Under the pieces are notes generated by a model. The model ran no database searches, was not told the origin of the DNA, and saw only the letters and a list, made by a program, of their open reading frames with translations. DNA of 64,000 bases from Candidatus Aenigmatarchaeota archaeon. Its GTDB lineage: Archaea; Aenigmatarchaeota; Aenigmatarchaeia; QMZS01. Every line of letters begins with the position of its first letter. Positions within the stretch are counted from its first letter, which is position 1. Location of the stretch: contig JAFGCN010000007.1 of assembly GCA_016932615.1 (NCBI GenBank), positions 1 through 64,000 of the forward strand, given 5' to 3'. The position numbers and the translations under genes are program-made. This document shows positions 1 to 64,000 of the stretch, one piece after another.

Positions 1-1
1 G

Positions 2-499
2 ATACCCTTTGCGTTTTTTGGGGGGTGGCTGGGCATATCCAAGCAGGGGGAAGCTCTGGCAGAGAAGCTTCTGGCAGACACGGGCTATAACTTCTTAGTT
101 GAAAGAAAGATATATGGCATAACCACACCCTATGTGGACCTTCGCGTTTTCGAGCTTGACTGCGGCCACACCAAAATATATGGCGAGATGAAGACAAAAA
201 AGCTCTTTGTGGAGAAGGAGGGAAGAGTCTATGAGATGCCTCTCCTCAAGTACGATGCCAGCCAGTACCTGAGAATGCTCAAGAAAGCCGTGAATTTTGC
301 GATAAAAAACGAAGCGCCTAATATCGGAAATCTCCGGCTCATAATGGGCGCGCTTTTTGACGCCCAGGAGATGATTGAAGTCGAGCTTCCTATCCGGTCA
401 GCTGAAACCGAGCTTAGAGCGTCAAAAGACGCAATAGAAATCTTCTGCAAGGCAAACAAGCTCAAGCCCACTTCACCCTGTTGGCAGAGTTGCCAGTAG
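2..499 (+). CDS. Hypothetical protein, 5' end outside window
   Basis: The reading frame is open from base 2 to the TAG at 497-499, so the gene starts upstream of the window and about 165 residues are visible. An internal GTG at 134 is possible but the frame before it is equally protein-like. The visible part is mixed alpha/beta with no membrane segment and ends in a short Cys-containing tail (CWQSCQ). I do not recognise the family. It lies 47 bp upstream of the PIG-L gene on the same strand. Confidence 0.6.
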   Translation: MPFAFFGGWLGISKQGEALAEKLLADTGYNFLVERKIYGITTPYVDLRVFELDCGHTKIYGEMKTKKLFVEKEGRVYEMPLLKYDASQYLRMLKKAVNFAIKNEAPNIGNLRLIMGALFDAQEMIEVELPIRSAETELRASKDAIEIFCKANKLKPTSPCWQSCQ

Positions 500-546
500 C
501 TGCCTTCAGGGATCGAACTAAGATACAAAAGGCAAGATATATTCTT

Positions 547-1326
547 ATGAGAGCCCTGTTTTTCAGCCCCCACCCGGATGATTCTGCAATAGGTGTCGGA
601 GGGATAATTGCAAAGCTCACCAAAAAGGGATGGCAGGCAGGGTATGTTTACACAACCGACGGGCGGCATGGAAGCGACACGCTCAGCCCGGAAGAAACTC
701 TGAAGGTGCGCGCCCTGGAAGCAAAAGCCGAAAGGGACATTTTCGGCATCAAAGAGCACTGGTCCCTTGAAATCGAGGACGGCACGCTTTCAAAATTAAA
801 CGATTTTGGGCAGAAAGAAGCGGTTTCAAGAATTGAGGAAATAATTCTGAAATTCCGGCCAGACGTTGTATTTATCCCTTCATACTCTGACAGGCATTCC
901 GACCACCGTTCAACGCACGATCTTGTTATGAAAGCCCTTTCCAAGAAAGGTAAAGATGTTCTGGTTGTAAAATACCAGGTTTGGTTTTTCCCTGACTTTT
1001 ACGAAAAAAGGCAAGACCCCTGCGAGAAAATAATGCTTGTCGGAATAGACGACGAGCTCGAAAAGAAACATGAAGCTATAAGAGTCCACAAATCCCAACT
1101 GGAGCGCGTGGAATATGATGAAGCGTCAAAGCACATAAACGCCTACTTTTCAAGGATTTTCAAGGCCTGCAAGGATGACGGAGTCTGCCATGCCGAAATC
1201 ATAGGGATTTTCAACCGAAACGAAAAAAACCGCAAAAACGAGGAAAAGCTCATCAAAGACCTTGGCTACACAAGGGATATTTCAAAAATTTTCCACGGGA
1301 GGGCTGAGCGGAAAATAGAATCCTGA
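547..1326 (+). CDS. PIG-L/LmbE family N-acetylglucosamine deacetylase-like protein
   Basis: A 259-residue protein with the zinc-binding HPDD motif at residues 9-12 and a second HxxH motif (HSDH) near residue 117, the hallmark pair of PIG-L/LmbE deacetylases. Known members remove acetyl groups from GlcNAc-containing lipids or glycoconjugates; the substrate here is inferred only. The frame is open back to a TTG at 481, but that overlaps the previous gene; the ATG at 547 puts the HPDD motif at the usual distance from the N-terminus. It ends in TGA. A second PIG-L gene lies at 17547-18224. Confidence 0.85.
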   Translation: MRALFFSPHPDDSAIGVGGIIAKLTKKGWQAGYVYTTDGRHGSDTLSPEETLKVRALEAKAERDIFGIKEHWSLEIEDGTLSKLNDFGQKEAVSRIEEIILKFRPDVVFIPSYSDRHSDHRSTHDLVMKALSKKGKDVLVVKYQVWFFPDFYEKRQDPCEKIMLVGIDDELEKKHEAIRVHKSQLERVEYDEASKHINAYFSRIFKACKDDGVCHAEIIGIFNRNEKNRKNEEKLIKDLGYTRDISKIFHGRAERKIES

Positions 1327-1417
1327 TCCGCTACCTCCCAAGATAATCCCTGACAGGCCCACAAAACATATAAGCTTGCCGGGGTATGCAATTTATACCT
1401 TGAAGCCGCCATATGTT

Positions 1418-2650
1418 ATGGCAATTAGTAAAGACCTATGGGGGGATATTGAGGACGCAGTAGAGGGCATACACAAATATGGAAGAAAAGTTGCCCCTCT
1501 TGACGGGCCGATAGTACACTCCGGAGGATACCGTGACCGGGCAGGGGTGGCCAGGGATGCCCTTTGTGCCCTGGACGGGGTAGATTTTCGCGACAAAGAG
1601 TCCAGAAAGGACTATCACAGGATGATGTGTACAGCTTTTACTGGAAGCCCTTTGAAAGGGGAAAATCCCTCTCCACTGGAGGTTGGAAAAATCCGGTACA
1701 TCCCACAACTGAAGGTTTATGCTTTCATGCCAAACCATCAGGCCTCCATGGAAGACCTGGAAAACACCCCCCTTGCCGGAAGCGAGCAGGTAGTTCTGGA
1801 CGGCGACAGATACGTAATTGAAGAAAAACCTTTCAAAACGAACCTGCGCGTAAAAGACGTGTCTCAAGTAGGGCCACGAGGGCACCCCTACAGGTTTGGA
1901 ATGGGGCTTCAGCACGGAAGAGTTTCAACGTATCAGGACCCGACAGGAGAGTTGCATGAAATGCACATCTTCCGCCCCACTTACGACCTCCAGGGAAACT
2001 TTGTCCCAAACTTGTCATTTACAAGGGAAATGATGCGCGAAGGAAGAACGCCCGCAAAAGGAGAGCACTTCGTTTTTTTATACCCCGAAGTCTATACAAA
2101 TGCGTGGGAGACCTCTAAAAAGCGCGAGGAGCTCAAAGCCCTTGGAATCAACGTGGACTCAACTCATGAATTGCACTGGCCAAATATGGTGAACTACACA
2201 GGCCTGGACTGGAAAATTGGAAGGATTGGGCCCGACGGAAGCGTAATCAGAAGTTGGGAACTGGAGAAAAAGCCGTTTGGCCCTCAATCTGATGAAAATT
2301 CAAAAGGCGCCTTCCTGCTAGACTACAACTATGAGCCAGAAACTAACACCTCGCGCCACGGCCTTGTGGGGAGCATTGGCATAGAATCAAATTTTGCAAA
2401 TAGTATCGCTCTTGGAGACCCTGAGCCCGCCAGGGAAGTAGCGGGTGCAGGAGATATTCTGCCAAAAATTGCAAATACGCTTAAAGAAGCATACAATAGG
2501 CGCATGCCGAGCGTACAGATTTTGGTAACAACTCAAAAAAGAGATGGAAGAGTTTCTGAGCTCACTGGCATCGAAAAAATCGTAAACGAATTCCCGGATT
2601 CAGAAAAGTGGGGGCATTTAAGGAAAGTTAAGGGTCGAAAGGTAATTTAG
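1418..2650 (+). CDS. Hypothetical protein (410 aa)
   Basis: A 410-residue soluble-looking protein with no signal peptide or membrane helix. I chose the ATG at 1418 over the TTG at 1376 because a TATA-like box (atttatacc, about 1391-1399) sits roughly 25 bp upstream, the spacing expected for a leaderless archaeal transcript. Composition is rich in Gly, Pro and aromatic residues. No motif is recognised. It converges on the HAD gene, stop to stop, 14 bp apart. Confidence 0.65.
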   Translation: MAISKDLWGDIEDAVEGIHKYGRKVAPLDGPIVHSGGYRDRAGVARDALCALDGVDFRDKESRKDYHRMMCTAFTGSPLKGENPSPLEVGKIRYIPQLKVYAFMPNHQASMEDLENTPLAGSEQVVLDGDRYVIEEKPFKTNLRVKDVSQVGPRGHPYRFGMGLQHGRVSTYQDPTGELHEMHIFRPTYDLQGNFVPNLSFTREMMREGRTPAKGEHFVFLYPEVYTNAWETSKKREELKALGINVDSTHELHWPNMVNYTGLDWKIGRIGPDGSVIRSWELEKKPFGPQSDENSKGAFLLDYNYEPETNTSRHGLVGSIGIESNFANSIALGDPEPAREVAGAGDILPKIANTLKEAYNRRMPSVQILVTTQKRDGRVSELTGIEKIVNEFPDSEKWGHLRKVKGRKVI

Positions 2651-2664
2651 GCCAAAAGAGGGGA

Positions 2665-3300
2665 TTAAATCTCCAGCTCATCAAAAGACTTAATATCAAC
2701 GTCTATACCCTCGCCGGATGGCTTGCCGCTGTAGCCGCCTTCTCCCCTGTCGATCCTAATAGTCGTGAGTCCAGGCAATGCTTTTTTTGCGTCTTCAAGG
2801 GCTTTTGGATTATCCTCAACAAAAACTGCCCTCCCTAGCGGATTGACCATTTTTTCAAGAACGGGCAGCTTGTTAGGATTTTGCACCACCATGATTTTCT
2901 CAAAAAATCCCTCTATTTCGCAGCCCCTTATCCTGCCCCAGACATCCTCTCCATTCAAAGTAAGAATATGCATTCGAACCTTCCCCTTAGCCCTCTTTAA
3001 AAAAGGCAAAACATCCGGATAGAGGCATTCCTTTGCCAAGCGGGTATGGGTTGTCACAACTTCCCTCAGCAGATCTTCATCTACCTCGGGCAATTCCTTT
3101 TTTATAAGACCTATCTGGGCCTCAGACCGGTAGCCAGGCCCATCCTTGCAGGCGTAAAAAGTCCTCGAAAAAACCTCTTCAGGGACGCCCAGATCCTTAA
3201 ACTTCCGAATGAGAGCCCTGACCCATTTTTTGGTGCTAAAGAGAGTATGGTCAAAGTCAAAAACAATTTCCAATCCCTCCTTTCCGGACAAGTCTACCAT
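2665..3300 (-). CDS. HAD superfamily phosphatase-like protein
   Basis: About 211 residues. HAD motif I is clear (DFDHT, nucleophile Asp15 and acid Asp17), motif II is the Thr in ILTLN, a Lys follows in the KLPVLEK segment, and motif IV is the acidic VEDNPK. HAD enzymes hydrolyse phosphoesters through an Asp nucleophile; the substrate cannot be told. The ATG at 3300 is preferred over a TTG at 3315 because a TATA-like box (cttaaaatt) lies about 27 bp upstream. Confidence 0.8.
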   Translation of the reverse strand: MVDLSGKEGLEIVFDFDHTLFSTKKWVRALIRKFKDLGVPEEVFSRTFYACKDGPGYRSEAQIGLIKKELPEVDEDLLREVVTTHTRLAKECLYPDVLPFLKRAKGKVRMHILTLNGEDVWGRIRGCEIEGFFEKIMVVQNPNKLPVLEKMVNPLGRAVFVEDNPKALEDAKKALPGLTTIRIDRGEGGYSGKPSGEGIDVDIKSFDELEI

Positions 3301-3374
3301 AACTAGAGTTTTCAAAAAAGTAATTTTAAGTGCCGGCGGCGCCTTTTGCGGAAGGGTTTGATTCCCAAAGTGAT

Positions 3375-4586
3375 TTAGCGGACCTTGCTTCCGTCAGGAA
3401 GGTTTTCCTTAACGATTACTCCAGGGCCGATTATGCAATTGTTCCCAATAAGGACTCCCGGCATTGTGGAAGTATTTATTCCCATCTTCACGTTCTCGCC
3501 GATTATGCAGCCAAACGAGGTAAGGCCTGTTCCCTTCTTTTTTCCCTTGACGACCGAGAAAATCTCTCCCCTGTCGAGCCGGACATTCGCGGTTATGACT
3601 CCGGCCCCGATTCTCGAGTGGGCGCCAATTGCGGTGTCGCCAATGTAGCCGGAGTGCATATGCACATCCTCCTGAAACGCCGACTTTGCAACTTCAGAAT
3701 GGGCCCCGATAAGGCAGCCCGTCTCAAGAGTTGTGTCCCTTACAAGGGAAAAGTTTCCGATTATGCTGTTGTCTCCAATATAGGAATTTTTTATGACTGA
3801 GTTCTCGAATATTTTCACATTCTCGCCGATATGGGAATTTTCAATTATGACGCCTTTGGCGATTTTAGCGGTTTTTGAAATAGAATCTTTTTTCTTTTTC
3901 AAAAGCTCTTCTCTTATCTTAAGCCGGTGCCACGGGTACTTGACTGAAATCATATCTTTCTTCGTGAGAGCTACCCGGGTGTCCTTTTCCTTCATGTGAA
4001 GGGATAGCGCATCCTCAAATGCGTACATGTGCTCAGGAACCCTCTTGTAGTAGCCAAAAAAATCCTTTGGAAGAAGATACGAACCGACAACCCGGATATT
4101 TGATGGGGCTTTTCCCGTTTCCGGCTTTTCAACTATCGCCTTTGCCTTGTCCTTTTCAAGGTCAAAAACACCATAGAGCTCAGGAGTATTTGTTTCCTGC
4201 CCCATAAGCACCATTCCAGCGCCGGTTTCCTCCTTTTTCGCCTTAAGGACATCTATAACTTCAGCAGCGTCCGGGTGGTTCGGGTTAAGAACCACAAAAG
4301 CGTCCCTTATGTGATTTTCCGCCTGCATGACAGCGTCTCCCATCCCCTTTGGCTCCAGTTGCACTACATACTTAAGGCCAGGAAGCTTTGAGGAGAGCGC
4401 AAACTCAATTTCACGCCCAGGTCCCTGTATGACAACGATGTCTTTTTCAGGGATTCCTGCGCTTTTTATGCTATCGACCGTCCACTCCAGCATTGTCTTT
4501 CCACACGCCGTGGTAAGGGATTTATGCCTCTTGTTGAGGGGCCAATACCTGGAACTTTCTCCTGCCGCCAAAACTACTGCCTGCAT
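3375..4586 (-). CDS. GlmU-like sugar-1-phosphate nucleotidyltransferase with left-handed beta-helix domain
   Basis: 403 residues in two domains. Residues 1 to about 225 form a nucleotidyltransferase fold with the NTP-binding signature LAAGESSR followed by PL and K. Residues about 240-403 are hexapeptide repeats (I-G-E-N, I-G-D-N and similar) typical of a left-handed beta-helix acyltransferase. Archaeal proteins of this type make UDP-GlcNAc from GlcN-1-P or GlcNAc-1-P. Neighbouring phosphohexomutase and split GlmS genes support the same role. The exact sugar is inferred. It shares an intergenic region with the divergent gene at 4667. Confidence 0.85.
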
Positions 4587-4666
4587 TTTTAATTTTCACC
4601 TGAATTAATTTCCCCGGTTAAGTATATATTTAAAGTAATATGGAGTAATACTCTATTTTTAAGGTG

Positions 4667-5245
4667 ATGAGTGGTAGTAACTTAATGAGTTGGAAATACG
4701 AGCCAAGAGGGATTAGTCGAAGAGGTCTTGAGACATATGTTATGGCAGGTGGAGCGTTTACTACCGCTTTAGCCATTCCAGAAATGTACTTGGGATGGAG
4801 TGAGCTCATAGAGAGAAATTTTAATGAGTTGGTTGCTGCACGAAGAAGAGACCAAAACCTCCTTAAAGGCAGGCAATTAGAACCCCTGGCAATTGTATGG
4901 GACGGGCTTGGAACTAATGGCTTACTTGACGAAAATGGACGGCCAGATTCTGCAAAAATAAACGCCGCGGTTTCCAATTACGAAACTCACCTGGGCCAAT
5001 ATGACGCGCTGGATGTGATTGGAAAAGGCCTTGTAACGCAATTAAACAATCTGGATAACGCCAAAACAAATCTTGGCTTAGAACTTGCCAGGATATGCCG
5101 GGGCATAACAAATATGCCCTACAATGAGCGTGGACGATGGAATAAAGGCGGTTGCAAGACTGGAGAGGGCTATCCTGAAGGTCTTGTTCATCCAGACTGG
5201 GTCGCTGAAGAAATAGGCAAGTTGAAGAATGAAGGCCTGCTTTAA
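4667..5245 (+). CDS. Hypothetical exported or membrane-anchored protein
   Basis: About 192 residues. The N-terminus has two Arg residues followed by a hydrophobic stretch (SRRGL then about 18 apolar residues), resembling a Tat signal or a signal anchor. The rest is soluble. The start is uncertain: GTG at 4664, ATG at 4667 or ATG at 4685. A strong TATA box (gtatatatttaaa) lies at about 4622-4634. No family recognised. Confidence 0.6.
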   Translation: MSGSNLMSWKYEPRGISRRGLETYVMAGGAFTTALAIPEMYLGWSELIERNFNELVAARRRDQNLLKGRQLEPLAIVWDGLGTNGLLDENGRPDSAKINAAVSNYETHLGQYDALDVIGKGLVTQLNNLDNAKTNLGLELARICRGITNMPYNERGRWNKGGCKTGEGYPEGLVHPDWVAEEIGKLKNEGLL

Positions 5246-5428
5246 GCCAGAAAGTGGTGTATCTGAAAGGGTTAATTTCTCAAACAGTAGTCCATTAAGA
5301 TTGTCAAGAAACTTATAGAGCCAATTGTAAAATTCACTCTGGTTTAATGGCAAAAGACTGAAAGCTGCTTCGAAAACAGCGTCCCTGAGTGCAGCTAGTG
5401 ACTGCGTTCGGGATAGATCAAGATTATC

Positions 5429-6379
5429 TTATAAGAAAACAGCCCCTGGCTCATATAGCGCAAGCTCTCTAAGAAGGTGATCTACCTTTCCCTGAGGATC
5501 ATGGCGTAATCTTCCCTCATGCTCCAACCTAAGGTAAGTATCTTTAATATCCCCCAAAACCTGATTGTGCGTTACTTCATCCAATGAAGCAAACCAACTA
5601 GGCCCCCCATATTTGTTGCCTTCGGGTCTCATCAGGTAAGACAAATTAACCCCCTCATACAAAGGTTTTCCTGACATCTCCGTAATAATGGGCTGAGTCT
5701 TTGCGGGGGTACTCCTTTTCAGCGAATTAATGAAGTACGGGATTTCCATCTCCTTCCATTTATTGGGATATATCTCTCCAAAACAAGCATTGTTTGAATA
5801 ACCCTCTGCCTTACCGTTTTTTATACCACATACCGGAAACCACGACCTAAGTAAAGTGCCCGGACCCATATGGGTTTGGACCCGGTAATCACCCAAGACA
5901 CCAAGCTCTGCATCCAGAATCCCCGCATCGTACCACTGATGAGTATCTTTTTGGGCAAAAATTGAAAGCCGCACAGTATTGGCTTCGTTGACATTGTCCT
6001 TGCTGAGGCCTCCAATCGGATATACTCCCCCATCAGGTCCAGGGGACAGATAGGCCCCATTTCCATCAGCAATAAGAACGGGCAAATGGTCACAGAACGC
6101 GCTTGCAAAAGCCAGTGCCTCAATATTATTGCCTGTGTCAAGGTAAAGGAGCGTTTGCGTTCCCGTCTCACTCGGGTACAAGCTAACCTGCTTTTTCTTA
6201 TCCCATATGCGGTCATCAAGAGTGATTCCTCTACCCTCAGCCAATAGCCCCATCTCCTCTGCAATACCTAAAACGGCTTCATTTGGCAACCTTCCATGAT
6301 TTTCCCTAAAACTTTCATAAGCACGCCTCTGCAACTCCCAGGAATCTTCAGCTAAGCCCTCAATAAGACCAAAATCCAT
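5429..6379 (-). CDS. Hypothetical protein, paralogue of the gene at 9362-10327
   Basis: 316 residues, soluble. Its middle third matches the protein at 9362-10327: both have an (L/V)IADG segment, then A-Y, a Gly-rich turn, (V/L)Y-I-G, and an N..R..IF.QK....W motif. Outside this block the two differ. The function of the family is unknown to me. It starts 5 bp after the stop of the YvcK-like gene and is probably co-transcribed with it. Confidence 0.65.
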   Translation of the reverse strand: MDFGLIEGLAEDSWELQRRAYESFRENHGRLPNEAVLGIAEEMGLLAEGRGITLDDRIWDKKKQVSLYPSETGTQTLLYLDTGNNIEALAFASAFCDHLPVLIADGNGAYLSPGPDGGVYPIGGLSKDNVNEANTVRLSIFAQKDTHQWYDAGILDAELGVLGDYRVQTHMGPGTLLRSWFPVCGIKNGKAEGYSNNACFGEIYPNKWKEMEIPYFINSLKRSTPAKTQPIITEMSGKPLYEGVNLSYLMRPEGNKYGGPSWFASLDEVTHNQVLGDIKDTYLRLEHEGRLRHDPQGKVDHLLRELALYEPGAVFL

Positions 6380-6384
6380 AATCC

Positions 6385-7344
6385 TTACTTACCCTCGCCC
6401 AAGACAACCGCCATAACCTTCTCCGGGTCATAGACAACCATTCCTTCAGTGGTTAGAATGTCCTTTCCGACAAACTTTCCGCCCTTTGGCACGTCATCAA
6501 AAGGCACGATTCCAATGTGAAGCGGCTCCTCCTTCTGGTGCTCCTCTATCCTCTCCTTGCTCGGCTTTGCCGTGTTGTAAATCACAAGGTCAAATTCACA
6601 CCCCATGTACCTTTCAAGCTCTTTTGCCTGTCCCACAACGGTGTACCAGTGCGTCTCTCCCCTCTTTGCCATTGCAGGGCAGATGAAAATCTTTTTTGCC
6701 TTCGACTTCTGAAGCGCCTCCTTTATGCCTTTCGGCAAAATGCACGGCACCATGCTGGAGTACATGTCTCCAGGGCCTATAATTATCATTTCTGCTTCCT
6801 CAATTGCCTTAAGTGTCTCAGGATATGCCTTTACTTCCGGCCTGAGGTATGCCTTAACAATCTTTGAGTCTGGGCTGTGGTTCTTTGGAACATCAATTTC
6901 ATCCTCGCTCACCGCTTCTTTTCCATTGTCAAGAAGCCCGACAATATCAGTAATCTCAATGGTGGCTGGAAGGCATCTTCCCTTTACCTCCAAAAATTCG
7001 TGCGCAATGTCCAATACCTTGCTATAATCTCCATGCACATGCTGCAAGCCGCCAAGAAAAACATTTCCAAAGGAATGGCCCTTGTGGCCCCCGTCAAACA
7101 CCTCTCTGCCAAACCTGAATGCAAACAGGTCTTTTTTCCATCTGGGAGCATCTGAAAGCGCAATAAGGTGTCGCCTTATGTCGCCAGGCGAAAGAATCTT
7201 AAAGTCTGCCCTCAGCTGGCCTGTGGAGCCGCCTGAATCAACCATGGAAGTAACTGAGGTTACATCATGTCCCCTTTTTTTAAGTTCCGGGAGAACCACC
7301 TTTGTTATCGCGTTTCCCCCGCCAAAACATAATACCTTCGTCAT
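6385..7344 (-). CDS. YvcK/CofD-like protein
   Basis: 319 residues with the N-terminal CFGGGNA nucleotide-binding loop, MVDSGGSTGQLR, and PGDIRRHLIALSD, which match the YvcK (gluconeogenesis factor) and CofD (2-phospho-L-lactate transferase) superfamily. YvcK binds UDP-sugars and controls carbon flow to the cell envelope in bacteria. The closeness to UDP-GlcNAc genes makes a YvcK-like role more attractive than F420 synthesis, but that is inference. A TATA box (atataaatata) is just upstream of the ATG. Confidence 0.8.
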   Translation of the reverse strand: MTKVLCFGGGNAITKVVLPELKKRGHDVTSVTSMVDSGGSTGQLRADFKILSPGDIRRHLIALSDAPRWKKDLFAFRFGREVFDGGHKGHSFGNVFLGGLQHVHGDYSKVLDIAHEFLEVKGRCLPATIEITDIVGLLDNGKEAVSEDEIDVPKNHSPDSKIVKAYLRPEVKAYPETLKAIEEAEMIIIGPGDMYSSMVPCILPKGIKEALQKSKAKKIFICPAMAKRGETHWYTVVGQAKELERYMGCEFDLVIYNTAKPSKERIEEHQKEEPLHIGIVPFDDVPKGGKFVGKDILTTEGMVVYDPEKVMAVVLGEGK

Positions 7345-7440
7345 AAAGTTATTTTCTTAATATATTTATATCTCCAGTCTTGATGTAATTGCCAAGTAAT
7401 ACGATAATATCCTAAAACCGAAATGGGCAATGTGGAAGTT

Positions 7441-8115
7441 TCACCCAGCAGCTTTTCCGGATAATCCAATATTCTGCCCTTTCTTAAACCCCCAAATCTG
7501 GTAGGTATAACTCTCATCATCCTCCTTCTTAAACGCCCGGTATTCCTTCATGTAGACCGGTTGCATAAGCCCTGAAATAACTGCTCGGTAGCCATCCATT
7601 ATAAATCTCTGCGTCTTAGGCGAAGCGTTTACTATATGCGCCATGACCAAAAATCCCCCCACCTTCACCGAATGTGCGAGCTTTTCAAGAAAATCACAAA
7701 CCTCCACCCAGGAATGGTCAGATCCCAGATAATAAAGAGACTCGCTTAAAAAAACTCCATCGTAAACCTCCTTATCCAGTCCAGATACATACCTGAAATA
7801 GTCATCATCTGAAATCCGGACTCTCTCTCCATAACCCCCCATAAGCTCTAATGCCCTCCCTACAGCAATATCAGATATGTCCACTGCATCGATCCCTGCA
7901 TCGGGCCATTCTTCTGCTAGTCTCTTGGTAAAGGCGCCTTCAGCACAGCCGAGTTCAAGGAGTCTCTTAATAGGAATACTGCCTGCCAAATCCTTTGCCA
8001 AGCCAATTTGCCTCTGGTATTTTTTAGATTCATACTCCGAATCAAAATAGTGCCAAAAATCCTCTCTGCAACTATAGAATTTTGAATTAAAGTATGCTCT
8101 ATTGAATTTGGGCAT
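7441..8115 (-). CDS. SAM-dependent methyltransferase (NodS-like)
   Basis: 224 residues. Motif I is LLELGCAEGAF, followed by an acidic residue in DAVDISD and a motif IV-like DGVFLSESLYYL, as in class I methyltransferases of the NodS type. The acceptor is unknown. The start is 9 bp after the stop of the upstream HAD-like gene, so the two are probably one transcript. Confidence 0.8.
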   Translation of the reverse strand: MPKFNRAYFNSKFYSCREDFWHYFDSEYESKKYQRQIGLAKDLAGSIPIKRLLELGCAEGAFTKRLAEEWPDAGIDAVDISDIAVGRALELMGGYGERVRISDDDYFRYVSGLDKEVYDGVFLSESLYYLGSDHSWVEVCDFLEKLAHSVKVGGFLVMAHIVNASPKTQRFIMDGYRAVISGLMQPVYMKEYRAFKKEDDESYTYQIWGFKKGQNIGLSGKAAG

Positions 8116-8124
8116 CTTATCAGA

Positions 8125-9273
8125 TTACCAGCCGCGGCTCTCCTTGAGAAGAGCGGCAACGGCAGCATAGTCCGCTGCATCATTGACCGGGACGTACGGA
8201 ATTCCTTCCTCCAGGGCTTTCTTTTCCGCCTTAGAGCCCTTCTGGGCAAAGAAAAGCGTGTCCTTGCCCCGGAAGATGTCGCTTGGCCTGTCTCCAACGC
8301 TTAGAAGAAGCATATCTTTGCCAGGCGCAACCTTTTTCGCCACAAGCCGCGCAGTGCTCTCTTTTGTCACGCCTGAGACGGACTCAGGCCAGAAATCAAC
8401 GCACATGTCCGGGTGAGACTCATATTTGTAGCCCGGAGGCAAAACCTCCCTTGTGAATCGCTCCAGGTCCTCAAGAGAAACCGGCTTGTCCCTGGAGTCT
8501 CTCCAGATTTCGACGCGACCTTCCTCTGTCCTGCCAAACCTGAAGCTCTGAAGCGTGTACTCTTTTGCCAATGCCTCGTAAATATGCTTAACCGAAAGAG
8601 GCGTGAGGTCAAGCTCGATTTTGCCGCTTGTTTCGTTATATACCAGGACATAATCAGCTTTCTCTCCTTCCTGCTGCCTGTAGGTGTTTAGCGTGCTGAA
8701 AAGGTCTTCTGTTGAAACCTTCCTGCCCTTGACGTGAATATTGTTCTTGAGGTTTCCTGCTTCTTCAGCTTCAACATAATAGCATTGCCTGGCCGAGTCA
8801 TTGGACTGGACAGCAAGCTTAAACTCTTCATCGGCCGCTTTGGAGATTACTCCTTCCCACGGCCTGTAGAATACCTCCTCACTGACGGGGGCAACAACTG
8901 CGAGCTTGCCGCCCACCATATAGACCTGTCCGCCCTCGAAAACGCCAATCTCAGGCACAAAACCATCCCTTTCAAGAATAGCCATCATGGTCTTGTAATC
9001 CCAGCCAGTGCTGGGGCCAACATAAGCGCCGGAATCAGAAAGCGCGTTAAGAGAATCGGCAACATTAGGCCGCGCCTTCAGGTCAGCGCTGCTTGGGTCA
9101 ATCGTATAAGGCCCATTTACATTAAAATAAGCCGCCAATCCATCAAAGCTCCCCCGACCGCTTTTCGTAAGCAGGTCCTCTGCCTTGAACAATTCCTTCC
9201 TAAGCTCTTCAGGGCTATAGCCCGAAATATTTGCAAAGTAAGCGGTACTGTTAGATGAAGCTTCTGCGGACAT
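8125..9273 (-). CDS. HAD-like (Cof-type) protein with degenerate motif I
   Basis: 382 residues. The C-terminal part has a clear HAD motif IV (SVGDRPSD) with an upstream Lys-rich motif III, and the middle has GPSTGWDY in the place of the usual ATGR motif II. The expected DxD nucleophile near the N-terminus reads TIDPSSADL, so the second Asp appears lost. This suggests a Cof-type HAD fold that may bind rather than hydrolyse. A strong TATA box (tttatatat) lies about 27 bp upstream of the ATG. Confidence 0.6.
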   Translation of the reverse strand: MSAEASSNSTAYFANISGYSPEELRKELFKAEDLLTKSGRGSFDGLAAYFNVNGPYTIDPSSADLKARPNVADSLNALSDSGAYVGPSTGWDYKTMMAILERDGFVPEIGVFEGGQVYMVGGKLAVVAPVSEEVFYRPWEGVISKAADEEFKLAVQSNDSARQCYYVEAEEAGNLKNNIHVKGRKVSTEDLFSTLNTYRQQEGEKADYVLVYNETSGKIELDLTPLSVKHIYEALAKEYTLQSFRFGRTEEGRVEIWRDSRDKPVSLEDLERFTREVLPPGYKYESHPDMCVDFWPESVSGVTKESTARLVAKKVAPGKDMLLLSVGDRPSDIFRGKDTLFFAQKGSKAEKKALEEGIPYVPVNDAADYAAVAALLKESRGW

Positions 9274-9361
9274 AATTTTAGCCCATTTTAAATATATAAA
9301 GACTACTCCAAGATGCTAAATTGCCTGCCAGATTTGCTCTAACTCGGGATTTTATCTAAAA

Positions 9362-10327
9362 TCAGGCGGCTTTTTTCTGGGCGGCTCTGTTCCTCTTGCC
9401 CAGGTACCGGGAAATCTCCTTTCTTAGCCGCCCAATTCTCTCATAAGAGCCGTCTCCAGGAGCCATGCCTGATGAATCAATATAGGCATCAAACTCCTTT
9501 CCTGACACAATCTCCGACAAATCTTTCATAAATTTCTCGTAAGTTTCCCTGTCAGGCGCCGCAACCCAGCCGCTTCCGTCATAAACTTCATCTTTGGTGT
9601 CCGCCTTTTTGTGCGTTCCTTCTTCAGTGTAAAGCGGATCGCCTCCAACAGTAACCAGAACAAATCTGGAGCCCTCAGGAAGGCCATTATTCATAGAGTG
9701 AATAACATATGCGTCTTTTCTCTGCCGAAGTTTCGTGTCATACGGCTCGACCAATACCGACCTCTGGGGGGTTATCACTGCAAAGCCCCCGCTTTCCCTG
9801 TAGGAATCAAGATACTCTGAAAGTATGAAGTAAGCGCTCATGTCATTTGTGGGCCGGTACCCTTTTTTGGCAAGCCCCTCGGAAAGCCGGTTTGCAGCAA
9901 CCCACTCCTTTTCCTTCTTCTGGCCAAATATGAATGTCCTGATCTTGTTGTAAAGGGAGAGGTTTTTTCTGTTTACGCCCGAAATTGCGTAAAGCCCGCC
10001 CGATTCATCGTAAATGTACGCTTTCTTTCCGTCCGCAATGACAATCGGGTAAGCCCCTTCGACATCTGCCAGGGCCACCTTTGAAACCTCTCCATTGTCT
10101 TTCTCCGAAAGGATAATTGCAGCGGTGCTTGTCGGGCGGTAGGGAACTTCCTTTCCCCCGACTTCCTCCTTAATCCAGTTTTCCCCGTCAAGCTCAAGGC
10201 CGGGGCAGATTTCCTTCGCCCGTGTTTTCAGGTAAGAAAGTGGCAGATTCCCGTTTCTCTTCAGGTAGTCTCCAGCTTCCTGCTGAATTTGGTAAATTGC
10301 CCGCCCTAAATCCCTGTTTTCTGCCAT
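9362..10327 (-). CDS. Hypothetical protein, paralogue of the gene at 5429-6379
   Basis: 321 residues, soluble, ending in a Lys/Ala/Arg-rich tail. It shares a central conserved block with the protein at 5429-6379, including VIADG, GG(L/V)Y.I.G, and IFGQK....W. No known domain is recognised. It follows the inositol-monophosphatase-like gene by 8 bp and probably shares its promoter. Confidence 0.65.
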   Translation of the reverse strand: MAENRDLGRAIYQIQQEAGDYLKRNGNLPLSYLKTRAKEICPGLELDGENWIKEEVGGKEVPYRPTSTAAIILSEKDNGEVSKVALADVEGAYPIVIADGKKAYIYDESGGLYAISGVNRKNLSLYNKIRTFIFGQKKEKEWVAANRLSEGLAKKGYRPTNDMSAYFILSEYLDSYRESGGFAVITPQRSVLVEPYDTKLRQRKDAYVIHSMNNGLPEGSRFVLVTVGGDPLYTEEGTHKKADTKDEVYDGSGWVAAPDRETYEKFMKDLSEIVSGKEFDAYIDSSGMAPGDGSYERIGRLRKEISRYLGKRNRAAQKKAA

Positions 10328-10335
10328 AGTTTAAA

Positions 10336-11277
10336 CTACACCTTGCCTATTTCCGTCAAAACTGCCTTATAAAGAGCATCATTAGGCACAGCGAGGAAAG
10401 TTTTCCTAGTGCTTTGGTTGTAGATGTCATCTAGTGGCCAAATCCCATGCAGAGTGATTTCTTTTGGCCTGAAACGTTGCTTCTGGTGTCTGCTTGGCAC
10501 CAACTCAACCGCTACGCCGCCAGAACCATTCACCATATCTCCAACGGTGGCCATTTTAGGAAAATGTTCCCCTACCGTCAGGTAAACATCAAGGTTACCT
10601 CTTATGATTTCTGAAGCATAGTCGGGACCTGAAACATCAAGTTCAGTTGCTCCATAAGACCTCAAGAGATCCCTAAACCCACCAAAGGTTTCTTCAAGTT
10701 GACCGCTTCGATCAAATTTCCTCAGACTCTTAAGGCCCGGTGCAAAAGTCCGAACCTTATCAAGAGAATCAATACTTTCAGGGGACCTCACGGGTTCAGC
10801 GCTTGCCGCACCCCCCATTTTACGAAAAACCTGAGAGATGGGGCCTCTTGTATAAAACATGTCCTCCCCCTCCAAATCTATGATTGCAGAACCCAATAGC
10901 CGGCCCTTTTCATCGACAACTGCAAGGGAAGCATTAGCCCCTCCCAGACCCTCATCAGGGTTAATCCTGCCCTTCACAAATCCATCCACGCCATCAAAGT
11001 CTGACACAACTAAAACATCTTGATACTCGCCCGTTCCACCTAGCTCCTGGTACCTGCCTTTATTAAGGGTGGTTGAAGAGAGCCCCAAATCACCCATCAA
11101 CTTATCCAACCCCTCTACGAAAATTTCTTCAGCAAGAATCCTTTGGTGCTCCTTACCATCATGAAGGTATCTGTAAGTGCTCCCCCGCCCTATAACTTCA
11201 TCCCTGCCCAAACTCTTCAATACGGAAGGAAAATTCTCAAGATATCCCAAGCACTCCTCAAAAACTCTTTCAGACAT
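10336..11277 (-). CDS. Inositol-monophosphatase-fold protein
   Basis: 313 residues. The segment SDFDGVDGFVKG matches the metal-binding DPxDGTxNF motif of the IMPase/FBPase family, with Asp residues kept but Pro and Thr replaced. A later GNLDVYLTVGE...GDMVNGSGGVAVEL block resembles the C-terminal WDxAAG..GG motif. The family removes phosphate from sugar or inositol phosphates in a metal-dependent way; substrate unknown. A TATA-like box (tttaaatac) lies about 20-27 bp upstream. Confidence 0.7.
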   Translation of the reverse strand: MSERVFEECLGYLENFPSVLKSLGRDEVIGRGSTYRYLHDGKEHQRILAEEIFVEGLDKLMGDLGLSSTTLNKGRYQELGGTGEYQDVLVVSDFDGVDGFVKGRINPDEGLGGANASLAVVDEKGRLLGSAIIDLEGEDMFYTRGPISQVFRKMGGAASAEPVRSPESIDSLDKVRTFAPGLKSLRKFDRSGQLEETFGGFRDLLRSYGATELDVSGPDYASEIIRGNLDVYLTVGEHFPKMATVGDMVNGSGGVAVELVPSRHQKQRFRPKEITLHGIWPLDDIYNQSTRKTFLAVPNDALYKAVLTEIGKV

Positions 11278-11308
11278 AATATACCCTAGCCAAGTTGTAT
11301 TTAAACAA

Positions 11309-11404
11309 TCATCTGGCAGAGCATAAGTGCCCTAAAAACACCACAATGCCATTACAAGCGCCCAATACGCACCCCGTAAAGAAAAGCCCTCCAAAAAATT
11401 TCAT
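11309..11404 (-). CDS. Possible 31-residue membrane peptide
   Basis: An ORF of 31 residues, mostly hydrophobic (MKFFGGLFFTGCVLGAC start), sits 28 bp after the phosphohexomutase stop on the same strand. A GGAG lies almost against the ATG, too close for a normal ribosome-binding site. It may be chance coding potential; I include it because the space otherwise holds only the next gene's stop region. Confidence 0.2.
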   Translation of the reverse strand: MKFFGGLFFTGCVLGACNGIVVFLGHLCSAR

Positions 11405-11432
11405 TCTCCAAAAACACTCAGCAACCGGCTCT

Positions 11433-14051
11433 TCAAAAACCTGGGTGTGTCCCTCCAAGATAATGGTAGAGCTCTTCACCGATATTGCTTCCCCAGGCAA
11501 CATGCCGCACATTTGCGTCCCTGTCCATACCATAGGTGAGAAGATTTAGGACTTTCCTGTAGACCTCGATTGGCTTTAAGCCGTGTTTTGCCGCGAGGCC
11601 TTGCATCTTCTTTAAAACCGTCTCGAAATATGCCTTCTTTCCTGCCTCATCCAGGTAGCTTGTCCCAAAAGCCCCTACCTTTTCGGCCAACTCGAAGTAA
11701 CTGTGGGTCTGCTCGATGTCTTCCAGAACAAAGCGCCGGAGCTGCAAAAGCGTTTCCTTCTCTATTGCTTCAAGCACCTCTTCGCTCTTGCTTTCAAGGT
11801 AAAGCCGGTTCATCTCCTCGGTGCCAGATGCCCTGACGACAAGCCGGCTCACGACTCCCGCCTCTTCCATTACAAGCTCGACCTTGTCGTTCTTTGTGCC
11901 GCCAATCCACTTAATGGTCTGCTCTCCAAGGACTTTAGGCGGGTTGTCAATCCAGTAATTGATAAGCTTCTCCTTGGGATAGTTTGGAACCCAGAGATCT
12001 ACCCTCTTGTCAAAGGTTGTCCCGTATTTTTTCATGTGCGCCTTCCACATCTCTCCCGGCTTCATGTTTCTCTGTGCAACCATGGACGCCACAAGGCACA
12101 AGCCAACGATTCCGTCCTTATCAGGGAACCGCTTTATGGAAAACCCTCCGCTCTCTTCACCAGCAACCGCGGCTGGCAGGTCATATTTCTTCATTGCAGC
12201 GGAAATATACTTGAAGCCGACTTCAGTTACAACACACGGGAATTTCTGCAGCTCTGCCACTGACGGGTCAGAGATATGAACAAGGTTGTAGAAAGGATGC
12301 CTTACAAGCGAGTTCACCATATCAATCTCCGGCGTTTTAATGTCATATCCGTCAGCAGTAAGCTTTACGATAACATCATCAAGCGCAGTTGAAGTCGAGC
12401 CCGTCCTGATAATCTGGTGGCCTTTCCAGTCCAGGTCAACAACCATGAACTCGATTAGCATCGCCATCAGCTTGTTAAGGTTGGTAAAACCGCTTTCATC
12501 CAGAACCCCGCCGCACCGGTCTCCATCAGGGTCAGTTGCGCCCTCAAACACAGCATCAAGCGCCTTCATCCGGTCCATGGTCGGAGTCATCCACCTCTCT
12601 TCCGGGTTTCCGTAGTGGCGAAGCTTAAGGAACGTATCCTTCTCAGAGTCCATCTGGAAAACAGACTCCTCGTAAATGCCCATCTTCCGGAAAATCTCGG
12701 AAATGTACCCTCTCGCAGCGCCGTTCATCGCATTGTGTATGAAAGACTTTTTGGAATAAAACTCCTTCAGAAGCTCAGGAAGAGGCCTCCTGCCGATTAT
12801 TTTTCCGCTATTGTCAAAAACCGCAACGTTCTGCTCTTTTAGAAGGTCTGCAATCCAGGTCGTGTACTTGCCCCGCATATCGATAAACTGAAACTTCCTT
12901 TCGCGCTCCGCCCTGCACAAATCGCACTTCTCCACAGGGTCTTCGTTTAAGTTTATGAGGTTTGCTTCCCGCTCGACCCTGTCGGTAACCGAAGTCGGGG
13001 CAACATCCCCATTATGCAGGCTAAGCCGCTGGCCCTGCATTGAAATCGGGTTGTGGCTTGGAGTCATATTCTCGCCTGCTGCCGCCTGGAGCTTTTCCTC
13101 CTCGATAAGCCAGTAAACAAGCGCGCCTGTTGGCGCCGCTTCCCTTGAAACCTTCACAGGAAACCCTTGGGCGATAAACACTCTTGCGCTCTCTATGGCG
13201 TATTCCCTTGAGCCAAGCCGGGTGTCGTAAACTATGATAATCGGCCTTCCGCTTTTTTTCTGGAAGATGCTAACCTCCCTTGCCGTCGCAAGAGATATGA
13301 TGTCAGACCTTCTCTGGGTAAAATCCTTTCCAACATATGCCCGAAAGCCAGAAGTTCCAAACCGGATTTGCTTTTTGTCATAAATCTTGAGAAGCAAGCA
13401 CCTTAGCGCCTCGTTTGTTGTCCTCTCGGAAAATGCATAAATTTTGTCGCCGATTTTTGTCGCCTCGGCAACTCTGAAAGGTCGGAACCTCTCGTAATCA
13501 GTCATGCCCCGGAAAAATGGCAAAAGCTCATCGGCAATAAAGCCCTGCTTGTTTAGCTCGGAAAATTCAGGCCTTTCAAAAAACTTCTTTGCTGCAATGT
13601 ATGCCGCATCCCTCACCCGCTTTGCATTCTTAAGCTGGCTTGTGGAAAAATTGTACTTTTCCTTCAGTTTCAGATATTCTGGCGAGTCATTCTGGTAAGC
13701 ACCTATAAGCTTGTTTATCCTTGAGTCCGGGTCTTCGGCAACCTCAAACGAGTACTGGCCTGACTCTATCAAAAACAACTGAAGGGCTGCAAAAACGCTT
13801 GGGAGGTCTTTTGTGTCAAATCTGTCCATTCCCCCCAAAATGTTTTTCAGAAATTCTATTGCCGCCTCACTTGCAGAGTCAAGAATTTCCTTGTCCCGGG
13901 TTTCAGTCATACAGATTATCAATTGGGTTGTAGTTCCAATGCACTCGGAAATGCCGAAAGGATTCTTTTTTGAGGATTCTTTTATTAAGTGCAGGTCAGA
14001 AATGACTTTTTCCTTGTTTTTTGCCAAGTCGTCACTTCTGAAGTAATACAT
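11433..14051 (-). CDS. Phosphohexomutase (phosphoglucosamine/phosphoglucomutase-like) with long terminal extensions
   Basis: 872 residues, far longer than the usual 450-550. The core has the FGTSGFR loop (231-237), the catalytic Ser332 in TPSHNP (usually TASHNP), the metal loop DPDGDR (507-512), the sugar loop GEESGG (631-636) and the phosphate loop RASGTEE (740-746). About 225 extra residues precede the core and about 120 follow it. The enzyme interconverts hexose 1- and 6-phosphates. Location beside split GlmS and the GlmU-like gene suggests GlcN-6-P to GlcN-1-P. It starts 31 bp after the isomerase gene ends. Confidence 0.85.
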   Translation of the reverse strand: MYYFRSDDLAKNKEKVISDLHLIKESSKKNPFGISECIGTTTQLIICMTETRDKEILDSASEAAIEFLKNILGGMDRFDTKDLPSVFAALQLFLIESGQYSFEVAEDPDSRINKLIGAYQNDSPEYLKLKEKYNFSTSQLKNAKRVRDAAYIAAKKFFERPEFSELNKQGFIADELLPFFRGMTDYERFRPFRVAEATKIGDKIYAFSERTTNEALRCLLLKIYDKKQIRFGTSGFRAYVGKDFTQRRSDIISLATAREVSIFQKKSGRPIIIVYDTRLGSREYAIESARVFIAQGFPVKVSREAAPTGALVYWLIEEEKLQAAAGENMTPSHNPISMQGQRLSLHNGDVAPTSVTDRVEREANLINLNEDPVEKCDLCRAERERKFQFIDMRGKYTTWIADLLKEQNVAVFDNSGKIIGRRPLPELLKEFYSKKSFIHNAMNGAARGYISEIFRKMGIYEESVFQMDSEKDTFLKLRHYGNPEERWMTPTMDRMKALDAVFEGATDPDGDRCGGVLDESGFTNLNKLMAMLIEFMVVDLDWKGHQIIRTGSTSTALDDVIVKLTADGYDIKTPEIDMVNSLVRHPFYNLVHISDPSVAELQKFPCVVTEVGFKYISAAMKKYDLPAAVAGEESGGFSIKRFPDKDGIVGLCLVASMVAQRNMKPGEMWKAHMKKYGTTFDKRVDLWVPNYPKEKLINYWIDNPPKVLGEQTIKWIGGTKNDKVELVMEEAGVVSRLVVRASGTEEMNRLYLESKSEEVLEAIEKETLLQLRRFVLEDIEQTHSYFELAEKVGAFGTSYLDEAGKKAYFETVLKKMQGLAAKHGLKPIEVYRKVLNLLTYGMDRDANVRHVAWGSNIGEELYHYLGGTHPGF

Positions 14052-14082
14052 AATTTATCCCAAGATTAAATATTTAGGCATA

Positions 14083-15201
14083 CTACTTGACTGTCACGCT
14101 CTTTGCAAGGTTTCTTGGCTTGTCCGGGTTTTTGCCGCAGGCGACCGCCATATAGTACGCAAAAAGCTGCAGAGGTATGACGCTTACAAGAGGATAAAAG
14201 AGTTCGCCCACCTTAGGTATTTTTATCCAGGCATCGTACAGGTCTCTGTGCTCATCTGAAACTGCAATTACATACGCCCCCCTCGACTTTGCTTCCCGGG
14301 CATTGCTAAGCGTCTCATCAAAGGTGTAGTCTTTGGGGCATACCACGACAAGGGGCGTGCCCTTCTCTATGAGGGAAATCGTCCCATGCTTAAGCTCCCC
14401 GGCAGGCATACCCTCAGCGTGAATATAGGACAGCTCCTTTAACTTGAGCGCGCCTTCGGAAGCAATCGCAAAATCAATTCCCTTGGCAATATAATAGAAA
14501 TGCCTCTTGCCCTTGAACTTCTCTGCAAGGTCTTTGAGGAGAGCTTCATTTTCGGCAAGTATTTCAGGAATCTTCTTGGATATCGCCTCAAGCTCAAGCT
14601 CCGCCTCCTGCATCCTGTTTGCAGCAGCGTAGGCAATCATGTACAGGACAGCAAGCTGGCCGGTAAATGCCTTGGTCGAGGCAACCGCAATTTCAGGGCC
14701 GCAGTTGGTGTCAAAAACAATGTCAGAAACCCTCGCAAGGTGAGATGTTGCTACATTTGTCACGGCAATGATTTTTGCGCCCTTCTCTTTTGCCTTCATT
14801 ACTCCTTCAAGAACATCTGCCGTCTCTCCGGACTGTGAAACCGCAATTATGAGGGTATTATTGTCAACCGAGTCCATAAAATACTGGAACTCGTGCGCCA
14901 TGACAACCTCAGCGAACTTCCTTGCGACTTTGGACAATACATACCGGCCAACAATTGAAGCGTACCTTGCAGTTCCGCAGGCAGTAAAAATTACGTTTTT
15001 AGCCCTGAGAATCTCCATTGCCGCCTCAATCAGTTTTGCATCCTCCTGCTGGCTGGACTTCTTTATCGTCTCGGCCTGCTGCAGGATTTCCTTGTGCATA
15101 TAATGCCCATTTATGCAAGGCCCGCCGCATAAAACCTTAATCTGCTCAACATTCTTATTAATTTCCTTGCCGCTTATCGCATCATATATTTTCAGGGTCA
15201 T
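14083..15201 (-). CDS. glmS: Glucosamine-6-phosphate synthase, isomerase (double SIS) subunit
   Basis: 372 residues equal to the C-terminal half of GlmS: two SIS domains with CGTARYAS, SQSGETADV, STKAFTGQ, the EGMPAGELKHG loop, and the conserved C-terminus NLAKSVTV. It converts fructose-6-P plus ammonia to glucosamine-6-P. There is no glutaminase domain in this ORF; it is in the next gene upstream. A GGAGGT ribosome-binding site lies 11 nt before the ATG, so this is a translated start and not a remnant. Three in-frame stops separate it from the glutaminase ORF. Confidence 0.9.
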   Translation of the reverse strand: MTLKIYDAISGKEINKNVEQIKVLCGGPCINGHYMHKEILQQAETIKKSSQQEDAKLIEAAMEILRAKNVIFTACGTARYASIVGRYVLSKVARKFAEVVMAHEFQYFMDSVDNNTLIIAVSQSGETADVLEGVMKAKEKGAKIIAVTNVATSHLARVSDIVFDTNCGPEIAVASTKAFTGQLAVLYMIAYAAANRMQEAELELEAISKKIPEILAENEALLKDLAEKFKGKRHFYYIAKGIDFAIASEGALKLKELSYIHAEGMPAGELKHGTISLIEKGTPLVVVCPKDYTFDETLSNAREAKSRGAYVIAVSDEHRDLYDAWIKIPKVGELFYPLVSVIPLQLFAYYMAVACGKNPDKPRNLAKSVTVK

Positions 15202-15246
15202 GCTTTAGCCATACCTCCGGACACAAGTCCTACTTCAAACACAAAC

Positions 15247-15897
15247 CTAATTTTCATGCTCGCTTCCCAGGACAACCATTTCATGGTCGTCCAGATATAT
15301 TGCCTTGTCTGTTTCTTCGGCGAATGCCTGGATATCGCTTCCGATAAAGTACTCATCGCCCTTGATTCCGACGACCAGTGGAGAGCCGCTCTTTATCCCG
15401 ACAATTCCATCAAAGTACTTGTGCATAGCGACAATCGCATTTCTTCCCTTGAGCTTCAGGAATGTTTTTCTGACAGCCTCGGGAAAATCAGTTCCAGCGT
15501 TAAGCTCGTCGCCTATAAGGTGGGCGATAACTTCGGTATCAGTTTCGGAGTGAAACTTGTGCCTGCCTTCAAGCTCCTTTTTAAGCTCATCTGCATTTTC
15601 GACAATCCCGTTGTGTATCACTGCAACGCCGCTCGAGCAAAGGTGAGGGTGGCAGTTTCTTTCCGTTACCTCGCCATGTGTTGCCCACCTCGTGTGTCCT
15701 ATTCCGATTTTGGCATTGCTTTCGAGCTTAACATCCGCATTCTCGATATCACCGACTTCCTTAATAAGCTTTATGTCATTTCCTTCCTTGAGGCCAAAAC
15801 CCCAGGAGTCATATCCGCGGTAACTTAACTTTACAAGCCCCTTTCTAAGGTGGTGGGCTGCGTTTTCCTTTCCTATGTAGCCGAATATACCGCACAT
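15247..15897 (-). CDS. glmS: Glucosamine-6-phosphate synthase, glutamine amidotransferase subunit
   Basis: 216 residues equal to the N-terminal half of GlmS: class II amidotransferase with the catalytic Cys2 (MCGIFGY), then YRGYDSWG, GHTRWATHG, and HNGIVEN. It supplies ammonia from glutamine to the isomerase encoded 45 bp downstream. The ORF stops cleanly after the last glutaminase strand (VVLGSEHEN). A TATA box (gtataaatat) lies about 27-35 bp upstream of the ATG, suggesting a leaderless transcript for the pair. Confidence 0.9.
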   Translation of the reverse strand: MCGIFGYIGKENAAHHLRKGLVKLSYRGYDSWGFGLKEGNDIKLIKEVGDIENADVKLESNAKIGIGHTRWATHGEVTERNCHPHLCSSGVAVIHNGIVENADELKKELEGRHKFHSETDTEVIAHLIGDELNAGTDFPEAVRKTFLKLKGRNAIVAMHKYFDGIVGIKSGSPLVVGIKGDEYFIGSDIQAFAEETDKAIYLDDHEMVVLGSEHEN

Positions 15898-16059
15898 TAA
15901 TTACATTCAAAGATAAGCATATTTATACCCATATTACCAGGTATTACCTTTTCGATACCACTGATAAATACGTATGCTTTAGGGAATAAAAAGATTCTTG
16001 CTTCCACGACCGACTAAGCACCAATCAAGCAATATATAAACAAAGTTCCAAATAGTATT

Positions 16060-16416
16060 ATGAATTCGTTGGTCAATTTCATAAAAAAGAATCGTCTTTT
16101 AGCCATAAATACAATGCTAATCATTCTGATGATCGCTTATCTTACTTACTTTACCCTAGAGATACAAGAAGAGAGAAAACAGTACGAAGACCAAATACAG
16201 CATCTTGCAATCTCCACAACTTTTGACCGTCTCTGCCACTCCATGTACAAGGCCTTTGACTGCAACCCCGAGAAGCTGACAGAGGTTCAAATTAGCGCTA
16301 CTCTGGCCAATGGCCACAGACTTGAAACTGCCTTGGACTTGTGCAGAGAGGCGTATTCAAACCCCGAAATGACTGCTTCAGAATGCATGGATACCTGCGC
16401 TTTTTGCAAAAAGTAA
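16060..16416 (+). CDS. Small single-span membrane protein
   Basis: 118 residues with one membrane helix at about residues 12-33 and a soluble C-terminal part bearing six Cys, three of them clustered at the very end (CMDTCAFC). It resembles the pilin-like or signal-anchored surface proteins common later in the window, but lacks a class III cleavage motif. A TATA box (aatatataaac) lies about 27-30 bp before the ATG. Unknown function. Confidence 0.65.
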   Translation: MNSLVNFIKKNRLLAINTMLIILMIAYLTYFTLEIQEERKQYEDQIQHLAISTTFDRLCHSMYKAFDCNPEKLTEVQISATLANGHRLETALDLCREAYSNPEMTASECMDTCAFCKK

Positions 16417-16423
16417 ATTTGCC

Positions 16424-17503
16424 TTAAGCCGAAGCATATCTCAGTATACCCCCAACACCCCCAATATTCTTGAACTGCACTCCTTCCGGCGTCGAGTTCG
16501 ATATGAGCTCGCACCTGGCTCCAGTCTCCGAACAGAGGTCCTCGACTACCCCAAAATTATCGAAATCGTCAGAGACAAGAACTACATCGACGCTTCCGTC
16601 CCGAAGCGCTTCAATCGTATCATGCTCGCCATAGACAACTTCCCCCTTGCCCTTGCTGAGCTTGACAAAAAACTCCTTAAGAATGTTTAACTCCCTTGTA
16701 ATCTCTGCCTGCTGAATCAGGTCTTTTCCCCTCTCCAGGGTTTCCCTGATGCCCTGCATGTCAGTGTAAGCTGTGTCCACAACCCCGATTACCTGCTTTG
16801 CCAGGTCATTAGGGAGGTGTTCCTCATTTAGAAATTTCTCTTTGATAGGGCCGGGGCCCGAAATAATGATTCCCTTAAGCTCAAGGCCTTCGGCAACATT
16901 CCTGACAAGCGCGGCAGTCTTCTGCAGGTGTAGCAAGAGAAGGTTGTCGCGAACTCTCGAAAACCTTACAGAACTCTGGCCGCCGGCGCGGGTCTTTCCC
17001 GGAACAAGGGAGTCGATATGGTTTTTTATCGTGATGTTCTTTCCTGAAACAAGCGCAATTGTCGCCTCGCTCTTGTCAAGGCATACAATCATATAGTTGT
17101 CCTTTTCCCTCACAACTTCCTTGAGCGGCTCTGTTTTAAATGTCTGGCCGCACCAGTAAAGCTTGACTCTTATTGGCTCAGGAGGGACAACCATCCAGAG
17201 CTTTATGTCCTCCTTTCCCTCTTCCTGGGACGTATTTCCGCAGAATATCGCAAGCCCATTTTCCGGAAGCTTTCCATACAGCTTAAGCTCCTGTGAGATT
17301 CTTTCAAGCGCGGAAAGCACGTTTTTTCGCACGGTTTTGTTCTTGACGTTCCTCGTAAGCGCCTGCTCCTGGGCAATCAGGCCTGCCGCCTTGTTGAAGT
17401 CGCTTCCGGCAGGTATATAAAACGTGACAAGTTCCGTATGGCGGCCTCTTATCTTTTCAAGCTCATCTACAACCCGCTTCATCTTTAAAAGCTCCGGATC
17501 CAT
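16424..17503 (-). CDS. prf1: Archaeal peptide chain release factor aRF1
   Basis: 359 residues. The GGQ motif (174-176) that triggers peptide release and the stop-codon-reading YxCxxxF motif (YWCGQTF, 116-122) are present. The NIKS motif is altered to NVKN (52-55). The C-terminal domain ends in the typical GGVGGILRY. The protein is shorter than the roughly 410 residues usual for aRF1, and the missing part falls in the C-domain minidomain. It recognises all three stop codons in archaea. It may be the sole or a divergent copy. Confidence 0.85.
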   Translation of the reverse strand: MDPELLKMKRVVDELEKIRGRHTELVTFYIPAGSDFNKAAGLIAQEQALTRNVKNKTVRKNVLSALERISQELKLYGKLPENGLAIFCGNTSQEEGKEDIKLWMVVPPEPIRVKLYWCGQTFKTEPLKEVVREKDNYMIVCLDKSEATIALVSGKNITIKNHIDSLVPGKTRAGGQSSVRFSRVRDNLLLLHLQKTAALVRNVAEGLELKGIIISGPGPIKEKFLNEEHLPNDLAKQVIGVVDTAYTDMQGIRETLERGKDLIQQAEITRELNILKEFFVKLSKGKGEVVYGEHDTIEALRDGSVDVVLVSDDFDNFGVVEDLCSETGARCELISNSTPEGVQFKNIGGVGGILRYASA

Positions 17504-17546
17504 ATCTATATTCCGTGGGAAGCTTCTAAAGGCAACTAACTGCCAA

Positions 17547-18224
17547 TCAGAAGAGTTTATCCACCTTGATTACCTGGAAGAATTCACAATATTTGCCCTT
17601 TCCAGACATTGTTCCCCTGAACCGGTTCAGGCCCTCGACGCCCTCATCAAAAGGATAGTTTTTTAGCTGCGACTCGTGCTTTTTCATGGCTTCCAGCTTA
17701 GTGTCCTTGACGCCTGTTATGTCTTCAATATAAGAGAAATTCTGAATAGGCGTCCATACTTCGTATGCCAGCACGGTTTTTACCTCCCAGGGCTCCCCGT
17801 AGCATTCCTGAAAGCAGGGTGCAGCAGCCCTGCCTACTGCCTCCATGCCAAGCTTGCTTGTCACCCGATGGTCTTCATTGGCTTCATCCTTGTGAGGAAA
17901 CAGCACCAGCTCCGGCTTTTTGCTCCTTATTAGATTAATCAGCTGGATGAGATTATCCGTTGTGTACTCCAGATACCCGTCAGGATTTCTTAGGTAAACT
18001 ACATCCTTAACTCCCAAAACATCTGATGCAGCCCGGGCTTCTTTTTCCCTAAGTGCCGCCAACTCCTCCTTGGAATAATTAAGAGAGCCAGCATCACCAT
18101 TGGTCAGGTAAACCGTGGTGATCTCCCATCCGGCATCTGCAAGCTTGCGGATAGTCCCACCACAACCAAGCACATCATCATCCGGGTGCGGGGCAAGCAC
18201 CACCGCCTTTTTTATTTCAGTCAT
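17547..18224 (-). CDS. PIG-L/LmbE family deacetylase
   Basis: 225 residues with HPDDD at 13-17 and a second His cluster in HKDEANEDHR, the PIG-L zinc site. Members deacetylate GlcNAc or similar groups. It is divergent from the SDR gene and shares a 52-bp promoter region with it, suggesting joint regulation in a sugar or glycolipid pathway. It lies 43 bp upstream of aRF1 on the same strand. Confidence 0.85.
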   Translation of the reverse strand: MTEIKKAVVLAPHPDDDVLGCGGTIRKLADAGWEITTVYLTNGDAGSLNYSKEELAALREKEARAASDVLGVKDVVYLRNPDGYLEYTTDNLIQLINLIRSKKPELVLFPHKDEANEDHRVTSKLGMEAVGRAAAPCFQECYGEPWEVKTVLAYEVWTPIQNFSYIEDITGVKDTKLEAMKKHESQLKNYPFDEGVEGLNRFRGTMSGKGKYCEFFQVIKVDKLF

Positions 18225-18234
18225 GAATATTATT

Positions 18235-18263
18235 CGGTAATATCGGTATATATACCCTTACCG
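18235..18263. promoter_or_regulatory. Palindromic divergent promoter between PIG-L and SDR genes
   Basis: CGGTAA (18235-18240) is mirrored by TTACCG (18258-18263), and between them GGTATATATACC (18245-18256) is a perfect 12-bp palindrome containing a TATA box. One symmetrical TATA could serve both directions, with the outer CGGTAA arms as an operator. Seen in the sequence; the regulatory role is inferred. Confidence 0.5.
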
Positions 18264-18276
18264 ATCTTTAAAGGTT

Positions 18277-18984
18277 ATGAAAAAAGTAGCAATAACCGGG
18301 GCCGAAGGCACTATTGGGAATGTTCTAAGGGAAGGGCTTAAGAAAGATTATGAAATAGTTTCCATCGACATTGGAGGCACCCCTGCGGTTGATACCGCAA
18401 ATTATAAAGAACTTTATGAGGCGGTGGACGGCGCAGACGCCATCATTCACCTCGCCTGGGACACCGAGAAAGAAAACTTCAGAAGCGGCCAGATAAACCC
18501 CGACAACGTGCAGATGATTTATAACGTTTACCAAATTGCAACAGAAAAAGGTATCCCTAGGGTAATTACTGCAAGTTCGGTTCACGCCGACAATTTCTAT
18601 GAGTGGAAAGGGCCTGGGCTTCTTTCAGCCCAAAGGCCAAACCAGGTTCCGGACAGCCCATACGGCGCAAGCAAAGCATTCATGGAAGCTCTTGGTAAGT
18701 ACTACTCCAAAAAAGGCCTTGAAGTAGTGGCAGTTCGATTTGGAGGAATCAATCCGGAAAACGTGCCTCCTGCAGAAGCCGAGGATAGAATCGGCAAATA
18801 CGAGCGTCTGGTCTGGCTTAGCCACGGAGACTGCGTGGACCTTATCAAGAAATGCCTTGAGGAGCCAATACCCGGAAACTTTGCGGCCATTTACGCAGTT
18901 TCGGAAAACGAGGGAAAAGTCCACGACACGTCAAACCCTGTGGGATGGGCTCCAAAGGACTCTGCCCAGACCTTTGGAAAATAA
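18277..18984 (+). CDS. NAD-dependent epimerase/dehydratase (extended SDR)
   Basis: 235 residues. The Rossmann motif TGAEGTIG is at residues 7-14 and the catalytic YxxxK reads YGASK at about 129-133. It looks like an extended SDR of the sugar-nucleotide epimerase or uronate dehydrogenase type, but is short. It is divergent from the PIG-L deacetylase. Substrate unknown. Confidence 0.8.
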   Translation: MKKVAITGAEGTIGNVLREGLKKDYEIVSIDIGGTPAVDTANYKELYEAVDGADAIIHLAWDTEKENFRSGQINPDNVQMIYNVYQIATEKGIPRVITASSVHADNFYEWKGPGLLSAQRPNQVPDSPYGASKAFMEALGKYYSKKGLEVVAVRFGGINPENVPPAEAEDRIGKYERLVWLSHGDCVDLIKKCLEEPIPGNFAAIYAVSENEGKVHDTSNPVGWAPKDSAQTFGK

Positions 18985-19070
18985 CCGCTAAGACAGCCAA
19001 AGATTTTTAAGAAATTCTCTCGGGATGAAACCTTTCTGGCAAACCAAAGAGAAGAACCCTCTAACCTATT

Positions 19071-19457
19071 ATGGAACCTAAGGAAAATCTAATCCGGAAA
19101 AAGAATGCAAAAATCGTTGACCTCGGCTCGAAAGTTATCAGAAAGTATGCTGCCCGGGACAGGCAACTGGAGATAAACTGCATGGCCCTTAATGGAAGGA
19201 CTCCGCCAGAAGAAGGAACCTTCCTGTGCGAGACCAAAGTGCACTTTATGGTCCTCGTAACTAAAGGCAGCGGAAAACTATTCTGCGGCAACTCCACATA
19301 CCTTGTCGAGGAAGGTGACTGCCTGGATGTCCCTGCAGGAACCCTTTTTGCGGCAGAAGGCAATTTCGAGTACATAACTGCTGAAAGCCCTGCCTGGTAC
19401 AAAGAGCAGGCAAAAATCGTCGATATTGAGGGAAATTCAGCCGAAAGTGAAACTTAG
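19071..19457 (+). CDS. Cupin-domain protein
   Basis: 128 residues with a single small beta-barrel: glycine turns at TKGSGKLFCG and a following EEGDCLDVPAGTLF, the second cupin motif. The metal-binding His set is partial. Stand-alone cupins of this kind often act on sugars or bind small molecules; function unknown. It follows the SDR gene by 86 bp. Confidence 0.7.
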   Translation: MEPKENLIRKKNAKIVDLGSKVIRKYAARDRQLEINCMALNGRTPPEEGTFLCETKVHFMVLVTKGSGKLFCGNSTYLVEEGDCLDVPAGTLFAAEGNFEYITAESPAWYKEQAKIVDIEGNSAESET

Positions 19458-19540
19458 ACTTTGGCAAAGCCACACCTTTTTTAAAAAAAAGGCATTTTTA
19501 TGGGCGTGTAGCTCAGCTTGGATAGAGCGCTACCCTTCTA

Positions 19541-19615
19541 AGTCAGACCTTCTTTCTTTAGAAAAGAAAGAATGGCCGACACCTCCAAGAAAGAAAACGG
19601 ACGGTTGATGAAGTC
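19541..19615 (+). other. tRNA-Arg intron 1 (anticodon loop, 37/38)
   Basis: The central 4-bp helix is CTTC (19535-19538) with GAAG (19610-19613), flanked by 3-nt bulges TA|A and TC|A, and an inner helix GTCA/TGAT. This is a textbook bulge-helix-bulge. The intron then has a 10-bp stem TTCTTTCTTT/AAAGAAAGAA with the loop AGA. Confidence 0.9.
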
Positions 19616-19632
19616 AGGTAGACGTCGCAGGT

Positions 19633-19770
19633 AGATCCCTTTTCTTGAAAAGAAAAGGTCTCCATCCCAAAAGAAAAAGATTCAAGAAAGACCGATGGAA
19701 GGCAAAGCCTCCCGTTATGTTCACCGTTTGGGGTGCAGACCTTTGGCCGAAGGCTAAAGGGTTGCTGCAA
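19633..19770 (+). other. tRNA-Arg intron 2 (T-loop, 54/55)
   Basis: The central helix is GCAG (19627-19630) with CTGC (19765-19768), bulges GT|A and AA|T, and an inner helix CCCTTT/AAAGGG with two mismatched positions next to the bulge. Near the 5' splice site is a perfect 9-bp stem CCTTTTCTT/AAGAAAAGG (19638-19658) with loop GAA. Removing the intron gives the canonical T-loop TTCGAAT. Confidence 0.85.
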
Positions 19771-19812
19771 TCGAATCCTGTCACGCCCAAATTTTTAATT
19801 ATATCTACACTT

Positions 19813-20375
19813 ATGTTTGACTATAAACTGGACGTTGGGGAAATGCTTGGAGAGATAAAAAGAGGTGAACGCTATGTCATCTTTCCGTCAGAAATTGGAG
19901 AAAGAAAAGACCTGTTTGAAGAGCTTGGGGGGCTGGAGGTAAGCGACACCGATTTTTGGAAAATGTGTGGTCTGCATGGCACCTGGCAAATTCCTGGACT
20001 TCCGGGGCTTTTTAGGGAAAAATACGGCCTAAGCGATGAGCAGGAGTTATTACTTGAGTTTCTCATAGAAAACGCCATAATTCATGGAAACGAAATGACC
20101 CAGATAAGCAAATAGACATAAAAGTCCTTGTAGGAGACCACACTGCATTTAAGATAACAGACCAGGGGCTTGGATTCTACTCTCGTGACGTCCAAGAGCG
20201 TTTTGAAAAGGGACTTCCCTATTCGGGAGGTAGTGGACTAGGCACCAGAGTAGCAGCCAAGTGCACCCAGTCGCGTCTTCGCTACCTGGAAAATGGAACT
20301 TCAGTAGAAGTGCTTTTCCTAAACCCAGAGGTTATGCCAAAGCCGTATTTTATGAAACTTTATCCAGCCCATTAG
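19813..20375 (+). pseudogene. HATPase (histidine-kinase-like/RsbW-like ATPase), frameshifted
   Basis: The first ORF (19813-20115) carries the N-box (ENAIIHGN) of a GHKL ATPase and stops at TAG. The next frame, read from 20115, continues with the G1-box DQGLGFYS and the G2-like GGSGLGTRVA to a stop at 20373-20375. Adding one A to the AAA run at about 20110-20112 would join the two parts into one protein of about 187 residues. It is either a recent frameshift, a homopolymer sequencing error, or frameshifting. The G2 box is nearly perfect, so loss would be recent. Confidence 0.75.
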
Positions 20376-20381
20376 ACCAGT

Positions 20382-20609
20382 TCATCGCTCAACCCAGGTC
20401 CCAAGATCGTCCTTGACAAATTTTTCCTTTACCGCACTCCAGGCGACCTTGCTTGCAACCTCCTCCCTGCTCTCCTTATTTCGAATCCTCCTTGGGTCTC
20501 TGTAGGTTTCCCAGGCACTGTTAAATGCCTTCAGGTAAATTTCCTGGGCATGCTTTGGGAGCACTCTCCTGACAGAGGGAGGCAAATCGGTAAGGGATTT
20601 ATGGGGCAT
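20382..20609 (-). CDS. ChaB family protein
   Basis: 75 residues matching the ChaB domain: LPKHAQEIYLKAFNSAW, then SREEVASKVAWSAVKEKF. ChaB-like proteins are small regulators first linked to cation transport; the molecular role is unclear. It converges on the frameshifted HATPase gene. Confidence 0.85.
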   Translation of the reverse strand: MPHKSLTDLPPSVRRVLPKHAQEIYLKAFNSAWETYRDPRRIRNKESREEVASKVAWSAVKEKFVKDDLGTWVER

Positions 20610-20674
20610 ATTTCATAAATATATGTTTTTTTCAGTATATATGCTACAGAAACTAACTCCTGTCCTGAAAGTAG

Positions 20675-21091
20675 CTAAACAGTAAGCCGGAGCTTTACTT
20701 CAGGGCAGCCGACAACCTCAACCATAACCTCAGTTATGCCTGGAAGAGTTGTCTGAAAGGAGATTGTCCGTATATCTGCCTTCTTTATCACTTCAGCCAC
20801 CTCCTTTAAAAGCTCCTGCCCCTTGTCGCTAAAGCCATAGACTGTGTAGCCCCGTATGTCTGCCCCCGAATTCTGAATCCGGATAAGCCCCTCCTGCGAG
20901 TTATTGTCATACTTGAAGTCCAGATGCTGAATGCTCACGCTCTGGCAATACGCATCCCCCTCAAGCTTTGAAATTTCACCCCGGGTGTAATTCATGGCCC
21001 AGGTGCCCACAATGGTCGCTATTGCAATGCTAAACGCGATAAGAAGAACAGAAGCAACGACAGGAGAAACCCCTTTGGGCCTATATCCCAT
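20675..21091 (-). CDS. Type IV pilin-like protein
   Basis: 138 residues. The N-terminus KGVSPVVASVLLIAFSIA matches the archaeal pilin/DUF1628-type class III signal region: short charged leader, Gly, then a hydrophobic helix. The C-terminal part is beta-rich with two Cys. Such proteins assemble in surface filaments or act as minor pilins. No pilus ATPase gene is nearby. Confidence 0.8.
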   Translation of the reverse strand: MGYRPKGVSPVVASVLLIAFSIAIATIVGTWAMNYTRGEISKLEGDAYCQSVSIQHLDFKYDNNSQEGLIRIQNSGADIRGYTVYGFSDKGQELLKEVAEVIKKADIRTISFQTTLPGITEVMVEVVGCPEVKLRLTV

Positions 21092-21154
21092 AACTAATAC
21101 CCTATTTTAAAATAACTCTGGCAATCATTTTATGCCTCTGTAGCTCAGTCGGCT

Positions 21155-21304
21155 GAATCTTTTTCTTGCGAAGAAAAAGCTCCATGACCAAAAAGAACCT
21201 GCGTTTTCCTTCGGGAAAACGATGCCTCATTTGCCCACGGGCAAATAGAGGGCAGTTTAGCCGCCTTGCGGCTTATAATTGACTACGGCTTGGAATTTCC
21301 GGCA
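21155..21304 (+). other. tRNA-Thr intron 1 (D-loop), 150 nt with serial hairpins
   Basis: The central helix is TCGG (21149-21152) with CCGG (21299-21302), bulges CT|G and CA|A. The intron holds a stem CTTTTTCTT/AAGAAAAAG with loop GCG, a stem CGTTTTCC/GGAAAACG closed by a TTCG tetraloop, TTTGCCC/GGGCAAA, and GCCGC/GCGGC. The inner helix next to the bulge is short (A-T pairs). Confidence 0.8.
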
Positions 21305-21344
21305 AAGAGCGCGGGTTTTGTAAACCTGAGGTCGAGGGTTCAAG

Positions 21345-21411
21345 GTCATCCCTTTTCTTAAGAAGAAAAGGTCTGACAACCCCAAAAGAAAGGGGGTTGT
21401 GATGAGGAGTC
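21345..21411 (+). other. tRNA-Thr intron 2 (T-loop, 59/60)
   Basis: The inner helix TCATC (21346-21350) with GATGA (21401-21405) is perfect. The central helix TTCA/GGAG has three pairs and one mismatch, bulges AG|G and TC|T. It contains the same 9-bp stem CCTTTTCTT/AAGAAAAGG as tRNA-Arg intron 2, in an otherwise 25/27-identical segment (21348-21374 against 19635-19661). The cut position is uncertain by about one base. Confidence 0.75.
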
Positions 21412-21475
21412 TCCCTCCAGGGGCTATATTTTATCAAAAACTATTTCTTTCAAACGAATTAATTCTGGAATTTTC

Positions 21476-22951
21476 TTATTTTCTGCCGCGATAAACCCTT
21501 TTCTGGTGTGTAGGCCGCCTTGCCTTTCCCCGCTTTATTTCGGGAGGGGCTCTTGCTTCGCCGCCTTGCCTGAAGGTTCTTTTTCCGCCAGTTCTTGGGC
21601 CTCCGTTTCCGGACGGCCTGAATCCAACTGGGTTTCCGCCGCTTCTGCCTGAACTAAATCCTCCTCGCGGACCGGACCTGTCTCCATAGCTGCTTCTTCC
21701 ATAGCTTCCGCCACGGCTGCCACGGTCATCTCCGGGCCTGCCGCCTTCAGAACGATAACCCTGATCTTTGCCGCCGAATCTGCCTCCCCTGGAATCAAAC
21801 CTCCCGCCTCGCTGGTCGCCAGTCCTTATTGACCTAATCCTTTCCACATAGGGCATCTTGGTTTCCGCTATCTCAAACTCATATTCCTTAAGAACCTGCC
21901 TGAAATTATCGGTGTCCCTACCGGAAACAAGGTTAATGACCATTCCCTCTTTGCCGGCTCTAGCGGTCCTTCCAGCCCGGTGGACATATTCTTTTGCGTC
22001 CTTTGGGGAATCGTAATTGTAAACGTGGGACACGCCCTTAACGTCAAGCCCTCTTGCCGCAACATCTGTGCAAACCAAAACCCCGACCTTCTTTGAGTGA
22101 AATTTCTCCATCACAGTGTCGCGCTTGTTCTGAGTAAATCCGCCGTGTATCGGAAGCGCCTCTATTCCAAGCGCTTTGAGATTCTCGGAAACAAAATCGA
22201 CATTCCTTCTCGTGTTGCAAAAAATCATCACAAGCCCAGGGTGCTCCTCTTTCAGAAGGTGGGCAAGAAGCGAGAACTTCAGGTTGTCAGGATAAACATC
22301 ATAATAAATCTGCTTCAGTTTCTTCGGGTCAACATAATCGCCTGCAGAAATCCTGGTCGGCTCGCACAAAAACCTCTTTGAAAGCCCCTCGATTTCATAA
22401 GGCATCGTGGCCGAAAAAAGCATTGTCTGGCGGTCTTCAGGGCACTCGTAGATTATGTCCTCGACATCGGGAAGAAAGCCCATGTCAAGCATCAGGTCCG
22501 CCTCATCCAGAACAAGAATGAATACCTCCCGAAGGTCAACAGTTCCCCGGTCAATATGGTCAAGCATCCTGCCTGGAGTCGCAACTGCAATCTCAGCAGA
22601 CTCAAGCGCTTTAACCTGCGGGTCAAAGGAAACGCCACCGTAAATAGAGGCGACTTTCAGTTTCTTGGCCTTTGCAAATTTCTTCAGGGTTTCCGACACC
22701 TGGTTTGCAAGCTCCCTTGTGGGAGTAAGCACAAGCCCCTGCAGGCCCTTTCCCTTCTCAATGGACTCTATCATTGGCAGGCCGAAGGCAAGAGTTTTTC
22801 CCGATCCCGTATAGGAAGCGGCAATAATATCCTGTCCCTTTAGCGCCATGGGAATTGTCTTTTCCTGAATCTCTGTAGGCACAGTGATTTCAGCTTCCTT
22901 CAAAATAACCAGAAGATCATCGCGAATCCCCAGTTTTTTAAACTTGTCCAT
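21476..22951 (-). CDS. DEAD-box RNA helicase with RG-rich tail
   Basis: About 491 residues. All helicase motifs are present: SYTGSGKT (Walker A), PTRELA, TPGR, VLDEAD, SAT, and HRAGRTARAG. After about residue 385 comes an Arg/Gly/Ser-rich low-complexity tail, then a final block PPEIKRGKAR...VYRGRK. RG tails bind RNA and can promote condensates. I prefer the ATG at 22951 over 22957: the promoter motif CTACTAAAGCTTTC then lies at the same distance as in the companion gene at 23071-23394, which shares the terminal block. Confidence 0.9.
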   Translation of the reverse strand: MDKFKKLGIRDDLLVILKEAEITVPTEIQEKTIPMALKGQDIIAASYTGSGKTLAFGLPMIESIEKGKGLQGLVLTPTRELANQVSETLKKFAKAKKLKVASIYGGVSFDPQVKALESAEIAVATPGRMLDHIDRGTVDLREVFILVLDEADLMLDMGFLPDVEDIIYECPEDRQTMLFSATMPYEIEGLSKRFLCEPTRISAGDYVDPKKLKQIYYDVYPDNLKFSLLAHLLKEEHPGLVMIFCNTRRNVDFVSENLKALGIEALPIHGGFTQNKRDTVMEKFHSKKVGVLVCTDVAARGLDVKGVSHVYNYDSPKDAKEYVHRAGRTARAGKEGMVINLVSGRDTDNFRQVLKEYEFEIAETKMPYVERIRSIRTGDQRGGRFDSRGGRFGGKDQGYRSEGGRPGDDRGSRGGSYGRSSYGDRSGPRGGFSSGRSGGNPVGFRPSGNGGPRTGGKRTFRQGGEARAPPEIKRGKARRPTHQKRVYRGRK

Positions 22952-22965
22952 CACCATATATGCAG

Positions 22966-22979
22966 GAAAGCTTTAGTAG
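22966..22979 (-). promoter_or_regulatory. Promoter motif CTACTAAAGCTTTC of the DEAD-box gene
   Basis: On the minus strand this 14-mer lies with its 5' end 28 bp before the helicase ATG at 22951. The same 14-mer occurs upstream of the RG-rich protein gene (23410-23423). The CTAAAGCTTT core is likely the TATA/BRE element of a leaderless promoter. Confidence 0.55.
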
Positions 22980-23070
22980 GGCATATACTTGCAAGAAAAT
23001 CCAATTCGATATATAACTCTAAAAAACAGGCAAAAAAACCAAAACATTCAAGCGATCTTTGGGGAAAATC

Positions 23071-23394
23071 TTATCTTCCCCGGTAAACAGTTCTTGCAAG
23101 AGTGGTTTCTCCTCTTGCCTTCCCCCTTTTCACTTCGGGGGGCATTTTTTCCTCTTCTTCCTGTCTCCTATAACTTCTTCGTTCCCGGAACCTGTCCCGG
23201 CCTTCGCCTTCGTCCCTGTCTCTGAACCTCGGTCTTCCACGGCCTCTTTCTCCTTCAGGCCTCCGACCAAACCTATCGTCCCTTCTTTCTCCAAACCTGG
23301 AGTAACTTCTTCTTCTAAAGCCCGGCCTTTCGCTTCCCTCGGCGGGGCTTCTTTCACGGGGCATCTCGTCCCCGTAGTCTTCGTATTCTTCCAT
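23071..23394 (-). CDS. RG-rich small protein sharing the C-terminal block of the DEAD-box helicase
   Basis: 107 residues, extremely rich in Arg, Gly, Glu and Asp, with no folded domain apparent. Its last residues (PPEVKRGKAR...T.YRGR) repeat the C-terminal block of the helicase at 21476-22951. Probably a nucleic-acid-binding disordered protein that works with or is regulated alongside the helicase. The ATG at 23394 is chosen over an upstream in-frame start at 23442 because the shared promoter motif lies 29 bp before it. Confidence 0.7.
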   Translation of the reverse strand: MEEYEDYGDEMPRERSPAEGSERPGFRRRSYSRFGERRDDRFGRRPEGERGRGRPRFRDRDEGEGRDRFRERRSYRRQEEEEKMPPEVKRGKARGETTLARTVYRGR

Positions 23395-23409
23395 TACTGA
23401 AGTTGATTT

Positions 23410-23423
23410 GAAAGCTTTAGTAG
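23410..23423 (-). promoter_or_regulatory. Promoter motif CTACTAAAGCTTTC of the RG-rich gene
   Basis: Identical over 14 bases to the motif upstream of the DEAD-box helicase (22966-22979), with its 5' end 29 bp before the ATG at 23394. Flanking bases differ, so identity is limited to the motif and suggests shared promoter control and not a long duplication. Confidence 0.55.
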
Positions 23424-23450
23424 TTGGTAAATCTAAATGCAATTCTGATT

Positions 23451-24170
23451 ATGGTGCCACAGCATAAACCAAGTTTCAAAAATAATACCCTTCCACGCCT
23501 CCTCCTTCTCGCCATTCTCTCAATACCCTTCATTTTCTTCTCCGAGTTCTATGCGCACTTCAGGGCATACCTGACCGGAAACATCATAACGCAGGTCATT
23601 GTAGGAAACTGGCCAGTGGTTATTCTCAGCGCCCTTCTCTTTATTGCCTTCCTCATTCCCCTTTCTTACAGGCGGAAAGCCAACTGGGCAGAGTACGGCC
23701 TTGCAACCGCATTCTTCGTCTCGCTCTTTGTCGAGATGTACGGAATCCCCCTCACGCTACTTTTCGCCTCCCGCTTCTTCTACTCCCCCGAAATTTCGCT
23801 CCCAGGCGACTTCGCGCATGTGTCCCTTCCCGGCTTTTCATTTTCGATGGACCTTGCCATGACTTACGGGGCGGGGCTTATGGTTCTTGGCGGCACGCTC
23901 ATAATCGCCGGCTGGGTGACTCTCTACAGGAGCGTCAGGAAAAACAAGCTCGTGACAGGCGGAATCTACGCCTATTCGCGCCACCCCCAGTATCTGGGCT
24001 TTATCCTGATTATTTTGGGATGGCTTTTCGGCTGGCCGACAATCCTTACCTTAATCTTCTCGCCAATACTGATTTACATGTACCTTCGGGCAAGCATCAG
24101 GGAAGAGGAGGAAATGGAAAAAATCTCTGACTACAAAAGGTATCGGGAAAGAGTGCCTTTTTTTATATAA
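23451..24170 (+). CDS. Membrane isoprenylcysteine carboxyl methyltransferase-like protein
   Basis: About 239 residues with at least five membrane helices. The C-terminal block GGIYAYSRHPQYLGFILIILGW followed by a Glu-rich REEEEMEK segment is the SAM-binding signature of the ICMT/PEMT/NnrU superfamily. Archaea lack prenylated CaaX proteins as known substrates, so a lipid or small-molecule acceptor is likely. The ATG at 23451 is chosen as the start; an upstream TTG exists. Confidence 0.8.
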   Translation: MVPQHKPSFKNNTLPRLLLLAILSIPFIFFSEFYAHFRAYLTGNIITQVIVGNWPVVILSALLFIAFLIPLSYRRKANWAEYGLATAFFVSLFVEMYGIPLTLLFASRFFYSPEISLPGDFAHVSLPGFSFSMDLAMTYGAGLMVLGGTLIIAGWVTLYRSVRKNKLVTGGIYAYSRHPQYLGFILIILGWLFGWPTILTLIFSPILIYMYLRASIREEEEMEKISDYKRYRERVPFFI

Positions 24171-24186
24171 ATGCCCTTCAGTAATT

Positions 24187-24573
24187 ATGATTAAGTTTCG
24201 TGTTGGTCAGGCCTTTCCAAAAAACCCAAATTGTTGGGATACTCAGAAAGTAACTTCTCTCAAAGGTCCAGACCTAGGAGTTATTTCCCATTTCTTAGAG
24301 CACCTATGCTACGCATACCCGGGATTAAACATCGTAGACAAGGGGGATATTTTCTACATGGGTTCTGGCTGCATTGAGTACGACCTGCTACTAGAAGACA
24401 AACGAATAGGTCTCATCAAGACCTACTACCAAAACAACAAGTTTATGTCCGCAAGTTATGATGGGCTCTATCCTAAATGCAATGATATGCCCGTTAACTT
24501 CATTTTCGGGAAATATGGGGGTAGAAAGGACAAATCCCCAATAGACCAAAAAGTATCCTTGCCAAATAACTAA
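24187..24573 (+). CDS. Hypothetical protein (128 aa)
   Basis: A small soluble protein, Cys- and aromatic-rich, with no recognised domain. It lies 16 bp after the methyltransferase gene and 10 bp before the zinc-ribbon gene, so it is probably in one transcript with them. Confidence 0.6.
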   Translation: MIKFRVGQAFPKNPNCWDTQKVTSLKGPDLGVISHFLEHLCYAYPGLNIVDKGDIFYMGSGCIEYDLLLEDKRIGLIKTYYQNNKFMSASYDGLYPKCNDMPVNFIFGKYGGRKDKSPIDQKVSLPNN

Positions 24574-24583
24574 CGGGTTAATT

Positions 24584-24799
24584 ATGGCAGCGGACAAAAA
24601 GAAGGAAAGGTGGGTTTATGTCTGCCCAAAATGCGGCAGCAAAGATATTGCCATAAGGTCATGGGACATTGCATTTAACGAAAAAATCTGCAGCCGCTGC
24701 GGCTACACTTCCCAGTTCTTCCCGCAGGTTCCCCTGAAAGCAAGGAAAAAGCAAGCGGGCGAAATCAAGAAGCGGCCCTCTCCAAAAGGCAAGTTATAG
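24584..24799 (+). CDS. Small zinc-ribbon protein
   Basis: 71 residues with two CxxC knuckles (CPKCGSKD and CSRCGYTS) about 20 residues apart, then a Lys-rich basic tail. Likely nucleic-acid or ribosome associated. It sits tightly between two co-directional genes. Confidence 0.8.
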   Translation: MAADKKKERWVYVCPKCGSKDIAIRSWDIAFNEKICSRCGYTSQFFPQVPLKARKKQAGEIKKRPSPKGKL

Positions 24800-24809
24800 A
24801 GATATTGTT

Positions 24810-25343
24810 ATGAACGAAATAGTTGATAAGGTGATTGAGTTTGCGTCCAAGCACTACCAGAAATCTGACGGGATTCATGGAATAAGCCACGCAAAAACCA
24901 CCGCAAAATTCGCCGAGGTTCTTGCCAAAGCCGAAGGGGCAAATGTGGAAAATTGCGTGATGGCTGCCTGGCTTCACGACATTGCCCGGAAAAAGGAGTG
25001 GGTGGTTGAAACCCCGGAAGAAAACCACGGCGTCTGGGCAGCTCGCCTTTCAAGGCCTTTTCTTGAGTCTCTTGGGCTTTCAGGGGCAGATATTGGCGAA
25101 ATCTGCACTGCACTAAGCGAGCACTGCCTCCCGGGAAAGCAGACAACGCTCGCCTCAAAAATCCTCTGGGACTCCGACAAATTAAACCATTTTGACAAGG
25201 AGAGGGAAAAAGAGTACCTGAAATACCTAGCTAAAGAGCAGGGAACTCCTGAGAAAGCGCGCCAGACTGAGGAGAAAATAAGGGCGGGCTACATTAAGCA
25301 TTTCCAGACAAAAACCGCCCGGGAACTTTCAGGCCAGAATTAG
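24810..25343 (+). CDS. HD-domain phosphohydrolase-like protein
   Basis: 177 residues with HGISHA near the N-terminus and the defining AAWLHDIAR (HD) followed by a downstream His-rich helix, as in small metal-dependent HD phosphohydrolases related to YfbR/HDIG proteins. The substrate may be a nucleotide. It is 10 bp after the zinc-ribbon gene. Confidence 0.8.
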   Translation: MNEIVDKVIEFASKHYQKSDGIHGISHAKTTAKFAEVLAKAEGANVENCVMAAWLHDIARKKEWVVETPEENHGVWAARLSRPFLESLGLSGADIGEICTALSEHCLPGKQTTLASKILWDSDKLNHFDKEREKEYLKYLAKEQGTPEKARQTEEKIRAGYIKHFQTKTARELSGQN

Positions 25344-25361
25344 AAATTTTTAATCCCAGTT

Positions 25362-26201
25362 ATGAGAGAAAAGCCCTATATCGAGGTTACGGGCATAGCA
25401 ACCCAGGAAGACGCAAAGCAGGTGATAAGCGGATTCAAGAGAGCCGGGATTTCAATGGAGAAAAGCCACATTCCGATGGCTGGCGTGCTCTCCTCGCACG
25501 AGCCCGAAAATACTTACACAAGTGACTGGCGCTATCCCCGGCCGGAACGGCTGAGAGGAATTTTTGAAGACCTGTCAAAACTAGGAATTGCTGCGCTCCA
25601 CTACGACAGCAAAAACCCAAAAGGATTTGCAGAAAAGCTTTACCCCATCTTAAGACCCCTTTACGAAAAGGGCCTTTGCAAAGGCCTCCAGATTAATGTG
25701 CATAGCCCCGATAAAGGCCAGGTTAAAAAGATAGCTTCAAGCTTCCCAGAACTTGAGATCATACTCCCCCTCACAAGGAATGGGCTAAAAATCGCCACAG
25801 GAAGTGAAGAATATGAGCCAATAAGAGTGGCTGACTACATAAGACCCTATTACGATTTTATCAGCTATGTCCTGGTTGACCCCTCACTTGGAAAAGGGGG
25901 GGAGTTAAATGCAAATGTCTACGCTGACATCTATGCAGTAATTGATGAACAGTTCCCTGAGGTATGCACAATACTTGCAGGAAGCTTCGACCATAATAAT
26001 GTCCACTCACGCATCCGGAATCTGATGGATTACATTGGTTCTGGCTTTGGAATCGATGCCCAAAGTGGGCTAAGGTCCCAGGTCAGGCCTAAAGGAATAA
26101 CCGATAGCCAATTCAACAAAAATAAGCACAAATACACCCTCTTTGCTCCCGAACGGGCAAATGAATACCTTAGAAACGCAGCCAGGGCATTTGGGGTTTA
26201 G
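25362..26201 (+). CDS. TIM-barrel-like protein, possibly phosphoribosylanthranilate isomerase-related
   Basis: 279 residues. The N-terminus YIEVTGIATQEDAK resembles the KICGIT..EDA start of phosphoribosylanthranilate isomerase, and later strands (LQINVHSP, ILAGSFD.NNV) fit a (beta/alpha)8 barrel. No other Trp-pathway gene is in the window, so this may be a non-Trp relative. The fold is suggested by the pattern only. Confidence 0.5.
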   Translation: MREKPYIEVTGIATQEDAKQVISGFKRAGISMEKSHIPMAGVLSSHEPENTYTSDWRYPRPERLRGIFEDLSKLGIAALHYDSKNPKGFAEKLYPILRPLYEKGLCKGLQINVHSPDKGQVKKIASSFPELEIILPLTRNGLKIATGSEEYEPIRVADYIRPYYDFISYVLVDPSLGKGGELNANVYADIYAVIDEQFPEVCTILAGSFDHNNVHSRIRNLMDYIGSGFGIDAQSGLRSQVRPKGITDSQFNKNKHKYTLFAPERANEYLRNAARAFGV

Positions 26202-26206
26202 AAAAG

Positions 26207-26279
26207 ATATATAAATAACCTAATTATATTATAGAGCAGTTTTGGCTTTGACCAAATAACTGTAATTTTCCAAAGGTGA
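26207..26279 (+). promoter_or_regulatory. TATA box and Shine-Dalgarno leader of fttA
   Basis: A TATA box (atatataaat, about 26207-26216) predicts a transcript start near 26237, leaving a leader of roughly 50 nt. AGGTGA at 26274-26279 lies 6 nt before the ATG. Most other genes here look leaderless, so this leadered, ribosome-bound start stands out. Confidence 0.6.
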
Positions 26280-26285
26280 CCAACC

Positions 26286-28148
26286 ATGGATTATATCAAA
26301 GTCGTTGAGCAAAATCTCCCTGACGTTAGCGACGCCAGGATACACTACGAGGGAAGCAAGATTGTCGTATACACGAGAAATCTCAATTTTTTCCTCACAG
26401 GCGAAGACAAGATAAGGGGGATTGTGGACCAGATTAAAAAAAGAATAGAGGTAAGAATAGAGCCGGACACACTCCCTTCAACTGATGACACCATAAAGAA
26501 AATAAAGGAGATTATCCCAAAAGACGCAGGAATTGAAGACATTTCATTTGAGCCGGATTTCTCGAAAGTCATAATAAGCGTGCGCCAGCCGCAGATTGCA
26601 GTTGGCGAAAGCGGGGAGACCGTAAAGGAGATAAAAAAGGAAACGCTATGGATTCCATTTGTCCAGAGAGTCGCTTCCCCAAAGTCCGTGCCTGTCGAAG
26701 CCATAAGGAAAGTTTTGTATGAAAGCTCGAAGTTCCGGAAGAAATTCCTTAATGACGTCGGAAAGCAGATTTACAGCGCTGAAAACAAGGACACCAAATG
26801 GGGGCGCGTATCCTGCCTTGGCGGAAGCAGGGAAGTAGGAAGGTCATGCTTCCTCCTCCAGACCCCAAACTCAAAAATACTAATGGACTGCGGTCTGTCT
26901 ACTGGCGCAACAGGGGAAGACCAGTACCCCATATTTCTCAGCGGCGAGTTCGACATAAACTCGCTTGACGCAATAATCCTGAGCCACGCGCACCTTGACC
27001 ACTGCGGATTTATCCCTTACCTTTACAAAATGGGCTTTAACGGGCCTCTCTACTGCACTACCCCCACAAGGGAGCTTGCAGCCCTCCTCCAGATGGACAC
27101 GATAGACATAATGCAAAAGGACATGGGAAAAAGCCTGTACACTTCAACTGACATAAAGAACATGATTAAGCACACGATACCGCTCAAATATAAGGAGATA
27201 ACTGACATCACTTCCGACATCCGGCTTATTTTCGAGAACGCAGGGCACCTCCTTGGAAGCGCAATCACCCACCTCAACATTTCAAATGGAAAAAGAAACC
27301 TTATCTACACCGGTGACATCAAGTATTCTGTCTCAAACCTTCTTGACCCTGCATTCACCCAATTCATGCGCTGCGAGTGTTTGATAATGGAAAGCACTTA
27401 CGGCGGGCCTAATGACCTAACGCCTCGGCTTGAAGACGCAGAAAAGGACCTTGTTTACGCAGTCGAGGAAACCGCAAAAAGAGGCGGAAAAGTTTTGATA
27501 CCAAGCTTTGCGGTTGGAAGAGGCCAGGAGATAATGATAATACTTGACAAGTATGGAATAGACCTTCCGGTTTACATCGACGGAATGATTTGGGATGCGT
27601 CATCCATACACTCGACTTACCCCAAGTACCTGTCCTACAAGCTTCAGAGGCAGATTATAGAGGAAAACAAAAACCCATTCGAGTCGGACAAGTTCATCCA
27701 TGTTGCAAGCAGAAAGGAGCGTGACCAGGTAATCGCAGACCAAAAGCCATTTGTGGTCCTGGCAACCTCCGGCATGGTAAACGGCGGGCCGATTATGGAA
27801 TACATAAAGAAATTCGGCTCCGACCCTAAAAACACGCTTGTTTTCGTCGGTTACCAGGCGGAAGGCACGATCGGGAGAAAAATACAGAGAGGCGACAAGG
27901 TCATCGAAACCCCTGACGGCGAGCAGGTCGAAATCAACCTCCAGATAAAAACTATAGACGGGCTTTCCGGCCACTCAGACAGGAAACAATTGCTAAATTA
28001 CATCGGCCACCTGAAGGAAAAGCCGCAGCGGCTTGTAGTAGCCCACGGCGAGATGAGTAAGTGCGTCAACTTCGCGGATGCTGCAGGCAAGATTTTCGGG
28101 ATAGATGCAATAGCGCCGTGGAACCTTGAGACATTCAGGTTTTTGTAG
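26286..28148 (+). CDS. fttA: FttA (aCPSF1) KH-metallo-beta-lactamase-beta-CASP ribonuclease
   Basis: 620 residues. Residues 1 to about 180 are two KH-like RNA-binding domains; the zinc site SHAHLDHCG is near residue 233; later GHLLGSA, YTGD, the beta-CASP segment with SFAVGRGQE, and the C-terminal GLSGHSDRKQ and VAHGE motifs complete the nuclease. FttA cuts nascent transcripts to end transcription and is found in nearly all archaea. The gene ends exactly where the convergent RNase J-like gene ends. Confidence 0.95.
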   Translation: MDYIKVVEQNLPDVSDARIHYEGSKIVVYTRNLNFFLTGEDKIRGIVDQIKKRIEVRIEPDTLPSTDDTIKKIKEIIPKDAGIEDISFEPDFSKVIISVRQPQIAVGESGETVKEIKKETLWIPFVQRVASPKSVPVEAIRKVLYESSKFRKKFLNDVGKQIYSAENKDTKWGRVSCLGGSREVGRSCFLLQTPNSKILMDCGLSTGATGEDQYPIFLSGEFDINSLDAIILSHAHLDHCGFIPYLYKMGFNGPLYCTTPTRELAALLQMDTIDIMQKDMGKSLYTSTDIKNMIKHTIPLKYKEITDITSDIRLIFENAGHLLGSAITHLNISNGKRNLIYTGDIKYSVSNLLDPAFTQFMRCECLIMESTYGGPNDLTPRLEDAEKDLVYAVEETAKRGGKVLIPSFAVGRGQEIMIILDKYGIDLPVYIDGMIWDASSIHSTYPKYLSYKLQRQIIEENKNPFESDKFIHVASRKERDQVIADQKPFVVLATSGMVNGGPIMEYIKKFGSDPKNTLVFVGYQAEGTIGRKIQRGDKVIETPDGEQVEINLQIKTIDGLSGHSDRKQLLNYIGHLKEKPQRLVVAHGEMSKCVNFADAAGKIFGIDAIAPWNLETFRFL

Positions 28149-29540
28149 CTAAAACATATCGGGGTGCTCCGTGTGGATTGGAATCAGATTTTCCGCATTT
28201 ATTTCCCCGATTAATGCCCTTATTTCATCGCCTGATGCATGCCCTGAAGCGTGGGCAAATGCTTCTCTTATTGAGAAGTGCTCAAGCCAGTTTTTCTTTC
28301 TCTCCTCATCAAGCTCCATCTCCTCACAAAACGGCTCGCAGGAAGACTTTATCCATAGCGCGCCTTTTGGCTTGATGTCAACAAGCTGGCCTATCTCCCA
28401 CATGTTCATGGAGACTGCAAACTTTTCCGGGCTTTTCTGGAGTTCCCTGTAGGTTATCGAGTTTTTAAGGCCAATGAATTGCCTCTCCCATTCGCTATAA
28501 TCCTGGGCAACCTGTTCGCAGCCATATCCCTCCCTGCAGATAAGCCCCCAGCTTTTTGGGGGAATAAGAATTTTCACTTCATCAAGGGAAAATGGAGCTA
28601 AATTCCCCAGGCAGCTTATCAGGTAGGCAAGCTTCAGGTTTACTACAAACTCCCGCTTGTTCTGCTTTGCCGACTGGAAAATCGAATTAACCCTGTCAGT
28701 GTCCCTTATTGGGTGCTCTATGAAAACCATTCCCTTCGAGCCCGATATTTCTTCAGAAATCCTGCTTCTTACCTCACTTTCTGAGGTTGTGTCCTCTGAG
28801 TCAATCCTTGTGCCTTCGCATAAAAGCCACCTTGGCTTTGCTTCCTTTGCTTTTCTTACAAAATCCATGGTAAGGGCCCCATTCGAGCCGTGAAACCTGA
28901 TATCTCCTGTGTAAACCAGGTTTCCCTCATCCGAGCGGACAATATATGCGCAGGCGCCCGGTAAGGAATGGTCAACAGGCACCATTTCCACTTCAAGGGA
29001 GCCAATCTTTACCGGGCTGTTTTCGCCCATTATGTTAAAAACTCTCTCCTTTACAAAATCCTGATTTCTCCTTGTAACTCTTGACAATCCGCCTTTGGTA
29101 TTCCTGTAAAAAGTAAACGCCTCGCAGGCAGTGGTGTAGTCAGAGAAAGATCCTATTCCTGTGTTTTCCATCGCCTCAAGGATAATTTTTGTGGGCTTTG
29201 TCGAGTAAATTAAAATGTCAGGGCGCAGGAAATGCAGGTACTGCGTGTGGTCAGTGTGCGCGTGAGTGAGAAAGACAGCGTCTATTGCCTTGTCTTCTTT
29301 AGGCAGGCCCATGTGGCGGATATAGTCCTCCCTGTAAACCCCTTTGAGGTTTGGGAGAAGGCCAAGCTCGAAAAAGTCCTTGAGGGCGGCGCATTTTCTT
29401 GGCTGGAGGAACTCGCAATAGAATTTTCCGGCCTGGGCAAAGCTCATGCCAAAGTCAAGGAAAATCCTTGTCCCCTTGTGCTCGACCAGAATCTTGTTTC
29501 CGCCAATTTCATTTTTCCCGCCTAAAACCGAGATTTCCAT
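28149..29540 (-). CDS. RNase J-like metallo-beta-lactamase/beta-CASP protein
   Basis: 463 residues. The metal site is LTHAHTDHTQ near residue 92, then VDHSLPGA, YTGDIRFHG, and C-terminal HASGHASGDE...IPIHTEHPDMF, as in the RNase J group. The N-terminus LGGKNEIGGNKI is also RNase J-like. Likely an RNA-processing exonuclease. It is convergent with FttA, with stop codons directly adjacent (28148/28149). Confidence 0.8.
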   Translation of the reverse strand: MEISVLGGKNEIGGNKILVEHKGTRIFLDFGMSFAQAGKFYCEFLQPRKCAALKDFFELGLLPNLKGVYREDYIRHMGLPKEDKAIDAVFLTHAHTDHTQYLHFLRPDILIYSTKPTKIILEAMENTGIGSFSDYTTACEAFTFYRNTKGGLSRVTRRNQDFVKERVFNIMGENSPVKIGSLEVEMVPVDHSLPGACAYIVRSDEGNLVYTGDIRFHGSNGALTMDFVRKAKEAKPRWLLCEGTRIDSEDTTSESEVRSRISEEISGSKGMVFIEHPIRDTDRVNSIFQSAKQNKREFVVNLKLAYLISCLGNLAPFSLDEVKILIPPKSWGLICREGYGCEQVAQDYSEWERQFIGLKNSITYRELQKSPEKFAVSMNMWEIGQLVDIKPKGALWIKSSCEPFCEEMELDEERKKNWLEHFSIREAFAHASGHASGDEIRALIGEINAENLIPIHTEHPDMF

Positions 29541-29586
29541 AATTAGGTCTGTGGCTGCTTAAATCATAAGTTGATTAGTCACAAGG

Positions 29587-29612
29587 GCGGGGCTTTCCGA
29601 GCATAGTCCCGC
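29587..29612. other. GC-rich hairpin in a 170-bp intergenic region
   Basis: GCGGGGCT (29587-29594) pairs with AGTCCCGC (29605-29612) around a 10-nt loop, with one G-T pair. GC content here is much higher than in the surrounding intergenic DNA. It lies between the stop of the DUF4258-like gene and the start of the RNase J-like gene, both minus strand. It could be an RNA terminator, a small RNA or chance. Nothing else is seen between 29541 and 29710. Confidence 0.35.
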
Positions 29613-29710
29613 TCCGCCGCCTTTTAAAGCATAATCCATCTGGACTGCCATGGTACCCGCTACTCACTGCATATGAAAAGTTGATTTTAGAATTTCTGAG
29701 CAGGGCATAA

Positions 29711-30043
29711 TTAGCCCTTTCTGGCGGAACTGCTCACCAAAAAGCCCTTTTTCGAAACAAGCTTTTCAGCTTTTTTGTTTGACTTTATGATTGTAATAAT
29801 CCTGATTTGTTCCGGGCCTGCTGCGGCAACGATTATGAGATGATATTTTCCGGACATCCTGTATATGAGCTTATATGCCCCGCTTTCTTCCTGATACTGG
29901 GCGTATAGAAACTCCCTGTTGATTAGGTAATCTGCAACCTCCTCTTTTGAAACCGGCCTTTGGGACTGGCGCTTCAGGAAATGCGCCGTAAAATGCAGGT
30001 CTTCAGGTAAAATATCCCTTTTGATGACCTCCCGGAAATACAT
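29711..30043 (-). CDS. DUF4258-like protein, toxin candidate
   Basis: 110 residues. The pattern HFTAHFLKRQSQRPVSKEEV followed by YKLIYRMSGKYHLIIVAA...IRIITII fits the DUF4258 fold, a RelE-like relative often encoded with a DUF2283 protein. A matching protein is divergent, 23 bp away. The toxin role is inferred. Confidence 0.55.
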   Translation of the reverse strand: MYFREVIKRDILPEDLHFTAHFLKRQSQRPVSKEEVADYLINREFLYAQYQEESGAYKLIYRMSGKYHLIIVAAAGPEQIRIITIIKSNKKAEKLVSKKGFLVSSSARKG

Positions 30044-30066
30044 AAATATACGCCGCTAAATAGATT

Positions 30067-30375
30067 ATGGTTGATTTTGGGTATAGCATCGAGGGCGACG
30101 TCCTTGAAGTCTTCAGGGAGGGCGAAAAAGTGGATTACAGTGTGGAGCTTTTCGAGGACTACTTTATCGACATCGGCTCAAACGGAAAAATCGTGGGCCT
30201 CGAGATAATTAACGCATCCTCCGCCCTTGGAGTTGACAAAAAAGACCTCCAGAAAATCAGGAAGGCGGAGCTTCACGCTTCAGACGCAAAAGGCGGGAAA
30301 AAAATCGTGTTTATCCTCAAAGTGGATAAAGCCGAGATAAAAAGCCAGATAATGTTGCCTGCCCTTACCGCCTAA
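30067..30375 (+). CDS. DUF2283-like protein, antitoxin candidate
   Basis: 102 residues with the compact beta pattern IDIGSNGKIVGLEIINAS seen in DUF2283 proteins. These commonly pair with DUF4258 proteins as a possible toxin-antitoxin module. Here the two are divergent, not in tandem. A TATA box (ataaatata, about 30041-30049) is 24-26 bp upstream of its ATG. Confidence 0.6.
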   Translation: MVDFGYSIEGDVLEVFREGEKVDYSVELFEDYFIDIGSNGKIVGLEIINASSALGVDKKDLQKIRKAELHASDAKGGKKIVFILKVDKAEIKSQIMLPALTA

Positions 30376-30396
30376 AGCCCGGATTTTTCTAAAAAA

Positions 30397-33306
30397 CTAT
30401 TTCCCCAAACTCTCCTCGACAATCCTGATTTCGTCTTCGGTTAATCCGTAGAGCTTGTAGACGAGAGAGTCGATTTCTTTATCTGTGGTTTTGATTTCCT
30501 CCTCGATTTTCTTTCTCTCGTCAGTGATTTTCTCTCCCAATTCATTTAGCCGTTTGTTGAGGGAGAGCATCTTAGTCGCTAAAGACACAAAATCATTATG
30601 GACTTTAAGATTGTCTTGGTTATTCAAGTCAATAGTAGGAAAACAGAAGGGATTTAAAAACTCAGGAGTTAATCTATAAGCATTACCTCTCAAAGCAGTA
30701 CTTGTATTGGATATAAAAAACCAGAACAATTTTGAATTTAAAATAGCCAAATATAGCAAGGGGTTTTGTCCCTTTACTCTTTCGCTAAACACTACGCTGT
30801 GGATAGCGGGGCCATGATAAAAATTTCCTTTTTCGTCGTAAGTTATCCTGTTGCTGATCAGCATATCGGGAACCATTATCTTTGGCTTACTATATTCTGG
30901 CAAACTGCGTGCTGCCGAATACTTGTAGAAATTAGTCGCATCCGTCTCAATCTTCCTAATTCCTAACGCTTCGCTTAAACCATTCAGGTATCGATAGCCC
31001 ATGGGATATTTTACTTTCATTTCTTGGGGGGTGAATAACTGCATCTTACTATTTGTCAAGTGATATGGGAACAATAATCTTTTTTTACTTTCCAAGGTTG
31101 CATATCTACGCACATCTTCTCCATAAACAAAAGGTTTAAGCAAAGATTTTTCAATCTCTACATTTCTATTGAGTTGCTTTGAAAAAACAGTCGAGGTATC
31201 TTTATTTTCTTTCACAAGGTCAAACAGAAATATGTCATCATTGCCTGTTGAAGAACCCTTGAATATCTTTTCGGTAATATCCAAAAATGAATTTTTATGA
31301 GATTTTATTTTAGATATTATCTTTTGAGTATCATCACTGCCAAAATTCCATTTGTTTTCTTTCAACAACTCAACGCTCTTTCTTTCAAATTCGATATTCT
31401 TCAAGTCAGTAAAGTCTTCCCCTAAAGAAAATTTCTTGTATAAAAAAGTATCATTTTTCTTCTTTGATAGGAATAGTAGGCATGTATAAGTGGCTGCATC
31501 TTCGAAAACTTGATTTGTAGTAAAATCTACAATTTTATGAAGAGACTTTGTCTCATAAATATATTTCCGGATATTTTCTCCCATTTCTCCTTGAAAGAAT
31601 TTATGGGGTAAAATTAGCCCGACTAACCCCTCTTCCTTTACTAAACTGAGTGCCTTTTCAATAAACAGAATGTAGATGTCATAATTCTTCGTGGGAGATT
31701 TGTAGTTGTTATTGAAGTAATCAACATCTTTCTTGTCAAGAGTCTGGATTCTGATATATGGCGGGTTCCCAATCACAACGTCAAACCCGCCTTCCTTCAT
31801 AACATCCTTGAACTGCTCGCTCCACTTGAACGCCTTGTCGCCTGCAACTTTCTCGTCGTCTATAAGGGAGTTTCCGTTCCTTATGTTTTTCTGCAAAGTG
31901 GGAAGGCGCTTTCCCTTCTCGGTGATTTTGAGAAGCAGGTTTAACTGGGCGATTTCAACGGCCTGCTTGTCAAGGTCCACCCCGAAAATATTGTTTTCAA
32001 GGATTTTGACTTTCCGGGAATAGGTCGCCTCAAGCCCGTCTGACAGGTCAAGCTTCGACTGGGCTTTTGCGGCCTGTCTTTTGGAATAGCAGCCATGCAA
32101 AACGTCATACGCCTTAATCAGAAATGATCCGGAGCCGCAGGCCGGGTCAAGAACCCTTATTTTCTCTATATCAACGTTCTTGTCTTTAAGGAGTTCGCCC
32201 AGGGTATTTTTGACAATGTAATCAACAATGTAAGTCGGGGTGTAATAAATTCCCTGCTCCTTGCGTTTCGCCTTGCTCTCGGTTAAGTTAGCCCTTTTGG
32301 CGGTTTTCTTCAGGATGTGGCCAAGATACTGCTCGTAGATATTCCCCAAAATATCCGCCTCGATTGCGGCAAAGTCGTAGGAAACAGAGCGGTCTTTCGT
32401 GGAGTAAAGCCCCTCGATAACCTCCTTCCAGGCATCGTCATCGATTTCAAGCTGGTCGCAGAGGTGCCCCTCAAAAAACCTGCTGTCATACTGGGCGTTA
32501 TAATACCCAAACAGCTCCTTGACGCTCCGGTCAAGGCCTCCCCTGCCGCTGCTTTGCCATTCCCTAAGCCGGGAAATAAGTTCCTTTCCCTCAAGCCCCC
32601 TGTCTTCAGAGCTTCGGATAAATATCATCCGGTCAAGCAATCTTTGCACCGCCTCGTCAAGCTCCTCTTCGCTCACATTAAGCTTCTGGTTTTGCTTTGT
32701 GGCATTTTTCGACAAAAGCTCTCTGAAACGGGTAAAGTCAGAAAGAAGCTGCTTGTCAATCGATATTTTCTTGGTCTTCTTTCCCCACCTCTCAGCTTCC
32801 TTGTCCAGAAGCCCTTTCTCAAAGCTTTCCTTTGAAAGCATCCACAGCCGGCCAAAATCCTCAAGGAAGCTTTCAGAGTAGAGCTCCATGAACTGCGAAT
32901 GAAGGGGGTTTACGATTTTGACCTCGGCATTTAATATCTTTATCTCCCGGAAATTCGTCAAAACTGCCCAGGTGCAGCCCTTGTGGTAAGCGTAATTCAC
33001 CGCCTGCTGGATAAACTCGGGCTTGTTTATGTCCTCCTTAAAGGACTTTGCCTCAAGGAAAAACTTCGGCACGCCCTTAATGCGAAATCCATAGTCCGGC
33101 CTTTTTTTAGCCACCTTTTCCTCACGAGTTACTTCCTCAAAATTACGAAGGTCCCAGCCCAGATACTCGAAAAGCGGCTCTATAAAGTTTGACTTCGTGT
33201 CCTGCTCCGTAAATCTGTTGACCTTTCCCTCATTTTTGGCGTCAAGGTATTTCTGAACAAGAAGCTTTACAAGGTTTTCGCTGCCGCTCTTGGTGATGCC
33301 TTCCAT
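30397..33306 (-). CDS. Type IIG-like restriction-modification enzyme
   Basis: 969 residues in one chain. The N-terminal nuclease has PD...EAK (PDYGF near residue 71 and FLEAKSF near 86), similar to type I HsdR N-domains. Then come the N6-adenine methylase motifs DPACGSGSF (near 385) and NPPY (near 513), and a TaqI-like specificity C-terminus. Such enzymes cut and methylate DNA with a single polypeptide. Neighbours are toxin-antitoxin pairs, so this is a defence island. The gene is intact. Confidence 0.88.
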   Translation of the reverse strand: MEGITKSGSENLVKLLVQKYLDAKNEGKVNRFTEQDTKSNFIEPLFEYLGWDLRNFEEVTREEKVAKKRPDYGFRIKGVPKFFLEAKSFKEDINKPEFIQQAVNYAYHKGCTWAVLTNFREIKILNAEVKIVNPLHSQFMELYSESFLEDFGRLWMLSKESFEKGLLDKEAERWGKKTKKISIDKQLLSDFTRFRELLSKNATKQNQKLNVSEEELDEAVQRLLDRMIFIRSSEDRGLEGKELISRLREWQSSGRGGLDRSVKELFGYYNAQYDSRFFEGHLCDQLEIDDDAWKEVIEGLYSTKDRSVSYDFAAIEADILGNIYEQYLGHILKKTAKRANLTESKAKRKEQGIYYTPTYIVDYIVKNTLGELLKDKNVDIEKIRVLDPACGSGSFLIKAYDVLHGCYSKRQAAKAQSKLDLSDGLEATYSRKVKILENNIFGVDLDKQAVEIAQLNLLLKITEKGKRLPTLQKNIRNGNSLIDDEKVAGDKAFKWSEQFKDVMKEGGFDVVIGNPPYIRIQTLDKKDVDYFNNNYKSPTKNYDIYILFIEKALSLVKEEGLVGLILPHKFFQGEMGENIRKYIYETKSLHKIVDFTTNQVFEDAATYTCLLFLSKKKNDTFLYKKFSLGEDFTDLKNIEFERKSVELLKENKWNFGSDDTQKIISKIKSHKNSFLDITEKIFKGSSTGNDDIFLFDLVKENKDTSTVFSKQLNRNVEIEKSLLKPFVYGEDVRRYATLESKKRLLFPYHLTNSKMQLFTPQEMKVKYPMGYRYLNGLSEALGIRKIETDATNFYKYSAARSLPEYSKPKIMVPDMLISNRITYDEKGNFYHGPAIHSVVFSERVKGQNPLLYLAILNSKLFWFFISNTSTALRGNAYRLTPEFLNPFCFPTIDLNNQDNLKVHNDFVSLATKMLSLNKRLNELGEKITDERKKIEEEIKTTDKEIDSLVYKLYGLTEDEIRIVEESLGK

Positions 33307-33383
33307 AATAGAACACCTGAACTAATATTTCCGATTGAAAGCGCAGGATATCCTGTTTCTATCTATTAAATAGGCTTTAAATT

Positions 33384-33701
33384 ATGGCAAAGGCGGCAAT
33401 AAAAGAATCGGCAGAAGTCAGGAAAATGAAGTCCGTGATAGCAAGTTACAGAGAGATAATGAGGCGAAAGTACAAGGTAAAGGAAATTGGGCTTTTCGGC
33501 TCTTATGCCCGAGGGGAACAGAAAAAGACAAGCGACATAGACCTTCTTGTCAGGTTCAGGGAAAACGCGACACTCTTTGATTTTGTAAGCCTCGGCGACT
33601 TTCTTGAAGAAAAGCTGAAGAAAAAAGTGGACTTGGTCTCTGTTGGAGGCGTGAGAAAGGAGCTTGAGAAAAACATCCAAGAAGAGCTTATCCGCCTATG
33701 A
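33384..33701 (+). CDS. mntA: MNT-type minimal nucleotidyltransferase (antitoxin)
   Basis: 105 residues with the GSYARG motif (39-44) and SDIDLLV with catalytic Asp51 and Asp53, and a third Asp83. In MntA-HepT systems this protein adds AMP to the HEPN toxin and neutralises it. It overlaps the HEPN gene by 4 bp (ATGA), which supports a coupled pair. Confidence 0.88.
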   Translation: MAKAAIKESAEVRKMKSVIASYREIMRRKYKVKEIGLFGSYARGEQKKTSDIDLLVRFRENATLFDFVSLGDFLEEKLKKKVDLVSVGGVRKELEKNIQEELIRL

Positions 33702-34045
33702 AACGTAACCCTGGATTGTTCTTGAATGATATCGTTTCCGCAATAGAGAGCATTGAAGAGTTTATCGGGGAGTTAACTCTTGAGGAGCTTATGAAAGATG
33801 ATAAAACTTCAAGCGCAGTCATAAGAAAATTTGAGATAATCGGGGAAGCTTCAAAGCACGTTCCTGAAAGCATAAAATCTAGGCACAAAGAAATTCCATG
33901 GAAAGCTATGTCCGGCATGAGAGACCGGCTAATACACGCATATTTTGGGATTGATTATAATCTTGTATGGAAAGCGGTAAAGATCGAGATACCCAAGCTA
34001 AATCCTAAACTTAAAAAGGCTCTGGCAAAGATGGAAAAAGAGTGA
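33698..34045 (+). CDS. hepT: HEPN-domain (DUF86/HepT) RNase toxin
   Basis: 115 residues, alpha-helical. The active-site motif RDRLIHAY holds Arg75 and His80 (R-x4-H), and Tyr82 is the place where MntA modifies known HepT proteins. HepT cuts RNA, often tRNA. It is translationally coupled to the upstream MNT gene. Confidence 0.88.
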   Translation: MKRNPGLFLNDIVSAIESIEEFIGELTLEELMKDDKTSSAVIRKFEIIGEASKHVPESIKSRHKEIPWKAMSGMRDRLIHAYFGIDYNLVWKAVKIEIPKLNPKLKKALAKMEKE

Positions 34046-34110
34046 TGCGAATCTGCATGCAGCCAGAGGCGCTTTTATAGTAAATATTATCTATATAAAT
34101 GGATATACTT

Positions 34111-34713
34111 ATGGCAAAGGGCCAGGTTGGCCTCCTTGAGCGGCTTGGAGTATGTGGATTTTGCGATGAAATAAAAAACCTCACTTATCTGAAGACTGGA
34201 ATTTACCAGCCAAAGGCAAGATATATGGCCGAGCTTAGCGCATACTACCTTATTGCATTTATGACCCCTTTCTTTCTTTTCCAATCGCAGTTCATGCTGG
34301 GGACAATCGTAAACTCGATGCTTGTAACCGGAGCCCTATACACAAAGGGAAAGGAGATGCTCCCGGTAATTTTCCTTCCAAGCATCGCCACTTTGGCGCA
34401 GGGCGTGCTTTTCGGCTCGCTTACAAAATACCTGCTCTTCATGCTTCCGTTTATCTGGATAGGAAACGCGCTCCTTGTTTACGGAATAAAGTCGCTTCAC
34501 ATCAAGAAAAAGCAAAGCTTCGTCACCAGCGCCGCAATGGCAGCAACAGTCAAGGCAGGTTTCCTTCTGGTTGCCTCATACACACTTTTCACCATAGGGG
34601 TCATTCCAGCCGCATTCCTTACCGCTTTTGGAATGATTCAGCTGGGAACTGCTCTAGCCGCAATAATGGTAATCTGGCCGATTCACTCCTGGCGGCTCAA
34701 AAGGCAAAAGTAG
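34111..34713 (+). CDS. Integral membrane protein, family unknown
   Basis: About 200 residues with roughly five membrane helices. The soluble N-terminus (residues 1-45) has a Cys pair in GVCGFCDE. I chose the ATG at 34111, since a TATA-like stretch lies about 30 bp upstream; an ATG at 34099 is also in frame. It lies 6 bp before the M20 peptidase gene and close to the hydrogenase, but I cannot assign a role. Confidence 0.6.
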   Translation: MAKGQVGLLERLGVCGFCDEIKNLTYLKTGIYQPKARYMAELSAYYLIAFMTPFFLFQSQFMLGTIVNSMLVTGALYTKGKEMLPVIFLPSIATLAQGVLFGSLTKYLLFMLPFIWIGNALLVYGIKSLHIKKKQSFVTSAAMAATVKAGFLLVASYTLFTIGVIPAAFLTAFGMIQLGTALAAIMVIWPIHSWRLKRQK

Positions 34714-34719
34714 ATTACG

Positions 34720-36060
34720 ATGAATAAGAAAAAAGTAATTTCAGAATTTAGTGAACTTGTTTCCATCCAGTCAGTTTCACCCGACCCAAAAAGATTTCGC
34801 GAATTGCTGGAAGCCGCAGAATTCCTGTCTGAAAAGTTAAAGTCACTAGGATTTTTCGTAAAAAAATATGGCGGCGAAAAGGCGCCGCCCCTGTTAGTTG
34901 CAAAGCTTGAAGCCAGCCAAAACCAAAAGAAGGCAAGAACAGTTGGAATTTACGGCCACTACGATGTCCAGCCAGAAGACCCTCTTGGAGAATGGAAAAC
35001 CCCTCCCTTCAAGCTGTCAAAAAGCAAAGGCCGGTTTTGGGGGAGGGGAGTTTCAGACAACAAGGGTCCGATTATCCAGAATCTTGCGGCAGTGGAAAAC
35101 CTGATTGAACGAAAAGAGCTTAACAGCAACACCATAATTGTCATTGAAGGCGAAGAGGAATCCGGAAGCGCGCATTTCGAAAAATTCCTGAAAAAAGCCC
35201 TGCCCACTGTTTCAAAAGCGGATGCCTTTTACGTGACAGATGTGGAAATGCAGCATAACTGCACGCCGCAAATTTTTTATGCCCTGAGGGGTCTTGTCTA
35301 TTTTGAGCTGCAAATTAAAACCGGGAAAAAAGACCTCCACTCTGGAACTTATGGAAATGCTGTCCTCAACCCTGCGCAGGCGCTTTGCGAGATTCTCTCC
35401 CGGATGAAATGCTCTAAAACGGGCCTGATAAACATTCCGGGGTTCTACAAGGAATTAAAAAAAGTAAGCCCAAAAGAATCCCGCCTCCTCAGGAAGACCT
35501 TCCATAGAGCCAAAGAAAAAGAAGAGGCAGAGGTCTTTGAAATGTGCTACTCTGACAAAAAAGAGCCGCACCTCTCGTCAAAAGCTCGCCCCTCGATGGA
35601 CATAAACGGCATCTTCTCCGGCTACACTGGAGAAGGCGCAAAGACAATAATCCCGCATTCCGCTACAGCAAAGTTCTCCTTCCGCCTTGTAGAGCGCCAA
35701 ACTCCAGAACGCATGGAAAAGCTTGTAAGAAGATTCGTGGAAAAAAATGTTCCAAAAGAAGCCAGATTTAAGCTTGAATTGCTTGGCAAAGCAGCCCCAT
35801 TCTACACACCACCCAATAGCCCCTTCATAAAAAGCACAGCAAGGGTTCTCAGCGAAGTTTTCGGAAAAGAAACCCTGCTTAACAGGGACGGAGCAAGCAT
35901 TCCGGCAGCGGAAATCCTGCAGCGCCTCCTCAAAAAGCCCGTAATCCTCACGGGCTTTGCAAACCCCGGGTGCAACATGCACGCCCCAAACGAGAACTTC
36001 TCAGAGATTAACTTCTGGAAGGGGATTGATGCGCTTGAGAGAATTTACTCACGGGATTAG
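34720..36060 (+). CDS. M20 family metallopeptidase (ArgE/DapE/CPG2-type dipeptidase)
   Basis: 446 residues. Metal ligands are visible in GHYDVQP (about residue 82), GRGVSDNKGP, and EGEEESGS, with a dimerisation domain in the middle and HAPNE at the end. These zinc enzymes hydrolyse dipeptides or acyl-amino acids. The length is normal for the family. Confidence 0.88.
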   Translation: MNKKKVISEFSELVSIQSVSPDPKRFRELLEAAEFLSEKLKSLGFFVKKYGGEKAPPLLVAKLEASQNQKKARTVGIYGHYDVQPEDPLGEWKTPPFKLSKSKGRFWGRGVSDNKGPIIQNLAAVENLIERKELNSNTIIVIEGEEESGSAHFEKFLKKALPTVSKADAFYVTDVEMQHNCTPQIFYALRGLVYFELQIKTGKKDLHSGTYGNAVLNPAQALCEILSRMKCSKTGLINIPGFYKELKKVSPKESRLLRKTFHRAKEKEEAEVFEMCYSDKKEPHLSSKARPSMDINGIFSGYTGEGAKTIIPHSATAKFSFRLVERQTPERMEKLVRRFVEKNVPKEARFKLELLGKAAPFYTPPNSPFIKSTARVLSEVFGKETLLNRDGASIPAAEILQRLLKKPVILTGFANPGCNMHAPNENFSEINFWKGIDALERIYSRD

Positions 36061-36063
36061 CTA

Positions 36064-36729
36064 TTATTGCTTCTGTTCCTCAGCGTCCAATATAAACTGC
36101 GCCAGGTCCACTGCCGATTGTACTGCCTCCGGCAATTTCTCTTCAGGCAAAGGATTGTAAATCCCTTCTGGAACCTTATAATTTGAATCTTCGAGCTTTT
36201 TTCGCTCTTCTTCACTAAAATCAGAAGGCCTTAGCTCAAAAAGCTCCTGAAAAGTCCTGACTTGCCCGGTAACAGGCTTGAGCTGATAAGTGCAAACCTT
36301 TTTTTCGCTGCCTTCTCCTGAATAAAATAATGGAACAACCTGCCATTTTAAATCATGAGTCTTGTTATATGCTTCAACAATTTGCTTGAGTTTTTCTATA
36401 TCCCCTTCTGCAGAAACATCTACCCAGGGATACTTTCTGCCACGGTCTGAATGCCCTTCGCACGAAGCTTGCGTGGAATATCCTGACTTCCATAATGCTC
36501 CGACAAGAGGCATGATTCCCTCGTCAACCTCCATTCCAAGCCTATCCTTAACAGCATAGAGTTTGTCAGCCACTTCCTGCCCAAGAGTTCTATTAAGGTA
36601 CTCATGCATTGAAACGCTATGCCGATATGCGCCATTTGAACCGCCAGAATATCCTTTTTCAAGATTCAACTGGAGGCCAGACCAATCAGGATGACTTGTT
36701 TCAGAAACAGGGCTTGCTTCTTTCGCCAT
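36064..36729 (-). CDS. Hypothetical protein with SCEGHSDR motif
   Basis: 221 residues, soluble. A conserved-looking ASCEGHSDRG...PWVDV block suggests a small metal-site or binding domain also seen in uncharacterised proteins. No function can be named. It lies 16 bp before the hydrogenase operon end on the same strand and 3 bp from the convergent M20 stop. Confidence 0.55.
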   Translation of the reverse strand: MAKEASPVSETSHPDWSGLQLNLEKGYSGGSNGAYRHSVSMHEYLNRTLGQEVADKLYAVKDRLGMEVDEGIMPLVGALWKSGYSTQASCEGHSDRGRKYPWVDVSAEGDIEKLKQIVEAYNKTHDLKWQVVPLFYSGEGSEKKVCTYQLKPVTGQVRTFQELFELRPSDFSEEERKKLEDSNYKVPEGIYNPLPEEKLPEAVQSAVDLAQFILDAEEQKQ

Positions 36730-36745
36730 AACTTATAGGGAAACC

Positions 36746-38449
36746 TCAGAAATACCTTGGCTTCCTTTTGTGGTACTTGGTATGAAGAAGCTTTTCGGCT
36801 TTTTTGCTTAGCGGCTTTCCCAGGAAGTCCTTGTAAAGCGTCTGGATGTCCGGGTTGTGGCTTGAAATTCTTATGGAAAGCCCCTTATCTTCCTTGTAAA
36901 GCGCCTCCATTCTCTTGAGCCGAATCTCATTTGTAGTGGGCCTCGGCTGACCACCGCCCCCGATGCATCCGCCAGGGCACGCCATGACCTCGATAAAGTG
37001 ATATTTCTTCCACTGCCCGCCGTCGAAAAACTTCCTGATGTTTCCTAAGGTGTGGACAATAGCAACCTTTATGCGCTCTCCGGCAATAGAAATTTCCGCT
37101 TCCCTGATTCCATCGAGCCCGCGAACAGAAGTAAAGTCCAGCTTATTCAGGGATTTTCCGGTAAGCTCCTCATAGGCAACCCTTAGCGCCGCCTCCATCA
37201 CGCCGCCAGTGACTCCAAAAAGGGCGGCCCCTCCGCTTGAAGAGCCAAGCGGCGTGTCGTAATCCCCGTCAGGCAACTTTGAAAATTCTATTCCCTTGGA
37301 CTTAATGACCCGACCAAGTTCCCGGGTAGTCAGAACAAGGTCAACATCCGGCGAGCCGGTTGTCCTCATTTCGGGCCTTGCCGCTTCAAGCTTCTTTGCA
37401 ACGCACGGCATTATCGACGCCACGAAGATACCTTTAGCATCTTTTCCAAGAAGCTTTGCGTAGTAATTTTTGGCTACTGCCCCGAACATCTGCTGTGGCG
37501 ACTTGCATGATGAGATATGCTTAAACAGATGCGGGTAATTCTGCTCGGCAAAAACAATCCAGGAAGGGCAGCAGGAAGTAATAAGCGGCAGGTTTTTCTT
37601 CTTTTTGTACCTCTCCAGAAATTCATTTGCTTCCTCCATTATAGTAAGGTCTGCCGCAAAGTTCGTGTCAAACACCTTGTCAAAGCCAATTTTTTTAAGG
37701 GCGGAGACCATCTTTCCCTTTACCAAAGTGCCTGGAGCCATGCCAAACATCTCGCCTAGCGACGCCCTGACCGCAGGCGCGGTCTGCACTACATAAAACT
37801 TTTTCTTGTGCGAGATATCCAGTGCCATCTCATCTATCGTTCTTACAAGCTTTTCGCTCAGCGCCCTTTCCCGGAGAGCGGTTGTCGGGCAGTAGAGCGC
37901 GCATTGGCCGCAGAAAGTGCATGGCGATTCGAGCATCGGCGTATTGTAAGGGGTGGTTATGGATGAGCAGACGCTCCGGTTCACAACATCAATGTTCTCT
38001 ATTCCCTGAATCCTGGAGCAGACCTGGGCGCACCTTCCGCAAAGGACGCAAAGCCGGCCTTCCCGCTCCAGAGGAACCGCCCTCTTGCAGGAAGAAATGC
38101 TTGAAGAGCCAAACATTGTCTTTTCTATTCCAAGCTCCCGAAAGACCTTGGTAATCTCCACGTCATTGTCGCTATGCGCATTTCCGTGCAAAAGCTCCGC
38201 ATTCAGCTTTCTTGCATCAGTCACCCGCTTCGTATGGGTCAGAACTTCCATCCCTTCCCTTACCGGAGTATTGCAAGACGTTACAAGCTTTCCGTCTGCT
38301 TCAACGATGCATATCCTGCACCGCCCTTCCGGCTTGAGGTCGGGATGGTAGCAAAGTGTAGGTATGCTTATGCCGATTCTTTTGGCAACCTCGAGAATTG
38401 TCTCTCCATCTTTTGCAAACACCCTTTTTCCATCGATTTTTACCTGCAT
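36746..38449 (-). CDS. hydA: [FeFe]-hydrogenase catalytic subunit (HydA-like)
   Basis: 567 residues. The N-terminus is a [2Fe-2S] ferredoxin-like domain (Cys33, 44, 47, 59). Two [4Fe-4S] motifs follow (Cys134/137/140/144 and 177/180/183/187). The H-cluster motifs are L1 TSCCPSW (291-297, with relay Cys293 and ligand Cys294), L2 MPCVAKKLE (Cys349) and L3 MACPGGCIGGGGQP (Cys491, Cys495). All ligands are intact, so the enzyme should be active if matured. The His-ligated cluster before residue 130 seems absent. It overlaps the HydB stop by 10 bp. No maturation genes are in the window. Confidence 0.92.
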   Translation of the reverse strand: MQVKIDGKRVFAKDGETILEVAKRIGISIPTLCYHPDLKPEGRCRICIVEADGKLVTSCNTPVREGMEVLTHTKRVTDARKLNAELLHGNAHSDNDVEITKVFRELGIEKTMFGSSSISSCKRAVPLEREGRLCVLCGRCAQVCSRIQGIENIDVVNRSVCSSITTPYNTPMLESPCTFCGQCALYCPTTALRERALSEKLVRTIDEMALDISHKKKFYVVQTAPAVRASLGEMFGMAPGTLVKGKMVSALKKIGFDKVFDTNFAADLTIMEEANEFLERYKKKKNLPLITSCCPSWIVFAEQNYPHLFKHISSCKSPQQMFGAVAKNYYAKLLGKDAKGIFVASIMPCVAKKLEAARPEMRTTGSPDVDLVLTTRELGRVIKSKGIEFSKLPDGDYDTPLGSSSGGAALFGVTGGVMEAALRVAYEELTGKSLNKLDFTSVRGLDGIREAEISIAGERIKVAIVHTLGNIRKFFDGGQWKKYHFIEVMACPGGCIGGGGQPRPTTNEIRLKRMEALYKEDKGLSIRISSHNPDIQTLYKDFLGKPLSKKAEKLLHTKYHKRKPRYF

Positions 38450-39552
38450 ACTTCAAGGAATTCTTTTTTGAAATACCTGAGCGCGCACTCAAGGTGGGTT
38501 GTCGAAAACCGCCCAAGCGTGCAGTAAGACGTGTCACGGATATCTGGCACAAGCGCCTGTATTATTTTAAGGTCAGACCTGCACGACTTCTTGTCGCGCA
38601 TTTTCCTGAGCGCTTCAAGAACGCGGAAATTTCCCTCCCTGCACGGAGTGCAATAGCCGCAGGACTCATGGACAAAAAACTCGGCAAATATCTTGGACAC
38701 TTCCGGTATGCTCCGATTCTGACCCACCACGATAAGGGCTCTTGAGCCCATCATAGCGCCGGTTCCGGAAAAGCTTTTTTCATCAAAAGGCATCTTCCTG
38801 AAATTTTTGTATGGAAGGCACCCAGCCGACGCCCCAAAATAAACTGCCTTTGGCTCCTCTTTTGGCTTTCCCATTGCGATAATCTCACCAAGGGGAGTTC
38901 CAAGCTTGGCCTCATAAACTCCCGGGGCCTGAAGGTCTCCTGAAAGGCACACAACGGTAAGCTCTGGGTTCCACGTTCCGTCAAGTATCAGGGGAATAGT
39001 TGCCAGGGTTTCGACATTGTTGACGCAGGTAGGCCGACCATTCAGACCTGCCTGAACAGGATAAGGGGGCTTCCTTCTTACGATGGGGCGGTTTCCCTCC
39101 ATGGATTCGAGAATTGCCGACTCCTCGCCGCAGAGGTACGCCCCGGCTCCAAGCACAACCGTAATCCTAAGCCCAATCTTCTTCAGCCGTGAAGAGGATT
39201 TTTTTATCTCGGCTTCAAGCTTTGGCCGAATGTAGGAATATTCCCCCCGGAGGTAAATCCACGCCCGCCGGATTCCCATTGCGTAGGCGGCAATCGCCAT
39301 TCCCTCAATAAGAAGTGAAGGATTATTTTCCATTATGAACCTGTCCTTAAACGTTCCCGGCTCGCCCTCATCCGCATTGCATACAAGGTAGCGCTCGCCT
39401 TTTCCCATCGACTCCCACTTCTGTCCCGTAGGATAATTCGAGCCGCTTCTGCCGCGAAGCCCTGACTCCTTTACCAGCCCTATAACCTTTTTCGGGCTTC
39501 TCTTGAGCGCTTTTTCATAGCCCCTCCAGCAAGTGTTAGTTAGCAGTTGCAT
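38440..39552 (-). CDS. hydB: NuoF-like hydrogenase subunit (HydB core)
   Basis: About 370 residues. The FMN/NAD region GRSGSNYPTGQKW, the NADEGEPGT motif, GAGAYLCGEESA, and the [4Fe-4S] motif CGYCTPCREGNF match NuoF/HydB. The thioredoxin-like N-domain and the C-terminal ferredoxin domain of bacterial HydB are absent, so this is a minimal core. I chose the ATG at 39552 over a TTG at 39558. It lies 2 bp after the NuoE-like stop. Confidence 0.9.
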   Translation of the reverse strand: MQLLTNTCWRGYEKALKRSPKKVIGLVKESGLRGRSGSNYPTGQKWESMGKGERYLVCNADEGEPGTFKDRFIMENNPSLLIEGMAIAAYAMGIRRAWIYLRGEYSYIRPKLEAEIKKSSSRLKKIGLRITVVLGAGAYLCGEESAILESMEGNRPIVRRKPPYPVQAGLNGRPTCVNNVETLATIPLILDGTWNPELTVVCLSGDLQAPGVYEAKLGTPLGEIIAMGKPKEEPKAVYFGASAGCLPYKNFRKMPFDEKSFSGTGAMMGSRALIVVGQNRSIPEVSKIFAEFFVHESCGYCTPCREGNFRVLEALRKMRDKKSCRSDLKIIQALVPDIRDTSYCTLGRFSTTHLECALRYFKKEFLEVCR

Positions 39553-39554
39553 AT

Positions 39555-40001
39555 TCAATCAAGCCCGGCAAGAATCTGCCGTATTTTTTCCTCAGTAAGG
39601 TTCGTGTAAACCTTGCCGTCAACCATCATTGAGGGGGCCTTGTCGCACTGCCCAAGGCATGACGCCTTCTCAAGCGTGAATTTTCCGTCGGTTGTCGTAT
39701 CTCCAAGCTTCACCCCCAGCTCTTTTTTAAGAAAGTCAAGAAGCGTGAAGGACTTATTCAGGTAGCAGGAAGGGCTCCCACAAACGCGTATAATATGCTG
39801 TCCGCACTTTTTTGTCGGAAGAAAAGCATAAAAGCTGGCAACCCCATAAAGCTTTGCTAAAGGCATTCCAAGGCCACGGCTTACCTTGTCAAGCTTTTCA
39901 AAAGAAACATATCCCTCCTGCCGGACAATCTCCTCAAGAACGGTTAAAAGCTCGATTTCGCCATTCCTGCAGGATTTGATGAGCAAATCCAGTTTCCCCA
40001 T
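39555..40001 (-). CDS. hydC: NuoE-like hydrogenase subunit (HydC)
   Basis: 148 residues, thioredoxin-fold [2Fe-2S] subunit: VCGSPSCYL and a later ASCLGQCDKAP supply the four Cys. First gene of the hydABC operon; a TATA-like box (tttaataat) lies about 15-20 bp upstream. Together the three genes form the set known from trimeric NAD(H)-linked or electron-bifurcating [FeFe]-hydrogenases. Confidence 0.9.
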   Translation of the reverse strand: MGKLDLLIKSCRNGEIELLTVLEEIVRQEGYVSFEKLDKVSRGLGMPLAKLYGVASFYAFLPTKKCGQHIIRVCGSPSCYLNKSFTLLDFLKKELGVKLGDTTTDGKFTLEKASCLGQCDKAPSMMVDGKVYTNLTEEKIRQILAGLD

Positions 40002-40077
40002 AAATTAGTAAATTATTAAAGAGTTCCCAGGAAGTCAAAAATTACTGCTTGCCATAAAATGACTTGTGGTCTATATT

Positions 40078-40903
40078 ATGCTTCCTATAACGCTTAGGCC
40101 CTGCCCCAAAAAGCATAGCTATGATCTGGACAAAGCAGAATTGCCTGAAGTTACTCTCAAAAGAGTCACTCATGCGCTGGAAACCCTGGACTCAGAAGTC
40201 AGCCTGGAAAATCTTGAAAGCAAGGAAAAACTTTGGGTGTACCGGGCAGTCTCAAAAAAATTTCTAGATATCGACCCGCCATACATCCGCTGCGGGAGGT
40301 CACACGGAAAAGGGGTGACGCAGGTACAAGCAAAATGCAGTGCCCCGATGTAGCAGGTCGAAAGAATAAATGCAAAAAACGTCATGCAGAACCTTGTAAG
40401 AGACCCGGAAACCTTGTTTGAGGCGTATGAAGGGCTCCCTAAAGAGTCGTCTATTCCAATCAGCCAACTGCTTTCCTATGGCTACCACCCTTCATTTTAC
40501 GCTCCCAATGCAGGGCAAGTCTTTAGGAAAAAGAAAATGATGTTCATGAAGGTCCACTGCCTGACAGACAAAACTGAAAAATACCTGCCGCTTTTCTGGC
40601 ATCTCTATTTTTACGGAACAAATGGGTTTGCTTCCGGGAACACTTACGAAGAAGCGGTTCTTCGGGCGCTTTGCGAAGTTATCTAAAGACATAATAAGAT
40701 AGAAACCAGAAACAGGTACTTGGAAAGAAAGGAGATTTGGCTTGATTCCCACCAGGAGATTATCTCAGGTCTTCTCAGCAACCTGAACGCCTGGGGGTTC
40801 AAGCCCATCCTTGAAGAGTGGAGCCGCCCGATACCAGTCCCCACTATCCAATGCAGACTCGGGTACAAGGCCGGATATGGCACATACCCCAAACCAAACT
40901 CCA
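40078..40903 (+). pseudogene. YcaO-domain protein, inactivated by two nonsense codons and 3' truncation
   Basis: One reading frame from ATG 40078 matches the intact YcaO proteins at 41169 and 44924 up to about 40900. In-frame TAG at 40351 replaces the Glu of the MEWVER motif, and TAA at 40684 replaces the Glu of the EVIERHN motif; both are ATP/Mg-binding Glu positions. No frameshift is present. After about 40903 homology stops and the DNA belongs to a minus-strand zinc-ribbon gene. Roughly the last 120 residues are missing. Confidence 0.85.
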
Positions 40904-41074
40904 TCAGATCTTCAAATTTATCTCCTTTAGCTTCTCACGCACAATCGGCGCGCACTCCTGGCATACCCAGCACTCATCCTTTCCAATCGAGGTCTTCTTT
41001 ATTATCTGGAGCCGGCCGTTCTTTGTGGGCTTGAACCTTTGCCCGCAAAGTTCGCATTTATGAAGCTTTAGCAT
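40904..41074 (-). CDS. Mini zinc-ribbon protein (56 aa)
   Basis: 56 residues: CELCGQ near the start and CWVCQEC in the middle give two CxxC knuckles, with a basic linker. It is below the length of usual ORF calls. It is divergent from YcaO at 41169, and its stop abuts the truncated end of the YcaO pseudogene. A similar tiny zinc ribbon (44737-44883) is divergent from the other intact YcaO gene. Confidence 0.75.
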   Translation of the reverse strand: MLKLHKCELCGQRFKPTKNGRLQIIKKTSIGKDECWVCQECAPIVREKLKEINLKI

Positions 41075-41168
41075 AATAGATTAAAGAGTTAACCTATAAA
41101 GTACCGGACATTTCCGGTTTGCCTAGTGACCTCCACTACACTAACTGCTTAGCTTGCATATATATTTT

Positions 41169-42356
41169 ATGCAACAAATAATGCTGGAAGCTTGTCCCAA
41201 AAAATACACCTATGATCAAGACAAGGCAGAATTGCCCGAAAAAACATTGGAAAATGTACTAGGCATACTAAAAGACAGACATATAGAAGTAGAATTCAGG
41301 GAAGTCCAAAGCCTACTGGGAATCCCGTTTTACAAGTTGATGTCCACCGACCCCGAACGAAATTACTCCTCATATCTATTTTCAGGCAGCTCTTCTGGAA
41401 AAGGATCAACGCGCTTCCAGTCAAAATGCAGCGCCCTTATGGAGTGGGTCGAGCGAGTAAACGCAGGGCAAATCCCAACTAGACTACTCAACAGCGAAGA
41501 GATGGTCCATTGCAGCTATAATGAACTCTGTACAAACTCCAGAATCGCCCCGAAAGAAATGCTGTCCTACAGCTTCCACCCCTCATTTAAAAGCAATGCC
41601 TCAGAAGAGATACTGAGACATAAAAAAATGCACTACCTGAAGTTCCAGTGCCTTTCCGGACAAGAGGGGGCATACCTTCCAATATTCTGGCACCTGTATT
41701 TCAACTGCTCAAACGGACTTGCTGCAGGGAATACTTATGAGGAAGCAATCCTTCAAGCATTGTGTGAAGTCGTAGAGCGTAATAATGTCATTGAAACAAG
41801 GCTGAGAAATCTAAAATATCGAAGAGAAATAGTGCTAGATACCGATTATAAGCCCTTGAGAGATATGTCTGAGGTGCTTCACAAACAAGGAATAACCCCC
41901 ATTATAGAGGACTGGAGTTGTCCGATACCAATACCTACAATGCACTGCCGATTTGGACCCAGAGCGGGCTATGGAACCAGCACTAGCCCCATAAAGTCTG
42001 CCATAAGAGCGATAACTGAAATGGTTCAGGACTATGCGATAAACGAAAAACACTGCCTTCCGCCGCAGGAAAATATAATCTATCCTCCGGCGGATAAAAA
42101 GATAGAGCTAAGCAAAATAAAAAGTCTGGAAAGGCAGGATATCCTTTCAGAGATAAAGGAAATCGTCAGCACCCTTAATTCCATGGGGTACCAGACCTAT
42201 GTCAGGGACATCTCCCTACAGATACCTGTGCCTACGGTTCTGGTGGTTGTTCCTGGGCTTAAATGCTATGATTTCAGAAATCAAGAGAGGCATCTTCTGG
42301 ATTTTAAGAGCAACCTTGTCCAGTATTATAACGATTACCTCATATACCTGCGCTAA
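41169..42356 (+). CDS. YcaO-domain ATP-dependent cyclodehydratase/thioamidase-like protein
   Basis: About 395 residues. The ATP-site motifs SALMEWVERVNAG, ALCEVVERNNVIE and AIRAITEMVQ match YcaO enzymes, which activate peptide amide bonds with ATP to make azolines or thioamides. There is no fused E1-like or TfuA partner. I chose ATG 41169 by alignment with the paralogues, which have eight residues before the first Cys. A TATA box (catatatatttt) is 6-12 bp upstream, so the start could also be 41181. The substrate is unknown. Confidence 0.85.
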   Translation: MQQIMLEACPKKYTYDQDKAELPEKTLENVLGILKDRHIEVEFREVQSLLGIPFYKLMSTDPERNYSSYLFSGSSSGKGSTRFQSKCSALMEWVERVNAGQIPTRLLNSEEMVHCSYNELCTNSRIAPKEMLSYSFHPSFKSNASEEILRHKKMHYLKFQCLSGQEGAYLPIFWHLYFNCSNGLAAGNTYEEAILQALCEVVERNNVIETRLRNLKYRREIVLDTDYKPLRDMSEVLHKQGITPIIEDWSCPIPIPTMHCRFGPRAGYGTSTSPIKSAIRAITEMVQDYAINEKHCLPPQENIIYPPADKKIELSKIKSLERQDILSEIKEIVSTLNSMGYQTYVRDISLQIPVPTVLVVVPGLKCYDFRNQERHLLDFKSNLVQYYNDYLIYLR

Positions 42357-42469
42357 CCTCAAAAATGGCCGGGTTCAAGGAGGGGACTATTTGAATCTCC
42401 AGCATTCCGTTGCCCACCTGCACCAATTAAGCTTGCCTCTAAAACCTTCGTACAGAAAACAGAAGATCA

Positions 42470-42790
42470 TCAAGGAACAAGCCCCGGAAACTTCTGGCGG
42501 CAGTACTGCTTGCACTCGTCAGAATTAAGGGCCATGTTCTTCATGGACAGCCGGCATGCATGAAGAAGAGTGTCTGATGCGCCATCATCATCTATGTCGC
42601 CAAGCATTAAAGCACTGGGGTCCATACCAGTTTCGGCAAATTTCCTGCAGCCGTCGTTTAAGGCGGACTCAACCGATAAACCTGACATCTGTCCCATCGA
42701 CCCGCTAAGGTAAAGCACGCTTAAGACAAGAACAATTGCTCCAAGAGCAACAATAATTATGCTGTTTACGGTAAGCTCGATGCCCTTCAT
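42470..42790 (-). CDS. Pilin-like membrane protein
   Basis: 106 residues. A short charged start (MKGIELT) precedes a hydrophobic helix at residues 7-28, as in class III signal peptides with Glu at about +5. The C-terminal soluble part has four Cys. It is divergent from the next pilin-like gene with only 30 bp between, so one TATA-rich spacer probably serves both. Confidence 0.65.
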   Translation of the reverse strand: MKGIELTVNSIIIVALGAIVLVLSVLYLSGSMGQMSGLSVESALNDGCRKFAETGMDPSALMLGDIDDDGASDTLLHACRLSMKNMALNSDECKQYCRQKFPGLVP

Positions 42791-42820
42791 AAATATACTG
42801 TATTTCTATAGCTATTATTT

Positions 42821-43141
42821 ATGAGGCAAGGCAACCTGACCATAGAACACGTGATTCTATTGTTAATAGCACTCCTTGTTCTCGTAGTGTCCTACCTTTT
42901 CGTAAATGGCTCCATAAAAGGCCCTACAAACAGCACAACCGAGCTGACGCAAACCTACAGCGAGTGTAACAAGTGGAGGATGTTTGGCTACCTGGGAACA
43001 GATTTCTCAACACACGTTGACGGAAAGCCAAAATACCCTGCGCTGTGGCAGACCTACGTAGGTGCAATCACAAATACACCGACCCCAGAACAAATAGAGC
43101 AGGCAAAAAAATACTGCACCCTGTCGCAAAATAGCCCTTAA
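42821..43141 (+). CDS. Pilin-like membrane protein
   Basis: 106 residues. The start MRQGNLTIEHVILLLIALLVL matches a class III signal region (Gly, then T-I-E and a long hydrophobic helix). The soluble part has two Cys and a Trp-rich stretch. It precedes the Hef-like helicase gene by 53 bp. No pilin processing peptidase is in the window. Confidence 0.65.
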   Translation: MRQGNLTIEHVILLLIALLVLVVSYLFVNGSIKGPTNSTTELTQTYSECNKWRMFGYLGTDFSTHVDGKPKYPALWQTYVGAITNTPTPEQIEQAKKYCTLSQNSP

Positions 43142-43194
43142 AAAGCAGGCCAAAACCTCAAAATCAGAAATGAATTATTATTCCAGATTCATTT

Positions 43195-44691
43195 ATGTTC
43201 ATCGAGCATCCTCTGATTAAAAAGGGGGCTTTGCAGATAAGAGACTATCAGGTCGAGATTGCAAAAAGCGCGATAAGTAAAAATACTCTTGTTGTGATAC
43301 CTACCGGAATGGGAAAGACGAACATTGCGCTTCTCGTAGTCGCCGAGCGGCTCAATAAGGTGGATGGAAAGGTCCTTTTTCTTGCCCCCACAAAGCCGCT
43401 TGTCGAGCAACACAAGAAGACCTTTGAAAAGCTGTCTGAACTTGCAGACCTGGAAGTCATAACCGGGACAATAAGGCCGGACCTTCGCGGGAAGCACTAC
43501 CAGCGCTCAAGAATTATATTTGCAACGCCCCAGACTATTGAAAATGACCTGAAGAGCGGAATTCTAAATTTCGAGGATTTTGTCCTGCTGATTGTTGATG
43601 AAGCGCACCGCTCTGTCGGAAACTATGCTTACACATACATTGCAGAAAACTATATGGGGCGGGCGAAAAATCCACTTCTTATCGCGCTTACCGCCTCTCC
43701 TGGAGGGAGGGTTGCACGGGTCGAGGAAATAAAGAAAAACCTGTTCATAGAATCAGTTGAATTTCGCTCTGAAAAAGATTCTGATGTTTCCCAGTATGTA
43801 AAAGACCGGGAAATGAATACTGTTCAGGTCGAGCTTCCAGCAGAATACCTTGAGGCAAAGAAACTTCTCCAGGAGATAATTTCGTCAAAGTCCGATACTC
43901 TTTGTTCAATGGGCGCGGTTCCTACAAAAAAGTTCTCCAAGAAGATGCTTTTGGAGTTCCAGAATTTCTACGCAAAGAAGGCAAGCCAGACGAAAAATCC
44001 CCGTCTCTTCCAAGCGATGTCAAAAATAGCCGAGCTGATAAAGCTGGACTACTGTCTTGAATTGCTTGAAACTCAAGGGGCGGCGCCTCTCAGGGAATAC
44101 CTCAAAAAGCTGAAAACCGAAAGCACCAAGGCCTCAGCCAGCATGCTTAATAACCCCAAGTTTATGGGATTTTTAAAGCGTGCGGAAAACCTGCCCGACC
44201 ACCCCAAAATGAATGAGCTTGAAAAAATCGTCAAAAGCGAAATCGAAAAAAAGGTCATTGTGTTCACTCAGTACCGGGCCACAGCTAGCGACATACTATT
44301 TAACCTGAAGCGCATTGAGGGTGTGAAGCCCGCACTCCTGATAGGGCAGAAATCCGGCCTGACTCAAAAAGAGCAGGTAAGCGTCATCAGGGACTTTGAG
44401 GATGGGTTCTTTAATGTATTGATTTGCACATCCATTGGCGAGGAAGGGCTCGACATAAAAGGCGTTGGAACGGCCGTCTTTTACGAGCCGGTCCCTTCAG
44501 AAATAAGGAGCATCCAGAGAAGGGGGAGGGTTGCGCGGCTTGTCGAGGGAAAGCTGTATGTTCTGGTTGCAAAAGACACCCGGGATGAAGCATACTACTG
44601 GACGGCTTACCACAAGGAAAAGAAGATGAGCCGGTCGCTTGGTGGCGAAAAAGAGCAGGCAAAGCTGGGAGACTTTGAAAGCCAGGGGTAG
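43195..44691 (+). CDS. Hef/FANCM-like helicase without nuclease domain
   Basis: 498 residues. SF2 motifs include PTGMGKT (36-42), DEAH (near 133), TASPGG and a C-terminal RSIQRRGRVAR. The arrangement, with a long insert between the RecA domains, matches archaeal Hef. There is no ERCC4 nuclease domain after residue 498, so this is a helicase-only form. It acts in stalled-fork remodelling in other archaea. Confidence 0.85.
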   Translation: MFIEHPLIKKGALQIRDYQVEIAKSAISKNTLVVIPTGMGKTNIALLVVAERLNKVDGKVLFLAPTKPLVEQHKKTFEKLSELADLEVITGTIRPDLRGKHYQRSRIIFATPQTIENDLKSGILNFEDFVLLIVDEAHRSVGNYAYTYIAENYMGRAKNPLLIALTASPGGRVARVEEIKKNLFIESVEFRSEKDSDVSQYVKDREMNTVQVELPAEYLEAKKLLQEIISSKSDTLCSMGAVPTKKFSKKMLLEFQNFYAKKASQTKNPRLFQAMSKIAELIKLDYCLELLETQGAAPLREYLKKLKTESTKASASMLNNPKFMGFLKRAENLPDHPKMNELEKIVKSEIEKKVIVFTQYRATASDILFNLKRIEGVKPALLIGQKSGLTQKEQVSVIRDFEDGFFNVLICTSIGEEGLDIKGVGTAVFYEPVPSEIRSIQRRGRVARLVEGKLYVLVAKDTRDEAYYWTAYHKEKKMSRSLGGEKEQAKLGDFESQG

Positions 44692-44736
44692 GGCAAGCAA
44701 AAAAAGACACACAAAAAAGCAATTTGGCTAAGTGGC

Positions 44737-44883
44737 TTATTCATCAGTTTTCTTTGGCTTCCTTACCGCAACTGGCCCAATATAGCCGCAATCGAGGCAG
44801 TCGTACTGGTTGTCCTGGCCTCCCAGGTAAGGGCTAAGCTCTGTAGAGCCGCACTTCGGGCACTTGAGAGGCGATTTGTTCAT
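44737..44883 (-). CDS. Mini zinc-ribbon protein (48 aa)
   Basis: 48 residues with CPKCGS and CLDCGY knuckles and a Lys-rich tail. It is too short for usual ORF lists. It is divergent from the YcaO gene at 44924 with 40 bp between, echoing the layout at 40904-41169. It could be a regulator, a partner or a modification substrate. Confidence 0.75.
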   Translation of the reverse strand: MNKSPLKCPKCGSTELSPYLGGQDNQYDCLDCGYIGPVAVRKPKKTDE

Positions 44884-44923
44884 AATATTCCAAAACTTAT
44901 AAGAGTTCAAAACTATTGGATTT

Positions 44924-46120
44924 ATGAAGCCAATCGTCCTGAAAAAATGCCTAAAGAAATATACCTACGACACCGACAAGGCAGAAACGCCCAAAGACAC
45001 TATCGGAAGAGTGACTCGGGTCCTAAAGGGGCAAGGACTAAATATCGTCTTCGAAAAGCTGGAAAACAGGGCAAATATTCCCGTCTACCGCGTAGTTTCT
45101 GCCGATCCTTCCAAGGATTATTCTTCCCTAGTCTTTAGCGGAAAGGCGCACGGAAAAGGTGCGACTGAAAGCCAGGCGAAGTGCAGCGCTCTTATGGAGT
45201 GGGTGGAACGAGTAAATGCTGGAAACGCAATACGCCTGCTTGCAAAAGACAAGGAAACAATCTTCAGGGCTCATGAAACTATCCCTTCAGAATCCACTAT
45301 AGATATCAAATATATGCTGTCTTACAGCCATAACCCTAGCTTTTATGGGAAAAGTGCAGAAAGGATTATCAAACGCAAAAAAATGCATTTTATGAAAGCT
45401 TACTGCCTTACCGATAAACGGGAGAGATATCTACCATTTTTATGGCACCTGTACTTCAATGGGTCAAATGGGCTTGCCTCAGGAAACACTTACGAGGAAG
45501 CTGTTCTTCAGGCGCTTTGTGAAGTTATCGAAAGACACAATATTGTGGAGATAAAGACATTAAATTCAAAAGTAAACGCTATCGAGCTAGGCTTTCCCTG
45601 CAAGCCCCTCGCAGAAATGCTTTCAAAAATCCAGGAAGTTACTGCAAGACCAATCATACAAAAGTGGAGCCGCCCGATACCAGTCCCCACTGTCGCCTGC
45701 AGGCTACACGATAGCACTGGATACGGAACTGCTCCAAGCCCAGCAAAAGCAGCCATGAGAGCCATAACAGAAGCCATACAAGAAGATACCGCTACGAGAC
45801 GGTATGGACAAGATAGTGCCACAATCAAGATTGAGTCACAAGAGCCAATACCTCTCAGCAGTATGGAAAGCCTGGAGAGGGAAGATCTGTATGATGAGAT
45901 TAATGAAATCTCAAGGATTCTTGAGTCCATGGGGCATATGATATATGTTATGGATTTCTCCTCAATCGTCCCCATACCCACTGTCGAGGTGATTGTGCCT
46001 GGACTCAGGTCTGTCGACTACACTGGAAGAGATCGCCACCTACGGGAATTTCAGTCTTGCCTTATTGAGTATTTTAACCTCGTAGCAAGCTTACCTCAGT
46101 GGAATATTTTAACCGCTTAG
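44924..46120 (+). CDS. YcaO-domain ATP-dependent cyclodehydratase/thioamidase-like protein
   Basis: 398 residues, the closest paralogue of the protein at 41169. The motifs SALMEWVERVNAG, ALCEVIERHNIVE and AMRAITEAIQ are intact. A TATA box (aacttataag) lies about 27 bp upstream of the ATG, indicating a leaderless transcript. It lacks the C-terminal Pro-rich tail of azoline-forming YcaOs. The function could be peptide, protein or RNA modification. Confidence 0.85.
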   Translation: MKPIVLKKCLKKYTYDTDKAETPKDTIGRVTRVLKGQGLNIVFEKLENRANIPVYRVVSADPSKDYSSLVFSGKAHGKGATESQAKCSALMEWVERVNAGNAIRLLAKDKETIFRAHETIPSESTIDIKYMLSYSHNPSFYGKSAERIIKRKKMHFMKAYCLTDKRERYLPFLWHLYFNGSNGLASGNTYEEAVLQALCEVIERHNIVEIKTLNSKVNAIELGFPCKPLAEMLSKIQEVTARPIIQKWSRPIPVPTVACRLHDSTGYGTAPSPAKAAMRAITEAIQEDTATRRYGQDSATIKIESQEPIPLSSMESLEREDLYDEINEISRILESMGHMIYVMDFSSIVPIPTVEVIVPGLRSVDYTGRDRHLREFQSCLIEYFNLVASLPQWNILTA

Positions 46121-46180
46121 CCACTCTGCAGAATCACCTTCAGAAGAAGACTTCCATAGATACTTAACCGATAAAAATAA

Positions 46181-46371
46181 CGCTGGGGGCAAGATTTGAA
46201 ATCGCGGAAAACCTCATAGCCAATTTAGCAGTAATATTCCTGCTTTGCAGGAATCTGCTTCTTTTGACGTTGAGGCATTATTCTTCCTCGGGAAGAATAA
46301 AGCTTCACTCGCGCCTCCTTGCGGAGACCAGCTTTCCAGGCTGGCGCCTTAGACCACTCGGCCACCCCAGC
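46181..46371 (-). tRNA. tRNA-Ser (GGA) with T-loop intron
   Basis: Exons give an 84-nt class II tRNA: GCTGGGG/CCCCAGC acceptor, anticodon stem CCAGC/GCTGG with loop CTGGAAA (anticodon GGA), a long variable arm, T-stem GCGAG/CTTGC and T-loop TTCAAAT, discriminator G, as expected for Ser. The intron is 46201-46307. Confidence 0.92.
46201..46307 (-). other. tRNA-Ser intron (T-loop, 53/54), 107 nt
   Basis: The central helix is CGCG/CGCG with 3-nt bulges AG|T and AT|T and an inner helix GAAG/TTTC, so the bulge-helix-bulge is clear. Near the 5' splice is a 10-bp stem TTATTCTTCC/GGAAGAATAA with loop CGA, and further on a stem ATTCCTGC/GCAGGAAT. The intron splits the T-stem from the T-loop. Confidence 0.85.
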
Positions 46372-46505
46372 ATAACATTAGTAGAATAGTTTCTTAAAGG
46401 GCTGAATCCGCCCCACAGGAAGCTTTGCAGAAAACCCCTTCTTTACGGCGCAGGTCCAGATTTATAGGTACGCCATTTCCCAGATAACGCCTCCGCAAAA
46501 TTTGG

Positions 46506-47150
46506 CTAATCTTGGCCGTGCTTTTGACGCTCTTTTTTCTCAAGCTCCTCGCGGATTGATTCATACTGCCCAAAATTCTTGTGAACTGTTTTTTGTAGTG
46601 GCTCTGGTTTTGGCTCTATATCGGCCTTTATCGGATTTTTTTCATAATGCCTGTATTCAAGCCGTGGGACTTTATGCTTTTTGCCTTTTACTTCCTTTTT
46701 GATTTTTGCCAATTCATTTAGGATTATCAAAAGCCCCGGAATGAATATGAAAAGCGCAAAGCCCATTGGAGTCCTTACGAAATTTCCAAGATGACCCAGG
46801 TAAGGAATACAAAATATTACTATTCCTTCAACACTGCCGGGCCGTGTTACTTCCATGTCAGGGTCCTCATTTGCATCACCCTTCGTCAAAAAGCCATCCG
46901 GCGTAACGTTTATAATCCTGTGGGTAGTGTAGGTTCCGGCGCTTCCAAAAGTAATAATGTCGCCGATTTTGAGGTCTGACGCATTTACCCTCGCTATGGC
47001 AACAACATCCCCTACGTTAATGGCTGGAGACATCGAGCCGGAAACAACAGTCCTGAACTGAATGCCCTGGGATTGCAGGCCAAATGCAATGAATGCTGCA
47101 AGAGCAAGAACAGCTACTGCTGCGCCAAATTTAAGTATATTGCTTGCCAT
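46506..47150 (-). CDS. sipW: SipW-type signal peptidase I
   Basis: 214 residues. The catalytic Ser39 is in SGSMSPAI and His77 in TTHRII, the Ser-His dyad of archaeal/ER-type signal peptidases. An N-terminal helix (5-25) and a second helix (about 130-152) anchor it, with a cytoplasmic charged tail of about 65 residues. It is the first of a series with TasA/camelysin-type secreted proteins, so it probably cleaves their leaders. Confidence 0.88.
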   Translation of the reverse strand: MASNILKFGAAVAVLALAAFIAFGLQSQGIQFRTVVSGSMSPAINVGDVVAIARVNASDLKIGDIITFGSAGTYTTHRIINVTPDGFLTKGDANEDPDMEVTRPGSVEGIVIFCIPYLGHLGNFVRTPMGFALFIFIPGLLIILNELAKIKKEVKGKKHKVPRLEYRHYEKNPIKADIEPKPEPLQKTVHKNFGQYESIREELEKKERQKHGQD

Positions 47151-47199
47151 AATATAATATACCTCAAGTTACCCTTTCCTTTATCAGGCCTATTCAAAA

Positions 47200-48393
47200 C
47201 TACTTCTCATTTAGCGAGCTGCACTTAAAGTTAAAGTTATTGAGTCTCTGCTCAGCATAAAAAGACAAGTCTGCAATGAGCGAATCCGTCTGGGCGACAT
47301 TGTTCTGGTGAGACGTTCCGTCGCACTCAGCGCTGTAGCCGCTGACGGTTATATGCCCAAAGCACCAGAGAAGGCCTACCCTCTTTGGAACATTGCTTCT
47401 AAGAACCATGTTGTTTGTCGGGTCCGCTATTGGAAAGGAGGTAACCTTGTTGCTTATTGGCCCAATGAAAAGCTTTGTGTCGCCCAGGCCGTATTTTCCA
47501 TCCTTAACTGTGTCAATCCACCCAAAAAGCTCTATGAAACCGGAAAGCTCGCCCTGGTCTTCGCCCGAAGTCGTGTCGCCTGCCTCTTCTTCGGGGTCAA
47601 TGAGGCCGTTTTCAAGGTCCTGTTTGTTCCTGACAACAAGGCAAGCCCATGCCTCCTGGCCACTGACTGAAATCGAAAAAAGCCCCTCACCAGTGTCTCC
47701 CGGCTTAACGTCTTCCACTATGAAGGTCGGCTTTCCTTCGATGTCGATGCCGTACCCCCCGCATGACTCCTCAGTCAGATTAATCCGGTACAAAAGCCCT
47801 GCCGTATTCCTGGTCGGGTCGGGAAACCCAGCCCGGTTTTTAACCTTTATCTCAATTGTATTTTCTCCTGCTTTCATCCTTCCAAGAAGGTTGTAAGTGC
47901 GAACCGACCCGTAATTTGTGTTTAAAACGCTTGCGCCTACCAAAAGCCCATTGACCCTAAGCTCATAAGTGTTGTCCGCGGCGAGTTCAATCATCGCGTA
48001 TTTCGGCGGAACCGTAAGAGTAACCTTTCTTACAAAAGTATAAGTCTCGTCCCGGCTGGGATTTTCAACATAATAGCTTTTCCATATCCATTTCGCTCCG
48101 GGGATGCTGGTCCAGGCGGGATTTCCGGAGTATGCCTCAACTGCGTTTTCTCCGGTTTCCTTTACGGTGTCCTCCTCACTGCTTGTGATAATCTGGTAGC
48201 AGGCCTCCGGGTTGGGCGAAGGAAGCAGATTCACGTTAAGAGTAAATGGCTGGGATGAAAATCCACTCCCAGACATTATCGAGTCAACTGAAAAAGCGCC
48301 GGTAACATTCTCCATGCTCCCAAAAGCCAGGGCAAGAATTCCCACTGCAAGAATGCCTGCAAAAACGACGAGATACTGGGAAGAGAGTCTCAT
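47200..48393 (-). CDS. TasA/camelysin-like secreted protein with inserted lectin-like domain
   Basis: 397 residues. The N-terminal signal and the C-terminal TDSLIADLSFYAEQRLNN..F.C block match the TasA-like genes at 49598 and 50564. Between them a domain with WIWKSYYV and TYELRVNG..VGAS resembles a galactose-binding fold. The SipW signal motif is degenerate (TGAFSVDS). Likely a surface fibre or adhesin subunit cleaved by SipW. Confidence 0.65.
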   Translation of the reverse strand: MRLSSQYLVVFAGILAVGILALAFGSMENVTGAFSVDSIMSGSGFSSQPFTLNVNLLPSPNPEACYQIITSSEEDTVKETGENAVEAYSGNPAWTSIPGAKWIWKSYYVENPSRDETYTFVRKVTLTVPPKYAMIELAADNTYELRVNGLLVGASVLNTNYGSVRTYNLLGRMKAGENTIEIKVKNRAGFPDPTRNTAGLLYRINLTEESCGGYGIDIEGKPTFIVEDVKPGDTGEGLFSISVSGQEAWACLVVRNKQDLENGLIDPEEEAGDTTSGEDQGELSGFIELFGWIDTVKDGKYGLGDTKLFIGPISNKVTSFPIADPTNNMVLRSNVPKRVGLLWCFGHITVSGYSAECDGTSHQNNVAQTDSLIADLSFYAEQRLNNFNFKCSSLNEK

Positions 48394-48511
48394 AAACTAT
48401 CTTGAAAAACCGCCAATATATACTTTACCTCTCGTAAGTGTCCTGTAATGCTTCTGCACGCCGTCCGTTGTTTCATTCATGCAGAAAAAACAAATGGCAG
48501 AGCCGACTTGA

Positions 48512-49468
48512 TTAAGGCGATTGGCAATGCGCAATGCCCCAAAGAATTGCTTCAAGCCCGCTGTAATCCGACGCACTGAAGAAATAGGTCGTGTCGGTGG
48601 GTATGTTTGTCCTGTACCAGTCTATCCACCCGGCATTTGTCCCGACGAATACGACATATATCTTTATTCCTGCGGCCTTTGCGGCATCGGCCTGGGCTAT
48701 TGCGGCGGCCTCACCCGTTCCAGGGTTGCCTGGCTTGTTGGGCATCTTGTCGGCGATAAGTATCATGTAATCCGGCGACCCGGCATCATTTCGGTCGTTA
48801 GGTCCTGTAAGCTCAGTTGTCGCGTTCAGAAGGCCTCCGTAAAGGTTTGTGTTGCTGCCTGTGTCAAGCAGCTCTATTGCCGCGTCGATTGCCGCCCTGT
48901 CGCCGGTTAAAATCTGGTCCAGGGTTCCCTCATCAGCATAACTTGCCTGGCCTATGTGCGGCCCATCCAGCTCTGGAGTCAGGTTATCAACAAAGGAATG
49001 AGCTGCTGCCTTTAAGGTGTCCATATCGCCGGACGTGCCTCCAGACCTTTGAAACACAAGCATCACGTCAGGCCTTGCCGAGCACATGCTTGGAAGAGTG
49101 CAGTCCGACAGGCAATTCACGCCATTATTGACGCCGTCATCGCACTCCTCAGGCCCGTTTACTGTTCCGTCGCCGCAGTATTCATCGGTTATGCATTCAT
49201 CCCAAAGGCAGCTTTCTGTGCAACCCCTCATTCCGGAGTATCCTAACAGAGTTGTGCAAGAGCCCAGGTTTCCGTCGCACTCTTCGCCTTCTTCGACCTC
49301 CCCGTTTCCGCAAGAAGAAGGAAAAACTGCCGCCACCGAAAATGAATTCCCCGCAGAGCTTTCCGTGTCAGTTATAAAAGCGCCTGTCGGCTTTTCGGCC
49401 GTGCCTGAAAGGATAAGTAAAGCTAGACCAACAAACATTACACCGGCTAAAACTCTTGAACTCACCAT
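48512..49468 (-). CDS. Secreted vWA-like protein with degenerate MIDAS
   Basis: 318 residues. It has a SipW-type leader (TGAFITDTESSAGNSF), then CGNG..EEGEECDG-type Cys repeats, then a von Willebrand A-like domain. The MIDAS metal site is lost: the DxSxS motif reads FQRSGGTS and the TDGEPN loop reads ADKMPN. The paralogue at 50564 keeps both. Likely structural, not metal-dependent binding. Confidence 0.7.
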   Translation of the reverse strand: MVSSRVLAGVMFVGLALLILSGTAEKPTGAFITDTESSAGNSFSVAAVFPSSCGNGEVEEGEECDGNLGSCTTLLGYSGMRGCTESCLWDECITDEYCGDGTVNGPEECDDGVNNGVNCLSDCTLPSMCSARPDVMLVFQRSGGTSGDMDTLKAAAHSFVDNLTPELDGPHIGQASYADEGTLDQILTGDRAAIDAAIELLDTGSNTNLYGGLLNATTELTGPNDRNDAGSPDYMILIADKMPNKPGNPGTGEAAAIAQADAAKAAGIKIYVVFVGTNAGWIDWYRTNIPTDTTYFFSASDYSGLEAILWGIAHCQSP

Positions 49469-49597
49469 GCTTAAATATATTTAGCCGGGGATGCTATATA
49501 TGCAAAGTGGTTTGTAGTGCTATTGTAATGGTTTTTGCAGACGTTCCTGCCACAGGGGGAAAACAAAAAAGCTGAAAAGTGAAAAGAAAATGTTGGA

Positions 49598-50377
49598 CTA
49601 ATCTACTGGGTTGCAAAGGAATTTGCCGTTGTTTCTTGCCTGGACTACCTCAAAGGAGATGTCTGCTGTGTAGCTGTCTGTCTGGACGCTGTTGTCTATA
49701 GGCAGGCCATTGCAGTATCCATCACCTTCGATGGTTCCAAGGCACCATGCTGCGCCTATAAAGTATGTCTTGGTTGGGTCCAATGGCTCGCCATCAATTC
49801 CGCCCACGTTGTTCTCTGCTGCGTCTGCAAGAGTCCACTTGACTGTTGAAATTGCGTCTGCCGTGCCTGCTGTCAAAAGCTCATCGCACTCCACCTGATA
49901 GATGTTGTCTCCAGGGACTGCATCGTCTTCATCATCGCAAATGTCTGCCCAAATCATGAAGTTGAGGTTTGCTCCAAGCTCTCCATCTGTATCAGACTCG
50001 CAAGTTGGCTCATCATCGATTTCTGGCTCGTTGCATCCGTTTTCATCATCGCTTGTCTTTGTAAGAACCACGCATCCCCATGCAGGGTTTGTGTCAACGT
50101 GGATGCTTATCGTGTTCTCACCATAGTCGCCGGGCTTAAGGTCTGCGTAGTTGAAAAACTTCTGTGCCTCAAGGTCAGTGAGTTCCCAGCTGCATTCCTC
50201 CTTAGGATCTCCATTGTAAGTACAGGTGCTGTCAATCAACAGGTCAATTTCTCCGGCAGTAAATGTGTTGCCCTGTGATGTCTCAGTGTCAGAGAAGAAT
50301 GCTCCTGTCATGCTTCCGCCAATAGCTGCTGCTGTTAGTCCGATAACTAGTAAACTGACTAGTATTTTTGTATTCAT
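49598..50377 (-). CDS. TasA/camelysin (SipW-dependent) surface protein
   Basis: 259 residues. The leader ends in TGAFFSDTETSQGNTFTAGEIDL, the signature of SipW-processed TasA/CalY proteins, and the mature part is beta-rich with Cys pairs. The first 45 residues are nearly identical to the protein at 50564, indicating recent duplication. Related archaeal proteins form bundling pili. A TATA box (aatatttaag) lies 26 bp before the ATG. Confidence 0.85.
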   Translation of the reverse strand: MNTKILVSLLVIGLTAAAIGGSMTGAFFSDTETSQGNTFTAGEIDLLIDSTCTYNGDPKEECSWELTDLEAQKFFNYADLKPGDYGENTISIHVDTNPAWGCVVLTKTSDDENGCNEPEIDDEPTCESDTDGELGANLNFMIWADICDDEDDAVPGDNIYQVECDELLTAGTADAISTVKWTLADAAENNVGGIDGEPLDPTKTYFIGAAWCLGTIEGDGYCNGLPIDNSVQTDSYTADISFEVVQARNNGKFLCNPVD

Positions 50378-50419
50378 ATAAATAGATTGTCCTCTACAAT
50401 ATTTAAGGAAAAAATAATT

Positions 50420-50437
50420 CCATTACGCTCGTAATTG
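50420..50437 (-). promoter_or_regulatory. Palindromic operator candidate upstream of TasA-like gene
   Basis: CCATTACGCTCGTAATTG (18 bp) is a near-perfect palindrome centred about 51 bp upstream of the ATG at 50377, just before the TATA element. A matching palindrome with 13 of 18 identical bases occurs at the same distance from the next gene (52045-52062). Confidence 0.5.
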
Positions 50438-50563
50438 TTGGATACTTCTTGGAAGTCTTATCTGGCAGTAATTTCAAAAAATCGGGCTTAATGAATTTTA
50501 TCCGGGAGTAATCAAACTGAACAGAATGAGTAAGAAAAATTAAGAGAAAAAATAAAACAAAAC

Positions 50564-52003
50564 TTAGTCGCCGTTGCTGCAGTTTGCAAGATCTTCAAGT
50601 ATCTCCAGCAAGTCGTTGAAATTCCCTGCGTCAAAGTAGTATGTAGAGTCGGTTGCAATATTTGCCTTGAGCCAGTCGGCATTGTCGGTGCTAACTCCAA
50701 CCCCTACGACATATATCTTTGTGCCTCTGCTATCAGCAACATCTGCCTGCGCCTTTGCCATGTTTCTTGGCGTGTCTGGGCTTGTTGGAAGGTTTGGCTC
50801 TCCATCAGTTATTATGACCATGTAGTCCGGGGAGTCTGCGTCATCCCTGTCGTAAGAGGCATCTTCAAGCTCTTGGTTTGCAAGCAAGATTCCCTCATAA
50901 AGGTTTGTGCTTCCGCCAGGAGATACTGCATCTATTGCCGCGTCGATTGCTGTTTTGTCGCTGGTTAAGTGCAGATCAAGTGTTCCGCTTGTTGAGAAAC
51001 TTGTCTGGCCCATATGCGCTCCGTCTGTTTTTGGGTCAAGGGCTGTGACAAATGCGTGGGCTGCGTTCTTCATGGTGTTCATCTCAGTTGTGTCAATGCT
51101 TGCTGATCTGTCGAGAACGGTCATCACGTCAGGCGCTGCCGCGCAGATTCCCGGAAGGGTGCAGTCATTTCGGCATTCGTCATCATTTACGTCATTTCCG
51201 TCGTCGCATTCCTCGCCCTGTTCAAGAATTCCATTTCCGCACACCGGCTCAGTGCCTGGCACGCAAAGGAAGTTCTCATTATGCCTCTGCTGGATTGCTT
51301 CAAAGGATATGTCTGCCATTACGCTGTCTGTCTGGATGATGTTTCCTGTTTCACTGGGAACGCTCCATGCAACCGCTATGCAGTAGTTGACTCCGGGTTG
51401 GACTGGTTCTCCCGTCAGGGCATCGGCAATTGGCCAGACAAGGTCTGTTGCCTTTGCTCCCTGGACAAGGTACTCATCTATTTCTACATCGAAGTCGTTT
51501 TCGCAGTCATAATCCCTCCAGATGTCAAAAGACAAAACATCCTGCAGTTCGCCTTCGCCTAATCCTTGGTCGCCGCAGGTGCCATCTGCCTCATCTTCCG
51601 GCTCTGTGCAGCCGTTTTCAGCGTTTGAGAGGCCGGATATTTTTGCGCAAACCCAGGCCGGGTTTGAGGTAACGTGGATGCTTATTGTGCTCTCGCCATA
51701 GTCGCCGGGCTTGACATCACCAAAATTTAGGATTGGCTGTCCGTTCAGGTCCTGGGCAAGCCATGTGCATTCGCATTCTGTTCCAGGAACAGGGTAATCA
51801 TTTCCTCCCTGCCAGGTTCCGTCAACGCACTCGTTTCCATTGTAGTGGCATTCGCTGTCTACAGTAAGGTCAATTTCTCCGGCAGTAAATGTGTTGCCAG
51901 TTGATGTTTCCGTGTCTGAGAAGAATGCTCCAGTCATTGTGCCGCCAATAGCTATCGCTGTCAGTCCGATAACTAGTAAACTGACTAGTATTTTTGTATT
52001 CAT
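50564..52003 (-). CDS. TasA-like surface protein fused to a von Willebrand A domain
   Basis: 479 residues. The SipW-type leader (TGAFFSDTETSTGNTFTAGEIDL) and a TasA-like domain are followed by CGNG..EQGEECDDGN repeats and a vWA domain. The MIDAS is intact: DRSAS, a Thr in the STNLYEG loop, and DGEPN. The protein should bind a divalent metal and adhere to other surfaces or partner proteins. The fusion may anchor an adhesin in the fibre. Confidence 0.8.
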   Translation of the reverse strand: MNTKILVSLLVIGLTAIAIGGTMTGAFFSDTETSTGNTFTAGEIDLTVDSECHYNGNECVDGTWQGGNDYPVPGTECECTWLAQDLNGQPILNFGDVKPGDYGESTISIHVTSNPAWVCAKISGLSNAENGCTEPEDEADGTCGDQGLGEGELQDVLSFDIWRDYDCENDFDVEIDEYLVQGAKATDLVWPIADALTGEPVQPGVNYCIAVAWSVPSETGNIIQTDSVMADISFEAIQQRHNENFLCVPGTEPVCGNGILEQGEECDDGNDVNDDECRNDCTLPGICAAAPDVMTVLDRSASIDTTEMNTMKNAAHAFVTALDPKTDGAHMGQTSFSTSGTLDLHLTSDKTAIDAAIDAVSPGGSTNLYEGILLANQELEDASYDRDDADSPDYMVIITDGEPNLPTSPDTPRNMAKAQADVADSRGTKIYVVGVGVSTDNADWLKANIATDSTYYFDAGNFNDLLEILEDLANCSNGD

Positions 52004-52044
52004 ATAAATAGCTTAACTTCGGGATTATAAACATAAAACAGTTT

Positions 52045-52062
52045 CAATTACATGTGTAATTG
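52045..52062 (-). promoter_or_regulatory. Palindromic operator candidate upstream of vWA-TasA gene
   Basis: CAATTACATGTGTAATTG, 8-bp arms separated by TG, is centred 50-51 bp upstream of the ATG at 52003 and about 25 bp upstream of the TATA element (about 52022-52031). It matches the palindrome at 50420-50437. Confidence 0.5.
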
Positions 52063-52089
52063 ATAGATACTGCCCAAAGATTAGCGGTT

Positions 52090-52644
52090 TTATCCCTTTA
52101 TCAGAATCTTATTCTGTGTTGTATCGTATTTTATCCTGATGAGCGTCTGGTTTTCGATAACGCCTCCGTAGATTTCCCAGCCAATCTGGTCCTGGTCTCC
52201 GCAGTCCCCGTCATACTCGTACTCGCCCCCCAATTCATCAACGAGCAGGTAGTTTTGAAGGACTTCGCATCCGCCCTGCGTTTCCATGACCTTGGTAAAA
52301 TCGTACTCGGTCAGCCGGCCAGGGTGAGTCTTCAGAAAAACTTCGCTGCAAACAACGTCTTTTTTCTGGGCGGGTTTTATTGCATCCTGCCAGCAGATTA
52401 TCGCGCGCGATGCAAGGTCAATTGCAAGCTGCTGGGTTGTCCTCGGCTCGATTTCTTCAGTCAGTCTTGAAAATCCGCTCGGCTTGCACCAGTTCGGCTT
52501 GACGCCAATTTTTTCGGTCAGGTAGCAAAAACCGTCACTCATTGCCTGTTGGATTGTATTATTGGTAAAGGCAAGAAGAAGCGCTATTCCGACAAGCGCG
52601 ATAATCATTGTCCCAACCAGGTCAAGCTCAAGGCCTTTTGCCAT
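52090..52644 (-). CDS. Pilin-like membrane protein
   Basis: About 184 residues. The start MAKGLELDLVGTMIIALVGIALLLAF matches a class III signal region, with Glu at about +4. The C-terminal domain has four or more Cys. The upstream ATG at 52653 is less likely. Part of the minus-strand surface cluster. Confidence 0.7.
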   Translation of the reverse strand: MAKGLELDLVGTMIIALVGIALLLAFTNNTIQQAMSDGFCYLTEKIGVKPNWCKPSGFSRLTEEIEPRTTQQLAIDLASRAIICWQDAIKPAQKKDVVCSEVFLKTHPGRLTEYDFTKVMETQGGCEVLQNYLLVDELGGEYEYDGDCGDQDQIGWEIYGGVIENQTLIRIKYDTTQNKILIKG

Positions 52645-52675
52645 AATAGTCACTAATAATATTCAATAAGCAAAG

Positions 52676-53578
52676 TTATCGCTTGGAGTCCAGGGACTGG
52701 TGAACTAGTATCGGCTCTTCCTTCTCCAGGACATATGTGTATGAAGTCGTGATTTTGAGCGTAAGCTCTACGTCCTGGCCGGAGCTAAGGTGTGGCGGAG
52801 AAATCTTGACAATGCAGTCTCCGGTCTTTCCTCCGCGGAGCCGAGCATTCCTGCACTCGCTGGTGTCAACGCTCCCGACAAGGTTTTGCCCAAGTGACTC
52901 GACTTTGACAGAATCTATCGTAAACTCCCTTGGGTCAGAAGTGTCTCCCTGCGGGTATCCATTATCGATATTTGTAAACTTAAGCGTAACTGGAATCTTG
53001 TCGTTCGAGCCGCCCACAATGAAAACGTTATCCATCAAGACATCCACGACAATCGGCGCCCTGGAGTTTGAAATTGTCTTTGCCGTATCCGGCATAACGC
53101 CACGCTCGCGCATCCCCTTGTAGGCATCTTCAGTAAGCGCGTAAACCTTGGCGGTTGTTATGGTTGCATAATCGTAATATATCCTAACTCCAGCAGTATA
53201 GGTCTCAGTTTCCCCAATCTCCGGAACCCGGACGTTTTTCCAGGTAATTGTGCACGGGTCGCCAATCCGGTTAAGCTCCTCGTTAGGGGGGTAAAGCTGC
53301 GGCTGATTGCACCTCTGCTCGCTTGAGTAGCCAACCCAGGAAAGCCGATAGGGCTTTGCAACAACATTTTCTATGGTCGTGTCACCCAGGTTCTGAACCT
53401 TCAGGACAATGTCTATGGTATCACCGGAACTCACATAGTCATACCCTGAGCCAAAGTCAATAATAGAAAGGCCGCTTCCGTAAGTAATGGGCTCATTGTT
53501 TGAGCCACCAAAAGACGTGCAGCCGCTTGTTGCCACAACCAGGAGCATCATGAATCCAGCAAAAAAGATATTTTTCAT
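52676..53578 (-). CDS. Lipoprotein, paralogue of the gene at 53583-54470
   Basis: About 300 residues. The lipobox VATSGC marks a lipid-anchored Cys. The mature part carries a CARDB/beta-sandwich-like domain (VSSGDTIDIVLKVQNLGDTTI). It matches its neighbour along the full length, including AGVRIYYDY and TKTISNS-type segments. The ATG at 53578 leaves a 4-bp gap after the previous stop; the ATGs at 53593 and 53590 would overlap the previous gene. Confidence 0.75.
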   Translation of the reverse strand: MKNIFFAGFMMLLVVATSGCTSFGGSNNEPITYGSGLSIIDFGSGYDYVSSGDTIDIVLKVQNLGDTTIENVVAKPYRLSWVGYSSEQRCNQPQLYPPNEELNRIGDPCTITWKNVRVPEIGETETYTAGVRIYYDYATITTAKVYALTEDAYKGMRERGVMPDTAKTISNSRAPIVVDVLMDNVFIVGGSNDKIPVTLKFTNIDNGYPQGDTSDPREFTIDSVKVESLGQNLVGSVDTSECRNARLRGGKTGDCIVKISPPHLSSGQDVELTLKITTSYTYVLEKEEPILVHQSLDSKR

Positions 53579-53582
53579 GCTA

Positions 53583-54470
53583 CTATTCATCATCCTCCAA
53601 GCTGGGGTTTACGGTAATCGTCTGCTTCTCTTCTATCGCATAGCTGTACTTAGAGACAATCCTTATGTCCGCCACTATTTCGTCTGTTGTACTCGAAGGC
53701 ACCTCAAGCCAGAAAATGCAGTCTCCTGACGCTCCCCCCCTCATAGGTATTTCGCTTCCGCAGTTTCCTAAGTCATCAATTCTCATGCCGCCGCTTCTTT
53801 CAAGGTTCACCTCTACAGAATCAATCTGGTAGCTTCTTGCGTCCCCATCAAATGACTGAGGGTAGCCGCTAGCAGCGTTTGTAAACTTAAGGTTAACCGG
53901 AACTCTCTTTGTTCCGGAGGTTGGAATAATTATTACGCTGTCTATTGAAACGCTCACCTGAATAGGCCCATTAGTGTTCGAAATTGTCTTTGCCATTGGC
54001 ACTTCGCCTCTCTCCTTAAGCCCTGCAAATTGCCTTGCGCTTATTGCAAACACTTGGGCACTTGTTTCAGTGGAATAATCATAATAGAATCGAACGCCCA
54101 CAGGGAAAGTCTCCTGGGTCTGTACCTTTGGAACTCTTATGCCCCTCCAGCTTACATAGCACGGCTGGCCTTGCCTTTCAAGGTCGGATTTTGGGGGGTA
54201 AAGCTCGTCGCAGGTTCTCTCCTGGTTAAAGCCATCCCATGGAAGGTAGATTGGCTTTGCTACTACATGGTCTATTTTCCGGTCGCCCAGGTTTGTCGCC
54301 TGGGCCTCAATTGAAATGCTGTCGCCCGACATAACATAATTGTAGCTTGGGCGCACATAATCAATAGAAAGCCCCGTGCCGCCGCCAGCCCCGCCATCAG
54401 AATCAGAATTCGTACATCCGCTTAATGACACCACCAGCAGAAGAGAAAATATCAGCCAGGTGTTCTTCAT
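53583..54470 (-). CDS. Lipoprotein, paralogue of the gene at 52676-53578
   Basis: 295 residues. The lipobox VSLSGC is followed by the same beta-sandwich fold as the downstream protein. The two genes are tandem duplicates, 4 bp apart, and are probably co-transcribed. They likely display a receptor or a pilus partner at the cell surface. Confidence 0.75.
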   Translation of the reverse strand: MKNTWLIFSLLLVVSLSGCTNSDSDGGAGGGTGLSIDYVRPSYNYVMSGDSISIEAQATNLGDRKIDHVVAKPIYLPWDGFNQERTCDELYPPKSDLERQGQPCYVSWRGIRVPKVQTQETFPVGVRFYYDYSTETSAQVFAISARQFAGLKERGEVPMAKTISNTNGPIQVSVSIDSVIIIPTSGTKRVPVNLKFTNAASGYPQSFDGDARSYQIDSVEVNLERSGGMRIDDLGNCGSEIPMRGGASGDCIFWLEVPSSTTDEIVADIRIVSKYSYAIEEKQTITVNPSLEDDE

Positions 54471-54524
54471 AATATAACCATATCTATATATAAAAGATAA
54501 AACAATTCAAAATATCAAAATCAA

Positions 54525-55526
54525 CTAAGGCGTGTCTACTGGCGCGCATTCCGGCTCATCGAGCGTGAAGGTCATCTTTATGTTCCACTCCATTGGCTTT
54601 CCGTCTTCACCGCCCAAAGGAATAAACTTGTGGTCTGCAAGGTAGATATTTATCGAATGAGGGTCGCCTCCCTGAAGTAAAAGAGGGCTCATGCACATCT
54701 CCTCCTGTTTCTTCCTGATGCAATCGGTGTGTGGCGATGAAAGCTCGGTTATCTTGCATTCTACGTATTCGGGGTTGTCCGGGTCAAGCTTCTTCTTGAG
54801 GTCCTCGCAGAGGTCGTCGTAAGCGATCTTAAGCTTGGTAAGCTCGTCCTCTGGGCAGTTTCCCGCCATGGAAGCAGACATTATCCTTATTGGGTTGTTC
54901 TTCTCGAACTCTTTACTGAGCACGTTGTAGAAGTGGGTGGACCTTATTGGGCCGATGTCATTAACGTTGAGGGCTCCGTTATAATTGGTCCTTACAGGGT
55001 CTGTTACCTCTATAAGCTCATCCGGAAGGCCCGAGCCAAAGTAGTTGCAGTTGAGGTGATTGCATCCCGAAAGCTCTGGAAGAGTGACTCCTACGCACTC
55101 CGGGTCCGAAACAGAGATGCCTTTTTCTGCCAATACCGGCTGCTTGTTTAGCGCCTCTACATAGGCAGTCATATACTGAAGCGAATTTGTGCCTATTGCC
55201 GCTTTAAACTCATTTGGAGTAACCGGCTGAGCGACATTGTTGCAGCACCAGTAGGTGTCGGGGTTTGTCGTGCCGCCGTTCTTCGTTATGTCCATTACCC
55301 CATTCAATGTGCTAAACCTTAAGTCCTGAAGGACCATTGATTTTGTTATCTCAAGCTTCTCCGTAGCCCTGTCCTGGTCAATCTTCTGAGAGCTGCTTTC
55401 CGCAAGCCCGGAGCCCATGGAAGACTGGTAGCTAAGAGCTCCAAGAACTCCAAGAACTCCGACCAATGCAATTATCGCAACCACTGAGTATGCCACGCCT
55501 TTCCTGTGTTTCATTAAGCTAGACAT
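54525..55526 (-). CDS. Pilin-like membrane protein, long form
   Basis: About 333 residues. A charged start (MKHRKGVAYS) precedes a long hydrophobic helix with VVAIIALVGVLGVLG; the rest is soluble with several Cys. I chose the ATG at 55526 because a TATA box (ctatatatattc) lies about 27 bp before it. Unrecognised beyond the pilin-like N-terminus. Confidence 0.6.
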   Translation of the reverse strand: MSSLMKHRKGVAYSVVAIIALVGVLGVLGALSYQSSMGSGLAESSSQKIDQDRATEKLEITKSMVLQDLRFSTLNGVMDITKNGGTTNPDTYWCCNNVAQPVTPNEFKAAIGTNSLQYMTAYVEALNKQPVLAEKGISVSDPECVGVTLPELSGCNHLNCNYFGSGLPDELIEVTDPVRTNYNGALNVNDIGPIRSTHFYNVLSKEFEKNNPIRIMSASMAGNCPEDELTKLKIAYDDLCEDLKKKLDPDNPEYVECKITELSSPHTDCIRKKQEEMCMSPLLLQGGDPHSINIYLADHKFIPLGGEDGKPMEWNIKMTFTLDEPECAPVDTP

Positions 55527-55590
55527 AATAGTATTCACAAGAGAATATATATAGGTAATGCCTAATGACTCTACTCTGGAACTTTAAGCG

Positions 55591-56814
55591 CTACTTGTTC
55601 CAGTGGTAAACATATAGCTCGACATACTTTCCAAGAACCGTGACGGGAAGTATGTTTGTCGAAGACCTTATATTCTTGCCTTTGGGAGGCACCGTTCCCG
55701 CCTCAAGGTAAGGCACTCTGTTTGGCTGGATTTCCTTGATTATCTTCTCTATTGTTTCGGCAGAATCAGAAACATCAGACAGGTCGTACATCTGCCCTTT
55801 GGTGGTATTGGACATCTCGTCCATCCACTGGGAAAGTGTTCCTCTGCTGCACGAACAGTAATTGTCGGGCACAACTACGCTCTGGCAGCCCGCCCCAGTC
55901 TTTATTGTCCCACAGGCATCGCCTCTGAATGCAAATATGTAGACGTCATCCTGAGTCGCCCTCTTAAGCCCCCTGTCAAAAAGTGTTCTTGAGCCGCCAG
56001 AAGGGCAGCCGCACTCGGTTCCGCCAGGAAGCTCATCAGAAATAGGTATCGCGACTTTTATGACATTTTCTCTCCAGCCAAATTGCCCGGGTCCCTTGTA
56101 AGGCCCCATGGCAATTGCGCACTCGAGGCCTGCGCCCCAGTCCTCATCATTTGAGCCCTGTCCTCCGCAGGGGTTTCTGCATACCATATTTTCATAATTC
56201 AAAGGCATGGCAACAACATGAAAATAATCGGTTTCCTTTGTTTCCTTTCTCACATCAAATGGAATCCAAGCGCCATTTTTCTGGATGCAGCAGCTTGGAG
56301 TCCCCAAAAGGAAAATGGTCATTTCGGCTTTCTTTCCATTAGCTCTAAGGTCATCAATGACCTGCGGCACATCGGTCACAAGGGCATATATCTGCTCGCA
56401 CATCGAGGCAGACGTGTCTACAACAGCAACAATCTGGACATCCGCAGAAACATTTGGGAATGGAATTCTAAGGTACCAGTTGCCTTTTCCGTATATGGCA
56501 TCAAACTTCCACTCAAGCTCTTTTTTGACATCGATTTCCCCAACGCCAGGCCCAAAGTAAATTGTGGTGTTTCCAGACTTTGCTGCTATTCCCAAAAGCT
56601 CTATCATAGTCTTTCCTGTTCGTGATTCCGTGGTGTAGAGTATAGAGTTTACTCCTGCCTTGAAGCTTTCAAGCTGCTGGCGTTCTGTCAGGTCTTTTGC
56701 GGTGTTCGTATAGTCCTTCATGGAAAAGACCCCTAAAAAGAAAAGAAGCCCAATAATAGCAACTCCAAGAACTACCATGCCAAGTATCTCAAACGTCTGT
56801 CCTTTTGCTTTCAT
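55591..56814 (-). CDS. vWA-domain protein with class III (pilin-like) signal
   Basis: 407 residues. The start KAKGQTFEILGMVVLGVAI is a strong class III leader (Lys-Gly-Gln, then Glu). A von Willebrand A domain follows with an intact MIDAS start VVDTSASM near residue 131. It overlaps the upstream gene by 4 bp, so it is translationally coupled. It may be a tip adhesin of a pilus-like complex. Confidence 0.75.
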   Translation of the reverse strand: MKAKGQTFEILGMVVLGVAIIGLLFFLGVFSMKDYTNTAKDLTERQQLESFKAGVNSILYTTESRTGKTMIELLGIAAKSGNTTIYFGPGVGEIDVKKELEWKFDAIYGKGNWYLRIPFPNVSADVQIVAVVDTSASMCEQIYALVTDVPQVIDDLRANGKKAEMTIFLLGTPSCCIQKNGAWIPFDVRKETKETDYFHVVAMPLNYENMVCRNPCGGQGSNDEDWGAGLECAIAMGPYKGPGQFGWRENVIKVAIPISDELPGGTECGCPSGGSRTLFDRGLKRATQDDVYIFAFRGDACGTIKTGAGCQSVVVPDNYCSCSRGTLSQWMDEMSNTTKGQMYDLSDVSDSAETIEKIIKEIQPNRVPYLEAGTVPPKGKNIRSSTNILPVTVLGKYVELYVYHWNK

Positions 56815-57596
56815 ACTCTCACAATCAGCCGGTTAGGATACTCAAAAGAGGTTGCCAGCCGGTATGTCCCCTTTGATTTTATGTCTTTCATGTCAAGTTC
56901 GCACAGGAGCTTCCTGCAGTCCTTGTTCTTTAGCCCTATGCAAAGCTCGCCCTCTGAGTAGCTTAATGGATAATCAAGCGAGATTTTGGCTGAGGACTGA
57001 TTCTTGCAGGAAGACTTTCCCATCATGCAGGCCCGGTCAAGAAAGCCCGCAATCCGGTCAAGCTGGCCGTCGACAACCGTAAGGTTCAGCCGCCCAAGCC
57101 CCACCTCCTTTTCGGAATATTTTATCGCAATGGGCATAATGTAGCTCATCTTGTTATCATAATATTCCCTGGAAAAGTTTCCCCTCCCAAAGGTCCAAGT
57201 CTTCCCAACCCTTGAGCCAAGGTCAGTCATCACAATCTCGCTTACTTCCACCCGAAAGCCAAAGTCATAGTTCCTTGCGCACATCGGCTCTATTCCCTGA
57301 TACTCCAATGAAAAGCTGTCAAGCTTCTTTACGTCAACTATGTTTGCATAGGCGCTTTCGCCTGTCGGAAGCTGGTAAGCCAGGCAATCCTCAGAGTTGG
57401 CAAGAATCAAGAGAACATCCGTTGCCGCGCTTCTAAGCTCCAGGTCCCGCTGGGCTTTCTCTTTCTTTACTTCCGACGAGTTCAGGAACATTAGCAAAAA
57501 GAGAAGCAGAACAATCATCATCAGCATCGTAAACGGCTTTACGGTAAAACTCATCTGGCCCTTTATTCTCGTCATCCTATCAATCTTCGCCATCAT
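56811..57596 (-). CDS. Pilin-like membrane protein
   Basis: 261 residues. The start IKGQMSFTVKPFTMLMMIVLLLF contains a Lys-Gly-Gln and a long hydrophobic helix. Its stop overlaps the start of the vWA gene by 4 bp, and it starts 1 bp after the Cys-rich protein's stop, so the three are an operon. Confidence 0.65.
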   Translation of the reverse strand: MMAKIDRMTRIKGQMSFTVKPFTMLMMIVLLLFLLMFLNSSEVKKEKAQRDLELRSAATDVLLILANSEDCLAYQLPTGESAYANIVDVKKLDSFSLEYQGIEPMCARNYDFGFRVEVSEIVMTDLGSRVGKTWTFGRGNFSREYYDNKMSYIMPIAIKYSEKEVGLGRLNLTVVDGQLDRIAGFLDRACMMGKSSCKNQSSAKISLDYPLSYSEGELCIGLKNKDCRKLLCELDMKDIKSKGTYRLATSFEYPNRLIVRV

Positions 57597-57597
57597 G

Positions 57598-60093
57598 CTA
57601 ATATACGCACTTCTCTACCCCTATCATCTGGCACATTCCTTTCGGGTTTTCACGGTTAAGTATGCAGGAAGGGTCAACCTTGCAATTAAGCTTCCTTATT
57701 CCACTTTGAGGGAATGCGTAGCCCGTATCATCATCAACTTTTCCTCCAAAGCCATATATCGAAGGGTCAATCTGCGGGTATGCCCCATAGTCATTGTAGG
57801 CGATGCACATGTGGTCGCACCATTGGGTTCCTTCAAACGGCTTTATCTCATGCCAGGTAGCATCAAACCAAAGCCACTTCTTTTCGTTTCCTTTGCATGC
57901 AGAAAGAGTCAGGTGGTCGGGAAGGTCCGGGTCACAGAAGTATATGACATAAGCGTGCCTGAACTGCGGGTTTACCGAGCTTGAAAGAGTTGCATAAACA
58001 TCATAGGGTGGGACGCCAAGAGTCCTTAAAATGGAAAGCATTGCAACTGCGTGGTCTCCGCAAAAGCCAATCCCATCGCAAAGCGGACCTACATAGTCAA
58101 CGCTTCCGCACCTGCCACAGGAGTCAGCGCAGCAGGTCGAATCGGTAAGGTTGTATTGCTCATTTGCCTCTATGGTCTTGCTTGCATTTTGGACGAAGCT
58201 TCCGTCCTCTGCAGGGGTGCATTTTCCTTGTGAGTTCCTTATTGTCGAGTACCTTGAGCCATCAAATGCAAAGCCAAGAGGATGCGGGGAGAGCAGGTCT
58301 TTTTCGACCTGCTTTATGTCCCATCCCCTCCGGTCAAGATACCGGATGACCGATTCAGAACAAATCTCAATTGCGCCATCTGTCCAGTAGACCTTATCAT
58401 TCTGCCAGTTGGTTGGGTCTGTGTCGTAAAAGGCAGGAGACTTATCAAAATTATCGCTCTTATTCACCCTCACAGGGCAATAGCATCCGGGGGAACTGGC
58501 GCATGGGCCAGCCGAGTTGAATTGGCAACAGTCGGGGTCGCAAATCTCGGTATTGCCCTTGCAGTCGGGGTCGCAGTTTCCAGCAGCAAGAAGCTCCAGA
58601 GCGAGGTTCTCTGAAGTGTTATCTGGAGGGACGGCAAAGCTAGGCACATCTTTTACCGGAAGGCAGATGCCATCTCCTTCCCGAGTTTGCTTCCGGTCAT
58701 TGACATAAGGGCAACCCGGGTGAAGCGAGCAGTCGGGGTCACAGTAATAATAATCGTCACTGGCTCCGGCATTGGACCAGCCGCCCGTCGTGTATCCGGT
58801 TCTCCAAAGGCAGTCAACCTGGTCGCAGATTCCGTCAACAGTCCTGTCGCATACAAGGTCAGAGGTCCTTATCAGCTGGGTTTCCTTATTTTTTATCTGC
58901 GAAGCTGTGCAGTCAAGCGGGCAGGTATATGAATTCTCCCAATTCAGGGAGCTATCAACAGCAGAAAAGGCGGGAAGTGTGAATCCTACCCCCTGAACTC
59001 CCTCAAGAGTCAGCAGGTCTTTTACTAACGGCGAAACCTCGCACTCGCCGTTGCCGCAACAGGCGGGCTTCGTGATGTCGCTTGCGTCAGCGCAGGTTTT
59101 TGTCCCTGGGCAGCAGACTTCAGGAATGTCCTTTGTGCAGCAGGAGAGGGCTATGCAGCTTTCCCCCACAAGGGCGCACTTGTCCTCGCAGTCCTCGTCA
59201 AGGTTGCAGTCGGGGTCGCATACGTTATTCGTGGCATTGCAGTCAAGGTCGCAGATTCCGTCAGAAGTCATTCTCAACGCCTCCCCAACCATCTTTTCAT
59301 AGCAGCCACTGTAGCAAATTCCATCTGCTTCGTCCTCGAACTTATCGCCATCGGAGTCCTTCGGCTTGCAGGCGGGGTCGCATACCCCTTCAAACCCTGC
59401 GGTCCCATTATACCTCTTGAAGCAATCCAGGTCACAGGCGGTTTTGTTCACATTCGCGCAGTCAGGATCGCAGATTCCATCCTCCACCCCGTCCTGTATG
59501 CAGTCCGTGTCGCATATCAGGTCATTTTCATTTGAATAGCAGTCGGGGTCGCATGAGCTATCCCCGCTTTTGGCGCAGTACTTGCTGCAAAAGTAGTCGG
59601 GTTCCTCCGTTTTGCAGTCGGGGTCGCACTTGAAGTCAAGAAGGCAGGCAGGGTCGCACACACCATCATTGAACCGGCAGATGCATTCTCTTGGGACGAT
59701 GGTAATCTTCCGGTCATCCCTGTTCTTGACAAAGCACAATCCTTTTGGGTTCTCAAAAAAATATGGGCCCGAATGAATCAGCCCGGAAAAAGTCTTGCTT
59801 GCGGTTCCCTTGTCGTAAATGACCGTCACAATCTTGTTGTCAACCGTCAGGTTTACATTGACGCCTTCAGGAAGCTGGTAATAAGTCTGCTGGGAACCGG
59901 CAAGAGCTGCCGTCCGGTCTATTGCGTAAACAACATCACGTGCTATCGGCTCGATAGAGGAGGCATATGTATTTTCAGAAGACTGGGCAAAAATTCCCCT
60001 TACAACCAGAACTATGAGCACAAAGGACAGCAGCAGGGCAATAACATTTATCATGCTTTCTGAAAGTGCTGCATCGCCCTTCTTAAGCCCCAT
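57598..60093 (-). CDS. Giant Cys-rich repeat protein with transglutaminase-like domain
   Basis: 831 residues. The start LKKGDAALSESMINVIALLLSF is a class III-like leader. Residues about 145-525 contain roughly fifteen CDPDC-type repeats (Asp-Pro between Cys pairs), which give the DNA a recurring GTCGGGGTCGCA pattern. A transglutaminase-like domain follows with Cys near 677 (GFCGDH), His near 713 (FRHAYV) and Asp near 743 (WFDATW), a complete catalytic triad. It may crosslink surface proteins; a protease role is also possible. Confidence 0.8.
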   Translation of the reverse strand: MGLKKGDAALSESMINVIALLLSFVLIVLVVRGIFAQSSENTYASSIEPIARDVVYAIDRTAALAGSQQTYYQLPEGVNVNLTVDNKIVTVIYDKGTASKTFSGLIHSGPYFFENPKGLCFVKNRDDRKITIVPRECICRFNDGVCDPACLLDFKCDPDCKTEEPDYFCSKYCAKSGDSSCDPDCYSNENDLICDTDCIQDGVEDGICDPDCANVNKTACDLDCFKRYNGTAGFEGVCDPACKPKDSDGDKFEDEADGICYSGCYEKMVGEALRMTSDGICDLDCNATNNVCDPDCNLDEDCEDKCALVGESCIALSCCTKDIPEVCCPGTKTCADASDITKPACCGNGECEVSPLVKDLLTLEGVQGVGFTLPAFSAVDSSLNWENSYTCPLDCTASQIKNKETQLIRTSDLVCDRTVDGICDQVDCLWRTGYTTGGWSNAGASDDYYYCDPDCSLHPGCPYVNDRKQTREGDGICLPVKDVPSFAVPPDNTSENLALELLAAGNCDPDCKGNTEICDPDCCQFNSAGPCASSPGCYCPVRVNKSDNFDKSPAFYDTDPTNWQNDKVYWTDGAIEICSESVIRYLDRRGWDIKQVEKDLLSPHPLGFAFDGSRYSTIRNSQGKCTPAEDGSFVQNASKTIEANEQYNLTDSTCCADSCGRCGSVDYVGPLCDGIGFCGDHAVAMLSILRTLGVPPYDVYATLSSSVNPQFRHAYVIYFCDPDLPDHLTLSACKGNEKKWLWFDATWHEIKPFEGTQWCDHMCIAYNDYGAYPQIDPSIYGFGGKVDDDTGYAFPQSGIRKLNCKVDPSCILNRENPKGMCQMIGVEKCVY

Positions 60094-60131
60094 AAATACA
60101 GTAATATAACTATTTGTAAAGAATCTGTATT

Positions 60132-63100
60132 ATGGAGTTGACATATTCTCCGGGCCAGAAAAACCGGAGCTTTCCCACTATCATGATACTTGCACTGCAA
60201 GCCATTATTGCCGGCTTGCTGTTTTCACTGCCCGCATACGCAACAAATATAAGCTCCTGCTCAATCATAAGCGCCCCAGGAAACTACACTCTTGTAGACA
60301 ACATAACGCTCACGACAGGCCAAAACTGCATCGAGGTAAATATACGAGATGTAGTAATTGACTGCGCCGGAAACGCAATTGCAGGAAGCGGTAGCTCGGG
60401 CACTTCAGGAGTTTACGCAAGCAAGGACGGATTCATCCTGAGAAACTGCACAATTACAAATTTCCATAACGGCCTCCGCATGGAGGGGTCAAACAATGGC
60501 CTTGTCGAAAATTCCAGGATAATTGGAAACTACCGCGGAATTACCCTTTCGTATTCGGAAAACAATGCTATCTCCAACACGCTGCTTATCCAGAACAACA
60601 TCGGGGTGCAAATTTCCTTTTCCGAGAGAAACCGCTTCTACAACAATCTCCTGAATAACACCAACAACACGGTCTTTATTGGAACAAACGAGAACACCTG
60701 GTATTCCAGCAAGGAAAAAGGCAAGAGGATATACTCTCCCGGAACTTATATTGGCGGAAACTACTGGTCAAACCCCGGTGGCGGACCCTCAGATTCCTGT
60801 AATGATGCAAACCGCGATGGGTTCTGCGATGAGCCGTACGAAATGGACCCTCAGAATAGGGACTCATTTCCACTAAGCAACAGGTACCTTTCCGACACCG
60901 TGCCTCCAACGATTATAATTAATTCCCCGAAAACAAACCAGATTGTAGACAATACCACAATAACCATATCGATTACCGCAAATGATGCCGTTTATGCTTA
61001 TACCAACCTCTCGATAATGCAGGGAAACGAAACCGTAAAGAGTGCAGTCAGCACCAAGAACGGCACCTTTGAGGAAGACTTAAAAGTAAATAAGGGCGGC
61101 TATTACAACATAACCGCAACCGCCTACGACATGGACGGAAACAGCGCATCAAGCACTGTCTACAACATCCTTACCCCTCTGGAAGTCACCTCCTGCTCAG
61201 ACTTGAATGTTGCAGGGGAAAAATACACCGTCGAAAATACTATAACCCACACGAGCGGAAGCATATGCCTCAACATCCAGGCAGACAACATCATTCTCGA
61301 CTGCAAAAACCGGGCAATAACCGGAAAGGAAGCCGCATATAAGACCTACGGCATTTCGCTTAACGGCAGGAAAAACGTCACCATAAAAAACTGCATTGTT
61401 TCTGAGTGGGACTACGGAATATTTTCACAGTTCTCTACAGGCAACCACATCAACAACAACCTTGTCCTCAAAAACAGAAATACCGGGATATACCTTTATT
61501 CCTCTGGCGGAAACGAAATCCAGGGAAATGTCATTGGCAATAATACCATGGGCATACGGCTCTATTCTTCTTCCGACAACAGGATATACAACAATGTATT
61601 TAGCAACGAAAAAGAAGCTGGGTTTGAAGGGGAAACGCTGAAAAATTATTGGAACGTCGAAAAGAAAGAAGGCCTCAGAGTAACTTCAAAGGGCAGCAAA
61701 ATTGGAGGAAACTTCTGGTCGGGAAAAGGAAACGATTACTCCATAGCATGCACTGACAAAGACACTGACGGGTTCTGCGATGAGCCCTATGATGTCGGGT
61801 ATGGAAGCCAAAATTCCGGCACTGGGTTCTTCCTGAAAGATATTATAACAGGCCTGTTTTTGACGCTCAGTGTTTTTGGCCCGCCTCCCGAAAGCAATAA
61901 CATAGATTATCTTCCCCTGAGCGATGAGTTTGCGCCAGATGTTACGCCGCCTGCCACAAATATCACAATAACGCTTCCAAATGGGAAAGCTTATAACTCA
62001 AGCCAGTGGATAAGCGAAAATTATGTAAATGTAACCGCCTACTGCTCAGACGGGTACGGCTCAGGATGCAAGAGAATTCTCTACTGCATAGACCGTTATG
62101 GAAACTGCACTCCTGAAACAACCTACAAGGAACCGTTCAAGATAGAGCCGGACAAAAACCTGACCGAGCAAATATACCTCAGGTACTATAGCGTGGATAA
62201 GGAAGACAACAACGAAACAATAAAGATTGCAATGATAAGAAGCTTGTCATCCAGCCAGAAAGTCGTGATATCAAGCCCGCTTGAAGGCGACCAGTTCAAC
62301 TCAACAAACATAACCCTGTCGGGAACTGTCCTGAGGGAAAACGAGCACAACACAACCCAGATTAACATATACAATTCAAGCGGAAACGTTACGCGCACAG
62401 TAACCATAACTGCAAACGGCACATTTGAACGTAACCTGACGCTACCCGGAGAAGGCACATACCTTGCAGAGGTAATTTTCAGAAGCATCTATGGCTTTAA
62501 CACCACAGAAAGTGAATTCAGCATAATTGTAGACCTGACCCCTCCGACAATCAGCTTCAAGCTAAACAAGGAGAAGGTATTTGAAGGCGAAACAATAATC
62601 GGAACGTGCAATGCGCAGGACAATTTTAAGGGGTCATTTCAGGGAACAATTACCGGGATAAATACCTCATCAGAAGGCGCAAAAAGCGCAACCTGCATAG
62701 CAATCGATGATGCCGGAAACATAGCACGGGAAACGCTGGATTATCTGGTAGAAGAGAAAGTATGCACCAAGGGCGAGAAAAAATGCGCGTCAAATGTCCT
62801 CTACCTATGCGAAGATAATGCCTGGACCGAAAAAGAAACCTGCGAGTACGGCTGCGATGCCAAGAACAAAGTATGCATCAGTGCTCCAAAGAATAATTCA
62901 AAAAATGGAACCATTGACCCCAGAGATGATGACCCAAATCAGGATGATGGCGATAAAGAACTAAACCCCACCGTAGTTGCAACAAGCGCATTCCTTCTGC
63001 TGTTCATTGTCGGAGTTATGGCATTCCTTTACTTCAAGATTTTCCAAAAGCCGACCTATGACTTTGACAAGAAGCTTGCATTCCTTGAAGCAAGGGTGAG

Positions 63101-63242
63101 AGAAGCCGAAAGCAAGGGAAAAGACACAACAAATGTAAGAAGCGAACTAGAGATGGCCGAGCAGGAAGTCAGCATGGGGCTTTTCGAAATGGCAGGCCCA
63201 AGAATAAAAGCCCTTGAAAAAGACCTTAAACGGCTGAAGTAA
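60132..63242 (+). CDS. Surface beta-helix protein (NosD/CASH repeats) with C-terminal anchor
   Basis: 1036 residues. A signal helix (about 18-36) is followed by two right-handed beta-helix blocks with N-N-x-(I/L) repeats, each ending in a GFCDEPY element. Two Ig-like segments come next, then a membrane helix near residues 947-970 and a C-terminal coiled coil. Such proteins bind carbohydrates or extend from the cell surface. It is the only plus-strand gene in the surface cluster. Confidence 0.85.
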   Translation: MELTYSPGQKNRSFPTIMILALQAIIAGLLFSLPAYATNISSCSIISAPGNYTLVDNITLTTGQNCIEVNIRDVVIDCAGNAIAGSGSSGTSGVYASKDGFILRNCTITNFHNGLRMEGSNNGLVENSRIIGNYRGITLSYSENNAISNTLLIQNNIGVQISFSERNRFYNNLLNNTNNTVFIGTNENTWYSSKEKGKRIYSPGTYIGGNYWSNPGGGPSDSCNDANRDGFCDEPYEMDPQNRDSFPLSNRYLSDTVPPTIIINSPKTNQIVDNTTITISITANDAVYAYTNLSIMQGNETVKSAVSTKNGTFEEDLKVNKGGYYNITATAYDMDGNSASSTVYNILTPLEVTSCSDLNVAGEKYTVENTITHTSGSICLNIQADNIILDCKNRAITGKEAAYKTYGISLNGRKNVTIKNCIVSEWDYGIFSQFSTGNHINNNLVLKNRNTGIYLYSSGGNEIQGNVIGNNTMGIRLYSSSDNRIYNNVFSNEKEAGFEGETLKNYWNVEKKEGLRVTSKGSKIGGNFWSGKGNDYSIACTDKDTDGFCDEPYDVGYGSQNSGTGFFLKDIITGLFLTLSVFGPPPESNNIDYLPLSDEFAPDVTPPATNITITLPNGKAYNSSQWISENYVNVTAYCSDGYGSGCKRILYCIDRYGNCTPETTYKEPFKIEPDKNLTEQIYLRYYSVDKEDNNETIKIAMIRSLSSSQKVVISSPLEGDQFNSTNITLSGTVLRENEHNTTQINIYNSSGNVTRTVTITANGTFERNLTLPGEGTYLAEVIFRSIYGFNTTESEFSIIVDLTPPTISFKLNKEKVFEGETIIGTCNAQDNFKGSFQGTITGINTSSEGAKSATCIAIDDAGNIARETLDYLVEEKVCTKGEKKCASNVLYLCEDNAWTEKETCEYGCDAKNKVCISAPKNNSKNGTIDPRDDDPNQDDGDKELNPTVVATSAFLLLFIVGVMAFLYFKIFQKPTYDFDKKLAFLEARVREAESKGKDTTNVRSELEMAEQEVSMGLFEMAGPRIKALEKDLKRLK

Positions 63243-63275
63243 GCGCACCCTAAACAGACAAGCATTTCTCAGCTA

Positions 63276-63827
63276 TCACTTTATTAGTGTTTCTGCTGTA
63301 ACAAGCACTGAATGCTCACCGGTCTTGTTTATCGAAAGACGATAATTATATGTGGGATTGCTTCCCATTATGCGGGCAATCCTGCTGGAAAGAGTAGTCT
63401 TCATCGAGGGTGTCCCTATATACGTAAAGTTAAGGTCGCACCGCGATTCCCAACATTTCTTTGGAAGGTTTGTATCTGTATAAGCAAGTTGGTAGCAAAA
63501 AAAGTTTCCAATCGCGGACTTATTTTCCGAAATCATAACAGAAACTTTGTCTGGAGCAGGAATCATATCCGCCTTTGCGACATAAACCGCCTTGATATTT
63601 TCTGGAAGGGAGATATCGTATATCTCATAAGCGCCAGTTCCTTTACTAACACACATAGACCGGAGGCTATTCTGTAGGTTAGTGACCTCATCAAGAATGA
63701 GCCGGTCGGAAACACTCTGAATCTGGCCGCTTATGAGAACATATCCTGCAAAAAAAATCATCAGCCCGAACAAGACGCTCCCAACAACCCATATCCACGA
63801 AGCCATTCCTTTGGCAATGCCTTTCAT
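63276..63827 (-). CDS. Pilin-like membrane protein
   Basis: About 183 residues. The start MKGIAKGMASWIWVVGSVLFGLM has a charged leader and a long hydrophobic helix. The soluble part has several Cys. The ATG at 63827 (after the previous TAG) is preferred over 63845, which overlaps the neighbouring stop by 14 bp. It converges on the beta-helix gene. Confidence 0.6.
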   Translation of the reverse strand: MKGIAKGMASWIWVVGSVLFGLMIFFAGYVLISGQIQSVSDRLILDEVTNLQNSLRSMCVSKGTGAYEIYDISLPENIKAVYVAKADMIPAPDKVSVMISENKSAIGNFFCYQLAYTDTNLPKKCWESRCDLNFTYIGTPSMKTTLSSRIARIMGSNPTYNYRLSINKTGEHSVLVTAETLIK

Positions 63828-63831
63828 GATG

Positions 63832-63999
63832 CTAGTAGCCACCATACTCGGGTGGGCTCGGTCCGGAAAAACTCTCTGCAGAAGGAGCAGAATCCTTTCT
63901 GCGCTTTAATCGCCACATTAGTAAAATAGCCAGGATTATTACTAGGAAGATTATTCCAATCACCCAATAATTGGTTTCCTGTGTTTCGCCATTCTCTAT
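63832..63999 (-). CDS. Membrane protein C-terminus, 5' end outside window
   Basis: 55 residues are visible: a membrane helix (YWVIGIIFLVIILAILL), then a basic stretch and a Ser/Pro-rich tail ending in EYGGY. The stop TAG is at 63832-63834. The frame is open to the window edge, so the gene extends beyond. The tail follows the pattern of a surface protein with a C-terminal anchor. Confidence 0.6.
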   Translation of the reverse strand: MENGETQETNYWVIGIIFLVIILAILLMWRLKRRKDSAPSAESFSGPSPPEYGGY

Positions 64000-64000
64000 G

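Follow-up and report, generated by a model that had tools for sequence, protein, structure and literature searches.

The locus described here raises the question of what a complete trimeric [FeFe]-hydrogenase operon does in an archaeon in which the maturases HydE, HydF and HydG are not detected. To our knowledge, no way of assembling the [2Fe] unit of [FeFe]-hydrogenases is established other than through these three proteins. Schut et al. 2022 (PMC9304861) raised the question of whether archaea are able to form an H-cluster at all. The window (the whole stretch of DNA that was analysed, 64 kb) comes from contig C7 in a draft genome of 1.26 Mb in 29 contigs, which is 96.9% complete and 1.1% contaminated. 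The ORF list and profile searches place NuoE-, NuoF- and HydA-like genes head to tail on its minus strand, from 40001 to 36746:

39555..40001, minus strand: NuoE/HydC-like gamma subunit, 148 aa, thioredoxin-like [2Fe-2S] protein (PF01257, 3.3e-42)
38440..39552, minus strand: NuoF/HydB-like beta subunit, 370 aa from the ATG (PF01512, 3.5e-42; PF10589, 1.4e-20)
36746..38449, minus strand: HydA-like alpha subunit, 567 aa (PF02906, 5e-96; PF02256, 4.7e-23; Fer2_4, PF13510)

The NuoE-like protein has the cysteine pattern CGSPSC...CLGQC, and its orthologues adjoin nuoF in nine archaeal loci. In the ORF list the NuoF gene is given a mechanically called TTG start at 39558, whereas homologues use the ATG at 39552; the latter leaves a 2-nt gap to the NuoE gene instead of a 4-nt overlap. 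The NuoF and HydA genes overlap by 10 nt. A scan for promoters and terminators around the operon turned up no above-chance signal relevant to the question at hand. HydA scores 483 bits with TIGR02512 (cut-off 406) and consists of a [2Fe-2S] domain, two [4Fe-4S] sites (C134-C144 and C177-C187), the H-cluster domain and the small-subunit domain. Aligned to CpI, whose residue numbering and roles we take from general knowledge of that enzyme, it carries the three H-cluster motifs of a group A HydA with all cysteine ligands, and one accessory site is missing:

38138..38188, minus strand: missing His-Cys3 [4Fe-4S] site, at about HydA residues 88-104 (CpI equivalents H94, C98, C101 and C107)
37559..37579, minus strand: H-cluster motif L1, TSCCPSW, HydA residues 291-297
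37385..37411, minus strand: H-cluster motif L2, MPCVAKKLE, residues 347-355 (C349 = CpI C355, K352 = CpI K358)
36944..36991, minus strand: H-cluster motif L3, EVMACPGGCIGGGGQP, residues 487-502 (C491 and C495 = CpI C499 and C503)

ORFs, Pfam and TIGRFAM profiles and the CpI alignment thus bear out what the preliminary description had claimed for this DPANN archaeon, namely a complete NuoE-NuoF-HydA operon with intact H-cluster ligands. The His-Cys3 site is deleted or replaced in all ten archaeal sequences and present in 78 of 78 bacterial ones, so that the usual set of accessory clusters of HydA is incomplete. The second cysteine of TSCC was left out as a test position, because most bacterial relatives have a serine there, and so does the PDB entry for A. 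woodii HydA. An AlphaFold model of HydA (pLDDT 84) superimposes on the Thermoanaerobacter kivui HydA of the bifurcating group A3 HydABC complex (8A6T) with a TM score of 0.91, placing the protein in the hydrogenase fold; 8A6T is also the closest solved HydA (584 bits), and the motifs, TSCCPSW included, are common to both.

The preliminary description associated the trimer with bifurcation between NAD(H) and ferredoxin. Losey 2020 (PMC7311640) gave four beta-subunit criteria that separate bifurcating from non-bifurcating enzymes: Ala or Glu at TmHydB position 232 with Met at 234, Phe at 367, a GGPSG motif, and extra Fe-S domains. In the archaeal NuoF, PGTFKDR (Thr, Lys) takes the place of the PGAFMDR of bifurcating enzymes, the Phe is replaced by Tyr (GAGAY), and there is neither GGPSG nor an extra Fe-S domain. 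Both the N-terminal [2Fe-2S] domain and the C-terminal 2x[4Fe-4S] domain are missing, and the protein matches residues 176-555 of T. kivui HydB, that is, the core alone of a 630-aa subunit that carries the extra domains. Across the family, the glycine loop GRGGAGF is replaced by GRSGSN(Y/F) or a near variant. With predicted FMN, NAD(H) and one [4Fe-4S] cluster as its cofactors, NuoF is, as far as its residues and domains can tell, a non-bifurcating, NADH-only beta subunit, of the S. wolfei type and not of the Bfu/A3 type on all four criteria. It is therefore very improbable that the operon encodes a bifurcating group A3 HydABC, as both the preliminary description and a 2021 paper on Woesearchaeota assumed; the trimeric layout and the T. 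kivui enzyme as closest solved HydA would fit such an enzyme, but the domains binding clusters B2-B5, reported by Schut 2022 (PMC9304861) in all true Bfu enzymes, are missing here in addition to the four contrary criteria. The S. wolfei-type trimer, represented by NF040763 ('NADH-dependent, group A6'), shares the short non-bifurcating NuoF. That profile is the best NCBIfam match of the archaeal HydA, which differs from the system in scoring below the curated cut-off (732 against 765 bits) and in its lack of the His-Cys3 cluster. A further difference is that S. wolfei has known HydEFG genes, which have been used for expression.

The operon is archaeal, and it is not confined to one genome. An archaeal aCPSF1 (over cut-off, 26286-28148) and a three-domain eRF1-type release factor (16424-17503) lie on the same contig, and ten archaeal HydA sequences form one clade among bacterial sequences (support 100/100 and 100/99); bacterial contamination, which the preliminary description had discounted from the archaeal neighbours, is therefore rejected. 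Among 115 relatives (own genome included, all archaeal genomes being drafts), the HydA C-terminal domain was found in 11: nine of the 11 sampled genomes of the same Aenigmatarchaeota family, G057 from another family, with NuoF-HydA on a 3.3-kb contig, and G034, with a minimal protein of 279 aa. The NuoE-NuoF-HydA order is kept in the nine family loci. Greening et al. are said to have described archaeal [FeFe]-hydrogenases, DPANN included, in 2024. An archaeal trimer as such is not new, since Huang 2021 (PMC8421398) reported trimeric group A [FeFe]-hydrogenases from Woesearchaeota and other DPANN, with Aenigmarchaeota HydA in the DPANN clade. The gene layout is the same as here; that paper calls the DPANN trimers bifurcating A3, and its main text is silent on HydE, HydF, HydG and maturation. 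The open literature that we covered, Greening 2024 excepted, yielded no description of a maturase gap in archaea or Clostridia, and we claim no priority for it.

Profile searches found no HydE, HydF or HydG in the window, as already stated in the preliminary description, and none in the 97%-complete genome. HydG had no match in the eleven genomes of the family and zero candidates in the window's own genome, HydE gave nothing above 25 bits in the same eleven, and HydF nothing near cut-off in any of the 115 genomes; none of the three exceeds its cut-off in the nine family genomes with the operon. The co-occurrence of HydE, HydF and HydG in one genome that marks a functional [FeFe]-hydrogenase is thus not seen. 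In each maturase search one control genome, likely T. maritima, was over cut-off, and the HydF model gave matches in 14 of 14 control genomes. A HydF match of 29 bits at C9:4895-5227 was rejected, because it covers only the GTPase part (positions 8-131 of 392). Four genomes of the class outside the family carry HydG and HydE side by side and so act as further positive controls, but they have no HydA, so these pairs cannot be what serves the operon. Of the 14 radical SAM proteins found in the genome, among them TYW1, an AmmeMemoRadiSam enzyme, one MiaB-like enzyme and HxsB/HxsC-like proteins, none scores as HydE or HydG. Nor does a conserved neighbouring gene offer itself as an alternative maturase, since nothing but the operon is shared when the surroundings of the hydrogenase in the window are compared with those of the other loci in the family. 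Fermentative H2 metabolism, proposed in the preliminary description, is therefore unsupported, and the very absence of maturation genes which that description had named as evidence against itself is what we find, in a draft genome that is 97% complete. It could be that maturases are present and were missed, being too divergent or encoded on an element lost in binning, and that the operon encodes an ordinary NADH-dependent hydrogenase. The genomes are draft assemblies, and HydF has a generic GTPase domain, for which not all weak matches are excludable. However, genomes of the same class outside the family yield HydG scores of 556-585 bits, which speaks for good sensitivity, the HydG search of the window's own genome gave no candidate at all, and the probability that incompleteness hides maturases in all nine genomes is about 9e-8, given one ancestral locus and independent losses. 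Incompleteness is thus rejected as the cause, and we regard missed maturases in general as improbable.

The bacterial control consisted of genomes holding the closest bacterial HydA (46-51% identity). All were expected to be positive; HydG was found in only 10 of 25 (one of them partial), and it was this shortfall that led to the result on Clostridia. In 50 bacterial genomes, HydF was over cut-off in 21 (22 rows, some genomes being split), with T. maritima as the sole control genome matching the model, and HydE in 20 plus one partial, the two sets agreeing. The presence of the genes follows the residue at CpI position 325: neither HydE nor HydF occurs in any of the 27 genomes with His, and both occur in 21 of the 23 with Gln or Met. 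Put the other way, Q325H is found in all 27 of the maturase-less Clostridia and in none of 21 maturase-bearing relatives, although in evolutionary terms the association amounts to two or three events and not to 27 independent cases. The 27 His325 loci form a single clade (100/99) of Clostridia with HydABC and genomes of 1.2-2.0 Mb, and the gap in this clade rests on the agreement of all 27, completeness values not being reported. Q325H and F270T are both fixed in the clade (elsewhere Gln or Met, and Phe, respectively), besides some less striking changes, whereas E279, E282, R286, S319, M353, K358, F417 and M497 are kept in all sequences examined. Where examined, NuoF of these Clostridia is the long bifurcating form, so that a lack of maturases does not go hand in hand with a non-bifurcating arrangement. 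Gene families unique to the H325 loci look, from their sequence starts, like general genes and were rejected as maturase candidates.

In the archaeal family the operon is, judged by its substitution rates, under purifying selection: among pairs with useful dS, dN/dS lies at 0.06-0.15 in hydA, 0.05-0.12 in nuoF and 0.06-0.19 in nuoE, and the closest pair, which has a small dS, gives 0.22 for hydA. All nine members have the same residue at CpI positions A230, E279, E282, C300, S319, C355, K358, F417, M497, C499 and C503, and eight of them at C299 and P231. Exceptions are found in two genomes, G003 (P231S, R234G, C299S, M353T and G418E) and G007 (R286S and M353V). Q325H occurs in four of the nine, and exactly these four have, on the same strand, a gene for rubrerythrin downstream of hydA; in the window Q325 is retained, and no rubrerythrin gene adjoins hydA. 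For the G001-G003 pair, dN/dS is 0.19 in the H domain against 0.04 in the Fe-S part (Fisher p 0.006, uncorrected, one of ten pairs), which hints at a relaxed H domain in G003 beside a constrained Fe-S part, in a gene located at a contig end.

The reading that we prefer, at a probability of roughly 0.4, is that the operon encodes an NADH-linked, non-bifurcating trimer whose pocket does proton/H2 chemistry with a [2Fe] subcluster from a source other than HydE, HydF and HydG. Gene content, cluster ligands, the non-bifurcating beta subunit, purifying selection and the lack of detectable HydEFG across the lineage are what the sequences themselves show. On that basis NADH would donate electrons to the FMN of NuoF, from which they would pass through its [4Fe-4S] cluster to the [2Fe-2S] and two [4Fe-4S] clusters of HydA and on to the H-cluster site, entering at its [4Fe-4S] half, where NADH + H+ -> NAD+ + H2 might proceed at low H2 pressure; the [2Fe] subcluster would be supplied by an unrecognised maturation route or by uptake from a partner cell. 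Conservation of the proton-path and pocket residues favours a [2Fe]-bearing, H2-making pocket, and the hydrogenase fold, the low dN/dS and the type of NuoF count in the same direction, as does the persistence of the proton-path residues in Clostridia without HydE and HydF. Since a search of the genome found no large subunit of a [NiFe]-hydrogenase, the operon is its sole hydrogenase candidate, which we also count for H2 chemistry. A precedent is Entamoeba invadens, which, according to a table in PMC4967309, has [FeFe]-hydrogenases and no maturases; HydA is kept in their absence as here, but the system is eukaryotic and is no NuoEF-HydA trimer. Against H2 chemistry count the substitutions Q325H (4/9), Val or Thr at M353 (2/9) and those of G003 together with its H-domain dN/dS, as well as the want of a conserved neighbour or radical SAM candidate for an alternative maturase. 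We know of no biochemically proven maturase-independent [FeFe]-hydrogenase, which weighs on the same side.

Another possibility, in our estimate only a little less probable, is that the complex has no [2Fe] subcluster and is no hydrogenase: electrons would go to a [4Fe-4S] cluster or another metal in the old pocket, together with His325 in those proteins that have it, and would be passed on to some other acceptor, for example rubredoxin/rubrerythrin or ferredoxin. Such a function is favoured by the failure to find HydEFG in two unrelated lineages, by the distribution of Q325H and F270T over maturase-less Clostridia and, for Q325H, the four archaea, by the rubrerythrin genes that accompany exactly those four, and by the seemingly relaxed H domain of G003. 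An empty pocket is nevertheless hard to square with the invariance of E279, E282, S319, K358, F417 and M497 in the nine archaea and the Clostridia alike, and the window's own protein has neither the His325 nor the rubrerythrin neighbour. A broader statement, which we put forward tentatively and at somewhat less than even odds, is that in two unrelated lineages the active-site metal centre is not made by HydEFG, being either a normal [2Fe] unit obtained by another route or a different centre, with Gln325 often replaced by His.

An enzyme that is kept by selection without the known maturases, and whose situation is mirrored in a bacterial clade, makes the question posed by Schut et al. directly testable. 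It is also a warning that H2 metabolism predicted on the strength of hydA alone, a common practice with genomes from metagenomes, can be misleading.

Bacterial loci in which HydA carries a His at CpI position 325 (among loci L039-L111) belong to a clade of Clostridia with small genomes and encode HydABC of the bifurcating type, and neither HydE nor HydF was found in the genomes of this clade. In the four genomes of the window's family that have the same His, a rubrerythrin gene lies downstream (3′) of hydA and on the same strand; one member was identified by Pfam and the other three by clustering with it.

Rubrerythrin genes, by locus
L130 11139-11720
L131 10702-11274
L132 5112-5662
L133 3695-4267

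HydE-type and HydG-type genes were seen side by side in four genomes of the same class, in which no HydA was found and no HydF scored over the cut-off.

HydE-/HydG-type pairs
G037, contig C44 (L138)
G073, contig C4 (L139)
G080, contig C59 (L140)
G098, contigs C41/C138 (L141, L142)

Another relative, G034, encodes a minimal HydA-like protein of 279 aa that has the H-cluster cysteines (L143 6327-7166), its genome, like those of the window's family, being without maturases. The G003 HydA (L137 1-1635) shows several active-site changes (P231S, R234G, C299S, M353T and G418E), and its Fe-S part is almost identical to that of its sister.

Other genes were noted in the window.

40066-41034, + strand: short ORFs in differing frames that look like the remains of a broken YcaO gene and are oriented divergently to the hydrogenase operon
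41154-42356 and 44924-46120: intact YcaO genes, following the broken YcaO-like ORFs
30397-33306, - strand: adenine methyltransferase (969 aa), BREX PglX-like with scores far under family cut-offs

Elsewhere in the window's own genome, a radical SAM gene cluster occupies about 113-133 kb of contig C9 (loci L155, L156, L158, L162, L163, L164 and L167). Its members include an HxsB over the cut-off and three HxsC-like genes, and from this gene content the cluster is predicted to encode peptide modification of the His-Xaa-Ser type, here in a member of the DPANN archaea.
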